Shown here: positions 1 to 64,000 of the stretch, piece after piece
How positions within the stretch are numbered: position 1 is the first letter of the stretch
Layout: every line of letters starts with the position of its first letter
Assembly: GCF_037078405.1 (NCBI RefSeq)
Contig: NZ_JAYMGZ010000004.1
Location: 124,001-188,000 of the forward strand
Reading direction: 5' to 3'
Length of the DNA stretch: 64,000 nt
From: Haloarcula sp. DT43
Lineage (GTDB): Archaea; Halobacteriota; Halobacteria; Halobacteriales; Haloarculaceae
Notes under the pieces: model-generated
Told to the model about the DNA's origin: nothing
Database searches by the model: none
Seen by the model: only the letters and a program-made list of their open reading frames with translations
Translations under genes and position numbers: made by a program

Positions 1-479
1 TCGAGGAGTACTGGTCGACCTGGGACGACGTGTGGAACCACGGCGACTGGGCCCAGAAGGACGAGGACGGCCTGTGGTTCCTCCATGGGCGGGCCGACGA
101 CGTGCTCAACGTCGCCGGGCGGAAGGTCGGTCCGGCGGAGGTCGAGGGGGCGGCGATGGAGCACGCCGCGGTCAATCAGGCCGCGGCCGTCGGCGCGCCG
201 GACGACACCACCGGGACCGCCGTCGTTCTCTACGTCGTCCTCGAACCCGGCTTCGACGCCTCCGACGACCTCCGGGAGTCGATTCGCGCGGCCGTCGGCG
301 AGGAACTCGGCAAGCCGTTCCGCCCCCGGGACGTGCTGTTCGTCGACGAGTTCCCCAAGACCCAGAGCGGGAAGATACTCAGGCGGGCCATCGCCGGCGC
401 CTACCGCGGCGAGGAACTGGGCGACATGTCCAGCATCGAGAACCCCGAGGCGGTGGAGGCCGTCCGGGAGGCGTCGTAG
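1..479 (+). CDS. AMP-forming acyl-/acetyl-CoA synthetase, C-terminal part
   Basis: The reading frame is open from the window edge (phase from base 3) and gives the last ~158 residues of an ANL-superfamily ligase, which activates a carboxylic acid with ATP and transfers the acyl group to CoA. The GDW of the hinge region is followed by GRADDVLNVAGRKVGPAEVE, the A8 region that carries the hinge and domain-rotation residues. PKTQSGKILRR contains the lysine that catalyses adenylation. The ending GDMSSIENPEAV resembles haloarchaeal short-chain acyl-CoA synthetases. Substrate choice is set by the missing N-terminal domain, so acetate is only a guess. It ends tail to tail against the MFS gene with no spacer. 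Confidence 0.85.
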   Translation, partial: EEYWSTWDDVWNHGDWAQKDEDGLWFLHGRADDVLNVAGRKVGPAEVEGAAMEHAAVNQAAAVGAPDDTTGTAVVLYVVLEPGFDASDDLRESIRAAVGEELGKPFRPRDVLFVDEFPKTQSGKILRRAIAGAYRGEELGDMSSIENPEAVEAVREAS

Positions 480-1670
480 TCAGCCTCCGACGGCGTCCCC
501 ACCTGGGTCGTCGAGCCGTAACAGTCCGGGGAGCGCCAGCACCGCGAGGACGACCTCCGTCCCGCCGGCGACGAGGAACGCGGCCGGATAGCCGAAGGTG
601 CCCGCGACGGTGCCGCCGACGAGGATGCCGGCGAGGAAGCCGACGCTGCCGAAGATGTTGAACCCAGCCATCGCGGTCCCGCGCTCCGTCTCGCCGGCGA
701 GGTCCGAGACGAGCGCCATCGTCGCGGGGGCCATCAGCGCGCCGATGACGCCGGTCAGCACCATCCCCGCGCCGGCGACGGTGACCGACGGGGCCTGCCC
801 GACGCCGATGACGGTGAGCCCGTACAGCACCGACCCGGCGACGATTGGCACGGTGCGGCCGATGCGGTCCGAGAGCACGCCGAACGGGTACTGCAGGAGG
901 GCGAAGGGCGCGAAGAACAGCGCCAGCATGACGCCGGTTTCGCCGGGGCCAAGCTCGAACGTCTCCCTGAAATACAGCGTGCCGACGAGCGCGAAAAAGC
1001 CCGCGGTGAGCCGGTCGATGAACCCGAAGGCGTACGGGACGCCCAGCGACGGCCGCCGTCTGAGACCGGCGACGGTCGCCGCCAGCCCCGCCCGCTCGTC
1101 CGACGGCGCGCGGTCGGTCACGAACAGGGCGGCCACCGCGACGACGAGCGACAGCGCGCTCGCGGCGTACAGCGGGAGCGTCGTCTGAATCTCGTACAGC
1201 TGGCCGCCGAGCGGCGCGCCAAGCGCCGTACCGCTCCCGATTGCGATGCCCGCCGCGCCCATGTTCTTGCCGTGGCCGCCGCCGAGGTCCATCAGCATCG
1301 TCATCGCGAGCGAGAACGCTGCGATGGTGGCACCCCCCTGGAGCGCCCGAAGGACCAGCACGCCGGCGAACGGCAGCGAGACAGCGCCGGGGAGCCACGC
1401 GAGGAGGGCATACAGCACCGCGCTCGCGCCCGCCCCGCCGACGATGAAGGGCGTGCGCCGCCCCGTCGCATCGCTGAGGACGCCCCACACGCCGGCGAAG
1501 ACGACGAACGCGCCGAACTCGGCGGCCAGGAACCACATGCTCGCGTTCAGGTCCGTCGCGGCTCCCAGCGTCCCGACGAGCCTGTCGACGCCCGGATACA
1601 GCAGGACCTGCGCGAGCAGGACGGCGAAGATGACGCCGGCGAGAACGCCCCGGTCTGTGCGGTCCGTCAC
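480..1670 (-). CDS. MFS transporter
   Basis: Predicted 396-residue membrane protein with about twelve hydrophobic segments and the Major Facilitator pattern: a GVLSDATGRR loop between helices 2 and 3 and the related GVLSDRIGR loop in the second half. The substrate cannot be read from sequence. I chose the GTG at 1670 (VTDRTDRG), because the segment upstream to an ATG at 1721 looks like noncoding translation; the ATG remains possible. The gene is monocistronic as far as can be seen. Its 3' end abuts the convergent acyl-CoA synthetase gene. Confidence 0.85.
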   Translation of the reverse strand: MTDRTDRGVLAGVIFAVLLAQVLLYPGVDRLVGTLGAATDLNASMWFLAAEFGAFVVFAGVWGVLSDATGRRTPFIVGGAGASAVLYALLAWLPGAVSLPFAGVLVLRALQGGATIAAFSLAMTMLMDLGGGHGKNMGAAGIAIGSGTALGAPLGGQLYEIQTTLPLYAASALSLVVAVAALFVTDRAPSDERAGLAATVAGLRRRPSLGVPYAFGFIDRLTAGFFALVGTLYFRETFELGPGETGVMLALFFAPFALLQYPFGVLSDRIGRTVPIVAGSVLYGLTVIGVGQAPSVTVAGAGMVLTGVIGALMAPATMALVSDLAGETERGTAMAGFNIFGSVGFLAGILVGGTVAGTFGYPAAFLVAGGTEVVLAVLALPGLLRLDDPGGDAVGG

Positions 1671-1754
1671 AGACCGCGAGTACGCCGACGCGAGGAAAAT
1701 AGATGTCGGAGCCACACGCACGACAGGCCGACCGTCATCCCGACCCGCCCTGTC

Positions 1755-1868
1755 TCACTCGGCGCCGTGTGGCGGGACGAACCCGCAGTTCGAACAGCCG
1801 TTGTGCTTGGTCGTCTGGTAGCTCAGTTTCGCCCCGCAGTTCGGACAGTTGTACTGGTCTGAACTCAT
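1755..1868 (-). CDS. 37-residue zinc-ribbon microprotein
   Basis: A short frame from ATG at 1868 to TGA at 1755 encodes a protein with two CPNCG / CSNCG knuckles (Cys8, Cys11, Cys25, Cys28), an almost minimal zinc ribbon. The start MSSDQYNCPNCGAKLSYQ and end FVPPHGAE look like a compact, complete protein, and the frame is too short for ordinary ORF callers. A pyrimidine-rich and AT-rich stretch lies upstream, consistent with its own promoter. Haloarchaea encode many such zinc-finger microproteins, mostly of unknown role; nucleic-acid or protein binding is inferred only from the fold. Confidence 0.8.
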   Translation of the reverse strand: MSSDQYNCPNCGAKLSYQTTKHNGCSNCGFVPPHGAE

Positions 1869-2246
1869 TCACCTGTCCGTTTTGTTCGACAGTACCTAAA
1901 CCTTTTCTCGACAATTGTCTAAGTCGGCTGTACGGCCCCGTAGCGGAGAATACAGCGCTTTCTGAGCGGGTTTCCTGATTGCTGGACGAATAATTACACC
2001 GTTCAACAAGGATGAACAAGGTCCCGAGACGGCTGGTAACCGTCGCCTGTCGCCACTCCAGCGTGTGTCACAATCGACACGACGACACCGCGTCCGTGGC
2101 CACACGGGTCCCGGTGGCGCTGTCGTCGGGACCGACATCGACTCCTGTCGAAGTGTTACAGCAATAACATCCGGTCGGGACGGCTGGCTGTGGTCTCGGT
2201 TCGTACCTGGAAAAAGCGACGGATGTGAAAACAGCGGTACCGCCGG
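1869..2246. other. intergenic region without a recognisable gene
   Basis: These 378 bp separate two leftward genes. The first ~130 bp are AT-richer (around 1890-2010) and probably hold the promoter of the zinc-ribbon gene, with an AACCTTTTC stretch about 30 bp upstream of its ATG. The remainder contains only short arginine-rich frames typical of noncoding high-GC DNA. No RNA gene is visible. Confidence 0.6.
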
Positions 2247-3224
2247 TTACATGTAGCCGAGGTCGCGCAGGCGCTCCATCAGGTCCTCCTTGTCCTGGGC
2301 GCGGCCGGCGCGCTCGGTCGTGTTCTCCATGTCCTGTAGCCAGGCGGGCTCTTCGGCGGACTTGTCCGTGCTGACCTCGCTCCCGAGCGAGCGGAACCCG
2401 GCGAAGTACTTCGGCGAGACCGGCACGTCCTCCTTCTCGATGCCCTCGGGCAGGTCGTCCTGGCCCTGTGGGACGTAGCCGTCGTCCGGGTAGCCCTCGA
2501 CCGTGTCCGGGACGACGAAGTTCCAGAAGGCCTCCCACACGTCTGCCTCCGCGAACTGGAGAATCGACTGGATGCGGTCGTGCGGCGGGTAGATGTCCGG
2601 GTCGTGGCGCGGCGAGAAGAACGTCTCGTCGGCGCGGGACTCCTGCTCGTCCCAGCGGATGCCCGACAGGATACCGTCGACGTCGTGTTCCTCGATGGTG
2701 TCGTTGAGCGCCACCGTCTTCAGGAGGTGGTTGCCGACGTACGTGTCGAGCAGGAACGGGAACGTGTCCTCCTCGTACTCGAGGATGTTCCGGATGTGGT
2801 GCTGGTTGTGCTCGGAGAGTTCGTCGACGGGGATGTCGTCGCCCGGTTCGAGCCCGTGCTCGTCGACGTAGTTGCCCACGTCCTCGTTGCGGGCCCAGAT
2901 GACGTCGAGGTCCCACTCGTCGGCCCAGTGCTCGACGAACTCGATGAGTTCGTCGAAGTGCTGGTAGTGGTCGATGAACACGACCGGGGGGACTTCGAGG
3001 TCGAAGCGCTCGGCGACCTCCTTGACGAAGTACAGCGTCAGCGTCGAGTCCTTGCCGCCGGTCCACATCACGACGGGGTTCTCGTACTGTTCGAGGCCGG
3101 TCTTCGTGACCTCGATGGCCTTCTCTATCTTGTGGTTGACCGTCGGGTACTCCGCGGGGTCCTCGCCTTCCCCGTCGGTGTAGTCGACGTCCAGATAGTC
3201 CGGGAACTCTGCTGATTCGGACAT
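2247..3224 (-). CDS. PAPS-reductase-family protein (N-type ATP pyrophosphatase)
   Basis: Predicted 325 residues from ATG at 3224 (MSESAEFPDY); an upstream in-frame start would add ten unlikely residues. The PP-loop TGGKDS at residues 55-60, in the setting VVMWTGGKDSTLTL, is the pyrophosphate-binding motif of PAPS reductases, ATP sulfurylases and related adenylating enzymes. A later acidic, tryptophan-rich section (DRIQSILQF, ADVWEAFW) matches the C-terminal part of the family. No ECGLH-type catalytic cysteine motif of true PAPS reductase is visible, so the real reaction (sulfate activation, thiolation or another adenylation) is open. It stands alone, with an AT-rich promoter-like segment between 3225 and 3260. 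Confidence 0.8.
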   Translation of the reverse strand: MSESAEFPDYLDVDYTDGEGEDPAEYPTVNHKIEKAIEVTKTGLEQYENPVVMWTGGKDSTLTLYFVKEVAERFDLEVPPVVFIDHYQHFDELIEFVEHWADEWDLDVIWARNEDVGNYVDEHGLEPGDDIPVDELSEHNQHHIRNILEYEEDTFPFLLDTYVGNHLLKTVALNDTIEEHDVDGILSGIRWDEQESRADETFFSPRHDPDIYPPHDRIQSILQFAEADVWEAFWNFVVPDTVEGYPDDGYVPQGQDDLPEGIEKEDVPVSPKYFAGFRSLGSEVSTDKSAEEPAWLQDMENTTERAGRAQDKEDLMERLRDLGYM

Positions 3225-3354
3225 AGTGTAATGAGATATAATTACGAGTGCCAAGTACTTTTTGGATAGTCGACAGGTGTGTCATGCGGTGGCAAATCGG
3301 TGGCGGCCGCGCCCGGGCACTCGGGTTTTCTGTTGCCGGCGCGAACGGCGTGGT

Positions 3355-3969
3355 ATGGACGACCGCCCCGGCCTTCCGACCCGCCTCTTTCACCGCTGGC
3401 TGTTGCGCTATGTCCCCGTAGCCGCGCTGATACTGCTTGCCAGTGCCGTGCTCGGATACGGACTCGGCAGTCAGGTACCCGCCGCCTGGCTCCAGAACCC
3501 GGGGACGACTGGCGAAAGCCCCTTCGTGCCGGCCGAGATAACGACCCTCTCGCTGACGGTCAACAACCTCGGCGCGTTGCTCGTGATGGCGCTCGGCGCT
3601 GTCTCGCTCGGGACCATGACGGTCCTGTCGCTCGTCCTGAACGGTCTGCTCGTCGGCGTCGTCGTCGGTATCGCGCTCAAGCAGGTCTCCCCCGTCGTCG
3701 TCGCCGCGCTCATCGTGCCGCACGGCCTCGTCGAAATCCCCGCGTTGCTCATCGTCGCCGCCGTCGGGCTCCGGTTCGGGTGGCACACAATTCAGTACAT
3801 CCGCGGCCGCGCGGACGAACTCGTCACCGGGCAGGACATCCGGGAAGCCGGCTGGCTGCTCGGGACGGCTGCCGTCCTCATCGTGATTGCGGCCTACATC
3901 GAGGCGAACCTCACGGTCGAAATCGCGTCGCAGTTCACCGACGCCGACCTCTCGGGGCTCACGGCGTAG
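3355..3969 (+). CDS. SpoIIM-like (DUF95) integral membrane protein
   Basis: Predicted 204 residues with five or six hydrophobic segments. The conserved family signature is present: NNLGALLVMALGAVSLG, then LVLNGLLVGVVVG, then VPHGLVEIPALL, as in stage II sporulation protein M homologues, which are widespread in archaea that do not sporulate. The start is the ATG at 3355 (MDDRPGLPTRLF), as the upstream extension is Arg-rich and unlikely. The archaeal function is unknown; the family may organise or remodel membranes. It diverges from the PAPS-reductase-like gene. Confidence 0.85.
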   Translation: MDDRPGLPTRLFHRWLLRYVPVAALILLASAVLGYGLGSQVPAAWLQNPGTTGESPFVPAEITTLSLTVNNLGALLVMALGAVSLGTMTVLSLVLNGLLVGVVVGIALKQVSPVVVAALIVPHGLVEIPALLIVAAVGLRFGWHTIQYIRGRADELVTGQDIREAGWLLGTAAVLIVIAAYIEANLTVEIASQFTDADLSGLTA

Positions 3970-4038
3970 CGTTCCGGTGCTTCCGCTGGACGTGTCGTGA
4001 CGGCCGGAGAAAACGAATCCGCGACTGGAGCTGGTGCG

Positions 4039-4641
4039 TTACGAGATGAACTCGTTGTCGCGCCAGTTGACGCCCTCTTCTTCCTCGCCGTCGCGGGGTT
4101 CTTCCGCGACGTTTATCGCGGCGGGTCGCTCTTCCCCATCGACGATGCGGACGGCTTCGAGTTCCTCGTCGACCGCTGCAATCGCGGTCAATGTCCCTTT
4201 CTCGGCGACTTTTGCTACGTCACACAGGACCTCGAACATCGCGTACTGGAGCGCGGTGTTCTGGAGTACCGTCTCGCGGTCGCCCTTGAAGCAGGCGTAC
4301 TCGACGAGTTCGGACTCGATTTCTTCTTCTTCCTCTTCGAGCGCGCCCCACTGCGGGCCGCCGCCGGAGCTGCCGGTGCTCGCCGCTCCGGGCGGTCCCA
4401 TCTCGTCGGGGTCCTCTTCGTACACCCGGTTCTCCGTGACGCTGGCCTTGAGCTGGGCCGTCGGGGTGTACTTGCTCATCGAGTCGTCCTTGGCGACGGC
4501 ACTGACGATGAGCGTATTGTTCCGACGAGTGATGTCGATGTCTGCGATTTCGGGAGGCAGGTCCGGGTCCTCGAAGAAATCGTAGGCATCTTCTAGCGGC
4601 AGTTCAAGTGTCGAGTGAAGTCTGTATACGCGGCTGGTCAT
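4039..4641 (-). CDS. conserved haloarchaeal protein (probably DUF7110)
   Basis: Predicted 200-residue acidic protein. I took ATG 4641 (MTSRVYRLHSTLELP) over the ATG at 4695, because the extra 18 residues look noncoding. The N-terminal ~70 residues (EDAYDFFEDPDLPPEI, DITRRNNTLIVSAVA) look like a small alpha/beta domain. A Gly/Ser/Glu-rich linker near residues 100-125 leads to a helical part (VLQNTALQYAMFEVLCDVAKVAEKG) and an acidic tail. No catalytic motif is apparent. I recognise it from memory as a widely conserved haloarchaeal family, which I could not check here. Confidence 0.7.
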   Translation of the reverse strand: MTSRVYRLHSTLELPLEDAYDFFEDPDLPPEIADIDITRRNNTLIVSAVAKDDSMSKYTPTAQLKASVTENRVYEEDPDEMGPPGAASTGSSGGGPQWGALEEEEEEIESELVEYACFKGDRETVLQNTALQYAMFEVLCDVAKVAEKGTLTAIAAVDEELEAVRIVDGEERPAAINVAEEPRDGEEEEGVNWRDNEFIS

Positions 4642-4837
4642 GGTTGGGGAAGCGTGTGTCAGTCGTCGAAGGCCGTCCGCTGACGCTGTAGTCACTTCCC
4701 TATAGGGGCCACTTGCTTATATGACCTGTCCTTCATTCGCGGTCTCACCGCTCTATATCAGGGGATACTCGAGCTCAGTGTTAAAGGTATTTACAGACCT
4801 TCTAGCAGGTCGGACAGGAGCAGTATTCAGTGCCTAC

Positions 4838-5170
4838 TCAGTCGTCCGCGGGTGTGGGGTCGCCGTCCTCCGCGCCGATGTCCCCTTCGATGCTGGGGGG
4901 GTACTTCCCGCGGTCGAGTTTCAAGTCCGACTGGGGCCGCGCCATGCAGGTCAGCGCGTAGTCCTCCCGTTCACGGTCGGTCAGTCCGCGGGCGGCGGGC
5001 TGGGTGACCGACCCCTCGATTATCTCCGCCGAACAGGCCAGACACATCCCGACGCGGCAGGAGTACTCCTGGGCGATACCCTCCTCGATACACCGCGAGA
5101 GAATCGTCTCCTTCTCGGAGACGGTGATTTCCTCGCCCGTCCCCACGAACGTCACCGTGTACTCGGTCAT
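4838..5170 (-). CDS. 2Fe-2S ferredoxin (plant/halobacterial type)
   Basis: Predicted 110-residue electron carrier. Cys38, Cys43, Cys46 and Cys75 give the C-x4-C-x2-C-x28-C arrangement of plant-type [2Fe-2S] ferredoxins (SCRVGMCLACSAEI and ALTCMARP). The start is ATG 5170 (MTEYTVTF), preceded by a short AT-containing segment. It lacks the long N-terminal insertion of the main halobacterial ferredoxin, so it is probably a secondary ferredoxin. It could serve the flavoprotein encoded divergently at 5352 or the ferredoxin-dependent oxidoreductase at 56-58 kb; neither link is shown by sequence. Confidence 0.9.
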   Translation of the reverse strand: MTEYTVTFVGTGEEITVSEKETILSRCIEEGIAQEYSCRVGMCLACSAEIIEGSVTQPAARGLTDREREDYALTCMARPQSDLKLDRGKYPPSIEGDIGAEDGDPTPADD

Positions 5171-5351
5171 GCTCGGCCCTTTGACACCCCCCAGCAAAAC
5201 TCTTTATCACCGCCGTCCGGAGCAGTGCCGAGCGGTGTCGGTCGATGCCGCACTGACCGCTGTCGGCCGGTGGCCTCGCGGGAAACGGGGACAGCGGTCC
5301 GTCAGACGGATAGTCGGAATAATTTTCTCTCTCCGGCCAGGACGGGAGTGC

Positions 5352-6770
5352 ATGACCACACACCAGGGCGGCAACGCCGACGGAGCGTCGGCGACCACAC
5401 GGACCGTGTCCGTGGACGTTGTCGTCGTCGGGGCCGGGACATCCGGCTGCTACGCCGCCGCGACGATTGCGGACGCGGGCTACGACGTCGTCGTCGTCGA
5501 GCGCAAAGACGAGACCGAGGCCGGCCACATCGCCTGCGGGGACGCGCTGAAGGGAGCCAGCGACTTCCCCGAGGCGATTCCGAAGTCCCAGCTCGAACCG
5601 GCCTTTACCAACACGGGCGTCGACCACGGCCGGTTCGAGATTCCCCAGGAAGACACCGTCCTCGAAATCCCCGTGCCGGGCGAACTCGCCGTCATCGACC
5701 GCTGGGAGTACGGGCGGTGCCTCATCGAGGGCGCGGCCGACAGCGGGGTGGAGTTCCACTACGACACTGTCGTCCAGGACGTGCGACAGGACGACAGCGG
5801 CCGGGTGACCGGCGTGAGAGCCATGCGCAAGGGCGACCCCGTCACCTACGAGGGCGACATGGTCATCGACGGGGCCGGCGCGCTGTCTATCCTCCAGGAC
5901 AAGGCCGACCTCGAAGACGCGACCTTCGACACGAACGTCCGGTACTCGCAGTTCTGCTCGGCCTATCGGGAGATAATCGAGGTCGACGAGCCCGTCGAGT
6001 GGGACGACGCGCTCGTGTTCAAGCCGACCGAGCGCTCCGCCGGCTACCTATGGTACTTCCCGCGCACGGACACGGAAATCAACGCCGGCCTCGGCTTCCA
6101 GATGAACGAGGAACCGATGGAACTGGTCGACGACCTCAAACGCGACCTCCGGGGTCGAAGCGAGTTCGAGGGCGCGACGGTCCAGGACAAGCTCGGTGCC
6201 GCCCTGCCGACGCGCCGGCCGTACGACTCCGCGGTCGCCCCTGGGTTCATGGCCGTCGGCGACGCCGCCGGCCACGTCAACCCGACCACCGGTGGCGGCA
6301 TCGCCGGGGCGGCGTACGCCGGGACTTACGCCGCCGAACAGGCCATCGAGGCCATCGAAACCGGCCGGACGGACGACGAAGCCGCGCTCTGGGAGTACAA
6401 CGAGCGCGTGATGGACCACTTCGGGGCCCGGTACGCGGCGCTCGACGTGTACAACATCTTCACCACCGCCTACGACGTCGACGACCTGATGGCGCTGCTG
6501 GCCGCGCTCCCCGGCGAGAAGCTCGCCGAGGCGCTGTACGGCGGCTCGACCAGTATCGGCCTCGGGCTCAAACTCAAGATGGCCGTCAAGAGCATCGGCC
6601 ACCTGGGGACCATCCGGGACCTCTACCAGACGAAGAAGGCCGCCGACCGGCTGCTCGACCACTACGAGTCGTACCCGAGTGACCGCGGCGGCTTCGAGGC
6701 CTGGCAACGCGAGCGGGACGCCATCATGGACGACATCTACGAGGTCACCGGCGCGGAGCCGAAGTACTGA
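5352..6770 (+). CDS. geranylgeranyl reductase family flavoprotein
   Basis: Predicted 472 residues. An N-terminal FAD-binding Rossmann motif (VVVGAGTSGCYAA), the family segment following it with GDALKG, and the second FAD motif VGDAAGHVNPTTGGGI place it among the geranylgeranyl reductase / digeranylgeranylglycerophospholipid reductase flavoproteins. These saturate double bonds of the isoprenoid chains of archaeal lipids. The start is ATG 5352 (MTTHQGGN); the frame stays open upstream to 5004 but that part is Arg-rich noncoding. It diverges from a ferredoxin gene, a plausible electron donor. A second family member begins at 63063, so the two may differ in substrate. Confidence 0.85.
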   Translation: MTTHQGGNADGASATTRTVSVDVVVVGAGTSGCYAAATIADAGYDVVVVERKDETEAGHIACGDALKGASDFPEAIPKSQLEPAFTNTGVDHGRFEIPQEDTVLEIPVPGELAVIDRWEYGRCLIEGAADSGVEFHYDTVVQDVRQDDSGRVTGVRAMRKGDPVTYEGDMVIDGAGALSILQDKADLEDATFDTNVRYSQFCSAYREIIEVDEPVEWDDALVFKPTERSAGYLWYFPRTDTEINAGLGFQMNEEPMELVDDLKRDLRGRSEFEGATVQDKLGAALPTRRPYDSAVAPGFMAVGDAAGHVNPTTGGGIAGAAYAGTYAAEQAIEAIETGRTDDEAALWEYNERVMDHFGARYAALDVYNIFTTAYDVDDLMALLAALPGEKLAEALYGGSTSIGLGLKLKMAVKSIGHLGTIRDLYQTKKAADRLLDHYESYPSDRGGFEAWQRERDAIMDDIYEVTGAEPKY

Positions 6771-6871
6771 CTCGCCGGTTCCGACTCGTTTCGGCAGCAG
6801 TGAGACGGGGCTCCGTCCGGTAACTGGACAGTAATCGAAGAACACGTGAACTGTACGACAGTACAACAAGC

Positions 6872-6959
6872 TTTATACTTTAACGACATGATGACTAATT
6901 GAAGTCACATCGGGGCGGTCGACCGGGGGAACCTGGGTGGGGACAGTCCGTCGACCGCC
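6872..6959 (+). promoter_or_regulatory. TATA box and 5' UTR stem-loop upstream of pilin gene
   Basis: CTTTATACTT at 6871-6880 is a good archaeal TATA element. It lies ~100 bases before the ATG at 6979, so the mRNA should have a leader of ~75 bases, unusual in haloarchaea where many mRNAs are nearly leaderless. The leader contains a perfect 10-bp inverted repeat, GGCGGTCGAC at 6914-6923 and GTCGACCGCC at 6950-6959, with a 26-base loop. The stem ends 19 bases before the start codon. Confidence 0.6.
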
Positions 6960-6978
6960 GCCCGTGTGGGGGTCAATC

Positions 6979-7434
6979 ATGCCAGGGAACGGGATTCAGT
7001 CCGACGACAGCGGGGTCTCACCGATAGTGGGCGTCATCTTGATGGTCGCAATAACGGTGCTGCTGGCGGCGACGGCAGCCACCTTCTTCCTCGACATCGG
7101 CTCCGAGGGGCTCGGCGGAAACACGCCGCAGGCGGCGTTCACGTTCGAATACGAGGCCGGGAGCCCCGACAGCCTGACAATCGAGCACCGGAGCGGGGAC
7201 CCGATTCGGGCCGGGAACCTGTACGTCACCGTCAGCGGGGCGTCGACCGCCAACGGACAGCACGCGTTCACGAGTCTCGGTGGCGCACCGGCGGCTGGGT
7301 CGGAGATAACGGCCGGGACACAGGTGACGTTTTCCAGGGGGTCGCTGGACCTCTCGGACGCGACGGTCACGCTGAACTGGCAGTCGCCGGACAGCGACCG
7401 GTCCATCCGACTCGCGGGTTGGGAAGCGCCCTAG
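6979..7434 (+). CDS. type IV pilin-like protein
   Basis: Predicted 151-residue surface protein with the archaeal pilin N-terminus: a short charged leader, then SGVSPIVGVILMVAITVLLA, one long hydrophobic segment at about residues 12-39. PibD-type prepilin peptidase probably cleaves near the DSG before VSPIVG. The mature part is Ser/Thr/Gly-rich with predicted beta strands, typical of adhesion pilins. The start is ATG 6979; an in-frame extension to 6937 lacks pilin character. It is a single gene with its own TATA box and a 5' UTR hairpin. It ends at the convergent amidohydrolase gene. Confidence 0.85.
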   Translation: MPGNGIQSDDSGVSPIVGVILMVAITVLLAATAATFFLDIGSEGLGGNTPQAAFTFEYEAGSPDSLTIEHRSGDPIRAGNLYVTVSGASTANGQHAFTSLGGAPAAGSEITAGTQVTFSRGSLDLSDATVTLNWQSPDSDRSIRLAGWEAP

Positions 7435-7435
7435 C

Positions 7436-8707
7436 TCACTCGCCCAGGCGGCGGACCGCCTCGCCCACGACGCCGACGCCGATGGCCAGCGAGTCCTCGT
7501 CGACGTCGAACGTCGGCGTGTGGTGGCCGCCGGGGTGGTCGGTGCCGATACCGACGAACGTCGCCGTCCCGCCGTGGGCCTGGACGCGGTCCATCAGGTA
7601 GGTCGCGTCCTCGCTCCCGCCGAGGTCGTCGGTCCGGAGCCGGCTGGTGATGCCGGTGACCGCCCCCGCCGCGTCGTAGACCACGTCCGCGAGCGCCTCG
7701 TCGCTGACCGCGCTCGGGGCTTCCGCTGTCGTCTCGACGGCGACCTCGCAGTCGTGCATCTCGGCGGCCGACGCCATGACGGTGTCCGCGCGCTCGCTCA
7801 TGTACTCCTTGAGCGCGGTCGTCTCGCCGCGGACCTCCCCTTGCAGCGTCGCCGCCTCGGGAACGATGTTGGTCGCCGTCCCACCCTCGACGACCCCGGC
7901 GTTGACCCGCGTCGCGCCGTCGCCGTGCCGACGAATCGCGTGGAGGTTCTGGACCGCGGTGGCGAGCGCTTGGACGGCGTCCCGTCCCTGTGCGGGATGG
8001 CCGCCGGCGTGGGCCGACTCGCCGGTGAACGTCGCCTCGAACTGCCGCACGGCGAGGAAACCCCCGACGCCGGCGACGATTTCGCCGGTCGGGTGGTCGA
8101 GGCCGATGTGGATAGCCAGCAGGTGGTCCACGTCGTCGAGGTGACCGCTCTCGGCGACGGCCTTCCCGCCGCCGATGACCTCCTCGGCGGGCTGGACGAC
8201 GAGTTTGAACGTCCCCCGGAAGTCGCTGGCTTTCACCGCCTCCAGCACGCCGAGGCCGATTGTCGCGTGAGCGTCGTGCCCGCAGGCGTGCATGTACCCC
8301 TCGTTGCCCGAGCGGAACCCCGCCGCTGCCGGGGCGTGTGCGGCGCTGTCGGCCTCGTGTATCGGGAGCGCGTCGATGTCGACCCGGAGCGCGACGGTCG
8401 GTCCCTCGCCCCGTTCGACGACGGCCAGCGCACCGGTGAATCCACCGTCTGCGGCCTCCAGCACGTCCTCGCGGGCATCGGCGTCGCGGGCCTTCGCCCG
8501 CCAGGCGTCGAGTTCCTCGTCGTCGGGGACCGCCATCCGCGCGTCGGCCTCGACGACCTCCTGACCGATATGCAACCGGTCGACGCCGATGCGTTCCAGT
8601 TCGTCGACGATGCGACTGGTGGTGTAGAACTCCCGCCACGCGGGTTCGGGATAGCTGTGTAGGTCGCGTCGGAAGGACCGGAGCCGCTCCTGCTGGGACT
8701 CGTTCAT
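7436..8707 (-). CDS. M20-family amidohydrolase / peptidase (AbgA-like)
   Basis: Predicted 423-residue metal-dependent hydrolase of N-acyl amino acids or small amides. M20D signatures are visible: HACGHDAHATIGLG with metal-ligand Cys and His, QPAEEVIGGG with the catalytic Glu pair, and a C-terminal GGHHTP. A dimerisation domain is expected between them (GESAHAGGHPAQGRDAV). Spacing resembles aminobenzoyl-glutamate hydrolases, but the natural substrate is unclear. I chose ATG 8707 (MNESQQERLRSF); an ATG six codons upstream is possible. It is convergent with the pilin gene. Confidence 0.85.
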   Translation of the reverse strand: MNESQQERLRSFRRDLHSYPEPAWREFYTTSRIVDELERIGVDRLHIGQEVVEADARMAVPDDEELDAWRAKARDADAREDVLEAADGGFTGALAVVERGEGPTVALRVDIDALPIHEADSAAHAPAAAGFRSGNEGYMHACGHDAHATIGLGVLEAVKASDFRGTFKLVVQPAEEVIGGGKAVAESGHLDDVDHLLAIHIGLDHPTGEIVAGVGGFLAVRQFEATFTGESAHAGGHPAQGRDAVQALATAVQNLHAIRRHGDGATRVNAGVVEGGTATNIVPEAATLQGEVRGETTALKEYMSERADTVMASAAEMHDCEVAVETTAEAPSAVSDEALADVVYDAAGAVTGITSRLRTDDLGGSEDATYLMDRVQAHGGTATFVGIGTDHPGGHHTPTFDVDEDSLAIGVGVVGEAVRRLGE

Positions 8708-8762
8708 GCCGACGAAACGGGGCACAATTACTTATAACACTCTCCGGACGCGGGCGACGGCC

Positions 8763-9095
8763 CTACGACCCGCTGCCGACCTGCGTCCGCTGTTCGACGC
8801 CGGCCTCGACGTGGATGGCGTCCGGGAACGTCCGCTGGGTGACGGTCCGAGCGAACTCCTCGTAGCCGACTATCTCTATCGTCCGGGTGTAGACGGTGTG
8901 GGTCCAGGACTCGAATCGGCCGCCGCCCGGCCCCAGCGACTTCGACTGCGGGATGCGTAGCTCCTGTGGCTGTTTCGGATGCGGGCCTTTCAGTTCGACC
9001 CCCTTCTGCTCGGCGTTCGCCTTGATTTCCGTGACGACGTCGTCGAGGCGATGTCGGTCCCCGCTGGTGAACGTAAGCGTCGTGACAAAGGGCAT
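8763..9095 (-). CDS. uS10-like protein (ribosomal protein S10 fold)
   Basis: Predicted 110 residues from ATG 9095 (MPFVTTLTFTSGD); the upstream in-frame start adds nine residues. The pattern of a beta strand, helix (RLDDVVTEIKANAEQKG), a GPHPKQPQ loop, FESWTHTVYTRTIEIVG and a final helix-strand is the ferredoxin-like uS10/mL48 arrangement. It stands alone, not in a ribosomal or EF-1A operon, so it is a paralogue of unknown role rather than the ribosomal S10. Confidence 0.75.
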   Translation of the reverse strand: MPFVTTLTFTSGDRHRLDDVVTEIKANAEQKGVELKGPHPKQPQELRIPQSKSLGPGGGRFESWTHTVYTRTIEIVGYEEFARTVTQRTFPDAIHVEAGVEQRTQVGSGS

Positions 9096-9186
9096 GGACG
9101 GACACTCTGCCGCGAGTGACAAAAGGTCATCTGTTTCCGTTGCGTCTCCGATATTCTCTTAAGTAGCGGTGTCATAAAATCGGGTA

Positions 9187-9618
9187 ATGATAGAGGCCAC
9201 GAGCGCGGGAGCCATCCTCTTTCGCGATACGCGTGGCCGGCGGGAGTACCTCCTGCTCAAGAGCCGACCCGGCGATTGGGAGTTCCCCAAGGGCGGCGTC
9301 GAGGGCGAGGAAGAACTCCAGCAGACCGCCATACGCGAAGTGAAAGAGGAGGCCGGAATCGGCGATTTCCGGCTTTTAGACGGGTTCCGCGAAGACTACG
9401 ACTACGTGTTCGAGGCGAACGGCAACACCATCCACAAGACGGTCCACCTGTTCGTCGCGAAGTCGTTCGAAGCGTCAGCCGAACTGTCCACAGAACACCG
9501 CGACCTGCAGTGGCGCGACTACGAACAGGCCATCAACACCGTCACGCAGGACGGCCCCCGCGAGATACTCGAGCAGGCACACGAGTTCCTGGACGAGCGC
9601 GAGGACGAGGAAGAGTAA
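9187..9618 (+). CDS. NUDIX hydrolase (Ap4A-hydrolase-like)
   Basis: Predicted 143 residues. A complete Nudix box spans residues 36-58, with the REVKEEAGI core that binds the divalent metal and catalyses cleavage of nucleoside diphosphate-X bonds. The opening ATSAGAILFR and the WEFPKGG preceding the box match diadenosine-tetraphosphate hydrolases. The acidic tail is typical of haloarchaea. An AT-rich segment at 9150-9180 supplies the promoter, and the leader is very short. Confidence 0.9.
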   Translation: MIEATSAGAILFRDTRGRREYLLLKSRPGDWEFPKGGVEGEEELQQTAIREVKEEAGIGDFRLLDGFREDYDYVFEANGNTIHKTVHLFVAKSFEASAELSTEHRDLQWRDYEQAINTVTQDGPREILEQAHEFLDEREDEEE

Positions 9619-9630
9619 CCGGTCCGGTCC

Positions 9631-9999
9631 TCAGACCGCGACGCCGGCCAGCAGCGCCGCTGCCGTCGCGTTACCCATGCCGATTACGAAGCTCCCGACG
9701 ACGGCAGCGAAGAGGAGGAGGAGAATCGGAATCCCTATGAGTGCCAGCGCGATGGCGATTTTCGCGCCCGTTTCCCCGGCGAGTTCGACCGCGATGATGC
9801 CGAGGATACCAACGAGGATGACCGCCCACGCCTCCCAGGCCCCCTGCTCTCGGGCGGTGCCGTTGGATGTCTTGATGTAGAAGTAGGCCGGCACGGCGAT
9901 TCCGATGGGGAACGTCAACAGCGCGACGACGACCGCCGCAATCCACTGTATCGTCGTGTACTGGTCGAAAATCCCGTCGCTCCGGGCGGCGGCGCTCAT
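9631..9999 (-). CDS. small multi-spanning membrane protein
   Basis: Predicted 122 residues from ATG 9999 (MSAAARSDGIFDQY); the frame is open further upstream but becomes Arg-rich. Three hydrophobic segments are visible: IQWIAAVVVALLTFPIGIAV, AWAVILVGILGIIAVEL and a long C-terminal stretch rich in Ile, Leu and Ala. There is no recognised family and no catalytic motif. It is convergent with the NUDIX gene and divergent from the DUF5787 gene. Function unknown. Confidence 0.65.
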   Translation of the reverse strand: MSAAARSDGIFDQYTTIQWIAAVVVALLTFPIGIAVPAYFYIKTSNGTAREQGAWEAWAVILVGILGIIAVELAGETGAKIAIALALIGIPILLLLFAAVVGSFVIGMGNATAAALLAGVAV

Positions 10000-10247
10000 A
10001 CCGGCCCTCCGCCGAGGGCGCTGAACGCGGCGTCGCCTGTCGGCTGGGACGCTGTGTCGAGGGCAATCGCGGCTGGACTGTCTCCGGGCTGTAGCCGTGT
10101 CATTCGTAACCGACGATTTATTTCTGAAGCTATCACATAAATAATCGGGTTGTGTCACCGAACGAAACGATTGCCCGGACCGCCGGCCCGGACGGGGCTG
10201 TGGCGTCGGAAGGAAGGGTTTTGGTCCGAAGCCGACAACGACTGCCT

Positions 10248-11276
10248 GTGGCCCCCGACTCAGAGTTCGCCTTCGAACTGTCCGTCTGCCAGTGGGCCGA
10301 GCGAGCGTGGTCGCCGCCCGACGACGCGGCGGTGCTCGTCGCCAGGCAGTTCGGGACGAAACACCGCCGCTGGGACACCATCGTCTTGGAGTGTGACCCC
10401 GACGGGCTCCGCCAGCGAGCGGCCTTCGGTGCGGACGCGTTCGACTCGGACCTCCTGCACGTCCTCCGGCACGCGCCGGCCGACTGGACCTACTACCGCG
10501 ACGCGCTGCCGGACCCGGGGTATCCGTGGCGGTACGTCCGGGAGTCTATTCACGAAGCGGCCGACCGGGGAGCCGTCGAGACGCGCAAGCGGGGCAACCG
10601 CATCCAGATTCGTCGGGTTCGCCCCTATCCGGACTGGCTTCGCCGCGTCGTCGCCATCGAGAACAAGCCCGACCTGACGGCCAGCGCGGCCAGGAACCTC
10701 GTCCCGCAACTGGAGCGGGACATCGCCCTGTCGCTGGCCGACGAGGTGTGGGTGGCGACGGCGGCGACCGACGAGCGCGTGGAGCCGATTCTGCTGGCGG
10801 ACCTGCCCGCGGCCGCCGGCGTGTTGACCGTCGACCCCGAGTCCGGGACGGCCGAGGCGGTCTGGCAACCGCGGTCGCTGTCGGTCGAGGACCCCGGGAC
10901 GCGCATCCTCGACCGACCGGCCGACGACACCAGCGCGGCGCGGTTCGAGTACGCGGACCCCGACTGGAAGCGCGAGCGGCGGCTCGCCATCGCTGAGCGG
11001 GCCTACGCCGACGGCTGGCGCGCGTACGCGGACACGATGCGCCCGGACTGCCGACACTTCCAGCTCAGGGCCGACGAAACCGGTGTTTACCCCTACTGTG
11101 CGGCGAAAGAGCGTCTGCCCACGGCGGCGGAGTGTCGGGGCCAGTGCCCGTCCTTCGAGCCGGAGCCGCCGGCGTGGCGGTCGGGGGGCTGGCCGCTCGA
11201 CGGCGGGCCGGGGCAGGCGATACGACGGTTGCTGGCGCGGCGGCGACGCCGCCGGCGGCCGGGGCTGTCAGAGTAG
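10248..11276 (+). CDS. DUF5787 protein, possible PD-(D/E)XK nuclease with four-Cys cluster
   Basis: Predicted 342 residues from GTG 10248 (VAPDSEFAFELSVCQWAE), a start that fits the family's usual EFAFEL opening; another GTG at 10152 would add 32 residues. Residues 135-157 (VAIENKPDLTASAARNLVPQ) have the look of a PD-(D/E)XK core: a strand with Glu138-x-Lys140, then a helix. Near the C-terminus Cys268, Cys284, Cys296 and Cys300 form a likely Fe-S or zinc site, and the protein ends in an Arg-rich tail. Cas4 and AddB-type nucleases combine the same two features. Nuclease activity is inference only. Confidence 0.7.
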   Translation: MAPDSEFAFELSVCQWAERAWSPPDDAAVLVARQFGTKHRRWDTIVLECDPDGLRQRAAFGADAFDSDLLHVLRHAPADWTYYRDALPDPGYPWRYVRESIHEAADRGAVETRKRGNRIQIRRVRPYPDWLRRVVAIENKPDLTASAARNLVPQLERDIALSLADEVWVATAATDERVEPILLADLPAAAGVLTVDPESGTAEAVWQPRSLSVEDPGTRILDRPADDTSAARFEYADPDWKRERRLAIAERAYADGWRAYADTMRPDCRHFQLRADETGVYPYCAAKERLPTAAECRGQCPSFEPEPPAWRSGGWPLDGGPGQAIRRLLARRRRRRRPGLSE

Positions 11277-11290
11277 CGACGCAGCCGCCC

Positions 11291-11770
11291 TCACTCCTCG
11301 GACAGTTCGATGTCCAGTTCGTCGCGCGGGACGGCCAGCCTGAACGTCGGCACGGTCTTCTCGACCGTCTCGACGATGCCCTTGTCGGCGAGGCTGCGGA
11401 GCGCGGACCGGACCTCGTCGGTATCGCGGTCCTCACCGACCTCGCGCAGCGCGTGCAACACCGACACGACGCTCTGGCTCTCCTCGTCTGGGCCGGCGAT
11501 GACGTCGACGATAGCCTGCTGGAGCAGGGTGACCGTCACCGTCTGAATCCGCTCGGAGTCCTCCCCGTCGATGAGCGTCGTCGCCTCCGGCGTCGCACAG
11601 ATGAGACTGTTGTCGTTGCGGTAGTAGTACTCCTTGAGTTCGGCTTCGAGGTACTGGTGGACTTCGCTCCCGCTGTCCATGTCCCAGCGCTCCTGTAACT
11701 CGCCGTTTTTCGTCGGCTGGAGTTCGACGATGTCGGCGAGCCGTTCGCGGGCCTCATCCGAGAGAGTCAT
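11291..11770 (-). CDS. DUF5797 family protein, winged-helix-like
   Basis: Predicted 159 residues from ATG 11770 (MTLSDEARERLADIV). The N-terminal helices and QPTKNGELQERWDMDSGSEV suggest a small DNA-binding-like module. The middle (LICATPEATTLI) and C-terminal parts (ALRSLADKGIVETVEKTVPT) resemble winged-helix segments. I recognise the sequence as a family found across haloarchaea, from memory. It is convergent with the DUF5787 gene, 14 bp apart. A regulatory role is plausible but unproven. Confidence 0.7.
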   Translation of the reverse strand: MTLSDEARERLADIVELQPTKNGELQERWDMDSGSEVHQYLEAELKEYYYRNDNSLICATPEATTLIDGEDSERIQTVTVTLLQQAIVDVIAGPDEESQSVVSVLHALREVGEDRDTDEVRSALRSLADKGIVETVEKTVPTFRLAVPRDELDIELSEE

Positions 11771-11816
11771 CGGACGGCGGTACGGCGACCACGTATTTCG
11801 GTGTTCTGAATCCGGC

Positions 11817-13051
11817 TCACTCGTGCCTGAGCGCGTCGATGGGGTCGACCCGCGCCGCCCGCCACGCCGGGTAGAGGCCGGCGACGACGCCGACGAGGAC
11901 GCCGACGCCGACTGCAAGTGCCATCCACAGCGGCGCGAGCGAGAACGTCACCTCGGCGTACCGGGTCGCGCCGTAGCCGACGACCAGTCCCAGTGGGACG
12001 CCGAGCAGCGACCCGACCGCGCCGAGCAGGGCGGCCTCGACGAGGAACACTTGCATCACGTCGCGGTTGCGCGCGCCGACGGCTTTCATGATGCCGATTT
12101 CGCGGGTCCGTTCGGTGACGCTGACGAGCATCACGTTGGCGATGCCGATAGCGCCCACGACCAGCGCGATGACGGCGATGCCGGTGACGAAGCGCGTGAT
12201 GCGCTCGATGACGTCGCTTATCTCCTCGACGAAGTCGTTGCCCGAACGAGCGACCAGTTCCGTGTCGTCGGCCGACAGCGACCGCGCGTCGGACTCGCCG
12301 GAGAGATACGTCTGAATCGCCGACTGCGTCTCCGGAATCGCTCGCGGGTCGACGACGAGCGTCACCTGCGGGTACGCGCGCTGCCGCACGCCCGCCGACG
12401 GGCTCTCGACGACCGAGTCGTAGAACGGGTCGATGGGGACGTACACCCGCGGCTGGCGGGCGAAGTCGCTGACCGGCACCTCGCCGCGGGTGCCGTTGAC
12501 GACGCCGACGACGGTGACGTTCCGGGCACTGCCGTCGGGCAGCGTCATCGTGAGCCGCTCGCCGGCCGTGAGGTTCTCGGCGAACGACCCGGCCATGCGC
12601 TCGTTGACGACGACCGCCGACTCGTCGGCCTCGAAGGAGCGGCCCTCGACGAGGACGCCGTCGTCGATGCTGGCCGGTCGCACCGCCGTGACCTGCTGTC
12701 TGGCCAGCGTTCGGTTCCCGTGTCGTATCGACTGGGTCCGGACGATGCCACGCGGGAGCACTGCCTGGACTCCCGCAATCCCCGCTAACTGCTGAATATC
12801 GTGCTCGGTAAACACCGGCTGGAGCGTCCGGTCGAAGTCGTCGTCGCCGGCGGGCGTCCCGAACACGTAGATGTTGCCCGCGTTCGAGGTCTCGATGTCG
12901 CCGACGATTTCGGCCTCGACGCTGGCCCCGAACGTGGCGAAGGTGATGACCGACGCGATGCCGATGACGACGCCGACGACCGTCAGCGCCGCCCGGAGCT
13001 TGTGGGCACTGATAGACCGGAGCGTGATGCGCACGCTCTCGCCGGCGTCCA

Positions 13052-13052
<1 letters not shown>
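11817..13052 (-). CDS. MacB-type ABC transporter permease
   Basis: Predicted 411 residues. One N-terminal membrane helix (LTVVGVVIGIASVITFATFG) is followed by a large external domain at about residues 50-275 and three C-terminal helices in the FtsX-like arrangement (FVTGIAVIALVVGAIGIANV, MLVSVTERTREIG, VGVLVGVVAGLYPAWRAA). This is the MacB/LolCDE-type permease plan, which couples ATP hydrolysis to mechanical movement of substrates outside the membrane. The ATG overlaps the stop of the ATPase gene (ATGA), so the two are co-translated. A LolA-like protein is encoded divergently next door. Confidence 0.88.
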
Positions 13053-13759
<707 letters not shown>

Positions 13760-13874
13760 GGCCCCGTGTATGGACTGGACGGCAATGAGGGGTTCGCCCG
13801 CCCCCCTGTCGCCGGGAGTGGTCCGAGCGCTGACAGGAGGAACCCACTTACCACTCCAGTCCTAAGGCCGGACA

Positions 13875-14891
13875 ATGACAGCCGATACCGGTCGGAGACT
13901 GGCTATCGCCGCGGCGTTTGTCACCATCGGGCTGCTCGCGGCTGGGGCGGTCGCCGGCGTGTCCGGCCTCGACCAGGTGGGGCAACCGTCCGGCGACGAA
14001 GTGCTCGACAGAACGGCGCAGCGCTACGACGCGGCCGAGACGGTGACGGGGACGGCGACGGTGACCGTCGAGAACGACTCGGCCTCGAAGACCGCCACGG
14101 TGGAGTACGCCGCCGCCGAACCGGACAAGGCGTGGGCCGCCGTCACGACGCCGAACCGGTCCTACGAGGTGGGGACGAACGGAACCGTCGTCTGGGCGGT
14201 CGGGGAAAACGAGTCCTACGGCCGCGAACTGCCCGAGATGACGGCGGTGAACGACACCACGGACCCAGTTCCCGAGGGGAACGTCACCGCGACGCTCCAG
14301 GGGATTTCTGAGGTCGACGGCGAGTCGGCGTACGTCCTCGACCTCGAACCGACGAACGAGAGCGTCGATGCGCCGAACACGACGCTGTGGGTCGACACCG
14401 AGGACTACCGCGTCCACAAACTGACCACCGACGACGGGACGAACCGGACGACGGTCGTCGTCGCGGAAACGAACTTCAACGTCAGCATCGACGACAGCCA
14501 GTTCGCGCCGCCGGCCGACCGGGTCGCCGTCACGACCACAGAGACCTACGACTCCTTCGACGCAGCCCAGTCCGGGACGGACCTGGACCTGCCGGCCTAC
14601 GAGAACGGGACCTTCGAGGAAGCCCGGTACATCAGCCGGCCGGAGAGTACGGCCGTCGTTCAGCGGTACGACGCTGACGGCGAGAACGTGACGGTCCTGA
14701 CCGCGACCGGCGCGTCGAGCTATCTGGAGGGTGTCGAGAACGGGACGGCGGTGCAGGTCGACGGGCGCGACGCCACCGCAATCGCGCGCGACGACAGGAC
14801 GGTCGTCTACTGGACCGACGGCGAGGTCACGACCGGTGTGGTCGTCGAGGGGACGACCGACGAGGCCGTCGCCGTAGCCGAGGAACTGTAG
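13875..14891 (+). CDS. LolA-like (outer-membrane lipoprotein-sorting-like) exported protein
   Basis: Predicted 338 residues. An N-terminal hydrophobic segment (LAIAAAFVTIGLLAAGAVAG, residues 9-28) is a signal or anchor without a lipobox. The first part (EVLDRTAQRYDAAETVTGTA, later LWVDTEDYRVHKL) follows the LolA/LolB half-barrel pattern known from bacterial lipoprotein carriers. The C-terminal ~100 residues look like a DUF4367-type addition (RYISRPESTAVVQRY). Archaea have no outer membrane, so the role must differ. It diverges from a MacB-type ABC operon, which suggests a functional link across the cell surface. Confidence 0.78.
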   Translation: MTADTGRRLAIAAAFVTIGLLAAGAVAGVSGLDQVGQPSGDEVLDRTAQRYDAAETVTGTATVTVENDSASKTATVEYAAAEPDKAWAAVTTPNRSYEVGTNGTVVWAVGENESYGRELPEMTAVNDTTDPVPEGNVTATLQGISEVDGESAYVLDLEPTNESVDAPNTTLWVDTEDYRVHKLTTDDGTNRTTVVVAETNFNVSIDDSQFAPPADRVAVTTTETYDSFDAAQSGTDLDLPAYENGTFEEARYISRPESTAVVQRYDADGENVTVLTATGASSYLEGVENGTAVQVDGRDATAIARDDRTVVYWTDGEVTTGVVVEGTTDEAVAVAEEL

Positions 14892-14900
14892 CGACCGAGG

Positions 14901-15365
14901 TTACAGGTCCGCGAGCGTCGCCCGGACCGACGCCCAGTGGCTCCCCTTCCAGAAGTGTTGTCCGCAGTCGGTGCAGCGCCAGACCGTCTCGTCGCCCGCA
15001 CTCGGCGCGTACTCCGGCGTCGGTTCCGCCGGCGCGACTTCTTCGACCGGCCCGTTGCAGACGCCACAGTGGTGCGGCTCGTCTGCGAGCGAGAGTTGGA
15101 CACCGGCATCGGCGAGTTCCCGCAACTGGCCCTGTATCTCCCGCTCGTGGACGAGCAGACTGTCGGGTGCGCGGGCGGCGAGGTCGCGGTCCCTGGTAAT
15201 CAGCAGCCGGTCCTCTCCGTCGGCCAGCGCGAGGAGGTCGTCGTCGGCCTCGGCGTCCCGGTCCAACGCGTAGGCCGTGTCGTAGCCACACATCCGCAGG
15301 TAGGTGGCGAGCTTGCCGAGCATCGCGTCGAGCGCGAGGTGGTTGCGCGGGGTCTCCTCAGACAT
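14901..15365 (-). CDS. Mut7-C RNase domain protein (PIN-like plus zinc ribbon)
   Basis: Predicted 154 residues. The N-terminal PIN-like domain has ALDAMLGKLATYLRMCGYDT with Asp13, then acidic residues 38-43 and LLITRDRDLAARA, which should form the metal-binding nuclease site. The C-terminal zinc ribbon uses Cys100, Cys103, Cys131 and Cys134. This matches Mut7-C proteins, predicted ribonucleases of archaea and bacteria. It overlaps the 3' end of the PolX gene by 8 bp and is probably translated with it. Confidence 0.88.
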   Translation of the reverse strand: MSEETPRNHLALDAMLGKLATYLRMCGYDTAYALDRDAEADDDLLALADGEDRLLITRDRDLAARAPDSLLVHEREIQGQLRELADAGVQLSLADEPHHCGVCNGPVEEVAPAEPTPEYAPSAGDETVWRCTDCGQHFWKGSHWASVRATLADL

Positions 15366-17094
15366 CGAGGAACTCGCGGACTCCCTCGGCGTCGCGGGTG
15401 TTCAGCACGTCCGCCGTCTCGGCCCACCCTCGCCGCGCCGTGTGGACGCCGTAGCGCAGGAGTTCGAGGTCGCCCGGGCTGTGTGCGTCCGTGTTGATGG
15501 CGATTGTCGCCCCGGCCTCGATAGCCTGCTTGACCGCGCCGCCGCCGAGGTCCAGCCGTGCCGGGTTGGCGTTGATTTCCAGCGCCGTGTCGTTGTCGGC
15601 GGCGACGGTCGCGAGGCGCTCGACGTCGACGTCCAGCCCCTCCCGGCGGTTGAGATAGCGCCCCGTCGGGTGGCCGATGACGTTCACGTCGGGGTGCCGT
15701 GCGGCCGCGACGAGGCGGTCCGTGCCGTCGCCGTCGAGCGCGGCGTGTGGCGAGGCGACGACCACGTCGAGGTCGGCGAGCAGGTCGTCGGCGACGGAGA
15801 CGCTGCCGTCCGCGGCGATGTTGGCCTCGACGCCAGTGAACACGTCGACGTCGGCGTCTGCCGCGACCGATTCGACCTCGGCTATCTGCTCGCGGAGTTC
15901 CTCGTCGGAGACGCCGACGCCGCCGACCATCCCCGGTCCGGTCGCGTGGTCGGTGACGGCGAGGTAGTCGTGGCCGAACTCGGCCGCGCCGGCGACCATC
16001 TCCGCGACAGTGTTGCGGCCGTCCGACCAGTCCGTGTGCGTGTGGAGGTCACCCCGGACCTCGCCCTCTGCCAGCAGGTCCGGGAGCGACCCGTCGGCCG
16101 CGGCCGCCACCTCGCCGCGGTTCTCGCGGAGTTCCGGCGGGACCCAGTCCATGCCCAGGGCGGCGTACACCGCGTCCTCGGTTTCGCTGGCCACCAGTTC
16201 GCCGGCCCGCTGGTCGTCGTCCTCGACGCCCGCCACATCAAAAACCCCGTACTCGTTTACCTTCAGGTCCTGCTCGATAGCGCGGTTGCGGACCGCCACG
16301 TTGTGGTCCTTGCTCCCGGTGAAGTACTGCAGCGCCGCGCCGAACTCGACGGGGTCGACCACCCGCAGGTCGACCCGCACGTCGTCCGCGTAGGCGCTCG
16401 CCTTCGTCTCGCCGGACTCGATGACCCGGTCGAGCCCGTCCCAGTCGGCGAACCGCTCGACGACGGCGTCAGGGTCGGTGCTCCCGACGAGCACGTCCAC
16501 GTCGCCGATGGTCGGCCGCCAGCGCCGAATCGAGCCCCCGAGCGCGCACTCCTCGACGGCGTCACCGGCGGCCATGTACTCCCGAACCCGGTCGCCGTGT
16601 GGTCGGGCCTCGCCCAGCAGCGACCGCTCGTGGGCCTCGCGGGCGAAGTCGATGTTGTCGAGGATGTTCTGCTCCGTCTTCGCGCCGAAGCCCGAGACAT
16701 CTCGTATCTCGCCGGCCTCGGCCGCCGCCTCCAGTTCGTCGAGGGTGGTGATGCCCAGCGCCTCGTACAGCGAGCCGACGGACTTCGGTCCCACGCCCTC
16801 GACCGCGGTGAGCGCGTCCATCTCGACGGGCAACTCCTCGCGGAGTTCGGTCAGCTCCTCTATTTCGCCGGTCTCGAAGTACTCGACCACCTTCGCGGAG
16901 ATGGCGTCGCCGACGCCGTCTATCTCCCCGACGCTGTCCTTGCCCTCGGCGGCAAGCCCTTCGATGGCCCCGGGGTAGTCCCTGATGTTCTCGGCCGCCC
17001 GGCGGTAGGCCCGGGGCTTGTACTCCACGCCTTTCGCGTCCAGTAGGTCGGCGAACTCTTCGAGCAGCGCCGCGATGTCGTCGTTCCGGCTCAT
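15358..17094 (-). CDS. polX: family X DNA polymerase with PHP domain (PolX)
   Basis: Predicted 578 residues from ATG 17094 ([18 protein letters not shown]). Helix-hairpin-helix elements come first ([31 protein letters not shown]), followed by the nucleotidyltransferase domain with [19 protein letters not shown], whose Asp pair binds metal. The C-terminal PHP phosphoesterase has [27 protein letters not shown] and [10 protein letters not shown], the metal-ligand set of a 3'-5' exonuclease. Bacterial PolX of this layout works in base excision repair. It follows the DUF5788 gene with a 1-bp gap and overlaps the Mut7-C gene. Confidence 0.93.
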
Positions 17095-17095
17095 G

Positions 17096-17548
17096 TCAGT
17101 AGCTCCGCCCGGCACGACCGGTGCCGGAGTCAGCGTCCTCGTGGCCCAGTGCCTTCTGGAGGAACTTCATCCAGCGCTTCCTGTCGGCGGCCTCCTGTGC
17201 CTGGGCTTCCTGTTCGATGTTCGCCGCGCCGAGCTGTTCGAGGGCGTTGAGCGCCCGGTCGATGCCGATGATGGCCGTGGCGAGCTCCTCGCCGCGCTCG
17301 TAGCTCACCTCGTTGTCCTCGATGCGTTGCTTTCGCTGGAGGCGCTCGCGCCGCAGGTTCTTCTTGGCCTGCTCGACGCGCTCGCGCTCGCCCCGCGGAA
17401 CCGTCTCCCGACGCTTGATTTCGAAGACGAACGACCGGAGTTCTATCTCCTCGCCCTGGACGGTTATCCGGTCGGGGATGTCCGCGCCGACGGTCGCGCT
17501 GTCGCGTTCGATGCGCTCCAGCAACTGTTTGCGCTCGAACTCTTTCAC
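17096..17548 (-). CDS. DUF5788 family protein
   Basis: Predicted 150 residues starting at GTG 17548 (VKEFERKQLLERIERD). An upstream ATG gives an Arg/Ser-rich extension that is unlikely. After a short beta-rich part (DIPDRITVQGEEIELRSFVF) comes a long charged helical stretch (RRETVPRGERERVEQAKKNL) and a helical end (ATAIIGIDRALNALEQLG). The family is conserved in haloarchaea with no known function; the name is recalled from memory. It is the first gene of the DUF5788-polX-Mut7C unit, so a nucleic-acid role is suggested by context only. Confidence 0.72.
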   Translation of the reverse strand: MKEFERKQLLERIERDSATVGADIPDRITVQGEEIELRSFVFEIKRRETVPRGERERVEQAKKNLRRERLQRKQRIEDNEVSYERGEELATAIIGIDRALNALEQLGAANIEQEAQAQEAADRKRWMKFLQKALGHEDADSGTGRAGRSY

Positions 17549-17754
17549 TACCCCAGCGTTAGACCGGGACCCCCTTACTCGCTTCGCCCACGGACGGGAC
17601 CCGGCTCGCTCGGACTCGCTTCCCCTCTGGAACCACCCCGCCTCGAAAACCATCGCAAGCAGCCCGGCTGGGTCGGACCCCTATCGGCGATATCTTTTTT
17701 ATCGTCTCGGCCGTCCCCACCGTACGAGAGTACGACTGCTCCTCGATTTATTGT

Positions 17755-19842
17755 ATGACTCTAGCTTTCGAACCGCTCGACGACCGACCCGGGCTCGCGG
17801 TCATCGACCAGATAGAGCGCCAGCGCTACCGGATACACACGCCCGCCCCCGTCGCGCTCAGGGACGCCGCGACCGACGTGTTCCAGTATCCCGTCGGGGA
17901 CGCCGTCCGGATACGGACCCAGGCCATCGAACTCCCGACTGTCGTCATGGTGTACGTCCGCGACGACGACGGAGCGATAGCCGCCGAGGTCGCGCAGTTC
18001 GAGTCGGAGACGCTCCCGGCCGACGACTACGTGCTGGACCCACTGACACAGATAAAGACGTACATGCGTGTCGAGGACGCTCAGATAGCCGCCACCGTCG
18101 ACTCGGACCGGACCCGAATCGAGTTCGATACCCCGACGGACGTGCTCATCGGCGCTCGGTCCCAGCACGACCGGCCCGCGGCCACCGTCACGACGACCGA
18201 GGACCCGGCCGACGTGATGGCCGCGGTCGAGACGTTCGGGTCGGCGCTCAAGGCCCACGACCCCGAACGCTCCTATCCGACACTCCGGGGGCATCCCCCG
18301 GCGCTCGAAGTCGGCGACAGCCTGGACATCCCAGCAGATATCGAGCGCCCGGACACCGGCGTCACGCTCGAACTTCCGCCGGACCTCGCGTCGATTTTCG
18401 TCGCCGCGCCGCTCTCGTACTACCTCGGCGCCTCGCTGGTCCCCGCGGCCACTCCGCGACTCGTGACCGACACGGGATTTACGTACTCGCTCGATACCGC
18501 CCGGGGCTTCGAGTCCGAGGTCGGACGCACGCTCAAACGCCTGTTTTTCCTCGACTGTGTCACGCGCACCGAGGGGTTCCACCAGATAGACCTGCACGAA
18601 CGGGCGGCTATCGAGCCCTACGTCGACCTCGACTTCGAGTCGCTGTATCGACGACCGCTCGCCGAGCAGGTCGCCGCCTACCTGGAGGTCCCGTACGACG
18701 TCATCGAAGACCACATCCCGAAGTGGCGGCTGACGACCCACATCGACCCGGTGCCGGCGAACGCGGAACAGCTGCCGTACGTCGTCGACGACCTGGCTAT
18801 CGTCCGGACACACCAGCAACAGCGGCTGAACCAGGCCAGCGTCCCCGCGGAGGTCGAAGCCGAGTTCACCCGCGACGACGTCATCACCCGCGCCGCGAGT
18901 TCCGACACCGCCACCGCCTCGTCCGACGTGGACTACGTCGAGCCACAGGCCGAGGACTCCCTCGAACAGGCCTGGATAGGTGACAGCATTCCCATCGGCG
19001 CGAGCAAACTGACCAAAGCGGCGTTCGAGCACCGCCTCGACCGCGATATGAACGCCGAGGACATCACGATTCGCGTCGTCCAGAACGACGCCCGGATGGA
19101 CGAGGAGCGCCAGCTCGTCGACGAGGTGTACGGCACCCGCGACGACCTGCCGTTCGACGTGACGGTGCACGACGACCTGACGACGGCGGAACTTCGGACC
19201 GTGCTCACGACCGACGCGGAGTTCTTCCACTACATCGGCCACACCGAACAGGACGGGTTCGTCTGCCGCGACGGCAAACTCGACGTGACGACGGTCGATT
19301 CCGTCGGCGTCGACACGTTCCTGCTGAACGCCTGCAACTCCTACAATCAGGGCCTGGGACTCGTCGAGAAGGGCGCAATCGGCGGCATCGTCACGCTCAA
19401 CGAGGTCCTCAACGACGGCGCGGTCCGAATCGGTGAGTCGGTCGCCCGACTGCTGAACTGCGGGTTCCCGCTTCGGGCGGCGCTGACCATCGCCCGCGAC
19501 GAGAGCATCCTCGGCGGACAGTATATCGTGGTTGGTGACGGCGGGGTGACAGTTGCGCAGTCAGATGGGGGAACGCCGAACATGATTAGGATAATCCCTC
19601 AAGAAAAGGAATTTGAAATATTCATGAATATGTATCCAACTGATGTCGATGGGCTTGGAACTATTACCATGCCTCTGGTCGAGAATTATTCTGATCATCA
19701 TTTATCATCCGGCGAAATTGGCCCGATTATGCTTGACAGAACAGAATTGAAGGACTTTCTACTCATGCAGGAAGTGCCAGTGCAAATTGGAGAGAACTTA
19801 CATTGGAGTCGGTCTCTCGATTTGAGCGAAGCTATACAGTAA
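17755..19842 (+). CDS. CHAT-type caspase-like cysteine peptidase homologue
   Basis: Predicted 695 residues. Residues ~1-430 are an unfamiliar, mostly alpha/beta region without a recognised domain. Residues ~450-605 have the CHAT/caspase-like pattern: strand-helix repeats, then FFHYIGH with His496 (His492 also near), and FLLNACNSYNQG with Cys527, the expected catalytic pair, followed by GLVEKGAIGGIVTLNEVL. From about codon 600 the DNA turns AT-rich, and the last ~95 residues use codons unlike the rest. A TTTTTTATCG TATA-like element lies at 17695-17704. CHAT proteins act in stress, defence and cell-death pathways; such a role here is inferred. Confidence 0.72.
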   Translation: MTLAFEPLDDRPGLAVIDQIERQRYRIHTPAPVALRDAATDVFQYPVGDAVRIRTQAIELPTVVMVYVRDDDGAIAAEVAQFESETLPADDYVLDPLTQIKTYMRVEDAQIAATVDSDRTRIEFDTPTDVLIGARSQHDRPAATVTTTEDPADVMAAVETFGSALKAHDPERSYPTLRGHPPALEVGDSLDIPADIERPDTGVTLELPPDLASIFVAAPLSYYLGASLVPAATPRLVTDTGFTYSLDTARGFESEVGRTLKRLFFLDCVTRTEGFHQIDLHERAAIEPYVDLDFESLYRRPLAEQVAAYLEVPYDVIEDHIPKWRLTTHIDPVPANAEQLPYVVDDLAIVRTHQQQRLNQASVPAEVEAEFTRDDVITRAASSDTATASSDVDYVEPQAEDSLEQAWIGDSIPIGASKLTKAAFEHRLDRDMNAEDITIRVVQNDARMDEERQLVDEVYGTRDDLPFDVTVHDDLTTAELRTVLTTDAEFFHYIGHTEQDGFVCRDGKLDVTTVDSVGVDTFLLNACNSYNQGLGLVEKGAIGGIVTLNEVLNDGAVRIGESVARLLNCGFPLRAALTIARDESILGGQYIVVGDGGVTVAQSDGGTPNMIRIIPQEKEFEIFMNMYPTDVDGLGTITMPLVENYSDHHLSSGEIGPIMLDRTELKDFLLMQEVPVQIGENLHWSRSLDLSEAIQ

Positions 19843-20330
19843 ATCAGCATGCAATCTTCTATCGAATCTGTCGTTACTGGTTCAGAAGTCTTTGGCTGCC
19901 CTTGAGATTACGGACCGAAGTACGAACTATTATTAGCCGCTGCAGTCCCTGCCTGTGACAGTAGCATCAGGAGGGTAAACAGCGCGCCGGCCATTTTCGG
20001 GTGCTCTGCGAGGTATTCGCGCATGGTGGTATCGGACATGATACGACTTGGATGTTGGGTGGGGGATAATTAAATTTATTTGAAAAGTACCTACATATTA
20101 TATATTGTATTAAGTATAGAATTAAAAGACAAATCCAAAAATTAACGCACGCAGCGCTGGAAACACTCGTTTAGGGTGTGACTAACATAGACGCGGAGCG
20201 TCTCTATACAAGGGGGGAACGACGACACCCCCCATCAGTAGCGTTTAGTAGACTGGTATGTAACTAATAACCAGGATTTGGTATGGATGTTTGAAAGGAA
20301 ATTGCTTGAGGACTATCCGAGACATATGCT
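19555..20330. other. AT-rich island spanning the CHAT gene 3' end and following DNA
   Basis: Base composition drops sharply near 19555, inside the CHAT gene, and stays low to about 20330, against very GC-rich DNA on both sides. It covers the C-terminal codons of the CHAT gene, a 43-residue gene on the minus strand, and ~290 bp of noncoding sequence. No transposase, integrase or tRNA-derived end is visible. Two hairpins lie at 20189-20203 (AGACGC, GGA loop, GCGTCT) and 20212-20233 (six G, ten-base loop, six C). Confidence 0.75.
19908..20039 (-). CDS. 43-residue single-helix microprotein (DUF7503-like)
   Basis: Frame from ATG 20039 to TAA 19908. The protein starts MSDTTMREYLAEHPKMAG, has one hydrophobic helix (ALFTLLMLLSQAGTAAA) ending in a signal-peptidase-like AAA, and finishes NNSSYFGP. 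Short proteins with an EYL-x-x-HP head, LLLSQAG helix and GP end recur in haloarchaeal genomes; I recall the family as DUF7503. It is probably exported or membrane-embedded. A TATA-like AATAAATTTAATTA stretch sits 30-40 bp upstream. It points towards the CHAT gene and lies in the same AT-rich island. Confidence 0.78.
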   Translation of the reverse strand: MSDTTMREYLAEHPKMAGALFTLLMLLSQAGTAAANNSSYFGP

Positions 20331-20587
20331 TCCTGCCGACTCCCCCCAGGGCTCGGACGGGTGGGAGTCGACGGCGGGTGTGGCGAGCGCTGCCCGCGTG
20401 ACTGGAACGGCGGTTGCGGCCGAGTTCTGTCCTACCGACGGCGGGGGAAACGATGGGTTCTGAGGAACAGTGGCCTTTCGAGGAGACGACGGTCGCACTC
20501 ACGAGTCGCGCCATCAGCGGGAGCCGCCGCGCGGCGACGCGACATGCACCCCTTCTCCGGACTGAGTCGGCGGAGTCACACGACGAG

Positions 20588-21397
20588 ATGCAGACCGAGG
20601 TGCCGATTCCACTGGCGAAAGTCGAGCAATCCCAGCAATCGACCGTGTTGCACGTCGACGACGACCCGCAGGTGGGGGAGCTGGTCGAAGTGTATCTCGA
20701 ACGCATCAACGACGATTTCGACGTGGTGACGAGGACCAGCGCCGTCGCCGCGCTGGATTTCCTCCGGACGTCTCAGGTCGACTGTATCGTCAGCGATTAC
20801 GACATGCCCAACACCGACGGGCTGGAGTTCCTCGAACTCGTCCGCGAGCAGTACCAGGACATCCCCTTCATCCTGTTTACGGGCAAGGGAAGCGAGGAGA
20901 TTGCGAGCGAAGCAATCGCCTCGGGCGTTACCGACTACATGCAGAAGGGCGGTCGGTCGGACACGTACGAGGTACTGGCCAACCGAATCGAGAACGCCAT
21001 CGAACAGCACCGCACCGAACAGCGGTTCTGGAACGCCCTGTCGTGGTATCAGCGGCTCGTCGAACAGGAACTCGCGGGCGTCTGCATCATCCAAGACGGG
21101 ACCTTCGTCTACGTGAACCAGAAGCTAGCGGATATCTTCGGACACGACCAGAGTGCCCTCATCGGCGAATCCCCGACGATTCTCACGCCGGCGGGGAACG
21201 GCGACCGGTTCCCCGAATCGCTCCGGGCGGCGGACGCGGACGACCTCGACTCGTTCCACTCGGAGTTCGAGGGGCAGCGGGCGAACGGCGACACACGGAC
21301 CATCGAGGTGTCCGGCGGCTCAATCGAGTACGACGGCGAACCGGCCTGGATCGGTGTGCTTCGTGACGCCGAGAACAACCCCGAGGACGCCGAGTAA
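20588..21397 (+). CDS. response regulator with receiver and PAS domains
   Basis: Predicted 269 residues from ATG 20588. A receiver domain begins at STVLHVDDDPQVGE, with acidic-pocket aspartates, phosphoacceptor Asp70 in IVSDYDMPNTDG, and ILFTGKG and YMQKGG as the conserved Thr/Lys sites. A PAS-like domain follows (WYQRLVEQELAGVCIIQDGT onward). No output or kinase domain is present, so it probably relays or scaffolds signals from an unlinked histidine kinase. ATG 20453 in the same frame would add 45 residues. Because the nearest AT-rich promoter lies near 20280, the true start is uncertain. Confidence 0.85.
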   Translation: MQTEVPIPLAKVEQSQQSTVLHVDDDPQVGELVEVYLERINDDFDVVTRTSAVAALDFLRTSQVDCIVSDYDMPNTDGLEFLELVREQYQDIPFILFTGKGSEEIASEAIASGVTDYMQKGGRSDTYEVLANRIENAIEQHRTEQRFWNALSWYQRLVEQELAGVCIIQDGTFVYVNQKLADIFGHDQSALIGESPTILTPAGNGDRFPESLRAADADDLDSFHSEFEGQRANGDTRTIEVSGGSIEYDGEPAWIGVLRDAENNPEDAE

Positions 21398-21524
21398 ACC
21401 GCGGCCGGGCCAGTGGCGTCTCCCTGTTTTTTCGACCGGCCCTCGGCCCCGGGCTCGCGGCCGTCGCTCGGAGCGGTGACCACAATCCCAATCCATTTCC
21501 ACGGCGGACCCCTACCGTAGCGCA

Positions 21525-22460
21525 ATGTCGGAGTGCGATGCCTGTGGAAAGCAGGAGAACATGCCGTACCAGTGTGGGCACTGTGGCGGAACCTACTGTG
21601 CGGAGCACAGACTGCCCGAGGCCCACGACTGCCCCGGACTAGACAACTGGGGCGACCCGGGCGGCGTGTTCGACAGCGGGTTCGACGAGAGCGTAAACAC
21701 CGGCCAGACCTCGGGAAGCAGCGGCGTCGCCGACCGGTTCGGTATCGACACCGGGCCCGGCGGGCCGCTAGCGTACTTCCGGGGGAACGTAACGCACCTC
21801 TTCCTGGCGATTATGGGCATCGTCTTCATCCTCGAACACGTCGTCATCCTCACGCTCGGCCGCGAAGCGTTCCAGACGCTGTTCATCCTCCATCCGGACA
21901 ACCCCGAGTACGTCTGGACCTGGGTCACGTCGGTGTTCTCGCACGCCCCCTTCGGGTTCTATCACATCTTCGGGAACGGGATTATCATCTACTTCTTCGG
22001 GCGAATCGTCGAGCAGCAAATCGGCTCGAAGAAGTTCGCGGTCTTCTTCCTCGTCTCCGGTGCGCTGGCGGGACTCGGACAGATAGCGATTCAGACGGTC
22101 CAGGGAACCTCGGCCGGCGTTCTCGGGGCCAGCGGCGCGGCACTGGCCATCATGGCGTTCCTGACGGTCCTGAAACCCGACCTCCGCGTGTACCTGTACT
22201 TCCTGATACCGGTTCCAATCTGGGCGATTACCGGCTTCTACTTCCTGCTGAGCATCTTCGGGTCGCTCAATCCGATGGGAGCCGGGCTGCTGGGCGGGAA
22301 CGTCGCTCACCTCGCCCACCTCATCGGCCTCGTCATCGGCCTCTGGTACGGCCAGAAAATCAAGGGGAAAGCCCGAATGCCCGGGCAGATACAGTTCGGC
22401 GGTGGCGGCGGCCCCGGTGGTCCGGGCGGTCCCGGCGGTCCGGGACGGCGTCGCCCGTGA
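21525..22460 (+). CDS. rhomboid intramembrane serine protease with AN1 zinc finger
   Basis: Predicted 311 residues. The N-terminus is a canonical AN1 finger: Cys4, Cys7, Cys17, Cys20, Cys25, His28, His34, Cys36. After a Gly/Asp linker come about six membrane helices with the rhomboid catalytic pair: Ser203 in LGASGAAL and His265 in HLAHLIGLVIG. The C-terminus is a Gly/Pro-rich repeat (GGPGGPGG). Fusion of AN1 and rhomboid is common in haloarchaea. The gene nearly overlaps the endonuclease V gene that follows. Confidence 0.93.
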   Translation: MSECDACGKQENMPYQCGHCGGTYCAEHRLPEAHDCPGLDNWGDPGGVFDSGFDESVNTGQTSGSSGVADRFGIDTGPGGPLAYFRGNVTHLFLAIMGIVFILEHVVILTLGREAFQTLFILHPDNPEYVWTWVTSVFSHAPFGFYHIFGNGIIIYFFGRIVEQQIGSKKFAVFFLVSGALAGLGQIAIQTVQGTSAGVLGASGAALAIMAFLTVLKPDLRVYLYFLIPVPIWAITGFYFLLSIFGSLNPMGAGLLGGNVAHLAHLIGLVIGLWYGQKIKGKARMPGQIQFGGGGGPGGPGGPGGPGRRRP

Positions 22461-22462
22461 CC

Positions 22463-23281
22463 ATGGAGCCGGTTCGCCCCGAGTTCGTCCCTGACCCGTC
22501 GCTCTCGCAGGCGGAGATGGAGGCGCTACAGCGGGAAATCGCCGAGGCCGCGCGATTCGAGGACGATCTGGATTTCTCGCCGGCGGCCATCGCGTCCGCC
22601 GGGAATGCACCGGACGACGACCAGACGACACTGAGCGCCAGCACTGACGACCAGGCGGACCCGCCCCTCGTCGCCGGCGTCGACCAGGCCTTCGTCGGGG
22701 ACAAGGCCGTCTCGGCCATCGTCGTCCTGCGTGACGGCGAGGTCGTCGAGCGGGTCAGCGCCGTCGAGCGGACCGAAATCCCGTACATCCCCGGCTTGCT
22801 GTCGTTCCGCGAGGGCGGTGCGATTCTGGCCGCGTTCGCGGAACTGGAGACCGACCCCGACGTGGTGCTGGTCGACGGCAGCGGCCGCATCCACTTCCGG
22901 GAGGCCGGACTGGCGACGCACGTCGGCGTCACGCTCGACGTGCCGGCCGTCGGGGTCGCCAAGAGCCTCCTCTGTGGCACGCCCGAGCAATCCCTCGACG
23001 AGACGTATCCGGAGGGGACGCGGATTCCCATCGCGGCCGACGACAGCGTCGAGACCTGCTCAAACGGGACGACCATCGGGCACGCGGTCCAGACGCGCCA
23101 GTACGACTCGCCGAACCGGTACGTCAATCCGCTCCTCGTCAGCCCCGGCCACCGCGTCAGCGCGGACACCGCGGCCGATATCGTCGAGGCCACCGCCGAC
23201 GGCTACAAACTCCCCGAGCCGACCCGGCTGGCCGACAGCTACGCCGACGAGGCGAAGGCGACCGTGACGTCGTCGGGATAA
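22463..23281 (+). CDS. nfi: endonuclease V
   Basis: Predicted 272 residues. The enzyme cleaves DNA (or RNA) near deoxyinosine. Family motifs are GVDQAFVGDKAVSAIVVL with the first catalytic Asp, EIPYIPGLLSFREG with the catalytic Glu, and VVLVDGSGRIHFREAGLATH with the second Asp and the inosine-recognition region. An acidic insert (NAPDDDQTTLSASTDD) precedes the first motif. The start is ATG 22463, two bases after the rhomboid stop codon, so the two are co-transcribed; a GTG at 22457 is possible. Confidence 0.92.
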   Translation: MEPVRPEFVPDPSLSQAEMEALQREIAEAARFEDDLDFSPAAIASAGNAPDDDQTTLSASTDDQADPPLVAGVDQAFVGDKAVSAIVVLRDGEVVERVSAVERTEIPYIPGLLSFREGGAILAAFAELETDPDVVLVDGSGRIHFREAGLATHVGVTLDVPAVGVAKSLLCGTPEQSLDETYPEGTRIPIAADDSVETCSNGTTIGHAVQTRQYDSPNRYVNPLLVSPGHRVSADTAADIVEATADGYKLPEPTRLADSYADEAKATVTSSG

Positions 23282-23322
23282 CCGACAGTTAACTTCCCGG
23301 GGTGTGTTCTCCCGGCCAACAC

Positions 23323-24147
23323 ATGGCGAAGACGGTGCTGATTACCGGAGCGTCCTCGGGCATCGGACGGGCGAGCGCCGAGGCGTTCCTGGCCGACGAC
23401 TGGACTGTCTGGGCGACCGCCCGCGAGGAATCGGATATCGACGACCTCGGTGACGAGGGATGCCGGACCGCTGAACTCGACGTGACCAACCCCCGTGAAT
23501 GCGAACGGGTCGTCGAGGCGCTCGTCGACGCCGAGGGACGGCTGGACTGCCTGGTGAACAACGCCGGCTACCCGCAGTTCGGCGCGGTCGAGGACGTGTC
23601 GACGGCGTCGCTCCACGAGCAGTTCGACGTGAACCTCTACGGGCCACACCGGCTCATCCGCGAGGCCCTCCCGCACATGCGGGCCCGCGAGAACGGTACT
23701 ATCGTCAACGTCTCCAGCGTCGCGGGCCGCATCGCGTTCCCGAACCAGGGGAGCTACGCGGCCTCGAAGTTCGCGTTGGAGGGACTCAGCGACGCGCTCC
23801 GGATGGAAGTCGAGGAGTTCGGCATCGACGTGGTGCTGGTCGAACCGGGACCGGTCGAGAGCAGCTTCGACGACCGCGCCGACGAGGAACTCGACGACCT
23901 GAACAAGACGGGAGCCTACGACTGGCTGTACCGTGCCCACGAGGATTCGAGCCTCGTCGGCATTCAGGACGCACTGTCGGTCACGCCCGGGACGGTCGCG
24001 CTGACGATTCGTGACGCCGCCAACGCCAGCGACCCCGAGCCGCGGTATCCCGTCGGGCAGGGCGCACAGCTGTTGCTCATGCTCGATTACCTGCCGGCGC
24101 GGTGGCGCGACGCGGCCTTCGGCGTGATTCGGAAACTGACGAGCTAA
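23323..24147 (+). CDS. short-chain dehydrogenase/reductase
   Basis: Predicted 274 residues. The NAD(P)-binding TGASSGIGRASAEAF sits at the N-terminus, followed by NNAG, the catalytic Ser in VNVSSVAGR and the YAASK dyad. The shape matches classical SDR oxidoreductases acting on alcohols or ketones; the substrate is unknown. WATAREESDIDDL after strand 2 could favour NADP through its Arg. The start is ATG 23323 (MAKTVLITG), 41 bp after the endonuclease V stop, so it may belong to the same transcript. Confidence 0.9.
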   Translation: MAKTVLITGASSGIGRASAEAFLADDWTVWATAREESDIDDLGDEGCRTAELDVTNPRECERVVEALVDAEGRLDCLVNNAGYPQFGAVEDVSTASLHEQFDVNLYGPHRLIREALPHMRARENGTIVNVSSVAGRIAFPNQGSYAASKFALEGLSDALRMEVEEFGIDVVLVEPGPVESSFDDRADEELDDLNKTGAYDWLYRAHEDSSLVGIQDALSVTPGTVALTIRDAANASDPEPRYPVGQGAQLLLMLDYLPARWRDAAFGVIRKLTS

Positions 24148-24172
24148 CCGCCGCCCGCGACACCAGTCCGTA

Positions 24173-25249
24173 TCAGTCGAGACAGGCCGCCACGACCGAC
24201 AGCAGCCGCTCACCCCGCACCTCCTCGGCAAACAGCGGAACCCGGCGCACGTCGTGGCCGCGGAACATGTCCTGTGACCGGGCCAGCGCGTCCTGCTGGA
24301 CCTGCCAGCGCCGCGCGCAGAACTCGCAGTCGTCGTGGTTCGGACCGGCGATGGCAACGTCCTCGCCCAGCACCTCGCTCGGGTCCTGCATCACCCGGTT
24401 GACGACGACGGTGCTGACCGGGATGTCGAACTCGCCGAGCTGGGCGAGCAGGCGCTCGGACTCGACGACCGAGAGCTCCTCGGGCACCATCACGATTCGG
24501 AAGTCCGTCTTCCGGGGGTCCTGCAGAATCGACCGCAGGTGCTCGATTCGGTCCGACAGCTCCCGCAGGTCCTCGATGCCGGCCTCGGCGTCGACGTCGT
24601 TGTCGTCGCCGAACATTCCGGTGAGGTTGTCCATCATCCCGGAGAAGCGCTCGCGGAGCTGTAGCACCTTCCCGACCATCGAGTCCATCGTCTCAGGGAG
24701 TTCGAGCAGGCGGAGGGTGTGGCCGGTCGGCGCGGTGTCGATGACGACGCGGTCGAAGCGGTCGTCGTCGACGTAGTCCAGCAGGAGTCGGAGCGCCGCG
24801 GCCTCGTCCGCCCCGGGCATCGACCCGCCGAGGAGTCCGTCCTCGCCGCCGATGGGGTCATCGGTCTGGCCTGCGCCCGCCGCGCCGCCGAACATCCCGT
24901 CGCCCCCGAGCAGTTCGCCGACGCCGCCCAGCGCGTCCTCCTCGACGCCCAGCGGGCCCTCGCCGACGGCGGCTTCGGGGTCGATTTCCGCGGCGTACAG
25001 CGGCACGTCCTCGCGGATGCGGGTCGGCGTCGCCGGGATGTCCGCCTCCAGCGTGTCCGACAGCGAGTGGGCGGGGTCCGTGGAGACGACGAGCGTCGCC
25101 GTGTCGTCCCGCGCGGAGGCCAGCGCCGTGGCGGCGGCACATGTCGTCTTGCCGACGCCGCCTTTCCCCCCGTAGAGGACGTACTCCGCCGCGTCGATTC
25201 CCGCGGGTGCGTCGATGTCCTCGACCGCTTCGACGTCGAGTTCGCTCAT
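24173..25249 (-). CDS. Get3/TRC40/ArsA-family ATPase
   Basis: Predicted 358 residues. A deviant P-loop GGKGGVGKTT at residues 27-36, switch I STDPAHSLSD and switch II DTAPTGHTLR identify the family. CEFC near residue 310 is the zinc-binding pair of Get3 dimers. A Met-rich stretch at about residues 185-215 (MDSMVGKVLQ, SGMMDNLTGMFG) corresponds to the client-binding insert of TRC40/Get3, favouring tail-anchored protein targeting over arsenite export. No arsenic genes are adjacent. A Gly-rich insert at residues 108-146 is unusual. Convergent with the SDR gene. Confidence 0.85.
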   Translation of the reverse strand: MSELDVEAVEDIDAPAGIDAAEYVLYGGKGGVGKTTCAAATALASARDDTATLVVSTDPAHSLSDTLEADIPATPTRIREDVPLYAAEIDPEAAVGEGPLGVEEDALGGVGELLGGDGMFGGAAGAGQTDDPIGGEDGLLGGSMPGADEAAALRLLLDYVDDDRFDRVVIDTAPTGHTLRLLELPETMDSMVGKVLQLRERFSGMMDNLTGMFGDDNDVDAEAGIEDLRELSDRIEHLRSILQDPRKTDFRIVMVPEELSVVESERLLAQLGEFDIPVSTVVVNRVMQDPSEVLGEDVAIAGPNHDDCEFCARRWQVQQDALARSQDMFRGHDVRRVPLFAEEVRGERLLSVVAACLD

Positions 25250-25300
25250 GCCAAGAGCTACGCTCGTCCGGCCTTGAGTACTTCCCGAAAAGGAGTCGCC

Positions 25301-25462
25301 CTACTGCCGCGATGACCGCGCTTCACGGACGTCCGCGCCGTCCCGGAGCTTGTCCTCACAGTTCGGACAGACCCGGGGCCCGTGACCCTCGACGGCTTCT
25401 GGTGTGAAAACCCGTACGTACTGCTCGGTTACGAACTCACCGCAGTTCTGACACTCGGGCAT
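25301..25462 (-). CDS. 53-residue zinc-finger protein (DUF7563-like)
   Basis: Frame from ATG 25462 to TAG 25301. MPECQNCGEFVTEQYVRVFT followed by VCPNCEDKLRDGADV gives two CxxC pairs (Cys4/Cys7 and Cys32/Cys35), a compact treble-clef or ribbon zinc site. I recognise it from memory as a conserved haloarchaeal small protein, usually of unknown function. A TATAGGT segment directly precedes the ATG. It lies between the Get3 gene and the helicase gene, all on the minus strand. Confidence 0.8.
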   Translation of the reverse strand: MPECQNCGEFVTEQYVRVFTPEAVEGHGPRVCPNCEDKLRDGADVREARSSRQ

Positions 25463-25535
25463 CTATAGGTACACTCGTTCCACGATGTATATGCCTTCCG
25501 CTGCCAACGATATCTTCCGGTTAATAAACAGGAGG

Positions 25536-27983
25536 CTACCGGTGGTCGGCCCAGAAGGCGTCCAGTTGGCCCGCGAGGAAGTCCGGCGTCATCCGGGTGA
25601 ACTCCTCGCGCTCGCCGACGGGCAGGTACGGGTACACCGAGTGGCGCGCGTCCGGCGTGTACCGGCGGCCGACCAGCGCCCGGACCCCGACTTCGTCGAC
25701 GCCGCGGATGACGCGACCGATGGCCTGGCGTGCGCGCCGAACGGCGGGGACGGTCAGAGCGTACTCGAAGGCGTTGTCCTCGCCGAAGGCGTCGCCGTAG
25801 GCCCGCTGGACGCCCCGGACGCGGGGCGACCCGATGTTCACCAGCGGTACGCCGACGACCGCACAGGTCGACAGCTTCTCGCCGTCGTAGTCGACGCCCT
25901 CCGTGAGCGTCCCGCGGGTCGACGTGACCAGGACCGTCCCGTCGCCGTCGAAGAACTCCCGTTTCAGCCGCTCGGTCGCCTCGTTGCTCGACGACTCGTC
26001 GACGAGGACCGGGTTCTCGACGGCCTCTTGCAGGTACGCGCCGGCCCAGCGGGCCTCCCGGTAGTTCGGCATCGCCACCATGACGTTGCCCGGCGAGCGG
26101 GCCAGCGCGCGCAGGGCCTGTGCGTACTCGTCGCGGGTGGGGTTCCAGCCCTCGCCCAGCGGCCGCATCGCCTCGGGGTCGCCGCGGTTGCGCGCGGTAA
26201 ACGGCGTCGCGTCGACGAGGTAGGACGCCCGGTTCTCCGGGGGGAACGGCAGGTCGTACGTGGTCGTCCGGACCGGTCGCCCGTCGCCAGCCCCCTCGTC
26301 CGGGCTCGTCGACCCCATCTCGGCCATCGAGTCCAGGCCCGACACGCGGGTGAACACGTCCAGTGGCTCCAGGGTCGCGCTCATCAGGATGCCGCCCCCG
26401 AGGTCGTCGAAGACGTTCCGCAGGGCCGTCGCAGGCATGCAGTTGTAACACACCAGCCCAGGCGTGTACACGGCCTGATAGTCGGAATCGAGCGTCTGTC
26501 CGTGAGCGGGGGAGTGCTCCAGTTCGATTTCCCGGAGGAAGGTGGCGTGGTCGCGCTCCCACCACTGCCCGGCCAGCACGCCGACGGCGGCACACACCGG
26601 CTGGCGGGTCAGCCCGAGCTGGTCGATTGCGTCCTCGACGGCGGCCCCGACCTGCGACAGCGACCGCCAGAGCGAGCCGTCGTAGCCCTTCCGTTCGGCC
26701 CACTCGGTCAGTTCGTCCCGTTCGACCGTGTCGGGGTCCCGAAGCGGGATTTCGCGGTCGTGGTCGGGCAAGGTCGACGGGTCCGCCCGCCAGCCTTCGT
26801 GTTCGGCGTCCAGGAACGCCTCGACGCGGTCGTCGAGCCACCGAACCAGGTCGTCGTAGAACTTCCGGGCCTGGTCGACCGCGTCAAGCGGGACTTCCCG
26901 GGCGGACAGCACCTCGCGGACCTGCGCCTTGTGGTCGGCGCTCTGCTGGGCGCGCTGAATCAGCGTGTTACAGTCGTTGCGCGCCTGCACGATGGTCTGG
27001 CGGCCGAGTCGGTCCGACAGGAGGTCCCGCACGCGCTCTTCGAGCCGGTGGGCCTCGTCGACGACGACCAGCGTCCGGTCGTCGAGCACGCCCGACAGCA
27101 GCGGGCGAGAGCCCGGGTCGAACAGGTGGTTGTAGTTCCCGACGATGACGTCGGCCTCGTTCAACATCACGCTCATCACCCGATGTGGGCAGGTCCCGCG
27201 CTCCGTCGCCGCCGGGAGGTAGTCGTCCATCGTCACCACGTGCCCCTCCCCGGCCGAGAAGTCGACCGGCGAACCCTTGTTGCGGGCGTACCAGTCGGCT
27301 TCGAACGGACAGTACAGCGGCGGGTCGGACCCCTCCGCCATCGACTCCGGCGCGGTCGGCTGGCTCGGCCGGTACGGCGAGGCCGCGCCCGCAGTCGAGA
27401 GGGTGTCCTCGCCGAGCGTCGCCTGCTCGGCGGCCTCGGGACGGGCGGCCGCGGCGAGGTCCTGTCCCTTCCGGGGGTCCCACCACTGGTCGTCGTCGGC
27501 CTCACCGTCGATTGCGGCGTCCGCGACGGCCGCGCCGTCAGACCGGCCGTCGTCCTCGACCAGCCGCGCCGTCGCCTCCCTGAGGTCCTCACAGCGGTCG
27601 TGTGTCCCCACGTCGTTCGGGAACTGCCCCTCGCGGCCGTACGGACAGAGGTCGCGCTTGCCGACCAGCGAGATGCCGTCGAAGGGCTCCTCGATACCGG
27701 CGTTGAGCGTCCGCAGGTCGTCGACGAACTGCTGGAGTTGCTGTTTGACAGGGGTGACGATAACCATCCGCTCGTAGAGGTCCGTATCCCGGACCAGCGT
27801 CGCGCCGGCGGTCAGCGCGGCCATCGTCTTCCCGGTCCCGCAGGGCCCCTCCATCGCGAGGAAGCCGCGTGCCTTGCCCGCCTCGATAGCTCGCTCGACC
27901 GCGTCGGCCTGGTTCTCGTAGGGCTCGTCGAAGCCGAAGTACTCGCGCCAGGACTCCGTGCCCGTCGAGGCGGGGTCTGCCAT
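25536..27983 (-). CDS. XPD/DinG-type ATP-dependent DNA helicase
   Basis: Predicted 815 residues from ATG 27983 (MADPASTGTESWREYFG). Motif I is EGPCGTGKTMAA, motif II VVVDEAHRLEE and motif VI QAIGRVIRG, giving superfamily 2, DEAH type. Cysteines between motifs Ia and II (DLCPYGREG, HDRCEDL, YCPFEADW, GTCPHRVM) match the Fe-S cluster domain of XPD, FancJ and DinG helicases. An expanded acidic insert lies at about residues 140-230. Roles in excision repair or R-loop and G-quadruplex processing are known for relatives; the exact one is not clear. It is followed, on the same strand, by the DUF7563-like gene. Confidence 0.9.
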   Translation of the reverse strand: MADPASTGTESWREYFGFDEPYENQADAVERAIEAGKARGFLAMEGPCGTGKTMAALTAGATLVRDTDLYERMVIVTPVKQQLQQFVDDLRTLNAGIEEPFDGISLVGKRDLCPYGREGQFPNDVGTHDRCEDLREATARLVEDDGRSDGAAVADAAIDGEADDDQWWDPRKGQDLAAAARPEAAEQATLGEDTLSTAGAASPYRPSQPTAPESMAEGSDPPLYCPFEADWYARNKGSPVDFSAGEGHVVTMDDYLPAATERGTCPHRVMSVMLNEADVIVGNYNHLFDPGSRPLLSGVLDDRTLVVVDEAHRLEERVRDLLSDRLGRQTIVQARNDCNTLIQRAQQSADHKAQVREVLSAREVPLDAVDQARKFYDDLVRWLDDRVEAFLDAEHEGWRADPSTLPDHDREIPLRDPDTVERDELTEWAERKGYDGSLWRSLSQVGAAVEDAIDQLGLTRQPVCAAVGVLAGQWWERDHATFLREIELEHSPAHGQTLDSDYQAVYTPGLVCYNCMPATALRNVFDDLGGGILMSATLEPLDVFTRVSGLDSMAEMGSTSPDEGAGDGRPVRTTTYDLPFPPENRASYLVDATPFTARNRGDPEAMRPLGEGWNPTRDEYAQALRALARSPGNVMVAMPNYREARWAGAYLQEAVENPVLVDESSSNEATERLKREFFDGDGTVLVTSTRGTLTEGVDYDGEKLSTCAVVGVPLVNIGSPRVRGVQRAYGDAFGEDNAFEYALTVPAVRRARQAIGRVIRGVDEVGVRALVGRRYTPDARHSVYPYLPVGEREEFTRMTPDFLAGQLDAFWADHR

Positions 27984-28117
27984 CGGAACGGGCTTGGTCG
28001 CCTTGGTATTTGAACCGCGGGGTTCGGCCCCGTCGCTGTGCGCTCCCGGCGGTAGGACGGCGACGAACGGCAAAACGGGGCGTGACTGTCGGCTGCCCAG
28101 TCACTGGCACCGCGCCC

Positions 28118-28678
28118 TTAGTCCAGCAGGCCGAGGTCGGAGAGCCGCTCGACGATGGTGTCGACGGCCTCCTCCGCGTCCTCCTTTCGCTTCCCACCGG
28201 TGACGACGAGCTTCCCCGAACCGAAAAGCAGCGCGACTACGTCGGGTTCGTCGAGCCGGTATACGAGGCCCGGGAACTGCTCGGGCTCGTACTCGATGTT
28301 CTCGAGGCCGAGGCCGATGGCGATGGCGTTTAGGTTGAGGGAGCTGCCGAGGTCCGCGGAACTGACGATGTTCTGGACGACGATTTCCGGGTCGTCGTCG
28401 ACCTGGATGTTCAGGTCGCGGAGCTTGTCGAAGACGATGCGCAGGCTCTGGTGGACGTCGTCCGTCGACTTCGCACCCGTACAGACGATTTTGCCCGACC
28501 GGAAGATGAGCGCGGCGGATTTGGGGTCCTGTGTCCGGTAGACCAGCCCCGGGAACTGCTCGGGGTCGTAGTCGGCCCCTTCCAGGTCCATCGCGACGCT
28601 CTCAAGGTCGAGTTCTTGTCCGATACCGGTCGAAGCAACGACATTTTCGATGTCAATGCTCTCTTTTGGGTCGACCAT
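28118..28678 (-). CDS. tbp: TATA-box-binding protein
   Basis: Predicted 186 residues made of two direct repeats (about 8-92 and 99-183), each with the pattern IENVVAS / VQNIVSS, YDPEQFPGLVYR / YEPEQFPGLVYR and SGKIVCTGAK / SGKLVVTGGK. Intercalating phenylalanines occur in FPGLVYR and IFRSGK; in the second repeat LLFGSGK is the match. TBP with TFB positions RNA polymerase at archaeal promoters. It is a full-length core TBP. Its own promoter has a strong TATA element about 33 bp upstream. Confidence 0.97.
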   Translation of the reverse strand: MVDPKESIDIENVVASTGIGQELDLESVAMDLEGADYDPEQFPGLVYRTQDPKSAALIFRSGKIVCTGAKSTDDVHQSLRIVFDKLRDLNIQVDDDPEIVVQNIVSSADLGSSLNLNAIAIGLGLENIEYEPEQFPGLVYRLDEPDVVALLFGSGKLVVTGGKRKEDAEEAVDTIVERLSDLGLLD

Positions 28679-28699
28679 GTAGTGTTTTAAATACCGGAT

Positions 28700-28718
28700 T
28701 TAAATCATATAAACGTTT
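28700..28718 (-). promoter_or_regulatory. TATA box of tbp
   Basis: On the minus strand the segment reads GTTTATATGATTTA, centred ~33 bases before the ATG at 28678. The spacing predicts transcription starting a few bases before the start codon, as in the short-leader mRNAs common in haloarchaea. Confidence 0.65.
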
Positions 28719-28864
28719 GTGATGCTGTGATTACTAGTCGTTCTTCGACCTCTACCGCGTCCGACAGATTCCATTCAAGTAGACCCTCGCCGGTCGAACG
28801 ACTCCGCCCTCCCGGACCCGAAGCGACTGCCTACCCGGCCGGTACGGGCCGCTGAGACGTACCG

Positions 28865-29305
28865 TTACGCTGTTCGCCCGTCGCCGTCGACGACGGTCGC
28901 GAACGCGACGTTCTCCTGGACGGTCTCTATCTCGACGGTCGGCGAGTCGCCCGGTTCGCCGTCGGGGACGATGACGACGTACCCCCGTTCGACCTTGGCG
29001 ATGCCGTCGCCCTGGTCGCCGAGGGACTCGATGGTCACGTTTCGGATTTCGCCCTCGTCGACCGGCGGCTTCGGGACGCCGGTGTCGGCCCGCGCCGGGT
29101 CGGTGTCCTGTTCGGACGCGTGTGTCTCGGCCGTCGGTGACGAGACGGCATCGGCCTGGGAAAGCAGGCCCACGCGGTAGGTCTCGCCCGGCGAAATCGC
29201 GCCATGGGCCACCTCGCTTTTCGGGATTTCGACGACGTACCTGTCACCGTCCGTCTCTACTCGGGCACTGAACAATGTACTGAGCGCATCTGGAACTTCG
29301 ACCAT
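28865..29305 (-). CDS. TRAM domain protein
   Basis: Predicted 146 residues. The C-terminal ~60 residues (IRNVTIESLGDQGDGIAKVE, GYVVIVPDGEPGD, NVAFATVV) are a TRAM domain, a small beta-barrel that binds RNA. The N-terminal part (LSTLFSARVETDGDRYVVEI, AHGAISPGETYRVGLL) looks like another small beta domain, separated by an acidic linker. Archaeal TRAM proteins can act as RNA chaperones. It lies between tbp and the CoA-transferase gene on the same strand. Confidence 0.88.
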   Translation of the reverse strand: MVEVPDALSTLFSARVETDGDRYVVEIPKSEVAHGAISPGETYRVGLLSQADAVSSPTAETHASEQDTDPARADTGVPKPPVDEGEIRNVTIESLGDQGDGIAKVERGYVVIVPDGEPGDSPTVEIETVQENVAFATVVDGDGRTA

Positions 29306-29375
29306 AGCCTATTCTACGGCTCATGATAGATAATGGTCCTGCCCCGATGTGGTGAAAATTGCCGGAGGTTGCCGC

Positions 29376-30566
29376 TCAGTCGTCGCTCTCGACGGGATTG
29401 GTCTCCGCGCCGACGCCGGCCTCGTCCAGCAGCTCCGCCCTGTGTTCGTCCAGCAGCGGCGCGCGACCGCCCGGTTCGGGCATCGTCTCGGTCATCTTTA
29501 TCGGACTCCCGGCGATGGTCATCCGGTCGTCCGCGCCCGGCTGGTCCACCTCGGCGAGCATCTCGCGGTCGCGGATGTGTGGGTCGGCGAAGATGTCGGC
29601 GGTGTTCTGGACCGGCGCGGCGGGCACGCGGCCTTCGAGCAACTCCAGCATGGTCTCGGTCTCCACCGTCTCTGTCCAGGCCGCGATTTCGGCGCGCAGC
29701 GCCTCGCGGTTCTTGATTCGGCTGCCGGCGTCAGGGTAGTCGGCAGCGAGGTCGGGCCGGTCCATCGCCTCGCACAGCGCCTCCCAGTGGCCGTCGGAGA
29801 AGGCCGCGATGACGACGTGGCCGTCCGCGCCCTCGAAGGAGTCGTAGGGGAACAGCGTCGGGTGGGAGTTGCCCTGTCGGGTCGGCGACTCGCCGTCACA
29901 GGAGTACTGGTACACCGTCCGCTCGCACAGCGAGACCATCGAGTCGTACATCGCGGTGTCGACGTACTGGCCCTCGCCGGTGCGTTCGCGGTGGTGGACG
30001 GCGGCGAGGATGCCGACGGCGTTCAGCGCCGCGGTGAAGAGGTCGCCGACGCCGGGGCCGACCTTCGTCGGCGGGCCGTCGGGCTGGCCAGTTATCTCCA
30101 TGACGCCGCCCAGCGCCTGCGCGATGAGGTCGAACGAGGGTTGGCCCTGCCGGTGGGTCTCACCGGTACGCGGGTCGCCGAAGCCCCGAATCGAGGAGTA
30201 GACGAGCTCCGGGTTGTGCTCCCGGAGCGTCTCGTAGCCGCAGTCGAACTTCTCCATGGTGCCGGCTTTGAAGTTCTCGACTACCACGTCCGCGCGCTCG
30301 ACAAGCGAGAGGAACGCCTCGCGGTCCCCCTCCGCGCCGAGGTCCAGTTCGAGCGAGCGCTTCCCCCGGTTGACGCTCTGGAAGTAGCCCCCGTAGGCCT
30401 CCTCGTCGCCGTCGGCCACGAACGGCGGGTTCGACCTGATGAGGTCGCCGCCGGGGCGTTCGACCTTTACCACGTCCGCGCCCATGTCCGCGAGCAACAT
30501 CGTACAGTACGGTCCGGCGAGGACCTGTGTCAGGTCGAGCACACGCAAGTCGTCAAGCGCACCCAT
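29376..30566 (-). CDS. mct: mesaconate CoA-transferase (CaiB/BaiF, class III)
   Basis: Predicted 396 residues from ATG 30566 (MGALDDLRVLDLTQVLAGPY). The N-terminal VLDLTQVLAGPYCTMLLADM and DVVVENFKAGTMEKF are class III CoA-transferase signatures; VGPGVGDLFTAALNAVGIL carries the likely catalytic Asp that forms the acyl-anhydride. In the methylaspartate cycle this family moves CoA to mesaconate, giving mesaconyl-CoA. The specific assignment rests on its position divergent from the rest of the cycle genes, 121 bp away. Confidence 0.82.
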   Translation of the reverse strand: MGALDDLRVLDLTQVLAGPYCTMLLADMGADVVKVERPGGDLIRSNPPFVADGDEEAYGGYFQSVNRGKRSLELDLGAEGDREAFLSLVERADVVVENFKAGTMEKFDCGYETLREHNPELVYSSIRGFGDPRTGETHRQGQPSFDLIAQALGGVMEITGQPDGPPTKVGPGVGDLFTAALNAVGILAAVHHRERTGEGQYVDTAMYDSMVSLCERTVYQYSCDGESPTRQGNSHPTLFPYDSFEGADGHVVIAAFSDGHWEALCEAMDRPDLAADYPDAGSRIKNREALRAEIAAWTETVETETMLELLEGRVPAAPVQNTADIFADPHIRDREMLAEVDQPGADDRMTIAGSPIKMTETMPEPGGRAPLLDEHRAELLDEAGVGAETNPVESDD

Positions 30567-30687
30567 GAGGGAACCACGAGGGGGCGGCCGCATAAACCTT
30601 CCTGAACGACCATTATAAATTCCTTAAGGACGTATTATCATGAAAGACCATTAGGTTTATCACTGCCCGCCGACGACGGGGTAGTAC
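30567..30687. promoter_or_regulatory. divergent promoter region of the methylaspartate-cycle cluster
   Basis: This AT-rich 121-bp spacer serves both directions. AGGTTTATCA at 30653-30662 lies ~30 bases before the ATG at 30688, and on the other strand AATTTATAAT at 30613-30622 lies ~50 bases before mct. Between them is the perfect palindrome TCCTTAAGGA (30621-30630), flanked by two copies of GACCATTA (30608-30615 and 30646-30653). The symmetrical placement suggests an operator shared by both transcripts. Confidence 0.6.
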
Positions 30688-31128
30688 ATGCCCCGGACCG
30701 TCATCCTCGGCGTGATTGGCTCCGACGCACACGTCGTCGGCATCACGATTCTAGAGCAGGCGCTCTCGTCCGCTGGCTTCGAGGTCATCAACCTCGGCGT
30801 CCAGACCTCACAGGACGAGTTCGTCTCCGCCGCGAAATCTCACGACGCCGAGGCTGTACTCGTATCCTCGCTGTACGGGCACGCCCGCCAGGACTGCGAG
30901 GGGCTCCACGACGAACTCGACGCGGCCGGGCTCGACGTGCTCACGTACGTCGGCGGGAACCTCGCCGTCGGGCAGTCCGACTTCGAGGAGACCCGTCGGA
31001 CCTTCCGGGAGATGGGCTTCGACCGCGTCTTCGACGCGGAAACCGACCCGGAGGAGGCAATCGCGAGGCTCCGCGACGACCTCCAGCTGACGACCACAGA
31101 GGCGGAGCAGATACGGGTCGACGGGTGA
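30688..31128 (+). CDS. mamA: methylaspartate (glutamate) mutase, small subunit
   Basis: Predicted 146-residue B12-binding subunit (GlmS/MutS type). The DxHxxG motif is GSDAHVVG near the N-terminus, with the histidine that replaces dimethylbenzimidazole on cobalt. SSLYGH and YVGGNLAVG complete the cobalamin pocket. Together with the large subunit it interconverts L-glutamate and 3-methylaspartate. It is the first gene of a tightly packed run; its stop overlaps the region of the next start. Confidence 0.93.
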   Translation: MPRTVILGVIGSDAHVVGITILEQALSSAGFEVINLGVQTSQDEFVSAAKSHDAEAVLVSSLYGHARQDCEGLHDELDAAGLDVLTYVGGNLAVGQSDFEETRRTFREMGFDRVFDAETDPEEAIARLRDDLQLTTTEAEQIRVDG

Positions 31129-31130
31129 CC

Positions 31131-32594
31131 ATGCCGACCGACGAGCGACTCAGCGACGACCAGCTACAGCGCATCGCAAACGACCTCAGGGACAACTGGC
31201 ACACGGGCCGGGAAGTCGACTTCGAGGAGGCTATCGCCTTCCACGAGTCGCTGCCGGCCTCGAAGCAGTTCGCCACGGTGCTGGAGTCGGCCGACCAGCC
31301 GCTGCTCCAGCCGCGGGCGGGCGTCCCCTGCCTCGAAGAGCAAATCGACCTCCTGCGGTACCTGCAGGACGAGGGCGGCGCGGACCTCCTGCCGACGACC
31401 ATCGACTCGTACACGCGCGACAACGAGTACGAGAAGGCCGAGGAGGGCCTGGCGGCCTCCCGCGGGAGCGAGGAGAACGAACTCAACGGCTTTCCCGCGG
31501 TGAACCACGGCGTCGAGGACTGCCGGCGGCTCATCCGCGCGCTCGACGCGCCGGTCGAGGTGCGCCACGGGACGCCCGACGCCCGCCTGCTCGCGATGGT
31601 CACCCTCGCCGGCGGCTTCCAGAGCTTCGAGGGTGGCCCCATCTCGTACAACATCCCGTACACGAAGCGCCACGACCTGGCGACGACCATCGAGCACTGG
31701 CAGTTCGTCGACCGGCTCTGTGGGGCCTACACCGAGCGGGGCGTCACCATCAACCGCGAGCCGTTCGGCCCGCTGACGGGGACGCTCGTCCCCCCGAGCA
31801 TCGCCATCGCGGTGATGCTCGTCGAGGGCCAGCTCGCCGCCACGCAGGGCGTCCGCTCGCTGACGCTGGGCTACGGACAGGTCGGGAACCTCGTCCAGGA
31901 CGTGGCGGCGCTGCGCGCGCTGCGGAAGCTCGGCAACGAGTACCTCCCCGACGAGGTGACGGTCACCACCGTCTTCCACGAGTGGATGGGCGGCTTCCCG
32001 CCGGACGAGGCCCGCGCCAACGGCGTCATCAGCCTCGGCGGCGCGACGGCGGCCGTCGCACAGCCGGACAAAGTCATCACGAAATCCGCCCAGGAGTTCC
32101 AGGGCGTGCCGACGAAGGAGGCCAACGCGGCCGGACTGCGAACGACGAGACAGCTCATCGATATGATGATAGAACAGGACATCGACCTCGGGGGTATCGA
32201 AGAGGAACAGGCGCTCATCGAGCGGGAGACGCGCCACCTGATGGACGCTATCTACGAGGCCGGCGACGGCGACGTTGCACAGGGAGTCATCAACGCCTTC
32301 GACAGCGGCGCGCTGGACGTCCCCTTCGCGCCGAGCGACGCCGCGAAGGGCGCGGTGCTGCCGGCGCGAGACGACGACGGCCGGGTCCGCATCTTCGAGT
32401 TCGCGGACCTCGCGCTCCCGGACGACATCAAGGAGATTCACGCGGCGCGGCTGGGCGAACGGGCCGAGACCGAGGGACGCGACCAGTCGTTCCGGATGGT
32501 CGCCGACGACGTGGACGCCATCAGCGACGGGAAGCTCATCGGGAGGCCGACCGGCGACAACGGCCCCGCTGGAGGTGCCAGCGATGCGGATTGA
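31131..32594 (+). CDS. mamB: methylaspartate (glutamate) mutase, epsilon subunit
   Basis: Predicted 487-residue TIM-barrel subunit (GlmE/MutE). Family traits include the active-site region PRAGVPCLEEQIDLLRYLQD, VRHGTPDARLLAMVTLAGG, SFEGGPISYNIPY and AVMLVEGQLAATQGVRSL. It carries out the radical carbon-skeleton rearrangement of glutamate with coenzyme B12. ATG 31131 is preferred; a GTG at 31125 overlaps the upstream stop and is also possible. Its 3' end overlaps the ammonia-lyase gene by 11 bp. Confidence 0.93.
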   Translation: MPTDERLSDDQLQRIANDLRDNWHTGREVDFEEAIAFHESLPASKQFATVLESADQPLLQPRAGVPCLEEQIDLLRYLQDEGGADLLPTTIDSYTRDNEYEKAEEGLAASRGSEENELNGFPAVNHGVEDCRRLIRALDAPVEVRHGTPDARLLAMVTLAGGFQSFEGGPISYNIPYTKRHDLATTIEHWQFVDRLCGAYTERGVTINREPFGPLTGTLVPPSIAIAVMLVEGQLAATQGVRSLTLGYGQVGNLVQDVAALRALRKLGNEYLPDEVTVTTVFHEWMGGFPPDEARANGVISLGGATAAVAQPDKVITKSAQEFQGVPTKEANAAGLRTTRQLIDMMIEQDIDLGGIEEEQALIERETRHLMDAIYEAGDGDVAQGVINAFDSGALDVPFAPSDAAKGAVLPARDDDGRVRIFEFADLALPDDIKEIHAARLGERAETEGRDQSFRMVADDVDAISDGKLIGRPTGDNGPAGGASDAD

Positions 32595-33852
32595 AAACGT
32601 TCGGACGGTCCCGGGCCTGTCGGGCTTCTTCTTCGACGACCAGCGTGCCATCAAGGACGGGGCGACCCAGTCCGGGTTCGCCTACGACGGCCAGCCCGTG
32701 ACCGACGGGTTCGACCGCATCCGCGAGGCCGGCGAGGCGCTCATCGTCGAACTCGAACTCGCGGACGGCACCGTCGCGACCGGCGACTGCGCCGCGGTCC
32801 AGTACTCCGGGGCCGGCGGCCGGGACCCGCTGTTCCGCGCCGAGGCGTACCGCCCGGTTGTGGAAGGCCCCGTCGCCGACGCCCTCCGCGGGCGGGACGC
32901 GGCCGAGTTCCGAGCGAACGCGACGCTCATCGAGGAGATGGACCCCGAGCGCTCGGGCGGCGACCGACTGCACACGGCGGTCCGCTACGGCGTCTCGCAG
33001 GCGCTGTTGAACGCCGCCGCGCGGGCCCAGGGCGTGACGCCGACGGACGTGCTCGCAGACGCCTACGACACCGAACCGGCGACCTCGCCGGTCCCGGTGT
33101 TCGGGCAATCGGGCGACGAGCGCCGCATCAACGCCGAGAAGATGCTCATCAAGGGCGTGCCGGTGTTGCCACACGGGCTGTTCAACAGCGTCGAAAAGGT
33201 GGGCGAAGACGGCGAGGGACTGCGCGAGTACCTCGCGTGGCTCTCGGACCGGGCGGGCGCGCTCGGCCCCGACTCGTACTCGCCGCGCTTCCACGTCGAC
33301 GTCTACGGCATCCTCGGCAAGGTGTTCGGCCCGCCGTACGACCGGGCGGAAGTGACCGACTACTTCGAGACGCTCCGGGAGGCCGCCGCGCCGTACCCCT
33401 TGCAGGTGGAAGGGCCGATGGACGCGGGCGGCCGCGCCGACCAGATCGCCGAGATGGCCGAACTCCGCGAGGGGCTGGCCGATGCGGGCGTCGAGGTGGA
33501 CATCGTCGCCGACGAGTGGTGCAACACCTTCGAGGACGTGCGAGCGTTCGTCGACACGGGCGCGGCTGACCTGGTCCAGGTGAAGACGCCGGATCTGGGC
33601 GGCATCCAGCGCTCGGCCGAGGCGGTGCTGTACTGCGACGGCACGGACACCCGGGCCTATCTCGGCGGGACCTGCAACGAGACGGTCACCTCGGCCCGGG
33701 CCTGCGCCCACGTCGCGCTGGCGACCGACGCCGCGCAGGTGCTCGCAAAGCCCGGGATGGGCTTCGACGAGGGCTTCATGGTCGTCACGAACGAGATGCG
33801 CCGGGCGCTTGCCAGACGAGACGCCGCCCGGGAGGTGCCAGCCGATGACTGA
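32584..33852 (+). CDS. mal: methylaspartate ammonia-lyase
   Basis: Predicted 422 residues. The enzyme belongs to the enolase superfamily and converts 3-methylaspartate to mesaconate and ammonia. Signatures include KDGATQSGFAYDGQPVTDGF, VQYSGAGGRDPLF, EKMLIKGVPVLPHGLFN with the catalytic-side Lys, FHVDVYGILGKVFG and LVQVKTPDLGGIQRS, which holds the second catalytic Lys. The usual length is ~413, so it is full size. The start is ATG 32584, inside the end of mamB, indicating coupled translation. Confidence 0.94.
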   Translation: MRIENVRTVPGLSGFFFDDQRAIKDGATQSGFAYDGQPVTDGFDRIREAGEALIVELELADGTVATGDCAAVQYSGAGGRDPLFRAEAYRPVVEGPVADALRGRDAAEFRANATLIEEMDPERSGGDRLHTAVRYGVSQALLNAAARAQGVTPTDVLADAYDTEPATSPVPVFGQSGDERRINAEKMLIKGVPVLPHGLFNSVEKVGEDGEGLREYLAWLSDRAGALGPDSYSPRFHVDVYGILGKVFGPPYDRAEVTDYFETLREAAAPYPLQVEGPMDAGGRADQIAEMAELREGLADAGVEVDIVADEWCNTFEDVRAFVDTGAADLVQVKTPDLGGIQRSAEAVLYCDGTDTRAYLGGTCNETVTSARACAHVALATDAAQVLAKPGMGFDEGFMVVTNEMRRALARRDAAREVPADD

Positions 33853-34921
33853 CTGGACCGACTTCGAGGCGATAGACCTCTCGGACGGCGAGACGTTCGG
33901 CGCCCTGCTCGACCGCGCAGAGACCAGGGAGAAGGGCCACTTCTTCGAGTTCTTCGCCGAGGGCGACGAACTCGTCCACGACCCTGGCCTGTCCCTCACC
34001 CAGCACGGCAGCGAGCAGTGGATGGGCCAGACGCTCAACCACGACCCGGCGTACTGGCGGGCCGACACGGCCCGCGAGCGCGATTTCGATGCGGTGCCCG
34101 TCCACCCGGACTACCTGCTGGCCTGCGTCATGGGCATCACCGTCGAGGACCTCTCGGAGAAGGGCGGATACTTCCTCGGGCGCGACGACGTGCGCTTTCA
34201 CCGCCCGGCGACGGCGGGCACGCCGCTCGCCGTCACCTCGACCGTGGTCGACACCCGGACCTCCTCGTCGCGGCCGAAGTACGGCATCGTGACGTGGGAG
34301 ACGGAGGGCCGCGACCGCGAGACGGGCGAGACGCTGGTGACCTACGAGCGGACGAACATGATTCCGCGACGTGAACCGGCGGCGACCGACGGCGGCGCGG
34401 TCGGTGAGCAAGACGAGGGCGGTCCAACGCTGCCCGATACGCTCGTCACGCCCGACGGCGAACACTTCGAGGACTTCCGACGGGCGCTCGACGCCGCCCA
34501 CGAGGAGCACGCCGCCGTCGCCTACCGCCACGAGCGCGGGCGGACGATGGACGACCAGCTCGTCGCCGGCCTGCCGCTGGCGACGCTCAACACCGCGCGC
34601 CAGCACCACAACCGCGACGAGATGGCCGACTCGCCGTCGGGCGACATCGTCGCGTACGGCGACGTGACGCGTTCGATTGCGCTGGCCCACGCCCGCTCCG
34701 ACGAAGCGACCTACCGCGAGCACCGGTTCGCCGACGAGCGCTTCCACGACTTCGTCACGCTCGGCGACACCGTCTACGGCTTCACGCGCGTCCTCGACGC
34801 CGACCCCGAGGCTGGACCGGAGCGGGCCGGCGCGGTCACCTTCGAGCACGTCGCGTTCAACCAGGACCAGACCCCGGTCTACTCGGGCCGGCGAACCGCA
34901 CTCATCCAGCGAGACACATGA
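33845..34921 (+). CDS. mch: mesaconyl-CoA hydratase (MaoC-like)
   Basis: Predicted 358 residues: two hot-dog domains, the second with LPLATLNTARQHHNRDEMAD, close to the D-x4-H hydratase region, and the first with HPDYLLACVMGITVEDLSEK. This double MaoC architecture is the mesaconyl-CoA (2-methylfumaryl-CoA) hydratase type, which forms beta-methylmalyl-CoA. The start is ATG 33845, overlapping mal by 8 bp; its stop overlaps the next start (ATGA). The assignment is strengthened by the operon order. Confidence 0.88.
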   Translation: MTDWTDFEAIDLSDGETFGALLDRAETREKGHFFEFFAEGDELVHDPGLSLTQHGSEQWMGQTLNHDPAYWRADTARERDFDAVPVHPDYLLACVMGITVEDLSEKGGYFLGRDDVRFHRPATAGTPLAVTSTVVDTRTSSSRPKYGIVTWETEGRDRETGETLVTYERTNMIPRREPAATDGGAVGEQDEGGPTLPDTLVTPDGEHFEDFRRALDAAHEEHAAVAYRHERGRTMDDQLVAGLPLATLNTARQHHNRDEMADSPSGDIVAYGDVTRSIALAHARSDEATYREHRFADERFHDFVTLGDTVYGFTRVLDADPEAGPERAGAVTFEHVAFNQDQTPVYSGRRTALIQRDT

Positions 34922-35958
34922 CACGACTCTGCCGCACCTTCCAGACCGCACCGGCCGCGATTCCGAACGACGACAGCGCGAAGTTCCTCCGCTCGGGGCT
35001 GACGAGCGAGGGCTTTCAGGCCCCCGACTGGCTCGTCCCCGACATCGAGGACGGGACGGCCCCGTCGATGAAAGGCGAGGCCGTCGACAACATCGTCGAG
35101 CACGTGCCCGACCACGCGCCCGACTTCGCCGGGGACATCCTCCCGCGCGTGGAGTGGGCCTACGACGACGCCGACGCCTGCGAGCGCGGCGTCGAGCAGG
35201 TCGAACGTCTCGCCGACGAGGTCGGCGAACACATCGACGGTTTCGTCTTCCCGAAGGTCGGCCGCCTCGACGACGTGCGCGACGCCGCAGGGGTCGTCGC
35301 CGACGCCGAGCGCGACGCGGGCCTCGACGAAGGGAGCCTGGAGATGGCCATCATCCTGGAGACGGCCCCAGGCCGCTCGGACCTCCGCGAAATCTGTCAG
35401 TACGCGACTGACTCCCGGCTCTCCGGGGTCGTGTTCGGGCCGGTCGACTACACGGCCGAACTCGGCGGCCGCGCACTCAATGGCGAGCGACCCCGCTGGG
35501 ACGGTCTGCTGGAGGCGCTCTCGAACGAGACGAGCGCGGCCGACATCGTCGCTATCGGCGGCCCCTTCGACCAGCTGTTCCACGAGCGCGCCGGCGTCAC
35601 CTACTACAACGCCGAGGGCTACGCCGACCAGGTCGAACACGAGGCGACCATCGGCATCGACGGCTCGTGGTCGCTCCACCCAAAGCAGACCGAGCAGGCC
35701 AACCGCATCCACATGCCGACGACAGAGGAACTGGAGCGGGACCTCCACAAAATCGAGTCGTTCAACGAGGCCAAGCGCGAGGGCACCGGCGCGGTCGTCG
35801 TCGACGGCCAGATGGTCGACGAGGCGACCTACAAGAACTTCGCCAACACCGTCAAGACGGTGCGAGCCATCGACGAGACCCACCCCGCCCAGACAGCCGA
35901 GTACTACGACGACGGCCTGCTCGACCGGGCGACCGCGGTCGACCTGATATTCGGCTGA
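34918..35958 (+). CDS. mcl: beta-methylmalyl-CoA lyase (HpcH/HpaI/CitE family)
   Basis: Predicted 346 residues of the citrate-lyase beta-like TIM barrel family. Visible features are LVPDIEDGTAPSMKGEA, RVEWAYDD, GFVFPKVGRLDDV, an acid metal ligand in AIILETAPGRSDLREI, and VFGPVDYTAELGG. The C-terminal WSLHPKQTEQANRI matches malyl-CoA lyases. It splits beta-methylmalyl-CoA to glyoxylate and propionyl-CoA, completing this branch of the methylaspartate cycle. It is the last gene of the run; the following aminotransferase gene is on the other strand. Confidence 0.9.
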   Translation: MTRLCRTFQTAPAAIPNDDSAKFLRSGLTSEGFQAPDWLVPDIEDGTAPSMKGEAVDNIVEHVPDHAPDFAGDILPRVEWAYDDADACERGVEQVERLADEVGEHIDGFVFPKVGRLDDVRDAAGVVADAERDAGLDEGSLEMAIILETAPGRSDLREICQYATDSRLSGVVFGPVDYTAELGGRALNGERPRWDGLLEALSNETSAADIVAIGGPFDQLFHERAGVTYYNAEGYADQVEHEATIGIDGSWSLHPKQTEQANRIHMPTTEELERDLHKIESFNEAKREGTGAVVVDGQMVDEATYKNFANTVKTVRAIDETHPAQTAEYYDDGLLDRATAVDLIFG

Positions 35959-35988
35959 GTCGCTGGACTGGGCCGCGAGACCGTTCTT

Positions 35989-37107
35989 TCACTCGAAGTA
36001 GTCCGCCAGCCGCGCCGCCGCCTCGTCGACGCGGGGCGTCACGAGCGCGAACCGTATCCAGTCGCTGCGGGACTCGCCGAAGGCTTCGCCGGGCATCCCG
36101 GCGACGCCGGCCTCGTCGACGAGTTCGTACACGTTCTCGAACGAGCCCGGGAAGTCGGGGAACCGCGCCATCACGTAGAAGCCGCCATCCGGGCGGTTGT
36201 ACTCGGCCCCGGCCTCGGCCAACGCGTCACAGAAGTCGTCGACCCGGTCTTCGAGCCGACGACGGCACCTGGCGTAGTAGTCCGGGCCCGTCGTCTTCAG
36301 CGCCCGGAGAACGGCGTACTGTGCCGGCCGGCTCCCGGTGACGTTCGTGAGCATGTGCTGGGTGCGAGCCCGCTCGATGAGCGCACCGGTGGGGCCGTCC
36401 TCGGGCGGGAAGACGGCGTACCCGACCCTGAACCCCGTTATCGCCATCGTTTTCGAGAAAGAGTTTGTGGCGACGACGTGGTCCGAGTTGGTATCGAGCG
36501 CCGAACTGAACCGACCCGCGTAGTCGAAGTGGTCGTACACCTCGTCGCTGAGCAGCAGGGCGTCGTACTCCTCGGCGATGGCCGCGAACTCGGCCATCGC
36601 GTCGGCGTCGTACACCGCGCCGGTGGGGTTGTTCGGGGAGTTGACGACGATGACGGCCGTCTCCTCGCTCGCGGCCGCCCGCACGTCGGCGGGGTCCAGC
36701 CGGTTGGTCTCGTCGACCGGGACGAACGAGACGTCCGCGCCGATGAAGTTCGCCCGGCCGGCGTAGTAGGGGTAGACGGGGTCCGTCAGGACGATTTCGT
36801 CGCCGGCGAAGTGGTGAAGGCCGCCGGTCATCGCAAGGTGGTTCGCCTCGCCCGCGCCGTTCGTGACGACCACGCGGCTCCTGTCGACGCCCCTGCGAGC
36901 GGCGATTTCGTCCCTGAGTTCGGTGAGGCCGACGCTTGGCGGGTACTGGAAGTCGTCGGCCGGGGCCTCGGCGTAGTCCCTGAGCCCGTCCCGGATCCCC
37001 TCCGGTGGGTCCCAGTCGGGGTTGCCCGACACCATGTCCACCACGTCCCGGTCGGCCCGGGCCGCGTACTGCATGACCCGGAAGAACTGGGGTTCCGTGT
37101 AGTCCAT
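35989..37107 (-). CDS. PLP-dependent aminotransferase (class I/II)
   Basis: Predicted 372 residues from ATG 37107 (MDYTEPQFFRVMQYA). Class I/II features are MVSGNPDWDPPEGI, VTNGAGEANHLAMTGGL for phosphate binding, VNSPNNPTGAVYD, SDEVYDHFDY and the PLP lysine in NSFSKTMAITGFRVGYAV. The substrate is not clear; aspartate- or aromatic-type transamination is plausible. An open extension upstream to 37380 is noncoding and overlaps a small membrane-protein gene. Confidence 0.9.
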   Translation of the reverse strand: MDYTEPQFFRVMQYAARADRDVVDMVSGNPDWDPPEGIRDGLRDYAEAPADDFQYPPSVGLTELRDEIAARRGVDRSRVVVTNGAGEANHLAMTGGLHHFAGDEIVLTDPVYPYYAGRANFIGADVSFVPVDETNRLDPADVRAAASEETAVIVVNSPNNPTGAVYDADAMAEFAAIAEEYDALLLSDEVYDHFDYAGRFSSALDTNSDHVVATNSFSKTMAITGFRVGYAVFPPEDGPTGALIERARTQHMLTNVTGSRPAQYAVLRALKTTGPDYYARCRRRLEDRVDDFCDALAEAGAEYNRPDGGFYVMARFPDFPGSFENVYELVDEAGVAGMPGEAFGESRSDWIRFALVTPRVDEAAARLADYFE

Positions 37108-37145
37108 ACGGACCCTGCGGCCGCCGGCCCCGTCTGCTTTTCTGT

Positions 37146-37289
37146 CTACTGGCGGACGTACAGCGTCACGCCACCGAGCGCCAGCAACAGCAGCCCCCAC
37201 AGGAGGTCCGACCCGGGCAGGACCCAGAGCAGTAGCGTCACGAGCCCCGAGGTAACGAGTGACCAGCCGAGCGTCGTCTGATAGCTCAT
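37146..37289 (-). CDS. 47-residue membrane microprotein
   Basis: Frame from ATG 37289 to TAG 37146. MSYQTTLGWSLVTSG begins a protein with two short hydrophobic helices (about residues 8-23 and 29-43: SLVTSGLVTLLLWVL and LLWGLLLLALGGVTL) joined by PGSD, ending VRQ. Similar two-helix proteins occur in haloarchaea. It lies 38 bp upstream of the aminotransferase start on the same strand, so the two may share a transcript. Function unknown. Confidence 0.72.
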   Translation of the reverse strand: MSYQTTLGWSLVTSGLVTLLLWVLPGSDLLWGLLLLALGGVTLYVRQ

Positions 37290-37366
37290 ACGCACCGTTG
37301 TGTCTCTGAACTGAAAGCATCTCCCCTCCCTGAACGCTTATTCGCCCGTCCCGCCAACGACCGGCA

Positions 37367-37876
37367 ATGGCAGACGACACAGCGGACCCGGTCGAGAAGC
37401 GCGTCGGCGAGCGCCTTCGACAGGCCGACCAGACGGTCGCTATCGCGGAGTCCTGTACCGGCGGCCTCGTCGGGTCGAAGGTAACGGACGTGCCCGGTTC
37501 CAGCGACTACTTCGACCGCTCGCTGGTCACCTACTCCTACGAGGCCAAACGGGAGCTACTGGCCGTCTCGCGGGAGTCCCTCGACGCCCACGGCGCGGTG
37601 TCGGAGGCGGTCGCCGCGGAGATGGCACAGGGCGTCCGTGACACCGCCCGGACCGACTGGGGCGTCGCCACGACCGGCGTCGCCGGGCCCGGCGGCGGGA
37701 CGCCGGAGACGCCCGTCGGGACGGTCTACATCGCCGTCGCCGAGGCCGCGCCGTGGGGGACGAACGCGTCCGGCGTGACCGTGTCCCGCTACGAGTTCGA
37801 CGGCGGCCGCCGCGAGGTCAAAGCGGCCATCGCCTCGCAGGCGCTCCGGGACCTGGAAACCGCCCTACAGGAGTAG
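37367..37876 (+). CDS. CinA C-terminal domain protein (NMN amidohydrolase-like)
   Basis: Predicted 169 residues, a stand-alone CinA C-terminal domain. The motif AIAESCTGGLVGSKVTDVPG contains the catalytic Ser/Thr region; SLVTYSYEAKRELL and ATTGVAGPGGGTPETPVGTV complete the fold. Bacterial homologues (PncC) deamidate nicotinamide mononucleotide for NAD salvage. The N-terminal MoCF-like domain of CinA is absent, as in many single-domain members. It is followed 36 bp later by the DUF457 gene on the same strand. Confidence 0.92.
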   Translation: MADDTADPVEKRVGERLRQADQTVAIAESCTGGLVGSKVTDVPGSSDYFDRSLVTYSYEAKRELLAVSRESLDAHGAVSEAVAAEMAQGVRDTARTDWGVATTGVAGPGGGTPETPVGTVYIAVAEAAPWGTNASGVTVSRYEFDGGRREVKAAIASQALRDLETALQE

Positions 37877-37912
37877 TAAGCCCTTTCAGTCGGGACACGG
37901 ACGGTTCGGTAG

Positions 37913-38419
37913 ATGAACAAACGCGGGCACGTCCTGAACGCCGTTCTCCTGAGCATCGGGCTGGGGTACGTCCTCGACCCCTCTGGCGACGTGACGACCT
38001 TCGCGACAATCGCGGAAGTGTTCCTTCCCGTCGTCCTGGGCGCGCTGTTCCCCGACGTCGACACCGCCTTCGGCAAACACCGCAAGACCCTGCACAACAT
38101 CCCCGTCCTCGTGATTTTCCTCGCCCATCCGCTGTATCACGGCGGCAACCTCCAGTGGGTGTGGCTCGGCGTCCTCACGCACTACGTGCTGGACTACTTC
38201 GGCTCGCGCCGCGGCATCGCGCTGTTCTATCCCATCTCGGACCGGGAGTACGGCTCACCGACGGGCGTGACGACCACCAGCGACCACGCCGAAACCGTCA
38301 CGGTCGCCATCACCGTCTTCGAACTGCTCGCGGTCGGCCTGCTGGTCCACGTCCTCCCGCAGTACCTGCCGCCGACGGTCCGGACCTTCGTCGTCGAGAA
38401 CAGCACGGTCTTCCTTTAG
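37913..38419 (+). CDS. membrane-bound metal-dependent hydrolase (DUF457 / YdjM-like)
   Basis: Predicted 168 residues with four hydrophobic segments. MNKRGHVLNAVLLSIGLGY at the N-terminus, ALFPDVDTAFGKHRKTLHN and LGVLTHYVLDYFGSRRG hold the conserved His and Asp residues of the DUF457 family, thought to bind metal at the membrane face. The enzymatic role is unproven. A second family member is at 60648. Its stop codon overlaps that of the convergent PHP gene by 4 bp. Confidence 0.85.
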   Translation: MNKRGHVLNAVLLSIGLGYVLDPSGDVTTFATIAEVFLPVVLGALFPDVDTAFGKHRKTLHNIPVLVIFLAHPLYHGGNLQWVWLGVLTHYVLDYFGSRRGIALFYPISDREYGSPTGVTTTSDHAETVTVAITVFELLAVGLLVHVLPQYLPPTVRTFVVENSTVFL

Positions 38420-39183
38420 TACACCCGCACGTCGTCGAACCGGCCGTCGTAGGCGACGTGGTCGGGGTGTGTCGGCTCGGTGCCCTGGAGCATCAGCCGG
38501 TCGAACTTCCCCCAGGTGTTTTCGAGTCCCAGGTGCGCCCACTCTACCGCCCGCCGGAGGTCGTGTGAGACCCCGTCACGATGGAACAGCGACCGCTCCA
38601 ACCCGTCTTTCAGCGCCCTGCTGAGCGCCGTCACGTCCTCGAACGCCTCGGCGAAGGTCACGTACGCCTCGCCGACGGTGCCACGGACGTGCGCGTACGA
38701 CGAGACGAACGGCTCGTGGCCGGTTTCCGAGACGAACGACTGCGCGCGGTCCCGGTGGTGTGACAACTGCTTGGGGTTGTACACTTCCAGCGCGTCGATT
38801 GTCCCCTCGTACGCTTCGATGTCTTCCAGCCCCATGCTCACGTTGAGAAAGCCCGGATGGGGGACGAGGACGGCCGCCCCCTGGCGGTCGAGTTCCCGCA
38901 TCGCACCGTCGAGCGTGATGAAGTCCGGCACCGGGTCGTCGAGGCCGATGGCGAGCACGTGCCGGCGCTGTTGCCAGGTCCCCGTGAATATCTCCCTGGC
39001 CGGGAACACGGTCAGCTCTTCGTCGGAAAACGCCTCTGCCTGCCGCCGTATCTCCGGCAGCCGCGTGAAATGCGGCGCGTACACCAGCGCGTCGAGGCCA
39101 CGTGCCTTCGCACGCTCGACGACCCCGTCGTCGAGCACCTTCACGTGGAGATCAACGGCGTACCCCTCGGATTGCACGGTCAA
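38416..39183 (-). CDS. PHP-like phosphoesterase domain protein
   Basis: Predicted 255 residues. The fold resembles PHP hydrolases: the opening VDLHVKVLDDG, GLDALVYAPHFTRLPEI, VFPAREIFTG, VLVPHPGFLN and DALEVYNPKQ. The usual first motif DxHxH is replaced by DLHVK, so one metal ligand is missing. This is either a divergent active site or a non-catalytic member. The C-terminal half is helical and unlike polymerase-linked PHP domains. The start is ATG 39183; a cinA-like and a DUF457 gene lie convergent downstream. Confidence 0.8.
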   Translation of the reverse strand: MTVQSEGYAVDLHVKVLDDGVVERAKARGLDALVYAPHFTRLPEIRRQAEAFSDEELTVFPAREIFTGTWQQRRHVLAIGLDDPVPDFITLDGAMRELDRQGAAVLVPHPGFLNVSMGLEDIEAYEGTIDALEVYNPKQLSHHRDRAQSFVSETGHEPFVSSYAHVRGTVGEAYVTFAEAFEDVTALSRALKDGLERSLFHRDGVSHDLRRAVEWAHLGLENTWGKFDRLMLQGTEPTHPDHVAYDGRFDDVRVY

Positions 39184-39292
39184 CGCTAACCCGGTACTGC
39201 CATTAGGGGTTTCCGTTTCGGCAGTCTGCTGGACAGACTACTGACAGGTGTCAGCCAAGGTTTTTACCCCCGCGTCGCATGCCACTGAGCAA

Positions 39293-39592
39293 ATGCCACG
39301 CTGGGAGTGCGACATCGAGGGGGACGACAGACAGTTCGACCGCGTCGAGGAACTCATCATCCACCAGTCGGTCGAACACGACCGCATCGAGTGCGAGGTC
39401 TGCGGTGCCGTCGTCCCCGACGGCTACTTCGCAATCAAGCACGCGTTCGACGAACACTCCCGCGCCGAGTACGTCCGCGCCTACGACGCCTCCGCCGCCG
39501 AGGTCCGCCGCCGCGAACAGATAAAGGAGTCCGTCGAAGCCGCCGCCAACATGAACGAGGTCATCGACCGGCTCGAAGGCGGCGAAGCGTAG
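39293..39592 (+). CDS. DUF7565-like zinc-finger protein
   Basis: Predicted 99 residues from ATG 39293 (MPRWECDIEGDDRQFDRVEE). A C-x2-C...H-x4-H arrangement, CEVCGAVVPDGYFAIKHAFDEH, makes a C2H2-like zinc finger in the middle, followed by a long charged helix to the C-terminus. I recall the family from haloarchaeal genomes. A TTTTTAC element 28-34 bp before the ATG serves as the TATA box. DNA- or RNA-binding is plausible, with no direct evidence. Confidence 0.75.
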   Translation: MPRWECDIEGDDRQFDRVEELIIHQSVEHDRIECEVCGAVVPDGYFAIKHAFDEHSRAEYVRAYDASAAEVRRREQIKESVEAAANMNEVIDRLEGGEA

Positions 39593-39725
39593 GGACTGGG
39601 CTCCTGTTCGCGGGTGCCGACTGGCCCGCCGAAAAGTGACGAATCCGTTCTCGCGGGTGCGTGTCCGAGGACCTACCGCGCCTCGCTATCGTGACTTCGC
39701 CGCTCGAACTGCTCGACGGGCGCTC

Positions 39726-39822
39726 TCAGCGCTCTTCGCTGTCCAGCACCCGAATCTGGTCGCCGCGCACGGTGACCGGAATCGGGACCGTCGCCTCGTA
39801 CAGTTCGACGGTGACCTGGTCC
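39726..39822 (-). pseudogene. fragment of a second, diverged spt5 3' end
   Basis: Read on the minus strand, the segment encodes the last ~32 residues of Spt5 ([31 protein letters not shown], stop) with the same amino acids as the intact gene at 39967-40404. The DNA differs at roughly nine positions, all synonymous, including a Ser codon switch (TCC to AGC). Upstream of the matching part the sequence breaks off into a hairpin repeat, so there is no start and no complete gene. It looks like the remnant of a related allele, not a recent duplication. Confidence 0.85.
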
Positions 39823-39830
39823 TCACGGAA

Positions 39831-39933
39831 CCACCTTTTTCATCGTCGGGTTTCCTCGCTTCGCTCGTCCACCTCTCCTCGAAAAACGTGGGCGAAAAAC
39901 GGCCGGAATCTCGGCCTCCGACCTCGATTCCGG
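39831..39933. repeat. hairpin repeat, copy A (between spt5 fragment and spt5)
   Basis: It begins CCACCTTTTTC (39831-39841) and has the opposite arm CGAAAAACGTGG at 39880-39891, with one mismatch to full complementarity, then GCGAAAAAC. Downstream is a perfect inverted repeat, CCGGAATC (39903-39910) and GATTCCGG (39926-39933). The same start, TTTCCTCGC core and AAAAACGTGGGCGAAAAA end occur at 58727. T-runs on both strands could stop transcription from either side, and it lies between convergent genes. Confidence 0.7.
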
Positions 39934-39966
39934 TGAACTGGCTCGCTCCGCTCGCCGGATGCTAGC

Positions 39967-40404
39967 TCAGCGCTCTTCGGAATCGAGCACGCGAATCTGG
40001 TCGCCGCGGACAGTGACCGGAATCGGAACGGTCGCCTCGTACAGTTCGACGGTGACCTGGTCTTTGCCCTCGTCGATGCGCTGGACCTGCGCCTTCTCGC
40101 CCTTGAACGGGCCGGCGATGAGTTCGACGATGTCGCCCTCCGCGATGCCTTCCACGTCCGGCTTCGGCGAGAGGAAGTGCTCGACTTCCGCCATCGAGGA
40201 CTCCCCCTGGACGACGCCGTTGGCGTGGGGAATCTCGTCGAGGATGCGGTCGAACACCGCGGCGTCGTCCGCCTCGACCATCACGTAACTGGTCAGGGAG
40301 TCCGGCGCGAGCGCGGCGTGAATCTCGTCTTCCTCGCGGGAGATAATCATGTCCGCGACGGTGCGTTCCTGACTGGCCGTCGTCTTGACTGCGTAGATAC
40401 CCAT
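39967..40404 (-). CDS. spt5: transcription elongation factor Spt5
   Basis: Predicted 145 residues: an N-terminal NGN domain (MGIYAVKTTASQERTVADMI, SLTSYVMVEADDAAVFDRIL) and a KOW domain (GDIVELIAGPFKGEKAQVQR). Spt5, with Spt4, binds the RNA polymerase clamp and increases processivity. It lies 4 bp downstream of secE and shares its transcript, the usual archaeal order. A diverged copy of its 3' end lies 144 bp further downstream. Confidence 0.95.
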   Translation of the reverse strand: MGIYAVKTTASQERTVADMIISREEDEIHAALAPDSLTSYVMVEADDAAVFDRILDEIPHANGVVQGESSMAEVEHFLSPKPDVEGIAEGDIVELIAGPFKGEKAQVQRIDEGKDQVTVELYEATVPIPVTVRGDQIRVLDSEER

Positions 40405-40408
40405 CGGT

Positions 40409-40588
40409 TTACACCGGCTTGCTGCCAGGCACGAAGGTCATCACGGCGAAGATGATGAACCCGAGCAGTCCGACCAGCGCGATGCCCGCGCCGGCGATTT
40501 TCGCGATTTGGGAGAACTCCTGCCACGACGGCGTACTCGCCAGTTTGAGTACCCGTATGTAGGAGGTGAGGTCGTATGGAACGTCCAT
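40409..40588 (-). CDS. secE: protein translocase subunit SecE (Sec61 gamma)
   Basis: Frame from ATG 40588 to TAA 40409, 59 residues. MDVPYDLTSYIRVLKLASTP is the amphipathic N-terminal helix on the cytosolic face; SWQEFSQIAKIAGAG leads to one membrane helix (IALVGLLGFIIFAVMTFV). Length and layout match archaeal SecE, which clamps SecY. It sits between ftsZ1 and spt5, the synteny typical of haloarchaea. A TATA-like ATATAGAAAAG lies ~30 bp upstream on the minus strand. Confidence 0.93.
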   Translation of the reverse strand: MDVPYDLTSYIRVLKLASTPSWQEFSQIAKIAGAGIALVGLLGFIIFAVMTFVPGSKPV

Positions 40589-40612
40589 AGCGGGTCGTAC
40601 CCACTGGCGGCT

Positions 40613-40624
40613 TTTCTATATTGT
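40613..40624 (-). promoter_or_regulatory. TATA-like element of secE-spt5
   Basis: On the minus strand the segment reads ACAATATAGAAA, ~27-36 bases before the secE ATG at 40588. The position would give a transcript starting at or just before the start codon. Confidence 0.5.
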
Positions 40625-40734
40625 GGTGCGCGATTCGCCGCGGCTCCTGCGGGGTGCGACTCGACCGCCGGAGAAGACGAGCGAGAAAGACGGGGTCCTA
40701 GAGATAGAAGCGATGCCGGAGAGCGACGGGACCG

Positions 40735-41895
40735 TCAGTCGACGTAGTCGATGTCTTCGCCGAGTTGCTGTGCGGCCTTCTCCTGTTCGGCCTCGCTCTG
40801 GCCGTAAATCTGTGGGCTCTCGACGCCGGTGACGACTATCATCGTCTCCATCTTGCCCTCGAACTCGTTGTTGACCGACGCGCCCCAGATGATGCGGGCG
40901 TCTGGGTCGATGCGGTCGTAAATCTCCTCGACGACGCCCTCAGCCTCCTCGATGCTCATGTCGGGGCCGCCGACGACGTTCACCAGGGCGCTGTTCGCAC
41001 CGTCGAACTCCACGTCCAGCAGCGGCGAGCGCAGCGCCGAGCGGATGGAGTCCTGGGCCTTGTTCTCGGAGTCGGATTCGCCGAGGCCTATCATGGCGAC
41101 GCCGCCGTTCTCCATGATGGTGCGAACGTCGGCGAAGTCGACGTTGACCAGTCCGGGCTTGGTGATGAGTTCGGTCATGCCCTTGACCGAGCGCATGAGC
41201 ACGCGGTCGCAGATTTTGAACGCGTCCTGCAGCGGCATCGATGGCGCGTAGTCGAGCAGGCGGTCGTTCGGGACGACGATGACCGTGTCGGAGACCGAGC
41301 GCAGGCGTTCGAGGCCGGCGTCGGCGTTGGCGCGGCGTCGCTCGCCCTCCGCGGTGAACGGAATCGTGACGATAGAGATAGTGAGCGCGCCGGCTTCCTG
41401 GGCGGCCTGCGCGACGACCGGGGCCGCGCCGGTGCCGGTCCCGCCGCCGAGACCCGCGGTGACGAACACCATGTCGGAGCCGTCGATGGACTGCTGGATG
41501 TCCTCGATGTCTTCCTGTGCGGCCTCCTCGCCGATTTTCGGGACCGACCCGGCACCGCGGCCGCCGGTGCGTTTGCGGCCGATGAGAATCTTCGTGTCGG
41601 CGGACACCTCGTCGGCGAGGTGCTGGGCGTCGGTGTTCGCGGCGACGAGCTTGGCCCCGTGGATGCCTTCCTCCATCATCCGGGTGACCGTGTTCCCGCC
41701 GGCACCGCCACAGCCGACGACCGTAATCTTCGTCTCCAGGTCCTTGACGACGCTTGCCAGTTCCTCGTCGGACATCGTCCCCGACGTGGACATGTCCTGG
41801 GACGGCGTGGATGTCGTCTCGTCGACAGTTCCTCCGTCCGCGTCCTCCCCGTCTTGTTCTGCCTCGTCGATAGCGTCGTCAATTATCGAATCCAT
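40735..41895 (-). CDS. ftsZ1: cell division protein FtsZ1
   Basis: Predicted 386 residues. A long acidic N-terminal extension (~55 residues) precedes the tubulin/FtsZ GTPase domain: [15 protein letters not shown], the tubulin signature [22 protein letters not shown], and [18 protein letters not shown] with the catalytic T7-loop Asp. FtsZ1 forms the division ring scaffold in haloarchaea alongside FtsZ2. The neighbouring secE-spt5 order supports the FtsZ1 paralogue. The C-terminus carries a short acidic tail. Confidence 0.95.
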
Positions 41896-41917
41896 AATTT
41901 AAAGCGTCCTTGCAGAC

Positions 41918-41934
41918 GAATAGTTATTAGTTTT
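41918..41934 (-). promoter_or_regulatory. candidate promoter of ftsZ1
   Basis: The minus strand reads AAAACTAATAACTATTC, centred ~30 bases upstream of the ATG at 41895 in an AT-rich pocket (41890-41940). It is a loose TATA match; no other candidate is nearer. Confidence 0.45.
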
Positions 41935-41998
41935 CCCCCTGTGTCTGACGCTCGTCTGACGTGTTGAGGGCCGGTGTCGACGGCTGACGCGCCGGTGT

Positions 41999-43354
41999 TC
42001 ACAGCGTATATCGACGTATACGCTCGCGCTGGAACCGCTCCGGGTCGATTTCTTCCCCGTCGAGCTCCACGGACTGGCCCGAGGCGAGCTTTCCGAACTT
42101 CGGGCCTTCGGGGACGCCGGCGGTCCGCGCGAGGTTGGGGTCGAAGGCCGTCTCGCGGGCGACGAGTTCGCCCGCAGTCCACTCGACGCTGTCGAACCGC
42201 CGTTCGAGAATTCCCACGAGGGGGTCGACGACCGCTTCGACGTCTATCGTCGCCGGGCAGACAATCGGGCCGGTGAGGACGGTCCCGTTTTGCTCGGTAC
42301 CGTAGGCGACCGAGTGGGCCTCGATAGCCTCTCGCAGCGCTTCGCTGTCGACGCCACGCGCGTCAGAAATCAGTTCGTCGGGGAGGTCGAACACTGTCCA
42401 CTCGCCATCGAATCCGGGTGCGAGCGCCCCGAACCGGAGCCCTTCCTCGACCGGCCCGACGGCGGCTTCAAGCGCCTCGACGAGGCCGAGGTCGACGCCG
42501 TCGGTCTCCCGGACGAACGTCTCGCTGACGACCCGACAGCCCAGCGATTCGATGGCCGCCTCCAGGTCCGGCCGGTCGCCCTCCATGAGGGCGTAGTCGG
42601 CCGCGCTGGCACGGAGGGCGCGTTCGAGCACCGCGTCGCGCTCGGCGGCACTGTCGGCCCACTCCGAGAGGGCGTCCAGCGACCAGTTGGCGGCGATGTG
42701 GCCGACCGCCCAGTCCGTCTCGCGGACGACCCGCTCGAACCGTGGCGCGTAGTGGCCGCCGCCCACGCCGAGCAGCTGGCGGCGCGTCCCGTTCTCCCTG
42801 GGCTTGTCGGCCGGCTCGTCGGCCAGGTCGAGTATCGCCTTCGCGGCGGCTTCGGCGGCGTCGGGGTCGTCCCACTGCGGCTCCGCGCTCCCGACCTCGA
42901 CGAACATCGACGGGACGCCCACGTCGGTCGGGCCGTGGTGGGTACACTCCATCCCGACCTCGTACTCCGGCGGGGCGTGGCGCTGGAGCGCCGCGGCGAC
43001 TGCCTCGTGTGCGCCGGGACAGGCGCGGGCGAAGTGTCCGTCTTCACCGCCGTACTCGGCGACGCCGAAGTTTCCGGTGTGGTGTGCAGTCAGTAGCTCC
43101 TCGGTCTCGCCGGCGTGTTTCGACGCGAACACCAGCAGGTCCGGGTCGTCGAAGGCCGCCGCGGCGTCCTCGATGTCCAGGTGCAGCGCCTCGAACTCGC
43201 GGAGTTCCACGCCGTGGGCCCGGTACACCGTGCCCCCGCCCTCGGCGTCGGGCCGCGCCGCGTCGACGCTGGTCTCCCACTCCTGAAGGGAGAGCAGGTG
43301 CTCGCCGATGTGGGTAGACGCCGCGTCGGCGCGCGAGACGACGACGCCGAGCAT
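41999..43354 (-). CDS. dtdA: D-aminoacyl-tRNA deacylase (DtdA / GEK1 type)
   Basis: Predicted 451 residues. The first half carries LLVFASKHAGETEELLTAHH, HTGNF and GMECTHHGPTDVGVPSMFVE, and QLLGVGGGHYAPRFERV follows: the metal-binding histidines and conserved blocks of DtdA. The enzyme frees tRNA from wrongly attached D-amino acids. The C-terminal ~180 residues form an extra domain seen in haloarchaeal members. Its ATG overlaps the stop of the antiporter gene by one base, so the two are co-translated. Confidence 0.9.
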   Translation of the reverse strand: MLGVVVSRADAASTHIGEHLLSLQEWETSVDAARPDAEGGGTVYRAHGVELREFEALHLDIEDAAAAFDDPDLLVFASKHAGETEELLTAHHTGNFGVAEYGGEDGHFARACPGAHEAVAAALQRHAPPEYEVGMECTHHGPTDVGVPSMFVEVGSAEPQWDDPDAAEAAAKAILDLADEPADKPRENGTRRQLLGVGGGHYAPRFERVVRETDWAVGHIAANWSLDALSEWADSAAERDAVLERALRASAADYALMEGDRPDLEAAIESLGCRVVSETFVRETDGVDLGLVEALEAAVGPVEEGLRFGALAPGFDGEWTVFDLPDELISDARGVDSEALREAIEAHSVAYGTEQNGTVLTGPIVCPATIDVEAVVDPLVGILERRFDSVEWTAGELVARETAFDPNLARTAGVPEGPKFGKLASGQSVELDGEEIDPERFQRERIRRYTL

Positions 43355-44739
43355 CAGTCGGCGTTCTCCACGTGGACCGGGTCACGGCCGAGCGCGGTCC
43401 GGACGGCGTCGCCGGCCAGCCCGAACAGGTGTTTCAGCGCCTCGCGGCGCTGGACGAACAGTCCGACCCCGATGGCGAGGTACAGTCCCGTGTACGCGAG
43501 CAGGAGGCCGTGGCTCGACACCGGCAGGGCGAGGAGGTCCCTGATAATTGCGAACTCTAAGACCACCTGCGAGATGAACAGCACGAACAGCCCGACCGCC
43601 TCGCGGATGCTGATTTCGAAGTTTATCAGGATGGCGAGCGCGAAGAAAGACTGGGCCGCCGTAATCCATATCTCTGCCCCCTGTCTGGCGTCGAACGGTA
43701 GGACGCCGTACCCGCCGAGTGCGATGGAGTACACCACGGCGATGGTCCCGATGAGCAGCGTCCACTGGTTTAGCTTCGAGGAGATGAGCGCGTTGAACCC
43801 GGCCGTCGACCGGGCCTTGTTGACGAGCACGGCGACGACGATGAGTTCCGGCGACTCGCTGGCCAGCGGGGCGACCCACTGAATCATGAAGAACTCGGGG
43901 ATGCCGTTGGCGACGCCGATCTCTTCGAGGCCGTGTGCGAACGGCTCGACGGCGGTGAAAATCATCGCGCCGGAGTACCCAAACAGCGCCAGGACGACCA
44001 GCGGCCGCCAGGGCAGCGACCACTCCTGGAAGTACTTCGGCACGCCGACGGTGTGCTCGCTGTGTTCGATGTCGGACTTGAGGACGAGGCCGATGTACCC
44101 GACGTAGAGGCCGACCAGGAACAGCGTATCGAGGATGCCGATGCCGCCGCCGAGGGGGACGAGGAACGCCCACATCGTCGCCAGGAAGAGGAAGGAAATC
44201 TCGGTGGCGATGTCGGTGTCGAGCTGGACGGCGTCTTTCAGGAACCCGGCGCGCTTCTGGACGGCGGGGTCCCGCGTCTTCGCGGCGCGCCAGACGGTGA
44301 ACACGGCGATGCCCGCCCAGCCGATGCCGATGAGGATGCGGTTCGCGCCGGTCATGTTGGCAATCGCCAGGTTCGCGTCGTGACAGGCCCGGGCCAGCGG
44401 CGTCTCGCTGGCCTCGATGGCCTGTGCCGAGAGCTGGCGACAGGCCTCCGCCGTCGCACCGCCGGCCCCGGCGTTCCAGGCGTACAGCGCGTCGACGGCA
44501 TACTCCGGGGCCACGGCGAGGATGGCGAGGACGGCGATGGCGAAGGCCCTCGGTACGTCTTTCTCTGCCGTCTCGGCCCCCCAGGCCAGGAGGAACGACG
44601 CTCCGAGGACGGCGAGCCCACTGACCGCGACGGTGGTCACGCTCCCGACCTCGGTACCGGAGAGGAACTGGTATATCCAGCCGACAGTCAGGGCGAGTGC
44701 GACTGCGACCTGCAGCAGTGGATGGCGAAAACGACTCAC
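43354..44739 (-). CDS. sodium/calcium antiporter family protein (CaCA)
   Basis: Predicted 461 residues with about ten to eleven membrane helices. The two alpha-repeat-like segments typical of CaCA exchangers appear as [20 protein letters not shown] (Pro-Glu ion-site motif) and [20 protein letters not shown]. The start [20 protein letters not shown] is an amphipathic then hydrophobic helix. Calcium extrusion driven by sodium is the usual family role; the ion here is not proven. Operon with dtdA. Confidence 0.87.
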
Positions 44740-44846
44740 TACCAGGGATGTGGCTTGGTCCGGCTGAAAAGCTTGCGAAAGTGTCGACCGACCCGCCGGC
44801 TCCCGAGAGCGTGGCGTTCATACGACCGGGGCGCGCTGGCGTTGGT

Positions 44847-45644
44847 ATGGACGTTTACGGACTCCTCGGAAACCCGGTCGGCCACTCGCTGTCGCCGCCG
44901 ATGCACGAGGCTGGCTACGAGGCGCTGGGGCTCGACGCGCGCTATGTCACGTTCGAACCGCCGGTCGACGCCGGTGCCGAAGCCGTCGAAGCGGCCCGGA
45001 CGCTCGGCATCGACGGTCTCAACGTAACCATCCCGTTCAAACAGGACGTGCTAAACGCCGTCGACCCGGCTCCGCTCGCCGAGCGCATCGGCGCGGTCAA
45101 CACCATCGACTTCGCCGGCGGGACGCCGACTGGCTACAACACCGACGCCGTCGGCGCGGTTCGGGCCCTGGAGCACCACGGCGTGTCGCTGTCCGGCACG
45201 GCGGTCGTCGTCGGTGCCGGCGGCGCGGGGCGGGCGGTCGCGTTCGGCCTCGCCGACGAGGGGCTGTCGGTGCGGATTGCGAACCGCACCGAGTCGAAGG
45301 CCGACGCGCTCGCCGACGAGGTCCCGGGCGCGACCGGGCACGGGCTCGACTCGCTGTCGGACCTGCTGGCGGACGCCGACGTCCTCGTCAACTGTACCAG
45401 CGTCGGCATGGAGGAAGACGAGACGCCGGTCCCCGCGGACGCGCTCCACGGCGACCTCGCGGTGCTCGACGCCGTCTACACGCCAATCGAGACCCGTCTG
45501 CTCAGGGACGCGGCGGCCGCGGGCGCGACGACGGTCGACGGCGCGTGGATGCTCCTGTATCAGGGCGTCGAGGCGTTCGAACGGTGGACCGGCGAGGACG
45601 CGCCCGTAGACCGGATGAACGGACGGTTGCGCGAGTACCTGTAG
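44847..45644 (+). CDS. aroE: shikimate dehydrogenase
   Basis: Predicted 265 residues from ATG 44847. [20 protein letters not shown] binds shikimate, [13 protein letters not shown] has the catalytic Lys, VNTI and NTDAVG follow, and [15 protein letters not shown] is the NADP Rossmann loop with [10 protein letters not shown] behind it. It reduces 3-dehydroshikimate in aromatic amino acid synthesis. It is divergent from the antiporter gene, and the chorismate-using cluster at 46.4 kb on the same strand draws on the same pathway. Confidence 0.95.
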
Positions 45645-45695
45645 CGAAGCCGACCACCAGCAAGAGATTTGTGTGGTGGATAAATACGTTCATGT

Positions 45696-46292
45696 ATGGG
45701 TCTGCTTCAGAAATTGAAATCCGCCCTCGGGCTTGACGGGAGCGGGTCATCCACGTCCGGGACCAATCGCGACGTGGACGTGACCGTCGAGCGGGAGCCC
45801 TCTACTGAAGACGAAGACGCTGTGAAGGGGACGAACACCGCGACGACTGCCGAGGCCAGCGCGACCGGCACCGGGGACGGAGCCGGCGACGAATCGGCGG
45901 ACGGGAATGCGACAGCCGCACACTCCGACGAGTCGGAGACCACGCCGTCATCAGGTGAGGCCGACGACGAGTCGACGGCCGAAGCCGGGGAGACGTCCAC
46001 GGAGACGGTCTCGGGGTCCGATTCGGAGACGGAAGCCGACGACGCCGACGAGACAGGCGATGACACCGAGGTAACCGAAGCCGACGAGGAAGACGAGGCC
46101 GACGATACGGGAAGTACCGCCCCTGTCACGGACATCAAGGGTATCGGCCCCGCCTACGCCGACCGGCTCGCCGGCATCGGCATCGAGACCGTCGGCGACC
46201 TGGCCGCCGCGGACGCGGCCGACATCGCCGCGGACACCGACCTCTCCGAAAGCCGCGTCTCGGGCTGGGTCGAGCGGGCCCAGGGCCACTGA
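45696..46292 (+). CDS. acidic protein with C-terminal helix-hairpin-helix domain
   Basis: Predicted 198 residues. An N-terminal helix (MGLLQKLKSALGLDG) is followed by ~120 low-complexity residues very rich in Asp, Glu, Thr, Ser and Ala. The C-terminal ~50 residues (ITDIKGIGPAYADRLAGIGI, TVGDLAAAD, ESRVSGWVERA) make a helix-hairpin-helix domain that could bind DNA. The long acidic linker is extreme even for a haloarchaeon. A GATAAATAC element lies shortly upstream of the start. Confidence 0.85.
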   Translation: MGLLQKLKSALGLDGSGSSTSGTNRDVDVTVEREPSTEDEDAVKGTNTATTAEASATGTGDGAGDESADGNATAAHSDESETTPSSGEADDESTAEAGETSTETVSGSDSETEADDADETGDDTEVTEADEEDEADDTGSTAPVTDIKGIGPAYADRLAGIGIETVGDLAAADAADIAADTDLSESRVSGWVERAQGH

Positions 46293-46379
46293 CACCGCCG
46301 CTTTTCGAGTGACGGACGGCGGTAGCGCGGACTCGCCGAACCGCAAGGGAATTAGTCGCGGCAGTGCTTCCGTACTGTA

Positions 46380-47849
46380 ATGCCATCGGTCGAGACCGAC
46401 CGGACCGCGTTCACGGACCTCGCAGCCGACGCGCCCCCGTCGGCCCGCGTCCCAGTCGAGGTCCGGGTCGACATCGAGGACCCGTTTCTCGCCTACCGCC
46501 GGGCGCGCGACGGGACCGGCGGCGTGTATCTGGCGACTACCGGCGGCCAGTCCGGCTGGGGCTACTTCGGGACGGCCCCGGCGGACTTCCGCGAGGTCGA
46601 CCCGGCCGCGGGCGGGACCCTCGCCGCGCTGACCGAGTTTCTCGACGGCGAGCGCCTGGTCCGCGGGGACTGTGACGTGCCCTATCCTTGCGGGGCTGTC
46701 GGGTGGCTCTCCTACGACGTGGCCCGCGAACTGGAGTCGCTGCCAGACAGCGCCGACGCCGACCGCGCGCTCCCGAACCTGCAGGTGGCCCGGTACGACC
46801 GCTTCGCCGCCTGGGAGGAACCCCGGGGCGAGTCGACGACGCTGCGCGTGACGGCCTGCCCGCGAGTCGGTGACTTCGAGACGCCCGCACTGGCCTACGA
46901 GTTCGGCAAGCAACACGCGCTGGACCTGGCGCGGGCGGCCGTCGAGGGCGACCCGAGCGTCGGCGACCCACCGGTCGAGGCCGACGAGGCGACCTTCGAG
47001 AGTGATTGCACGCGCGAGGCCTTCGCCGACCGGGTCCGCACCGTCAAGCAGTACATCCGCGACGGCGACACGTTCCAGGCGAACGTCTCTCAGCGCCTCC
47101 GCGCCCCCGCGGCGGTCCACCCGGTCGAGGCCTTCGACGCGCTTCGGACCGTGAACCCCGCGCCCTACTCCGCGCTCGTTGAGTTCCCCGGCGTCGACCT
47201 CGTCAGCGCCAGCCCGGAACTGCTCCTGCACCGCGAGGGCGACAGAATCGAGACCGAACCCATCGCCGGGACGCGGCCCCGAGGCGACACGCCGGCCGCG
47301 GACGAGCGCCTGGAGGCGGACCTGCTCGACGACGCAAAGGAGCGGGCCGAACACGCGATGCTCGTCGACCTGGAGCGAAACGACCTCGGAAAAGTCAGCG
47401 CGTTCGGCAGCGTCGAGGTGTCGGACTACCGCCGCGTCGACCGCTACTCCGAGGTGATGCATCTCGTCTCCGTCGTCGAGGGGCGACTGCGCGACGGCGC
47501 AACCTTGGCGGACGCCATCGCCGCGGTGTTCCCCGGCGGGACCATCACCGGCGCGCCCAAGCCCCGGACGATGGAGATAATCGACGAGGCCGAAGCCACC
47601 CGACGGGGGCCGTACACCGGCGCTATCGGCATCTTCGGCTTCGACGGCCGGGCGACGCTGAACATCGTCATCAGGACGCTCGTGCGGTACGCCGAGGAGT
47701 ACCACCTCCGCGTGGGGGCGGGCATCGTCCACGACTCGGACCCGGACAGCGAGTATCAGGAGACGCTCGACAAGGGCCGCGCGCTCGTCAATGCCGTCGA
47801 CGAGGCGCTGGGGCGACGTGTCGACCTCGACATGGAGGACGCGGCATGA
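46380..47849 (+). CDS. pabB: aminodeoxychorismate/anthranilate synthase component I
   Basis: Predicted 489 residues of the chorismate-binding family. Key blocks are [56 protein letters not shown] and [16 protein letters not shown]. It would add ammonia to chorismate. The next genes (amidotransferase, class IV aminotransferase) indicate p-aminobenzoate synthesis for folate-type cofactors. However, the motif is PIAGT, as in anthranilate synthase, not the PIKGT of bacterial PabB, so TrpE-like chemistry is not excluded. Stop and next start overlap (ATGA). Confidence 0.8.
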
Positions 47850-48547
47850 GCGGCGCGGACGCGACGGGCGGCGACCGGGACGCGCTCGCGCCGACCGTGC
47901 TCGTCGTCGACAACTACGACTCGTTCGCGTACAACCTCGTCCAGTACGTCGGCGAGGTGGTCCTGCGCCTGGGCGGGACAGCTGACGACGTCGTGGTCCG
48001 GCGCAACGACGCCATCGATGTCGAGGGCATCCGCGAACTGGACCCCGACGGCATCGTCGTCTCGCCGGGACCAGGCACCCCCGAGGACGCCGGCGTCTCG
48101 ATGCCGATATTCGAGGAGCTGACGTATCCGACGCTGGGCGTCTGTCTCGGTCACCAGGCGCTGTGTGCGGCCAACGGCGCACCGGTCGGCCACGCCGAGG
48201 CGGTCGTCCACGGCAAGTCCTCGTCGGTCACCCACGACGGCACCGGCGTGTTCGCGGACCTCCCGGACCCCGTCGAGGTCGGCCGCTACCACTCTCTCGC
48301 CGTCGACCGCGAGGCCCTGCCCGACGTGCTGACCGAGACGGCCTACACCGTCACCGACGGGGACGAGGACAGCGCCGAGCCGACCGATGTCGACGGCCAG
48401 GGCGGTACCGACGAGGCCAGCGTCGTCATGGGCGTGCGCCACGACGACCGCCCCCACGTCGGCGTCCAGTTCCACCCCGAGAGCATCCTGACCGACCACG
48501 GCAAGACCATGATAGAGAACTTCTGCCTGCTATGCAATACCACGTAG
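47846..48547 (+). CDS. pabA: glutamine amidotransferase, component II (PabA/TrpG)
   Basis: Predicted 233 residues. Class I glutaminase features: [18 protein letters not shown], the oxyanion strand [12 protein letters not shown], the nucleophile Cys in [10 protein letters not shown], and the His-Glu pair in [10 protein letters not shown]. It supplies ammonia from glutamine to the component I protein. An acidic insert ([16 protein letters not shown]) near residue 175 is a haloarchaeal addition. It overlaps the component I gene at its start and the aminotransferase gene at its end (16 bp). Confidence 0.9.
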
Positions 48548-49404
48548 ACGGCGACCTCGTCCCCGCGGACGAGGCGACGGTATCGGTGCGCGACCGCGGG
48601 TTCATGTACGGCGACGCGGCGTTCGAGACGCTCCGGGCCTACGGGGGCGCCCCCTTCGCGTGGGACGCCCACCGCGAGCGACTCCAGCGGACCGCCGAGA
48701 CGCTGGGCTTCGCCGATGCCGTCCCAGACGACCTCCGGGCGCGCGTCGACGAGACGCTCGAAGCGAACGACCTCACGGAAGCCTACGTTCGACTCTCTGT
48801 CACGCGCGGGGTTCAGCCCGGGAAACTCACGCCCGGCCCCGACGTCGACCCGACGGTCGTCGTCGTCTGCAAGGGACTCCCGCGGGGCGGACTGGAGGGC
48901 GAGCGCGTCTGGGACGGGCCGGCGGCGGTCCAGACGGTGCGGACCCGGCGGATTCCCGGCGAGGCCGTCCCGGCGGACGCGAAGACCCACAACTACCTCA
49001 ACGGCATCCTCGGCCGCCTCGAACTCCGGAAGGCGGCTGCGGGCGGCGACCCAGCCGACGAGTGCCTCATCCGGGACACCGACGGCAATCTGGCCGAGGG
49101 CGCGACGAGCAACCTCTTTTTCGTCACGGACAACGGTCTCCGGACGCCGAGTACCGACCTCGACCTGCTCCCCGGCGTGACCCGCGACGTCGTGATGGAC
49201 CTCGCGCGCGCCGAGGACTTCCCGGTCGAGACCGGCCACTACTCGCTCGACGCCCTGCGGGACGCCGACGAGGCGTTTCTGACTAACTCGACGTGGGAGA
49301 TTCGCCCGGTCGAAACCGTCGACGGCATCCCCGTGGGGACGGGTCCGATGACGAAGCTCCTCCAGCGGCTGTTCGACGAGCGCATCGAGGCCGAGCACTA
49401 CTGA
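48532..49404 (+). CDS. pabC: class IV aminotransferase, probable aminodeoxychorismate lyase
   Basis: Predicted 290 residues. Fold type IV PLP motifs are VSVRDRGFMYGDAAFETLRA, KTHNYLNGILGRLE with the PLP-binding Lys, EGATSNLFFV and TNSTWEIRPV. PabC-type lyases split 4-amino-4-deoxychorismate to p-aminobenzoate and pyruvate; branched-chain aminotransferases are close relatives and cannot be excluded by motif alone. The cluster order with pabB and pabA favours PabC. The start is ATG 48532, inside the end of the amidotransferase gene. Confidence 0.82.
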   Translation: MQYHVDGDLVPADEATVSVRDRGFMYGDAAFETLRAYGGAPFAWDAHRERLQRTAETLGFADAVPDDLRARVDETLEANDLTEAYVRLSVTRGVQPGKLTPGPDVDPTVVVVCKGLPRGGLEGERVWDGPAAVQTVRTRRIPGEAVPADAKTHNYLNGILGRLELRKAAAGGDPADECLIRDTDGNLAEGATSNLFFVTDNGLRTPSTDLDLLPGVTRDVVMDLARAEDFPVETGHYSLDALRDADEAFLTNSTWEIRPVETVDGIPVGTGPMTKLLQRLFDERIEAEHY

Positions 49405-49480
49405 GCGACGCCCCGCCGTGTCCGCAACTGTCGCCCGGACCGGCGGTTTGAAACCCCCGAGCCCCATACGGGGGACCAGC

Positions 49481-49897
49481 ATGGACGAGGACAGCCGCAT
49501 CGTCGCGCTGGAGGAGGTTCCCGAGGACGGGACGTTCCTGTTCACTGTCCGGGACGGCTTCGACACGACGGAGGCGTTCGTCGTGCAGTTGACCGACGCC
49601 GTCGTCGCGTTCGAGAACTACTGCCCCCACTGGCGGGACATCCGCCTCGACAAGGGCGACGGCGCGACGGTCCGCGACGGCGAGCTGGTGTGTGAGAAAC
49701 ACGGCGCGACGTTCGAGTCGGACTCGGGCCTGTGTAACTTCGGCCCCTGTGAGGGCGCAGTTTTGGAGGAGGTGTCGGTTACCGTCGAGGACGGCGTCGT
49801 CTACCTCACCGACGACCGCTACGAGTTCGAGCAGCAGGGCCCCTCGGGCGACCACGACCGCTCCTCGCGCGGCCGCATCGGCTTCTCCGGCAACTGA
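49481..49897 (+). CDS. Rieske 2Fe-2S domain protein
   Basis: Predicted 138 residues from ATG 49481. The Rieske cluster ligands are C-x-H in ENYCPHWRD and C-x2-H in VCEKHGATFE, with the usual spacing of ~18 residues. No membrane anchor is present, so it is a soluble ferredoxin-type Rieske protein rather than a cytochrome bc subunit. The acidic tail is unremarkable for haloarchaea. It follows the pab cluster by 76 bp on the same strand and may be read from the same transcript. Confidence 0.9.
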   Translation: MDEDSRIVALEEVPEDGTFLFTVRDGFDTTEAFVVQLTDAVVAFENYCPHWRDIRLDKGDGATVRDGELVCEKHGATFESDSGLCNFGPCEGAVLEEVSVTVEDGVVYLTDDRYEFEQQGPSGDHDRSSRGRIGFSGN

Positions 49898-49917
49898 CGC
49901 CGGCGCGTCGTGCCGCG

Positions 49918-50208
49918 TCAGCTGATGCGGTACGCCGGTTCGGCGACCGACTCGCACTTGCACTCCGGGCACCGGCTCGGCCGGTTCGTCAGGTCGTCGA
50001 AGTCCGTGAAGCCACACTCCTCGCACTCCGGCGGCGCGACCAGCAGCTGTTCGTCGGTCGATTCCAGGGATTTCGCGATGTGTTCGACGTGCGTGAGCGC
50101 GTCGCTGGTCTGTATCTCGAAGGCGTTCGCGATTGTCCCGGCGGCCATCGCTTCGTCGCGTAGTTGGTCAGCGATGCGCTGGCGCGTCGTCCGACTTGCC
50201 TCGCGCAT
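49918..50208 (-). CDS. HTH plus zinc-ribbon transcriptional regulator (COG3357-like)
   Basis: Predicted 96 residues from ATG 50208 (MREASRTTRQRIADQLRDEA). A winged-helix part (GTIANAFEIQTSDALTHVEH, VEHIAKSLES) is joined to a zinc ribbon (CEECGFTDFDDL and CPECKC). This combination matches a small archaeal regulator family fused to a zinc ribbon. A TATA-like element 23-30 bp upstream (ACATATAAC on the minus strand) suggests a leaderless mRNA. Target genes are unknown. Convergent with the Rieske gene. Confidence 0.87.
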   Translation of the reverse strand: MREASRTTRQRIADQLRDEAMAAGTIANAFEIQTSDALTHVEHIAKSLESTDEQLLVAPPECEECGFTDFDDLTNRPSRCPECKCESVAEPAYRIS

Positions 50209-50315
50209 GGGAACAGTTCGCAACCGACCGTTATATGTCTTATTCCGTCGGCGAGCGTCCTGACCGACCGGCCCGCGCGTGGGGCTTTATTTACTATCGG
50301 CGAGTGATATCTCGT
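50209..50315. promoter_or_regulatory. divergent promoter region of regulator and PNPOx-like genes
   Basis: Left-facing ACATATAAC (50229-50237, minus strand) lies ~25 bases before the regulator ATG at 50208. Right-facing GCTTTATTTAC (50284-50294) lies ~28 bases before the ATG at 50316. Both spacings predict leaderless mRNAs. The regulator may therefore control the PNPOx-like gene or itself. Confidence 0.55.
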
Positions 50316-50765
50316 ATGGCTGAAACGAATCGCGCCGAGATGAGTGCCGACGACCGGGACGCGTTCCTCGGAGTCGGCGGAACCGGGGTCCTGTCGATCG
50401 CGGTGGACGAGGAGACGGCCCCGTACGCGGCTCCCGTCTCGTACGGGTACGACCCCGAGTCGGGGGTCTTCTACTTCCGTCTGGCCGCGAACCGCGACAG
50501 CGAGAAGGGGCACCTCGACGGCCGCCCGGTGACGTTCGTGACCTACGGCGACGGCGAGGAGCCCTGGAAGAGCGTCGTCGCCAGCGGTCGCCTCGAAGAC
50601 GCGTCGCGCGCCGACATCACGAGCGAGGTCCTCGACGGCTTCGAGCGCGTCGACATCCCGCTCGTCGACGTGTTCGACCGCCCGGTCCGCGAGGTCACCT
50701 TCGAGTTCTTCCGGCTGGTGCCGGACGAGCTGACCGCCCGCGAAGAGCTCCAGCGCGGCACCTGA
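50316..50765 (+). CDS. pyridoxamine 5'-phosphate oxidase-like FMN-binding protein
   Basis: Predicted 149 residues with the split-barrel flavin-binding pattern (FLGVGGTGVLSIAVDEETAP, YAAPVSYGYDPESGVFYFRL, PVTFVTYGD, WKSVVASGRLED). Members of this group bind FMN, F420 or haem; the ligand is not fixed by visible residues. It lies 7 bp before the P-type ATPase gene and is probably co-transcribed with it, which suggests a role connected to the same stress or ion condition. Confidence 0.82.
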   Translation: MAETNRAEMSADDRDAFLGVGGTGVLSIAVDEETAPYAAPVSYGYDPESGVFYFRLAANRDSEKGHLDGRPVTFVTYGDGEEPWKSVVASGRLEDASRADITSEVLDGFERVDIPLVDVFDRPVREVTFEFFRLVPDELTAREELQRGT

Positions 50766-50772
50766 CCGCTCG

Positions 50773-53466
50773 ATGTCGGACACCGGGACGCAGTCGGCCG
50801 GCGAGAGCGGAGCGCAGTCGCTCGACCGGCCCAGCGACGAGCGCGCAGGCGGGAGCGACACGCACTGGTACGCGCGCCCGGTCGGGGACGTATTCGACGC
50901 GCTCGACAGCACCGAGAGCGGTCTGGATAGCGACGCCGCGGCTTCACGTCTCGACGCAGGCGGACCGAACGAGATCACGTCGAGCGAGGGTCGGAGCCCG
51001 CTTCGGGTCTTCCTGGCGCAGTTCTCCAGCGCCCTCATCTGGGTCCTCCTCGGCGCCGCTGCGCTGTCGGTCGCCATCGGACACACCGTCGACGCGGTGC
51101 TCATCGGGATCATCCTGCTCGGGAACGGCGTCTTCGGCTTCGTCCAGGAGTACCGGGCCGAGCAGAGCTTAGAAGCGCTCCGCGAACTCGCGACGCCCGA
51201 GGTGACGGTTCGGCGGGACGGGACCGAGCAGTCGGTGGACGCGACCGAGCTCGTCCCCGGCGACGTGGTCGTCCTCCAGCAGGGCGACGTCGTGCCGGCC
51301 GACTGTCGCGTTGTCGAGGCGCAGTCGCTCGAAGTCGACGAGGCGGCGCTGACCGGCGAGAGCATGCCCGTCGAGAAGGGCGTGGAGCCGGTCGACGAGG
51401 GGACGCCGCTTGCCGAGCGCACGAGCGTGCTGTACAAGGGGACGAGCGTCACGCGGGGGAGCGCCGTCGCCGTCGTCGTCGAGACCGGGATGGCGACGGA
51501 GATGGGCGCGATCGCGACGGAACTGCTCAGCGCCGAGGACAGCCAGACGCCGCTGCAACGCGACCTCGACACGCTCGGCCGACGCCTCGGTCTCGGCGTG
51601 GCCGCGCTCTCGGCGATCATCGTCCCGCTGCTGTATCTGGGCGGGACAGCGCTCGTTCAGGCGGCGCTGACCGCGATCTCGCTCGCCGTCGCGGCCATTC
51701 CGGAGGGACTGCCGGCGGTCGTGACGCTGACGCTCGCGCTCGGCGTCCGGCGGATGGCCGACGAGAACGCGCTGGTGCGGACGCTTCCAGCCGTCGAGGG
51801 GCTGGGCGCGGTTGACGTGGTCTGTACGGACAAGACCGGGACGCTGACCGAGGGGGAGATGCGCCTCCGGGCCGCGTGGGTGGACGACGACGTGACCCGC
51901 TTCGGCGGCGAGGACCGACCGTCCAGCGTCGAGGACGGGCGACTCCGCCGCCTGCTCGAAATCGGCGTGCTGTGTAACGACGCCACGGGCGACGACGGGG
52001 ACCCGACCGAGCGGGCGCTGGTCGCCGGCGCGAGCGGATGCGGGATCGACGTCGAGGCACTCCGCGAGGAGCGCCCGCGGACCGACGAAGTGTCCTTCTC
52101 CTCAGAGCGCCGGCGGATGGCGACGGTCCACGACGAGGAGATCTACGTCAAGGGCGCGCCGCAGGTGGTCCTCGACCGCTCGACGCGGGTGCTCACCGCC
52201 GACGGCCCGGCCGAACTGGACGACGCGACCCGCGAGCGAATCGTCGAGCAAGTCGACGCCTTCGCCGGCGACGCGCTCCGCGTGCTCGGGTTCGCGTACA
52301 AGGACTGCGGCGAGGACGGCGGCCCCGAGGAGAACCTCGTCTTCGTCGGCCTGCAGGGGCTCATCGACCCCCCGCGGTCGGCCGTCAAGGACGCCATCGC
52401 AGACACGCATCGCGCCGGGATCGACGTGAAGATGGTCACGGGCGACAACGCGGTGACGGCGTCAGCCATCGCGGCCGAAATCGGCATCGAGTCCGACGTG
52501 CTGACCGGCACGGAGGTCGCCGAGATGGACGACGAAGCGCTCGCCAAGCGCGCCGAAGCGGTCGACGTGTTCGCCCGGATGGAGCCGACGCACAAGGTCC
52601 GCGTGCTCAAGGCGCTGCAGGGCAACGGCCACGCCGTGGCGATGACCGGCGACGGGGTCAACGACGCGCCGGCGCTGAAAAACGCCGACATCGGTATCGC
52701 GATGGGCGTCCGGGGGACGGACGTGGCGAAGGAGGCCAGCGACATCGTCCTGCTCGACGACAACTACGCGACCATCCGCAACGCCATCCGCCGCGGGCGG
52801 ACCATCTTCGACAACGTCTGGAAGTTCGTCGCCTACCTGCTGAGCGCGAACGCTGCCGAGGTGCTGCTCGTGTTCATCGCGTCGCTCTTTGGCTACCTCA
52901 TCCTCCCGGCGGTGCAACTGCTGTGGATAAACCTCCTGACCGACGGCCTGCCGGCGCTCGCACTCGGGGCCGACCCCTCCGGCGACGTGATGGACCGCGA
53001 GCCCCGCTCCGGCGAGACGGGCATCGTCGACCGGCCGATGCTGACGCTCATCGGCGGCATGGGGCTGGTCGCCACGGCGCTCATGCTGGGACTGATGACG
53101 TACACGCTCGACGGCGCGCCGTCGGTCACGCCCTACGCCATGACGATGGTGTTCACCGGGTTCGTCGCGCTGGAGTTCGTGAAGCTCTACGTGGTGCGCT
53201 GGACGCGGGACACGCCGCTGCGCTCGAACCCGTGGCTGGCCGCGTCCGTCGCCGCGTCGCTCGCCCTCCACCTCGCAATCCTCTACACGCCGCTCCGGCA
53301 GTACTTCGGGACGGTCGCGCTCGGCGTCGCCGACTGGGGACTCATCGCGGGGACGCTCGCCGTCGGCGCGCCGCTGCTCGCCCTCGTCGGGTGGGGAGTC
53401 AGGCGCGTCGACCCGGACTCAGCCCGGCATGAGGTAGTTGATGACGGCCACGACCAGGCCGGCTAA
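50773..53466 (+). CDS. P-type cation-transporting ATPase (P2 type, Ca2+-like)
   Basis: Predicted 897 residues. N-terminal cation ATPase domain with [13 protein letters not shown], actuator loop [12 protein letters not shown] (TGES), ion-site motif [14 protein letters not shown] in membrane helix 4, phosphorylation site [11 protein letters not shown] with Asp353, the nucleotide site KGAPQVVL and hinge [11 protein letters not shown]. The PEGLP motif is that of Ca2+ (SERCA/PMCA-like) and related Na+ pumps, so the ion is not certain. Its last 48 bp overlap the convergent VIT1-like gene. Confidence 0.93.
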
Positions 53467-54000
53467 GCCCATCCGGGCCGCCGCGATGTACCAGCGCTGG
53501 CCCGAGATAGAGCCCATGTACGCGCCGAACACCCCGAGGACGCCGACGCCGAGGCCGACGGCGACCAGCGCGGCCTCGCCCATCGTCAGCAGCGTGCCCT
53601 CGAAGAAGAACGGGACCAGCGGAACGGCGATGCCGATGAGCGGGCCGAGGCCGCTCATCGTCGCGTGCAGGACGCGCGCGCCGCGCTGCTCGCGCTGGAT
53701 GCGGGTGTCGTCCAGGTCCGCCAGCATGGCCTGTTCGATGCGGAGAATCTCGGCGCGGGTCTCGGCGCGCTCTATCTCCCAGACGCTCCAGACCGCCGAC
53801 GTGCCGAGGCCGACGGCCGCCCCGAGGCCGATTTGGACGACGGTGACGCCGTCGCTCACGCCCGACAGCACCGCCCCGACGACGATGCCGATGCTCGTCA
53901 GCGTCCCGTCGAACCCGTTGGAGATGAAGTACCGCCGGGAGATGGCGCGCACGTCCTCCTTTCCGAGGAGGCGCGTCACCAACTGCCGTATCGAGACCAC
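53419..54000 (-). CDS. VIT1/CCC1-family metal transporter-like membrane protein
   Basis: Predicted 193 residues with five hydrophobic segments. The family start is present: SRRYFISNGFDGTLTSIGIV with the conserved Asn/Asp-Gly residues in membrane helix 1. An internal charged helical hairpin (EIERAETRAEILRIEQAM, DDTRIQREQR) corresponds to the cytosolic metal-binding part, though shorter than in yeast CCC1. Iron or manganese transport is expected from the family. It is read behind the DUF211 gene with a 3-bp gap and overlaps the ATPase 3' end. Confidence 0.82.
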   Translation of the reverse strand: MVSIRQLVTRLLGKEDVRAISRRYFISNGFDGTLTSIGIVVGAVLSGVSDGVTVVQIGLGAAVGLGTSAVWSVWEIERAETRAEILRIEQAMLADLDDTRIQREQRGARVLHATMSGLGPLIGIAVPLVPFFFEGTLLTMGEAALVAVGLGVGVLGVFGAYMGSISGQRWYIAAARMGLAGLVVAVINYLMPG

Positions 54001-54003
54001 GGC

Positions 54004-54294
54004 TCAGCGGTCCTGAAACGTCGAGCGCTCCTCGATGATGCGCTCGCCGCAACTCACCTCGTCGACGGAGTGGACCGACGCGCCGAGTTCCTCGACCGCC
54101 TCCCGTATCGATTCGTAGTCGACGCCGTCGCCCTCTATCGTGAGTTTGACGTTCTGTACCTCCTTGTCCCGTTCGACCAGCGACGCGGTCACGCCCACGA
54201 CGGTGTGTTCGGCGGTGATGCGCTCGGTGAAGTCGATAAGCGGCGGGTCGTGAGGCTTCAACACGTCGATGACGAGTCTGCGGACGGTTGACAT
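54004..54294 (-). CDS. DUF211 domain protein
   Basis: Predicted 96 residues from ATG 54294 (MSTVRRLVIDVLKPHDPPLI). The full DUF211 pattern is visible: VIDVLKPHDPPLIDFTERI, GVTASLVERDKEVQNVKLTI and EELGASVHSVDEVSCGERI. The family is archaeal with a ferredoxin-like oligomeric fold and possible metal binding. It precedes the VIT1-like gene with a 3-bp gap, so a metal-homeostasis link is suggested. It is divergent from the tandem UspA gene. Confidence 0.9.
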   Translation of the reverse strand: MSTVRRLVIDVLKPHDPPLIDFTERITAEHTVVGVTASLVERDKEVQNVKLTIEGDGVDYESIREAVEELGASVHSVDEVSCGERIIEERSTFQDR

Positions 54295-54398
54295 GCATCG
54301 ACTGTCGGCCGTCCGTTCCCTAAATGTGACTATCGGGCGGACACTTCCTCGCCACGACACTTTATCACGACCGCCGTCGAACACCGGGTCGATACGCG
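54295..54398. promoter_or_regulatory. divergent promoter region of DUF211 and UspA genes
   Basis: CTTTATCACG at 54359-54368 lies 30-40 bases before the UspA ATG at 54399. On the minus strand CACATTTAGG (54325-54334) lies ~35 bases before the DUF211 ATG. The two promoters point outward from a 104-bp spacer. Confidence 0.5.
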
Positions 54399-55262
54399 AT
54401 GTTCGATACTATCCTGGTCCCTATCGACGACAGTCCGGGTTCCCAGCGGGCCTTCGAGGCCGCGGCGACCCTCGCGAAGCAGTACGGCTCGGCCGTCCAC
54501 GTCCTCGCCGTGGTCGACGAACACGGCCCGAGCGACGGCGAGTGGGACTACGACGGCGACTCCCCCGCGGCGGCGTTCCTCGACGAGCAGTCGGACGCGG
54601 CCGACGGCATCGAGGTGACGTCCGCCGTGCGGGAGGGCGTCGTCCACGAGGAAATCCTCGACTACGCCGACGAGCGCGGTGTCGACCTCGTCGTCATGGG
54701 GACCCACGGCCGCACCGGCGTCCGGCGCTACCTGCTCGGGAGCGTCACCGAGAAAGTGGTCCGTCTGTCCGACGTGCCGGTCCTCTCGGTCAAGGCCGAC
54801 GCCGAGCCGGGCGGGGTGCGCTTCGACGACATCCTGCTCCCGACCGACGGCAGCAGCGGGGCCGAGGCGGCGATTGAGCCGACCGCGGCCCTCGCTGGCG
54901 AGACCGACGCGACGGTCCACGTGCTGTCGGCCGTGGACACGCGGTCGCTTGGTATCGACGTGGGGTCGACCGTCATCATCGACGAACTGGAGTCCATCGC
55001 CGAGGACGCCGTCGCCACCGCGTCGGAGCGCCTCTACGACCAGGGCGTTGGGGCGGTCAAGACGGCCGTCGCCCACGGGATTCCCTACCGGGTCATCCTC
55101 CAGGCCATCGACGACAACGACGTGGACCTCGTCGTCATCGGGACCCACGGCCGGACCGGTATCGACCGCTACCTGCTCGGCAGCGTCACGGAGAAACTCG
55201 TCCGGACCGCGCCGGTGCCCGTCCTGACCGTCCGGTCGGCCGACGCCGGCGACGAGGCGTAG
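54399..55262 (+). CDS. tandem universal stress protein (two UspA domains)
   Basis: Predicted 287 residues: two UspA domains of ~140 residues. Each ends with the ATP-binding pattern GTHGRTGVRRYLLGSVTEKV / GTHGRTGIDRYLLGSVTEKL, G-x2-G-x9-G-S with the dimer-end residues. The two halves are also close in DNA (around 54699 and 55139), showing an internal duplication. UspA proteins bind ATP and are induced by stress. The stop touches the stop of the convergent flavoprotein gene. Confidence 0.95.
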   Translation: MFDTILVPIDDSPGSQRAFEAAATLAKQYGSAVHVLAVVDEHGPSDGEWDYDGDSPAAAFLDEQSDAADGIEVTSAVREGVVHEEILDYADERGVDLVVMGTHGRTGVRRYLLGSVTEKVVRLSDVPVLSVKADAEPGGVRFDDILLPTDGSSGAEAAIEPTAALAGETDATVHVLSAVDTRSLGIDVGSTVIIDELESIAEDAVATASERLYDQGVGAVKTAVAHGIPYRVILQAIDDNDVDLVVIGTHGRTGIDRYLLGSVTEKLVRTAPVPVLTVRSADAGDEA

Positions 55263-55898
55263 CTACCCGAAGTTCTCGACCTTGGCGTCGTCGGTGTCGA
55301 CGCCGGCGGCTTCGAGCGCTTCCGTGGCGGCGTCGAGGAAGTCCGCGAAGCCGTAGATGAAGACCTGCCCGCCGCCGTCGACAGCCTCGCCGACGTGGTC
55401 CGTGAGGTCCTCGTCGGCCCCGACGACGCGGACGAATGCGCCCGCCTCGGCTAGCGCGTCCAGTCGGTCCTCGTGGACCGGCGTGTCGTCCTGGTACACG
55501 ACGGCGGCCTCGTTGCCGTCGTCGAGGGCACGCTCGGCGATACCGACCGCCGGGCCGACGCCGGGGCCCCCCGCCAGCACGACGACGCGGCTCTCACCCT
55601 CGTAGTAGTCCGACCCGAACGGCCCGGCGATGCGGACGCCGTCGCCCGCTTCGAGCGCGCCGAGCTGGGGCGCAAGCTCCCCGTCGGGGTCGATGCCGAC
55701 GGTAATCTCGAACGTCTCCGCCACCGTCGGCGAGGAGATGGTGTAGAACCGCGAGACGTCCTCCCCGTCGACGGTCAGCGTCAGTTTGACGAACTGGCCC
55801 GGCTGCGCGTCGAACGCCTCCGGGGTCTCGAAGTCAATCGCCACGGTGTCCGGTCCGACGTCCCGAACGCCCACCACGTCGAGTTCGCGTTCATCCAT
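55263..55898 (-). CDS. FAD/NAD(P)-dependent ferredoxin-reductase-like protein
   Basis: Predicted 211 residues from ATG 55898 (MDERELDVVGVRDVG). An FAD domain with SRFYTISSPT (RxYS-like flavin motif) is followed by an NAD(P) domain with VVVLAGGPGVGPAVGIAERA and a C-terminal GGQVFIYGFADFLDAATEAL. No 2Fe-2S or globin domain is attached, so it needs a separate partner. An upstream extension to 55976 is unlikely. It could pass electrons to the ferredoxin-type proteins found elsewhere in the window. Confidence 0.87.
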   Translation of the reverse strand: MDERELDVVGVRDVGPDTVAIDFETPEAFDAQPGQFVKLTLTVDGEDVSRFYTISSPTVAETFEITVGIDPDGELAPQLGALEAGDGVRIAGPFGSDYYEGESRVVVLAGGPGVGPAVGIAERALDDGNEAAVVYQDDTPVHEDRLDALAEAGAFVRVVGADEDLTDHVGEAVDGGGQVFIYGFADFLDAATEALEAAGVDTDDAKVENFG

Positions 55899-56101
55899 AT
55901 CCGGCAGTTGCCGCGCCCGGCCAAGGGGGTTACGGTCGCCCCGCGTTCCACAGTGCTGAAAGGCCGGGTTGCGCATTCCGGTACGCGGGAAATACGGCCG
56001 GCTGGCAGCGAAATCTGCCGGTTTTCACTCGGAAACGAGTAGCCCGCTCGCGGGCGGTTACGGAAGGCTTTTCCTACCACGCTGGCTACCCGTGCGGTAT
56101 A

Positions 56102-57865
56102 ATGCCAGAGGACCTGAACTGGGCCATCGGCGGCGAAGCCGGCGATGGAATCGACTCCACCGGGAAGATCTTCGCGCAGGCACTCTCCCGGGCTGGTCGG
56201 CACGTCTTCACCTCAAAGGACTTCGCCTCCCGCATCCGCGGCGGGTACACTGCCTACAAGGTACGGACGTCGGTCGACCGGGTCGAGAGTGTCGTCGACC
56301 GCCTGGACATCCTGATCGCACTCACAGAGCGCACCATCCACGAGAACGAGGACGAACTCCACGAGGACTCCGTCATCATCTACGACGGCGAGCGCTCGAC
56401 GATGCAGGACGTGGAGGTCCCCGGTGACGCGACGGCGCTCGAAGTACCGCTGAAACGACTGGCCGAGGACGCGGGTGGGGCCATCATGCTCAACGTCGTC
56501 GCCCTCGGGGCGGCGTGTGAAGTCACTGGCTTCCCAATCGAGAACCTCGACGAAAGCCTGCAAAAGCGCTTCGGCGACAAGGGCGAGGCCATCGTCGAGA
56601 ACAACAAGGAAGCCGCCCGGAAGGGCCAGGAGTACGTCCGCGAGGAGTACGACGAGGACTTCGACTACGACATGGAGACGACCGACAACGACTACGTCCT
56701 GCTGAACGGCGACGAGGCCATCGGCATGGGCGCTATCGCCGCCGGCTGTCGCTTCTACGCCGGCTACCCCATCACCCCAGCGACGGACGTGATGGAGTAC
56801 ATGACCGGCCGCGTCGACCAGTTCGGCGGGAAGGTCGTCCAGGCCGAAGACGAACTCTCGGCCATCAACATGGCGCTTGGCGCGGCCCGCGCCGGTGCCC
56901 GAGCCATGACCGCCACGTCCGGCCCGGGTATCGACCTGATGACCGAGACGTTCGGGCTGGTCGCCACGAGCGAGACCCCGCTGGTCATCTGTGACGTGAT
57001 GCGGTCCGGTCCCTCGACCGGGATGCCGACAAAGCAGGAACAGGGCGACCTCAATATGACACTGTACGGCGGCCACGGCGAGATTCCGCGGTTCGTCGTC
57101 GCGCCGACCACGGTTTCGGAGTGCTTCTGGAAGACCGTCGAGGCGTTCAACCTCGCCGAGAAGTACCAGACGCCGGTGTTCCTCGTCTCGGACCTCGCGA
57201 TGGCGGTCACGGAGCAGACGTTCGCCCCCGAGACCTTCGACATGGACGAGGTCGAAATCGACCGCGGCAAGGTCGTCGACGAGAACGACATCGACGCCTG
57301 GCTCGACGAGAAGGGGCGCTTCCAGGCCCACTTCGCCGCCGCCGACGGCGTCTCGCCGCGTGCGTTCCCTGGGACGACCGACGGCGCGCACATGACGACC
57401 GGCCTCGAACACGACGAACTCGGTCGCCGGACGGAGGACACGGACGTCCGCATCGAACAGGTCGACAAACGCCAGCGGAAAGTCGAGACCGCCCGCGAAC
57501 AGGAGGACTTCGACTACCGCGAGTTCGGCGACTCCGACGCGGACACGCTGGTCATCTCCTGGGGCTCCAACGAAGGCGCGCTCCGGGAAGGCCTGACACT
57601 GCTCGAGGAGGACGGCTACGACGTGCGGTTCATCTCCGTCCCGTACATCTTCCCGCGGCCGGACCTCACCGAGGAAATCGAGGCGGCCGAGGACGTCATC
57701 GTCGTCGAGTGTAACGCCACCGGCCAGTTCGCGGACATCATCGAACACGACGTCCTCGAACGGGTCCAGCGCATCAACAAGTACAACGGCGTGCGGTTCA
57801 AGGCAGACGAACTGGCGACCGAAATCAAGCAGACGCTCGACACACCCGCGGAGGCAACACAATGA
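56102..57865 (+). CDS. korA: 2-oxoacid:ferredoxin oxidoreductase, alpha subunit
   Basis: Predicted 587 residues, fusing gamma-type (LNWAIGGEAGDGIDSTGKIF at the N-terminus) and alpha-type domains (GCRFYAGYPITPATDVMEYM, TSGPGIDLMTETFGLVATSE). The YPITPAT loop marks the CoA-dependent family. With the beta subunit it oxidises a 2-oxoacid with CoA, reducing ferredoxin. Pyruvate versus 2-oxoglutarate is not proven by the motifs; I favour the 2-oxoglutarate form from memory of halobacterial sequences. Its stop overlaps the beta start (ATGA). Confidence 0.87.
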   Translation: MPEDLNWAIGGEAGDGIDSTGKIFAQALSRAGRHVFTSKDFASRIRGGYTAYKVRTSVDRVESVVDRLDILIALTERTIHENEDELHEDSVIIYDGERSTMQDVEVPGDATALEVPLKRLAEDAGGAIMLNVVALGAACEVTGFPIENLDESLQKRFGDKGEAIVENNKEAARKGQEYVREEYDEDFDYDMETTDNDYVLLNGDEAIGMGAIAAGCRFYAGYPITPATDVMEYMTGRVDQFGGKVVQAEDELSAINMALGAARAGARAMTATSGPGIDLMTETFGLVATSETPLVICDVMRSGPSTGMPTKQEQGDLNMTLYGGHGEIPRFVVAPTTVSECFWKTVEAFNLAEKYQTPVFLVSDLAMAVTEQTFAPETFDMDEVEIDRGKVVDENDIDAWLDEKGRFQAHFAAADGVSPRAFPGTTDGAHMTTGLEHDELGRRTEDTDVRIEQVDKRQRKVETAREQEDFDYREFGDSDADTLVISWGSNEGALREGLTLLEEDGYDVRFISVPYIFPRPDLTEEIEAAEDVIVVECNATGQFADIIEHDVLERVQRINKYNGVRFKADELATEIKQTLDTPAEATQ

Positions 57866-58725
57866 GTTCCGACGTTCGCTTCACAGACTTCAAATCCGAC
57901 AAGCAACCGACCTGGTGTCCCGGCTGCGGTGACTTCGGGACGATGAACGGCATGATGAAGGCGCTGGCCGAGACGGGCAACGACCCCGACAACACCTTCA
58001 TCGTCGCCGGTATCGGCTGTTCCGGCAAAATCGGCACCTACATGCACAGCTACGCGCTCCACGGCGTCCACGGCCGCGCACTGCCCGTGGGCATCGGCGT
58101 GAAGATGGCCAACCCGGACCTCGAAGTGATGGTCTCGGGCGGCGACGGCGACGGCTACTCAATCGGTGCCGGCCACTTCATCCACGCCGTTCGCCGGAAC
58201 GTCGATATGAGCTACGTCGTGATGGACAACCGCATCTACGGGCTGACGAAGGGGCAGGCCTCGCCGACGAGCCGCGAGGACTTCGAGACCTCGACCTCGC
58301 CCGAGGGGCCGAACCAGCCGCCGGTCAATCCCAAGGCGCTGGCCCTGGCCTCCGGCGCGACGTTCATCGCGCAGTCGTTCTCCTCGAACGCACAGCGCCA
58401 CGCCGAAATCGTCCAGCAGGCCGTCGAACACGACGGCTTCGGCTTCGTCAACGTCTACTCGCCCTGCGTGACGTTCAACGACGTGGACACCTACGACTAC
58501 TTCCGCGACGCCATCGTCGACCTGGACGAGACCGACCACGACCCGTCGAACCGCGACCAGGCCAAGGACAAGATCCTCGAAAGCGACAAGGAGTACATGG
58601 GCGTCCTCTACCAGGACGAGGACTCGGTCCCGTTCGAGGAGCGCGAGGGCGTCGAGGGCTCGATGGCCGAGATTCCCGACGGCGCGCCCGAGGGCGCGAT
58701 GGACCTCGTCCGCGAGTTCTACTAG
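57862..58725 (+). CDS. korB: 2-oxoacid:ferredoxin oxidoreductase, beta subunit
   Basis: Predicted 287 residues. The thiamine-diphosphate-binding subunit has QPTWCPGCGDFGTMNGMMKA, AGIGCSGKIGTY with cluster cysteines, and VSGGDGDGYSIGAGHFIHAV for ThDP-Mg binding. MDNRIYGLTKGQASPTS follows. It carries the Fe-S cluster with the alpha subunit. The gene overlaps korA by 4 bp. Its stop codon is immediately followed by a hairpin repeat that may end the transcript. Confidence 0.9.
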   Translation: MSSDVRFTDFKSDKQPTWCPGCGDFGTMNGMMKALAETGNDPDNTFIVAGIGCSGKIGTYMHSYALHGVHGRALPVGIGVKMANPDLEVMVSGGDGDGYSIGAGHFIHAVRRNVDMSYVVMDNRIYGLTKGQASPTSREDFETSTSPEGPNQPPVNPKALALASGATFIAQSFSSNAQRHAEIVQQAVEHDGFGFVNVYSPCVTFNDVDTYDYFRDAIVDLDETDHDPSNRDQAKDKILESDKEYMGVLYQDEDSVPFEEREGVEGSMAEIPDGAPEGAMDLVREFY

Positions 58726-58726
58726 A

Positions 58727-58860
58727 CCACCTTTTTCGTCGTCGCCTTTCCTCGCGCGCTCTACGAGCGCGCTGTGGGAAGGCTCCCCGAAAAACGTGGG
58801 CGAAAAAGGCGACTCCGCGGCGACGCCGCGAAGCCGTGAAACGGCGGCCTGCGGCCGCCG
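58727..58860. repeat. hairpin repeat, copy B (behind korB)
   Basis: It starts one base after the korB stop. Arms are CCACCTTTTTCG (58727-58738) and CGAAAAACGTGG (58788-58799, one mismatch), with an inner perfect stem GCGCGCTC / GAGCGCGC (58754-58772, TAC loop). A second pair, GTCGCCTTT (58741-58749) and AAAGGCGAC (58805-58813), interleaves with the first. Two more perfect hairpins follow: CGCGGCG/CGCCGCG (58816-58830) and CGGCGGCC/GGCCGCCG (58842-58860). T-run and GC stem could act as a terminator. Confidence 0.75.
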
Positions 58861-58972
58861 GACGCTGACCGCAACGACTTCTCGTCTCGCTGGGTTCCGA
58901 GCGACGGCCACCGAGCGAGGTACACAATAGAATCGGGTTCACGTCCATACGTCCAGGTCCCCAACAGAGCGT

Positions 58973-60343
58973 ATGAAGGTCTTCTGGCACCAGCGTGACC
59001 TCCGACTCCCGGACAACCGCGGACTGACGGCCGCCGCGACGGACGACGCGGTGTTGCCGGTGTACGTCGTCGACGCGGACCTGCTGTCGAAGGTCGGGAC
59101 ACGCCAGCGAGCGTTCCTACTGGCCGGTGTCCGTGCGCTGAAAGCGGCGTATCGGGACCGCGGCGGGGACTTGCTCGTCCGGGAGGGGGCCGCCGCCGAG
59201 GTGCTCGCGGACGTGGTCGATGAGTACGACGCCGACCGGGTGTACTACAACGAACACTACCGGCCGGCACGCCGGAACCGACAGCGCCGCGTCGGCGAGG
59301 CCGTGCCGACGAAATCCCTGACCGACCTCGTGCTCGTCGACCCGGCCGGGCTCGACAGCCGGTACGAGAACCACAGCCGCTTCTACGACGACTGGCAGGC
59401 CCATCACAAGCTCCCGCCGGTCGACACGCCTGCGGCGGACGCACTCGTCGACGTGTCGGACCCGACGACGGCCCCGAGCATCGAGACGGATATCGACCTG
59501 CCGACACCCGGCTACGAGGGCGCACGGCAACGGTACGACGACTTCCTCGACGCCGGCATCGAGACGTACAGCGACACCCGCGACGACATGCGGGCCGCCG
59601 TCGAGCGCCCGACGGGGGCCGTCTCGCGCATGTCGCCGTACCTCGCAGCGGGGATGATAGGCATCCGCGAGATGTGGCAGGACGCGTCCGACCGTCACAC
59701 CGAAGTCACCAGCGACGCCCAGCGGAACGTCCAGAAGTACCGCTACGAACTCTCGTGGCGGGAACAGAGCTACCACCTGTTGTACCACAACCCGACGCTG
59801 CTGTCGGAGAACTACAAGCCGTTCCCGAACCGTATCGAGTGGGAAAACGACGAGGCCAAGTTCGAGGCCTGGAAGCGCGGCGAGACCGGGTATCCGCTGG
59901 TCGATGCGGGGATGCGCCAGCTCGAACGAGAGGGGTACATCCACAACCGCCCCCGACAGAACGTCGCGTCCTTCCTGACGAAGCATCTCCTCGTCGACTG
60001 GCGCGAAGGCGCGCGGCACTTCCGAAAGCGACTGGTCGACCACGACCCCGCGAACAACGCCGCCAGCTGGCAGTGGACGGCCTCAACCGGGACGGACTCG
60101 GTGGACGTGCGCATCTTCGACCCGGTCGCACAGATGAGCAAGTACGACAGCGGCGCGGACTACGTCACCGAGTACGTGCCGGAACTGCGCGGCGTTCCGG
60201 CGGCCAAAATCGTCGACTGGCCGACGCTCTCGGACGGCGAACGCGAGGAGCTGGCCCCGGACTACGACCACCCAATCGTCGACCGGAACGCCGCCTACGA
60301 ACGCGCCCAGCGCGTGTTCGAGACGGCGCTGGGGAAGCGGTAA
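58973..60343 (+). CDS. phr: deoxyribodipyrimidine photolyase (cryptochrome/photolyase family)
   Basis: Predicted 456 residues. The N-terminal KVFWHQRDLRLPDNRGL opens the antenna domain. The FAD-binding C-terminal part has SRMSPYLAAGMI, SWREQSYHLLYHNP, WKRGETGYPLVDAGMRQLE, HNRPRQNVASFLTKHL, and NNAASWQWTASTGTDSV with the Trp of the lesion site. The layout matches class I CPD photolyases that repair UV pyrimidine dimers. It is preceded by the hairpin repeat and has its own short leader. Confidence 0.95.
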   Translation: MKVFWHQRDLRLPDNRGLTAAATDDAVLPVYVVDADLLSKVGTRQRAFLLAGVRALKAAYRDRGGDLLVREGAAAEVLADVVDEYDADRVYYNEHYRPARRNRQRRVGEAVPTKSLTDLVLVDPAGLDSRYENHSRFYDDWQAHHKLPPVDTPAADALVDVSDPTTAPSIETDIDLPTPGYEGARQRYDDFLDAGIETYSDTRDDMRAAVERPTGAVSRMSPYLAAGMIGIREMWQDASDRHTEVTSDAQRNVQKYRYELSWREQSYHLLYHNPTLLSENYKPFPNRIEWENDEAKFEAWKRGETGYPLVDAGMRQLEREGYIHNRPRQNVASFLTKHLLVDWREGARHFRKRLVDHDPANNAASWQWTASTGTDSVDVRIFDPVAQMSKYDSGADYVTEYVPELRGVPAAKIVDWPTLSDGEREELAPDYDHPIVDRNAAYERAQRVFETALGKR

Positions 60344-60371
60344 CCGGGGCGCACGCTCGGCGACGCCGCTC

Positions 60372-60581
60372 TCACTCCTTGTCGACCATCACTTCGCTGG
60401 CCTTGATGACCGCCGTCACTTCGTCGCCCTCGGCGAGGTCGAGTCGGTCGGCGGACCCTCGGGTAATCGTCGACGTGACCGTCTCGCCGCCATCCAGTTC
60501 GATGACGACTTCGGCCATCACTTCGTCAGCCGTTACTGAGCGAACCGTCCCGCTGAGGTTGTTCCGAGCACTGAGTGCCAT
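60372..60581 (-). CDS. molbindin-like TOBE-domain protein
   Basis: Predicted 69 residues from ATG 60581 (MALSARNNLSGTVRSV). A single Mop/TOBE domain: ARNNLSGTV start, AEVVIELDGGETVTSTITRG, then EGDEVTAVIKASEVMVDK. Molbindins bind molybdate or tungstate as oligomers. The upstream 28 bp (ATTCTGTATGG on the minus strand) includes an AT-rich promoter-like part. It is convergent with the photolyase gene. Confidence 0.92.
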   Translation of the reverse strand: MALSARNNLSGTVRSVTADEVMAEVVIELDGGETVTSTITRGSADRLDLAEGDEVTAVIKASEVMVDKE

Positions 60582-60647
60582 ACAGAATAGTTGTGTGGCT
60601 AACAACAATACTGTTGCCGTCCCGGGCAGTGTGGCCGCGAGATCGGG

Positions 60648-61130
60648 TTACCGGTCGCCCGCGAACAGCCACGCCGCCACCGCGATGGCCCCGGTGACGC
60701 CGGCGAGCCAGACGTCCGTGCTCAGGTACAGCCCCGGCGTCGGCGGGTGGTACCGCGTCAGCGGCCACAGCACCTCGTAGGACTGCCCGGACGCCTTCAG
60801 CAGGAGCGCGTCGGCGAACAGGTGGCTGGCGGCCCCGAGCGACAGCAGGCCGAACGCGCGCCGCCGGTCCGAGCGGCCCACGACGACCGTGCCCACGAGG
60901 ACGGCGACGAACGCGCCGCCGAGCGTGTGGACACCCAGCCAGTCGAACGGGACCCCAAGCGCCGCCTCGACGGTCGCCGAATCGACGAGGAGCTTGATTT
61001 TCGCCATGTCGGGGATGAACGCGCCGGCCATCCCCACGGTGACGTACTCGCCGGTGAGCCAGTCGTATCGGAGCGACAGGAGCGTACAGGCGGTGAACGC
61101 GATGAAAGCGTGCGACAGCAGGTCCGGCAT
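60648..61130 (-). CDS. membrane-bound metal-dependent hydrolase (DUF457 family)
   Basis: Predicted 160 residues from ATG 61130 (MPDLLSHAFIAFTACTLL). The family's His/Asp pattern is present: LLSHAFIAF, AGAFIPDMAKIKLLV, WLGVHTLGGA and ASHLFADALLLK, with four or five membrane helices. It is the second DUF457 protein of the window and is longer in the loop region. Its ATG overlaps the stop of the OB-fold-like membrane protein gene (ATGA), so both are co-translated. Confidence 0.85.
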   Translation of the reverse strand: MPDLLSHAFIAFTACTLLSLRYDWLTGEYVTVGMAGAFIPDMAKIKLLVDSATVEAALGVPFDWLGVHTLGGAFVAVLVGTVVVGRSDRRRAFGLLSLGAASHLFADALLLKASGQSYEVLWPLTRYHPPTPGLYLSTDVWLAGVTGAIAVAAWLFAGDR

Positions 61131-61678
61131 CAGGCCAGCACCTCCCGAGCCCTGACGAGAAGCGTCCGTGCCGGCGTGAGCGGCTCCTCGCGCCGACGCA
61201 GTGCGCCCGTCCGCGGGTCCAGCCGCCAGCCACAGACCACTCGCCCGAGGGTCCACAGGCCGGCGAGCGCCGACACCAGGTACATCGCGGTGTAGTTCGT
61301 CGCCGGGACGCCCACGCTGTTTTCGGCGGTGATGGTCCGGTCCGGGCCGAGCGTGCCGTACACCTGCAGCGACTGGCCCTCGACGACGGTGGCGTCGACG
61401 TTCCGGACGGTGACCGTGAGCGTCCCGGTGTGGCGCTCGCCGTCAGCGGCGTACGCGTACCCGAGGTCGGTTTCGACGGGGTCGGTCCCGACGACCGTGC
61501 CGGTCACCTGGACGTACTCGCCGACGTACCGGTCGTAATCCTGGGCCAGCGCGTCCCCGTTGGGGTAGTCACCCACCGCGGGGTCGGGCGCGGGCGCCCC
61601 GAGACCGACCATGAGCGCGAACAGCACGGCCAGCAACACACAGATAGCCGCGCCCCTGCCCACCCACGAATGAAGCAT
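61130..61678 (-). CDS. membrane protein with OB-fold-like external domain
   Basis: Predicted 182 residues. An N-terminal hydrophobic helix (GAAICVLLAVLFALMVGLGA) is followed by ~90 residues of beta-rich sequence (GEYVQVTGTVVGTDPVETDL, LTVTVRNVDATVVEGQSLQV) with the look of an OB-fold, then another helix (YTAMYLVSALAGLWTLG) and an Arg-rich cytosolic tail. A strong TATA box (GTTTATATCC, minus strand, 61701-61710) lies ~28 bp upstream. Unknown function; operon with the DUF457 gene. Confidence 0.7.
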   Translation of the reverse strand: MLHSWVGRGAAICVLLAVLFALMVGLGAPAPDPAVGDYPNGDALAQDYDRYVGEYVQVTGTVVGTDPVETDLGYAYAADGERHTGTLTVTVRNVDATVVEGQSLQVYGTLGPDRTITAENSVGVPATNYTAMYLVSALAGLWTLGRVVCGWRLDPRTGALRRREEPLTPARTLLVRAREVLA

Positions 61679-61733
61679 TCAAATCCAGGTGCGGGCGGCG
61701 GGATATAAACTCTGGCGCTTGGGGCGGGCGTCC

Positions 61734-62951
61734 TTACTTGGGCTTGCCGGGTAGAACGTCCGGGTCGCCCGAGCGGTAGATGTACTCGATGGCGACGCCG
61801 GTCAGCGGCGAGTCGGCAGCCGTCGCGTAGGTCTTCGCCAGGTCGAGGTACTGTTCGGTCACGTCGACGACGCGGCGGTAGGCGGCCTCGTCGTCGGGCG
61901 CGAGCAGGTACTCGGCGGTGACCGGGGTGAGTTGCCCCTCCGCGCGGTCGTCGTCGTAGTCGTCCACGTCGTCGAGCCACACCTGCGCCCCGATGATAGC
62001 GAGGACGATTGCCTTCGCGAACTCGCGGTCGATGTCCAGGCCGGCGAGTCGGTAGAGGTCCAACATTCCGTCGTAGAGGACGCCGACGCGGGCGTACTGG
62101 GTCTTGCTGTAGGGCAGGTCCTTCTCCGTCTCGGTGAACGTCGCCGGCTCCTCGTCGTAGGCGGCGAACTTGTACTCCTCGCGGATGTCGTCCAGGGCGT
62201 CGGCGTCGCCGTCCTCGGCCGCGGTCATCAGCCCCCGGAAGTGCTCGTCGCGGTCCTGGTGGGCCTCGCTGTAGTCGACGGCCCACTGGTAAGCGTCCTC
62301 GACGACGGGCGGCATGTCCGCCAACAGGCCATCGAGGTGGGACTGCAGGGCGGACTGGGTGACCTCGGCGACGCGCCGTCGGTCGGCCTCGCTGCCGCTC
62401 CACGGCTCGCTTCGCTCACCGTGTCGTTTCGAGGCGTCGGCCTCGCCGAACTCGACCTCGAAGTCCTCGAACTCCTCGTCGTTGATGGCGTCGCGCATGT
62501 CGCCGTCGATGAGCGCCTCGATTGAGAGGCGGGTCATCTGCTCGGCACGGACGACCATCTCGCGGGGCGCGAGGTCCTGGGCCGGGCCCTGCTCCAGCGC
62601 CGTCTCGTCGACGGTCGGAACGCCGTCGGCGATGGCGTCGATGACGGGGTCGCCGGGAGCCTGCCGGCGGGCGTTCCGGTAGACGTAGCCGAGCGTGAGC
62701 TGGGCGGGCAGGATGAGCTTCGTGTCGTAGGAGAAGTCGACCGGCCGTCCGAACTCGTCTTCGAGGGCGTCCTCGATGCGGGCGGTCACGTCGTCGACCA
62801 TCGCCTCGGTGCGGTCGTCGATTTCGGACTTCAGCGAGAGGCTGGCGGCGTCGAAGACGCCGGTGTCCGCGTAGTAGCCCAGCACCGCTCGCAGTGCTGT
62901 GGGAAGCCGCCGCCTGTCCGCGAGCACGCCCGCGCCTGTCTTGAGAACCAT
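61734..62951 (-). CDS. helical haloarchaeal protein with DDxxD motif
   Basis: Predicted 405 residues, mostly helical and acidic, with no family recognised. AIIGAQVWLDDVDDYDDDR contains DDVDD at residues 327-331, the DDxxD pattern used by class I isoprenoid synthases to bind Mg-diphosphate, preceded by a hydrophobic helix as in those enzymes. A second Asp-rich motif is not obvious. The start ATG 62951 (MVLKTGAGVLADRRRLP) is clear. It diverges from a geranylgeranyl-reductase-family gene 111 bp away. The isoprenoid link is inference only. Confidence 0.65.
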   Translation of the reverse strand: MVLKTGAGVLADRRRLPTALRAVLGYYADTGVFDAASLSLKSEIDDRTEAMVDDVTARIEDALEDEFGRPVDFSYDTKLILPAQLTLGYVYRNARRQAPGDPVIDAIADGVPTVDETALEQGPAQDLAPREMVVRAEQMTRLSIEALIDGDMRDAINDEEFEDFEVEFGEADASKRHGERSEPWSGSEADRRRVAEVTQSALQSHLDGLLADMPPVVEDAYQWAVDYSEAHQDRDEHFRGLMTAAEDGDADALDDIREEYKFAAYDEEPATFTETEKDLPYSKTQYARVGVLYDGMLDLYRLAGLDIDREFAKAIVLAIIGAQVWLDDVDDYDDDRAEGQLTPVTAEYLLAPDDEAAYRRVVDVTEQYLDLAKTYATAADSPLTGVAIEYIYRSGDPDVLPGKPK

Positions 62952-63062
62952 TGTATGTCGCCCCGGGTGTTCCCGTGATGGTAGTGGGGTCGTCTTTACC
63001 CTTTCGAGACCGCCGTCGGTGTATTCGGAAAGACTGATTAGCGACAGGGAACACCCACAACC

Positions 63063-64000
63063 ATGCGCGAGCGCTTTGACGTGGTGATTGCCGGAGCCGG
63101 GCCTGCGGGGGCGCAGTGTGCCCGTGATCTAGCGGAGCGAAACTACGAGGTGCTCGTTCTCGAAACCGAGTCCGAAGACGAGTTCCCGCGTCAGAGCAAC
63201 AAGTCCACTGCCGGGACGTTCATGTCGGCGATGACCGGCTTCGCCATCCCCGACGACGTGGTGATGAACTACACCGACAACGTCGTCCTGGAGTCGCCAA
63301 ACGACCACTACGTCCGCAGCCAGACCGGCGCAGTGCTGGAGTTCGCGGAGTTCAAACGCTGGCTGGTCGCCGAGGGTCGGACCAACGGCGCGACCTATCG
63401 GTTCGACTCCCGCGTCTCCGCCCCCATCATGGAGGACGGCGAAATCGTCGGCGTCCGCTACGACGGCGACGAGGAGGTGTACGCCGACATCGTCATCGAC
63501 GCCACCGGCCCCGCCGCGCCGCTCGCCAAGAAACTCGACGTGTGTGACCTCCAGCGCGACCACCAGGCCATCGGCGTCGAGTACGAGTTCGAGGGCGTCG
63601 AGGTCGACCACGACGACTACGCCGACCTCCGGGACGCGATGATGCTGCGCCTGGACCACGACCTCGCCCCCGGCGGCTACTCCTGGATTTTCCACACCGG
63701 CGAAGACACGGCGAAGGTCGGCCTCTGTTACATCCAGAACGGCTCCCACCAGAAGTACGCGAAAGACGGGATGGGCATCGACGACTACCTGGAGTACTGG
63801 CTGGACTCGGACTCCCGGTTCGACGACGCCGAGCGCATCGAGGGCCAGCAACACCGCGGGTCGGCCCACATCCAGCCGCCGAAGTCGATGAGCACGGACA
63901 ACTTCATGGCCATCGGCGACACCGTCCCGACCATCGACCCGCTGTGGGGCGAGGGCATCCACAAGGGAATGAAGTCGGCCCGCGCCGCCGCCGCGACCGC
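63063..64000 (+). CDS. geranylgeranyl reductase family flavoprotein (3' end outside window)
   Basis: The frame opens at ATG 63063 (MRERFDVVIAGAGPAGAQCA) and continues past base 64000, giving the first ~312 residues. The FAD Rossmann motif GAGPAGAQCA and a second FAD region FMAIGDTVPTIDPLWGEGIH are visible; IDATGPAAPLAKKL lies between. This is the GGR / digeranylgeranyl-phospholipid reductase fold, for saturation of isoprenoid chains. It differs from the full-length member at 5352 in the substrate region. The upstream spacer holds the divergent promoter with the DDxxD gene. Confidence 0.85.
   Translation, partial: MRERFDVVIAGAGPAGAQCARDLAERNYEVLVLETESEDEFPRQSNKSTAGTFMSAMTGFAIPDDVVMNYTDNVVLESPNDHYVRSQTGAVLEFAEFKRWLVAEGRTNGATYRFDSRVSAPIMEDGEIVGVRYDGDEEVYADIVIDATGPAAPLAKKLDVCDLQRDHQAIGVEYEFEGVEVDHDDYADLRDAMMLRLDHDLAPGGYSWIFHTGEDTAKVGLCYIQNGSHQKYAKDGMGIDDYLEYWLDSDSRFDDAERIEGQQHRGSAHIQPPKSMSTDNFMAIGDTVPTIDPLWGEGIHKGMKSARAAAAT

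Follow-up and report, generated by a model that had tools for sequence, protein, structure and literature searches.

Cas4, AddB and Dna2 are nucleases that join a PD-(D/E)XK core to cysteines at both ends of the protein. Cas4 and AddB, as described in PMC3466216 and PMC7430649, have a group of three cysteines at the C-terminal end and one more near the N-terminus, and the latter source calls such an arrangement, in AddB and a DNA2-like enzyme, an "iron staple". For Sso0001, PMC3466216 reports that substituting any single one of its four cysteines yielded insoluble protein; it also notes that a related nuclease can have zinc in place of the cluster. A second point of comparison is PaqCI, a PD-(D/E)XK enzyme with catalytic residues Asp54, Glu73 and Lys75 according to the main text of PMC10201449. 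NucS/EndoMS is an archaeal repair enzyme of the same type. Two further likenesses are seen in fold: the solved structure 3dnx (SPO1766), which we take to be a member of the MmcB-like family (PF06319), and the XisH-type proteins such as 2okf; both presumably belong to the PD-(D/E)XK superfamily.

The window analysed here, a stretch of 64,000 nucleotides from Haloarcula sp. DT43, contains a gene of the DUF5787 family, on which the open-access literature searched returned nothing. From a Glu138-x-Lys140 strand, the helix that follows it and four C-terminal cysteines, the initial annotation proposed an Fe-S nuclease of the Cas4, AddB and Dna2 kind that acts in repair or defence. The present analysis keeps the nuclease fold and parts with the iron-staple analogy. 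We read DUF5787-A as a probable metal-dependent PD-(D/E)XK phosphodiesterase, which most likely serves as a DNA nuclease in the upkeep of haloarchaeal chromosomes.

Distribution of the two DUF5787 subfamilies

The gene itself is as follows:

10248 to 11276, forward strand: DUF5787 gene of subfamily A, 342 amino acids, an open reading frame with a GTG start and a PF19100 match

The PF19100 (DUF5787) profile of Pfam scores 394.4 bits against the encoded protein, with a cut-off of 25 and an E-value of 4.6e-118. The dN/dS ratio relative to four Haloarcula relatives (L033, L034, L038, L039) is 0.09-0.15, so this is a real gene. In a survey of the phylum, 81 of 392 genomes have a match at E <= 0.001, and 80 of these are Halobacteriales, an order in which G134 alone is listed as lacking one. 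The 81st, outside the order (G227), is false: the matching frame, of 665 residues, encodes a methionyl-tRNA synthetase. A larger draw with a 90% completeness filter finds the family at the same threshold in 389 of 391 Halobacteriales genomes, and in 374 of 376 when contamination is held to <=5%. Only G134 and G395 among the 391 lack a match at E <= 0.001; our guess is that both may have diverged early within it. A weak match in G134 (E 0.057) lies in a frame without other support and was rejected. Phyla beyond Halobacteriota were sampled through 14 control genomes and through plasmid, phage and viral collections, and the only control with a match is Haloferax volcanii.

Most genomes carry two DUF5787 genes, one from each of two subfamilies, A (the gene in the window) and B. 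The existence of two paralogues was missing from the initial annotation. In DT43 the B copy lies on a different contig from A (C1:117337-118116), and each of the 53 genomes in which both genes could be placed has one member of either subfamily. Identity to the DT43 A protein is 32-37% for the 25 B proteins in a 74-sequence alignment. Counted by eye, three of the 389 genomes have one match, 19 have three and the rest have two. Eight of the 19 were checked, and in no case did a third gene exceed the cut-off: six have one gene in two pieces, G630 has a frameshift, and the extra match in G563 is a 19.5-bit stray.

Distances among A proteins and among B proteins are correlated over the 53 genomes (Pearson 0.83, Spearman 0.58), with 0 of 2000 permutations as high. 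Such tracking is expected under vertical inheritance, and a comparison that covers A and B alone is not proof that the two co-evolve.

Cas4 is over the cut-off in 50 of 117 order genomes drawn with no completeness filter, and any Cas4 match at all is found in 55 of 97 good-quality genomes. NucS occurs in 30 of 39 order genomes, as against 389 of 391 for DUF5787. Of the three, DUF5787 has the widest occurrence in these samples. A Cas4 phylogenomics paper (PMC5704561) uses neither "haloarchaea" nor "Halobacteria" in its main text. As a separate observation, many haloarchaeal genomes contain other open reading frames, of about 170-400 residues, with weak Cas4-profile matches at positions ~99-158; these are possibly another Cas4-like nuclease family.

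The presence of PaqCI and Card1/Can2 among the fold matches described below might suggest a haloarchaeal defence nuclease, restriction-like or CRISPR-like. We give that reading very little chance, as a patchy distribution and a match to a known defence model would be its marks, and the family has neither. PADLOC models match neither A nor B at E <= 10; the gene is nearly universal, with just two genes in each of the eight three-match genomes checked; A and B distances track each other; and the same neighbours recur in the majority of 80 loci, which come from many genera. Mobile elements tell the same story. One of 72,556 plasmid records matches A, an 828-kb Natronorubrum bangense replicon with the same neighbourhood, and a B query retrieves this same A gene and nothing else. 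Searches with A found no match among phage records and none that was confirmed among viral contigs. Near-universal presence, the usual A and B pair and the lack of a phage or confirmed viral copy thus point to housekeeping rather than defence. The defence half of the original proposal is unlikely on these grounds, while repair is a role that we infer.

Predicted fold and active site

AlphaFold2 models of both proteins are confident, with a pLDDT of 89.7 and a pTM of 0.88 for A (from the 74-sequence alignment) and a pLDDT of 90.2 and a pTM of 0.86 for B (from 40 sequences). The model of A runs through a helix (residues 6-20), two strands (28-36 and 41-49), an insert, a third strand (131-139), a helix (145-161) and a fourth strand (166-172), and the core of B has the same order. 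This alpha-beta-beta-beta-alpha-beta succession is that of the PD-(D/E)XK core, to which the predictions would assign both proteins. Asp43 sits near the start of the second strand in the A model, and Glu138-x-Lys140 ends the third, in agreement with the strand followed by a helix that had been read from the sequence. The predicted core elements map to the window thus:

10263 to 10307, forward strand: predicted helix alpha1, residues 6-20, bearing Glu10 (invariant) and Cys14 (nearly so) (model and alignment)
10329 to 10394, forward strand: predicted strands beta1 and beta2, within residues 28-49, with Asp43 at 10374-10376 (model and alignment)
10638 to 10667, forward strand: predicted strand beta3, with Glu138 at 10659-10661 and Lys140 at 10665-10667 (model and alignment)
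10680 to 10763, forward strand: predicted helix alpha2 (145-161; invariant Gln154 and Asp158) and strand beta4 (166-172) (model and alignment)

Comparison of the models with solved structures points the same way. VIA-align takes the 1000 best chains from Foldseek, realigns them and sets a caution line at Z 8; it places 3dnx first for both proteins. The A model matches 3dnx at Z 11.4 (142 residues aligned, 4.1 A), the endonuclease domain of PaqCI (8em1) at Z 10.1 (150 aligned, 3.2 A) and two XisH-type proteins, 2okf, an fdxN excision controlling factor, at Z 9.1 (112 aligned, 2.6 A) and 2inb at Z 8.9. For B the values are Z 11.6 for 3dnx and Z 8.7 for both 2okf and PaqCI, and matches below the caution line include NucS/EndoMS (2vld, Z 7.3), Card1 (Z 7.0) and VC1899. 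Against a library of viral models, A finds its best Foldseek match, at E 3.7e-4 and prob 1.00, in an entry called "MmcB family DNA repair protein". Foldseek against the PDB returned nothing at E <= 0.001 for either protein; the lowest E-values were those of 2ph7 (4.6e-3 for A and 9.3e-3 for B), with PaqCI at 1.4e-2 for A. The case for the fold, a matter of predicted models throughout, rests on the VIA-align realignment of the Foldseek list together with the viral library.

Sequence profiles do not reach this far. The PD-(D/E)XK families in Pfam show no profile relation to DUF5787, even for four proteins from which the winged helix described below had been removed. PF06319 in particular gives no match at E <= 10 to the DT43 A protein or to those four cores, with the proviso that HMMER filters drop most matches above about 0.1, and PF06319 likewise has no match at E <= 10 in the DT43 genome. 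Sequence searches of the PDB gave only weak matches (E >= 0.068), to unrelated proteins, and the best match in PHROGs has an E-value of 0.38. The resemblance to MmcB-like proteins is one of fold and of name, and it has a limit of size as well, since 3dnx has only 146 residues, too few for the inserted winged helix or the four-cysteine tail of DUF5787.

Conservation supplies the evidence for an active site. A set of 163 distinct A and 76 distinct B proteins was aligned from 307 loci, leaving out two weak matches, each of which corresponds to the downstream part of the frameshifted gene in G630. Glu10, Asp43, Glu138, Asn139, Gln154 and Asp158 are identical in all 239 proteins. Lys140 is present in 163 of 163 A and 75 of 76 B proteins. 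The initial annotation had placed Glu138-Asn139-Lys140 and cysteines 268, 284, 296 and 300 correctly (the remaining cysteines are 14 and 49), and had named loss of their conservation as grounds for abandoning its reading. All six of these positions, the Glu, the Lys and the four cysteines, are nearly invariant, and in the smaller alignment of 74 sequences (49 A and 25 B) they fall within the 61 columns, out of 342, where conservation reaches 90% or more (hypergeometric 2.6e-5). The upstream acid that it had said should complete the site can be recognized as Asp43. An Asp at the start of beta2 and a conserved (D/E)xK on beta3 are the hallmarks of the PD-(D/E)XK class, and the models, the fold search and the conservation together support a PD-(D/E)XK nuclease fold with a complete active site. 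PaqCI shares with DUF5787 both the fold and the D...ExK arrangement. It differs in being a restriction enzyme whose own recognition domains are separate, and the word "winged" is absent from the main text of PMC10201449.

A DNA-binding regulator or structural protein, built on a PD-(D/E)XK scaffold but not a working enzyme, would account for the winged-helix proteins that occupy most rows of the fold lists, and for the one B protein (L152, genome G114) in which Asn replaces the catalytic Lys140. Such a protein is very improbable, given that Asp43 and Glu138 in 239 of 239 sequences and Lys140 in 238 of 239, across subfamilies as divergent as A and B, are hard to explain without catalysis.

The predicted winged-helix insert and the cysteine tail

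Two elements are added to the predicted core, one within it and one behind it:

10434 to 10625, forward strand: predicted winged helix-turn-helix, residues 63-126, between core strands beta2 and beta3 (VIA-align matches)
11049 to 11147, forward strand: C-terminal four-cysteine knuckle, Cys268-x15-Cys284-x11-Cys296-x3-Cys300 (alignment; weak DUF7140 match at 268-289)

Residues 63-126 of the A model match MarR (3bpv) at Z 8.5 (63 aligned, 2.2 A), 2mh2 at Z 8.1 and Zur (3mwm) at Z 8.0 in VIA-align. The initial annotation does not mention this winged helix inside the core, and we know of no precedent for one inside a nuclease core.

The cysteines bear on whether DUF5787 is an iron-staple nuclease, that is, a RecB-type domain in which one N-terminal and three C-terminal cysteines hold a 4Fe-4S cluster. 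Several features lend themselves to such a view. As in Cas4, AddB and Dna2, a PD-(D/E)XK core is predicted, the helix that follows ExK has a conserved Gln (invariant in DUF5787), and most members have cysteines at both ends, Cys14 lying in the first helix in 160 of 163 A proteins (Ser in the other three) and in 71 of 76 B proteins (Ser in three, Ala in two). The Cas4 protein SSO0001 (4ic1) also appears in the Foldseek list of B, but with an E-value of 0.30 and a prob of 0.08.

Closer comparison breaks the likeness down. All eight proteins in which Ser or Ala has taken the place of Cys14 (three A and five B) keep the four C-terminal cysteines, and four of the eight (L235, L236, L237 and L149) have no other cysteine, while the remaining four have further ones. 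Such dispensability contrasts with Sso0001, whose solubility depends on each of its four cysteines (PMC3466216). The spacing differs as well. The Cas4 of DT43 itself has an N-terminal Cys and a C-x2-C-x5-C motif, whereas the four C-terminal cysteines of DUF5787 are separated by x14-28, x11 and x3 in A (162 of 163) and by x12-35, x11-12 and x3 in B (the 75 of 76 proteins whose spacing was listed). No Pfam Cas4 or PDDEXK_1 match is found at E <= 10, and neither Cas4 nor AddB is among the best 50 VIA-align matches of either model, a list that by the tool's own account excludes nothing. Profile comparison by hhalign with haloarchaeal Cas4 and NucS gave no signal and is uninformative, because the NucS-Cas4 positive control was silent too. 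An obligatory N-terminal cysteine, a set of three at the C-terminus and the C-x2-C-x5-C spacing are all missing, and so the iron-staple reading, whether as kinship or as analogy, is not supported; an iron-staple nuclease is improbable here.

What the alignments suggest instead is a self-contained C-terminal four-cysteine knuckle, a putative metal site. Each of the four positions is Cys in 76 of 76 B proteins, and Cys268, Cys284, Cys296 and Cys300 are present in 163, 162, 163 and 162 of the 163 A proteins, the departures belonging to a frameshifted sequence (L226) with Arg at two of the four positions. In the genome from which it comes, G630, the A gene (L226 and L247; C1:1035770-1036608) is divided between two reading frames near the cysteine tail, by mutation or by sequencing error. 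The tail may hold a structural metal, and we lean slightly towards zinc over an Fe-S cluster.

A similar knuckle is found in the DUF7140 family (PF23601). The DT43 A protein matches this profile at residues 268-289 with an E-value of 0.0076 and 16.6 bits, below the 27-bit cut-off, and weak matches occur in 17 of 74 DUF5787 members (best E 0.0013). The C-R-H-F...P-Y-C...C series in the DT43 DUF7140 protein resembles the Cys268-Cys296 part of DUF5787; the difference is that DUF7140 has a CxxC at its start, in place of which DUF5787 has an extra C-x3-C at the end. The DT43 DUF7140 protein (L309, C2:682744-682869) shows apparent membrane-like stretches followed by a terminal DUF7140 cysteine knuckle that resembles the DUF5787 tail.

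Proposed activity and gene neighbourhoods

These features are most probably explained by two paired haloarchaeal PD-(D/E)XK nucleases with housekeeping roles, each with an inserted winged helix and a four-cysteine metal site, for which catalysis, substrate, metal and pathway can be sketched as follows. The predicted core, with its conserved Glu10, Asp43, Glu138, Lys140 and Gln154, would carry the reaction, flanked by the inserted winged helix and the C-terminal cysteines. Asp43 and Glu138 would hold Mg2+ or Mn2+, and Lys140 would help to activate a water molecule for cutting of the phosphodiester. The winged helix may keep duplex DNA against the active site. A and B would act as two sister enzymes, perhaps as halves of a heterodimer, and they would repair or process the DNA of the cell itself rather than serve in antiviral defence.

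A bolder proposal extends this sketch: A and B may form an obligate heterodimeric, winged-helix-guided PD-(D/E)XK nuclease, a haloarchaea-only substitute for a repair or replication nuclease of other archaea, with both halves going back to a single duplication close to the base of the haloarchaea and kept in almost every lineage since. We regard it as speculative and somewhat unlikely in this full form. For the sister-enzyme reading, the consequences are practical. A family that was so far without a function, and is near-universal in sampled haloarchaea, now has a predicted site that can be mutated (Asp43, Glu138 and Lys140), a predicted DNA-reading domain and a putative metal site. Haloferax volcanii carries DUF5787 and is genetically tractable, so that function is directly testable.

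Neighbouring genes give another view of the locus. Their frequencies are for 80 A loci, several of which are interrupted by contig ends:

8763 to 9092, reverse strand: uS10-family ribosomal-protein gene (PF00338, E 6.4e-14), in 61 of 80 A loci
9187 to 9618, forward strand: Nudix hydrolase, conserved upstream neighbour (PF00293), in 63 of 80 A loci
11291 to 11818, reverse strand: DUF5797, conserved convergent neighbour (PF19110, E 1.4e-73), in 73 of 80 A loci
14901 to 15365, reverse strand: Mut7-C RNase-domain protein (PF01927, E 6.9e-38), in 24 of 80 A loci

By Pfam identities, B is divergent from an aIF2-gamma gene in 22 of 31 loci, behind which lie a PIN gene (22) and an Rpb7-type RNA polymerase subunit gene (19), and a metallo-beta-lactamase-fold gene is convergent with B in 23 of 31.

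Some proteins with a PD-(D/E)XK fold have RNA as their target, and the company of the uS10-family gene near A and of the aIF2-gamma, PIN and Rpb7-type genes beside B would be explained by an RNA-processing or translation-linked nuclease whose winged helix and four-cysteine knuckle bind structured RNA. The uS10, DUF5797, aIF2-gamma, PIN and Rpb7-type genes are all opposite in strand to their DUF5787 gene, however, and therefore lie outside its operon; moreover, DNA enzymes are found among the top fold matches, along with a protein whose name refers to DNA repair. A role in RNA metabolism is thus unlikely, and action on DNA stays the preferred reading, although the neighbours (uS10-family, Nudix, aIF2-gamma, PIN and Rpb7-like) give no pointer to DNA repair either.

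The Nudix gene differs from the uS10 and DUF5797 genes in its orientation, for it shares the strand of A in 63 of 63 loci. In Natronorubrum the annotation names the Nudix gene a bis(5'-nucleosyl)-tetraphosphatase and the uS10-family gene a member of the uS10/mL48 family. The Nudix gene of N. bangense ends about 125 bases upstream of A, with which it could form an operon there. In the window, about 600 bases that contain an opposite-strand frame separate the Nudix gene from A.

Follow-up and report, generated by a model that had tools for sequence, protein, structure and literature searches.

A putative protease gene and a microprotein gene face each other in Haloarcula sp. DT43. In the window (the whole stretch of DNA analysed, 64,000 nucleotides), a CHAT-like (caspase-fold) protease homologue of 695 amino acids lies at 17755..19842 on the plus strand, as identified from its open reading frame, its homologues, and comparison with a CHAT profile. 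The opposing gene on the minus strand (19908..20039) encodes a 43-amino-acid microprotein that belongs to DUF7503 (Pfam PF24335, by alignment), and 65 bp of intergenic DNA (19843..19907) separate the two stop codons. Both open reading frames, their convergent orientation, and their spacing are as described in the original prediction. The presence of close homologues, the DUF7503 score, and the conservation of the pair throughout the class indicate that both reading frames are genuine and did not arise by chance. The 43-residue protein matched PF24335 over positions 1-42 of 42 (E value of 7e-22; 77.2 bits versus a curated cut-off of 27), and searches with it of NCBIfam and PADLOC matched nothing. 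The region upstream of the DUF7503 gene (20040..20110, minus strand) is AT-rich, promoter-like, and conserved, with 81-98% identity among 13 species.

The identification of the 695-residue protein as a distant homologue of CHAT proteases (PF12770, clan CD) was supported by profile-profile comparison. We aligned residues 435-585 (the CHAT domain, 19057..19509, plus strand) to a profile of 12 archaeal CHAT domains using hhalign and found a probability of 97.4% and an E value of 1e-11. The CHAT His and Cys aligned with His496 (codon 19240-19242), which is within a GH motif, and Cys527 (codon 19333-19335), which is within an NAC motif. These two residues were invariant across all full-length protease homologues examined. 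In both alignments of homologues, H492, G495, H496, N525, C527, and S529 were invariant, and C504 was nearly so. The CHAT-like context proposed earlier for the His496/Cys527 pair is thus borne out, and proteolytic activity of the protein is predicted.

More direct searches gave weaker signals. The Pfam CHAT family had weak matches in 15 of 66 aligned protease homologues (best 3.6e-4), and the window protein alone had no significant match in Pfam, NCBIfam, or PADLOC. A sequence search of solved structures with the protease returned nothing credible (best E value of 0.64). AlphaFold2, given an input of six similar sequences, yielded a pLDDT of 32 for the full 695-residue protein, and for the tail of the protease an input of six sequences gave 51; both are low-confidence models. 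The named close relatives are all from Haloarcula (84-86% identity). In RefSeq, the names 'CHAT domain-containing' and 'caspase family' are given to a few distant homologues; most homologues are 'hypothetical'.

The link between the protease gene and the DUF7503 gene, marked as an inference when it was first suggested, is strongly supported by their conservation as convergent neighbours, a property whose absence had been named in advance as a refutation. In 146 genomes of the window's family, 124 of 148 DUF7503 sites were convergent with, and within 1.5 kb of, a listed protease homologue, as judged by coordinates. This number increased to 138 of 148 once the loci of the unpaired sites were fetched, and the sites still unpaired were mostly at contig ends, had larger gaps, or were in rearranged loci. 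In other haloarchaeal families, which were sampled via their DUF7503 sites, all 53 distinct sites checked were convergent pairs. Protease homologues were sampled with one genome per species, and the DUF7503 gene was undetectable beside some of them. Among 98 pairs, the median distance from stop to stop was 19.5 bp; the distance was 10 bp or less in 43 pairs, and the genes overlapped in 13. Within the genus, a close homologue of the 695-residue protein was present in 24 of 32 genomes, and these were exactly the 24 genomes that have DUF7503. The other eight had neither DUF7503 nor a close homologue, and contained a distant paralogue only or nothing.

Several loci had unusual arrangements. In one locus (L109, 8348-8663), there are two DUF7503 genes in tandem, 1.9 kb from a CHAT homologue. 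In another genome (G011, C1:540-1945), a partial copy of the CHAT gene containing stops adjoins a DUF7503 gene whose score equals that at the intact locus. The two stop codons abut, with a gap of 0, in 12 of 12 genomes of one genus (loci L181-L192), and the tail in one of these (L186) looks mosaic, with L182-type and L183-type parts. In one genus, the DUF7503 and CHAT genes are divergent (L124, 4343-4831; L122, 4435-6845), and all that is found beside DUF7503 in L124 is a remnant that matches the tail of the CHAT profile. The genome that contains the window also has a second, distant CHAT-like paralogue (G000, C4:407711-409366; locus L067) that is 33% identical and is without DUF7503. Most members of the genus that are without DUF7503 have a homologue of about this degree of similarity.

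A second small family was found next to some of the CHAT genes. In 27 of 98 loci (e.g., L073, L085, L108, L136, and L164), none of which is from Haloarcula, the gene immediately upstream of the CHAT gene has the same orientation and encodes a protein of ~230 amino acids. Five of these upstream proteins that were tested, and one in L162, matched DUF7504 (PF24336), and one is fused to a HalOD1 output domain. DUF7504 is not adjacent to the copy in the window. DUF7503 and DUF7504 are Pfam families of unknown function, and neither is mentioned by name in the open PMC papers that we searched.

The sequence of the DUF7503 microprotein suggests a precursor for secretion whose mature peptide is short and hypervariable. 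Residues 1-35 (19935..20039, minus strand) are a conserved, signal-peptide-like part that ends with AAA, as indicated by pN/pS and an [AV]xA-type site. The predicted mature peptide, NNSSYFGP (19911..19934, minus strand), is hypervariable in sequence comparisons, with a conserved C-terminal GP. Among 119 distinct DUF7503 sequences, 116 have an [AV]xA-type site immediately before the variable residues. The C-terminal end consists of 7-9 variable and almost uncharged residues that close with Gly-Pro in 97.5% of the sequences; the GP end is absent from a few. We infer export and cleavage from this pattern of a signal-like part followed by an [AV]xA-type site. With such a site and a variable end, the microprotein resembles a precursor for secretion more than the plain one-helix membrane protein that it was initially taken to be.

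The hypervariability extends into the protease and is confined to the 3' ends of the two genes. Across 13 species of Haloarcula, pN was 0.01-0.06 and pS was 0.29-0.42 in the protease core (residues 1-602), compared with pN of 0.32-0.33 and pS of 0.71-0.78 in residues 603-690. In the same species, the signal part of DUF7503 had pN of 0.012 and pS of 0.18, and the last nine codons had pN of 0.18 and pS of 0.80. Nucleotide identity among Haloarcula was 0.84-0.95 within genes up to ~19.5 kb, only 0.44-0.63 from 19570 to ~19945, and back to 0.95 at the signal codons. There was no other coding stretch with a comparable drop in the ~17.7 kb of shared Haloarcula synteny. Since the synonymous divergence is high, the variation is not due merely to relaxed constraint on the protein; the alleles are either older than the surrounding genes or foreign to them. 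The variable part of the protease is a C-terminal tail domain (residues 603-695; 19561..19839, plus strand; GC3 of ~0.42) that had no match in databases. This tail, the intergenic DNA, and the codons of the mature peptide together make up an exchangeable cassette of roughly 370 bp (19561..19934), defined by a shared genealogy that is distinct from that of both flanks.

We considered and rejected a diversity-generating retroelement as the source of the variation because synonymous changes are saturated over ~280 bp and are in both genes. There were no silent copies of the tail in the genus that could serve as a source. Elsewhere in the window, the region from 9590 to 10219 aligned in only ~2 of 11 Haloarcula relatives, inside otherwise shared synteny.

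The low GC content of the region marks, on comparison of the genomes, an exchangeable cassette and not an inserted island. The AT-rich island of the original prediction was real in that GC is low, and was overstated in extent: it does not cover the locus, and starts inside the large gene. GC3 of the protease gene is ~0.8-0.9 up to residue ~600 and ~0.42 after that, and beyond this drop GC is 0.43-0.57 as far as ~20.4 kb. The DNA had also been described as foreign-looking, and this did not hold up. Synteny of the locus extends over 13 Haloarcula species, searches of phage and viral-contig collections had no match, and we reject a foreign or phage island because both the flanks and the core are syntenic. 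A search of Rfam matched nothing.

The tail of the protease and the mature peptide are co-inherited, as shown by their shared genealogy. The tree of the cassette rejected that of the core (log-likelihood difference of 484; p near 0 in SH and AU tests). Pairs of Haloarcula species with cores that are 96-97% identical can have tails that are only 34-46% identical and different peptides, and the peptide NNNIYIGP, along with similar tails, is common to three species that have different core relatives. The difference between peptides in Haloarcula was correlated with the identity of the tails (r = -0.60, p = 5e-5) and uncorrelated with that of the cores (r = 0.06, p = 0.63), in Mantel tests that remove relatedness incompletely. 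The tail, the convergent intergenic DNA, and the mature-peptide codons have one genealogy in common (r of 0.61-0.62, p of 0.0002). A separate genealogy is common to the core, the signal codons, the 5' intergenic DNA, and the gene regions on both flanks. The signal codons adjoin the mature-peptide codons and yet follow the genealogy of the core, so simple linkage is inadequate as an explanation.

The same relationships were found in three further genera (15, 12, and 8 species). In each, the tail was more variable than the adjacent core, the signal part was conserved, and the mature peptide was variable. The association between peptide and tail, given the core, had partial r values of -0.47 (p = 0.0004), -0.30 (p = 0.012), and -0.63 (p = 0.002). 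The signal was clear within genera, and the correlation beyond that with the core was weak when data were pooled above the level of the genus (partial r of 0.14), as expected since the alignments saturate. Based on these results, we conclude that cognate specificity of the tail and the peptide is well supported. A common genealogy is a sign of co-inheritance and not of binding; the two may bind each other.

We propose that the locus is a polymorphic peptide-receptor module for self-recognition or signalling, in which a ligand is co-inherited with a specificity domain on a caspase-like protease. We put the probability of this at roughly one half. The N-terminal part of the DUF7503 precursor, which is conserved, would serve as the export signal, and a cut after the [AV]xA site would free an uncharged peptide of 7-9 residues that ends in GP (NNSSYFGP in the window). 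The last ~93, hypervariable residues of the protease would be the cognate specificity domain for the peptide, and the attached CHAT caspase-like protease would be the effector, with its activity switched by recognition. Because the codons for the peptide and the specificity domain are at the 3' ends of convergent genes, a single recombination event with its end points in the protease core and the signal codons, both of which are conserved, could swap both and keep them matched. No signal peptide is evident on the protease. For a cytosolic receptor, the exported peptide would have to be re-imported, as in bacterial RRNPP systems, or else recognition would precede export. A ligand and a specificity domain that are matched by joint exchange between conserved arms is the most economical reading of the data; secretion, binding, and the output of the protease would follow from it as predictions.

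It is also conceivable that DUF7503 is an uncleaved, one-helix membrane partner that anchors, inhibits, or activates the CHAT protease, or that is cleaved by it, for example at a conserved Pro-Lys/Arg before the helix, with the tail docking on the exposed C-terminal residues. The 119 distinct sequences have an invariant Pro that is followed by Lys or Arg in 118, and then a hydrophobic stretch in which G, F, and Q are conserved. Class-wide conservation of these residues is beyond what a generic signal peptide needs, and for this reason the precursor may itself act as a binding partner. CHAT proteases elsewhere work on or with partner proteins, and co-inheritance of tail and peptide is compatible with a partner of this type. 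However, the [AV]xA site (116 of 119) and the Lys or Arg on the N-terminal side favour a topology with the N-terminus in and the C-terminus released or outside, away from a cytosolic protease, and we think that an uncleaved partner is rather unlikely.

A toxin-antitoxin or abortive-infection pair, in which the hydrophobic peptide or the protease is toxic and is neutralised by its partner, with cognate specificity keeping the match, is quite improbable. The small hydrophobic protein does adjoin a protease homologue, the two genes are present or absent together in the genus, and some copies are on haloarchaeal plasmids and some have decayed. However, DUF7503 is nearly universal in the class (336 of 392 sampled haloarchaeal genomes and 72 of 84 genera), is usually in one copy, and is syntenic in the genus; matches to PADLOC, phage, and viral sequences are absent; the genes are separate and convergent and not in a single operon; and hypervariable mature residues are unusual for such pairs. 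Among known anti-phage defence systems, PADLOC had no match to either protein and no phage association was found, and a role in defence has no direct support. Lastly, functionally unlinked genes whose 3' ends simply share an AT-rich spot prone to recombination or mutation would account for an AT-rich cassette and adjoining variable segments, but this is very improbable, as the cassette is more diverged than the intergenic DNA that adjoins it, its boundary is the junction between mature peptide and signal, with adjacent signal codons following the core genealogy, the convergent pairing with variable tail and mature codons recurs in four genera of differing local GC, and the genus has no silent tail copies.

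The peptide-receptor module, if correct, may have a wider meaning. Bacteria are known to signal with peptides that have polymorphic receptors matched to them; to our knowledge, this is undescribed in archaea. We suggest, tentatively and with less confidence than for the locus itself, that self-recognition in nearly all of the class Halobacteria is based on a short, secreted, hypervariable peptide that regulates a caspase-like CHAT protease through a C-terminal receptor domain inherited with it. If so, archaea would have their first peptide-pheromone pherotype locus, and a caspase-type protease as the sensing partner would tie archaeal self-recognition to regulated proteolysis or cell death. 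Caspase-like activity is strong in Haloferax volcanii, which has no clear homologue of a caspase gene (PMC3615174). Its density signal is reported to be an unidentified small molecule and not a large peptide (PMC12240190). We speculate about links to either of these; with the module, the orphan activity (PMC3615174) would gain a candidate gene, because DUF7503 is present in H. volcanii, one of our control genomes, and outside the window's family a protease homologue adjoined DUF7503 at all of the loci inspected. With its DUF7503 marker in 336 of 392 genomes, including a standard laboratory species, the idea of a module is directly testable.

The locus has parallels in known systems and differs from each. 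In the pherotype loci agr (Staphylococcus) and ComQXP (Bacillus), a hypervariable short peptide and the adjacent specificity part of its sensor are co-inherited between conserved flanks, and alleles are swapped among close relatives. Likewise, the peptide and the candidate sensor part of the Haloarcula locus co-vary, independent of the flanks. In the agr and ComQXP loci, a single operon carries the genes for a sensor of the histidine kinase type and for enzymes dedicated to modification or processing. In contrast, the Haloarcula locus is in an archaeal host, has convergent genes, and has a CHAT protease homologue as the candidate sensor; no processing enzyme is encoded, and Pfam had no match to a kinase domain in the large protein. 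We therefore do not file it as a member of this class.

RRNPP systems (Rap-Phr, PlcR-PapR) have a small exported precursor whose short C-terminal peptide acts on a cytosolic protein encoded by a neighbouring gene. The Haloarcula locus is similar in having a small precursor beside the gene for a putative peptide target. It differs in that the genes are tail-to-tail and that neither a TPR nor an HTH domain could be found in the 695-residue protein; for TPR, there was no Pfam match at E <= 1, and none was among the families tallied for 66 homologues. In Craspase, the TPR-CHAT protein Csx29 cleaves a partner protein. The Haloarcula protein shares with Csx29 a caspase-like CHAT domain with a His/Cys dyad. 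Unlike Craspase, the Haloarcula locus is without a CRISPR or TPR part, and its putative partner protein is very small, a precursor whose end is hypervariable.
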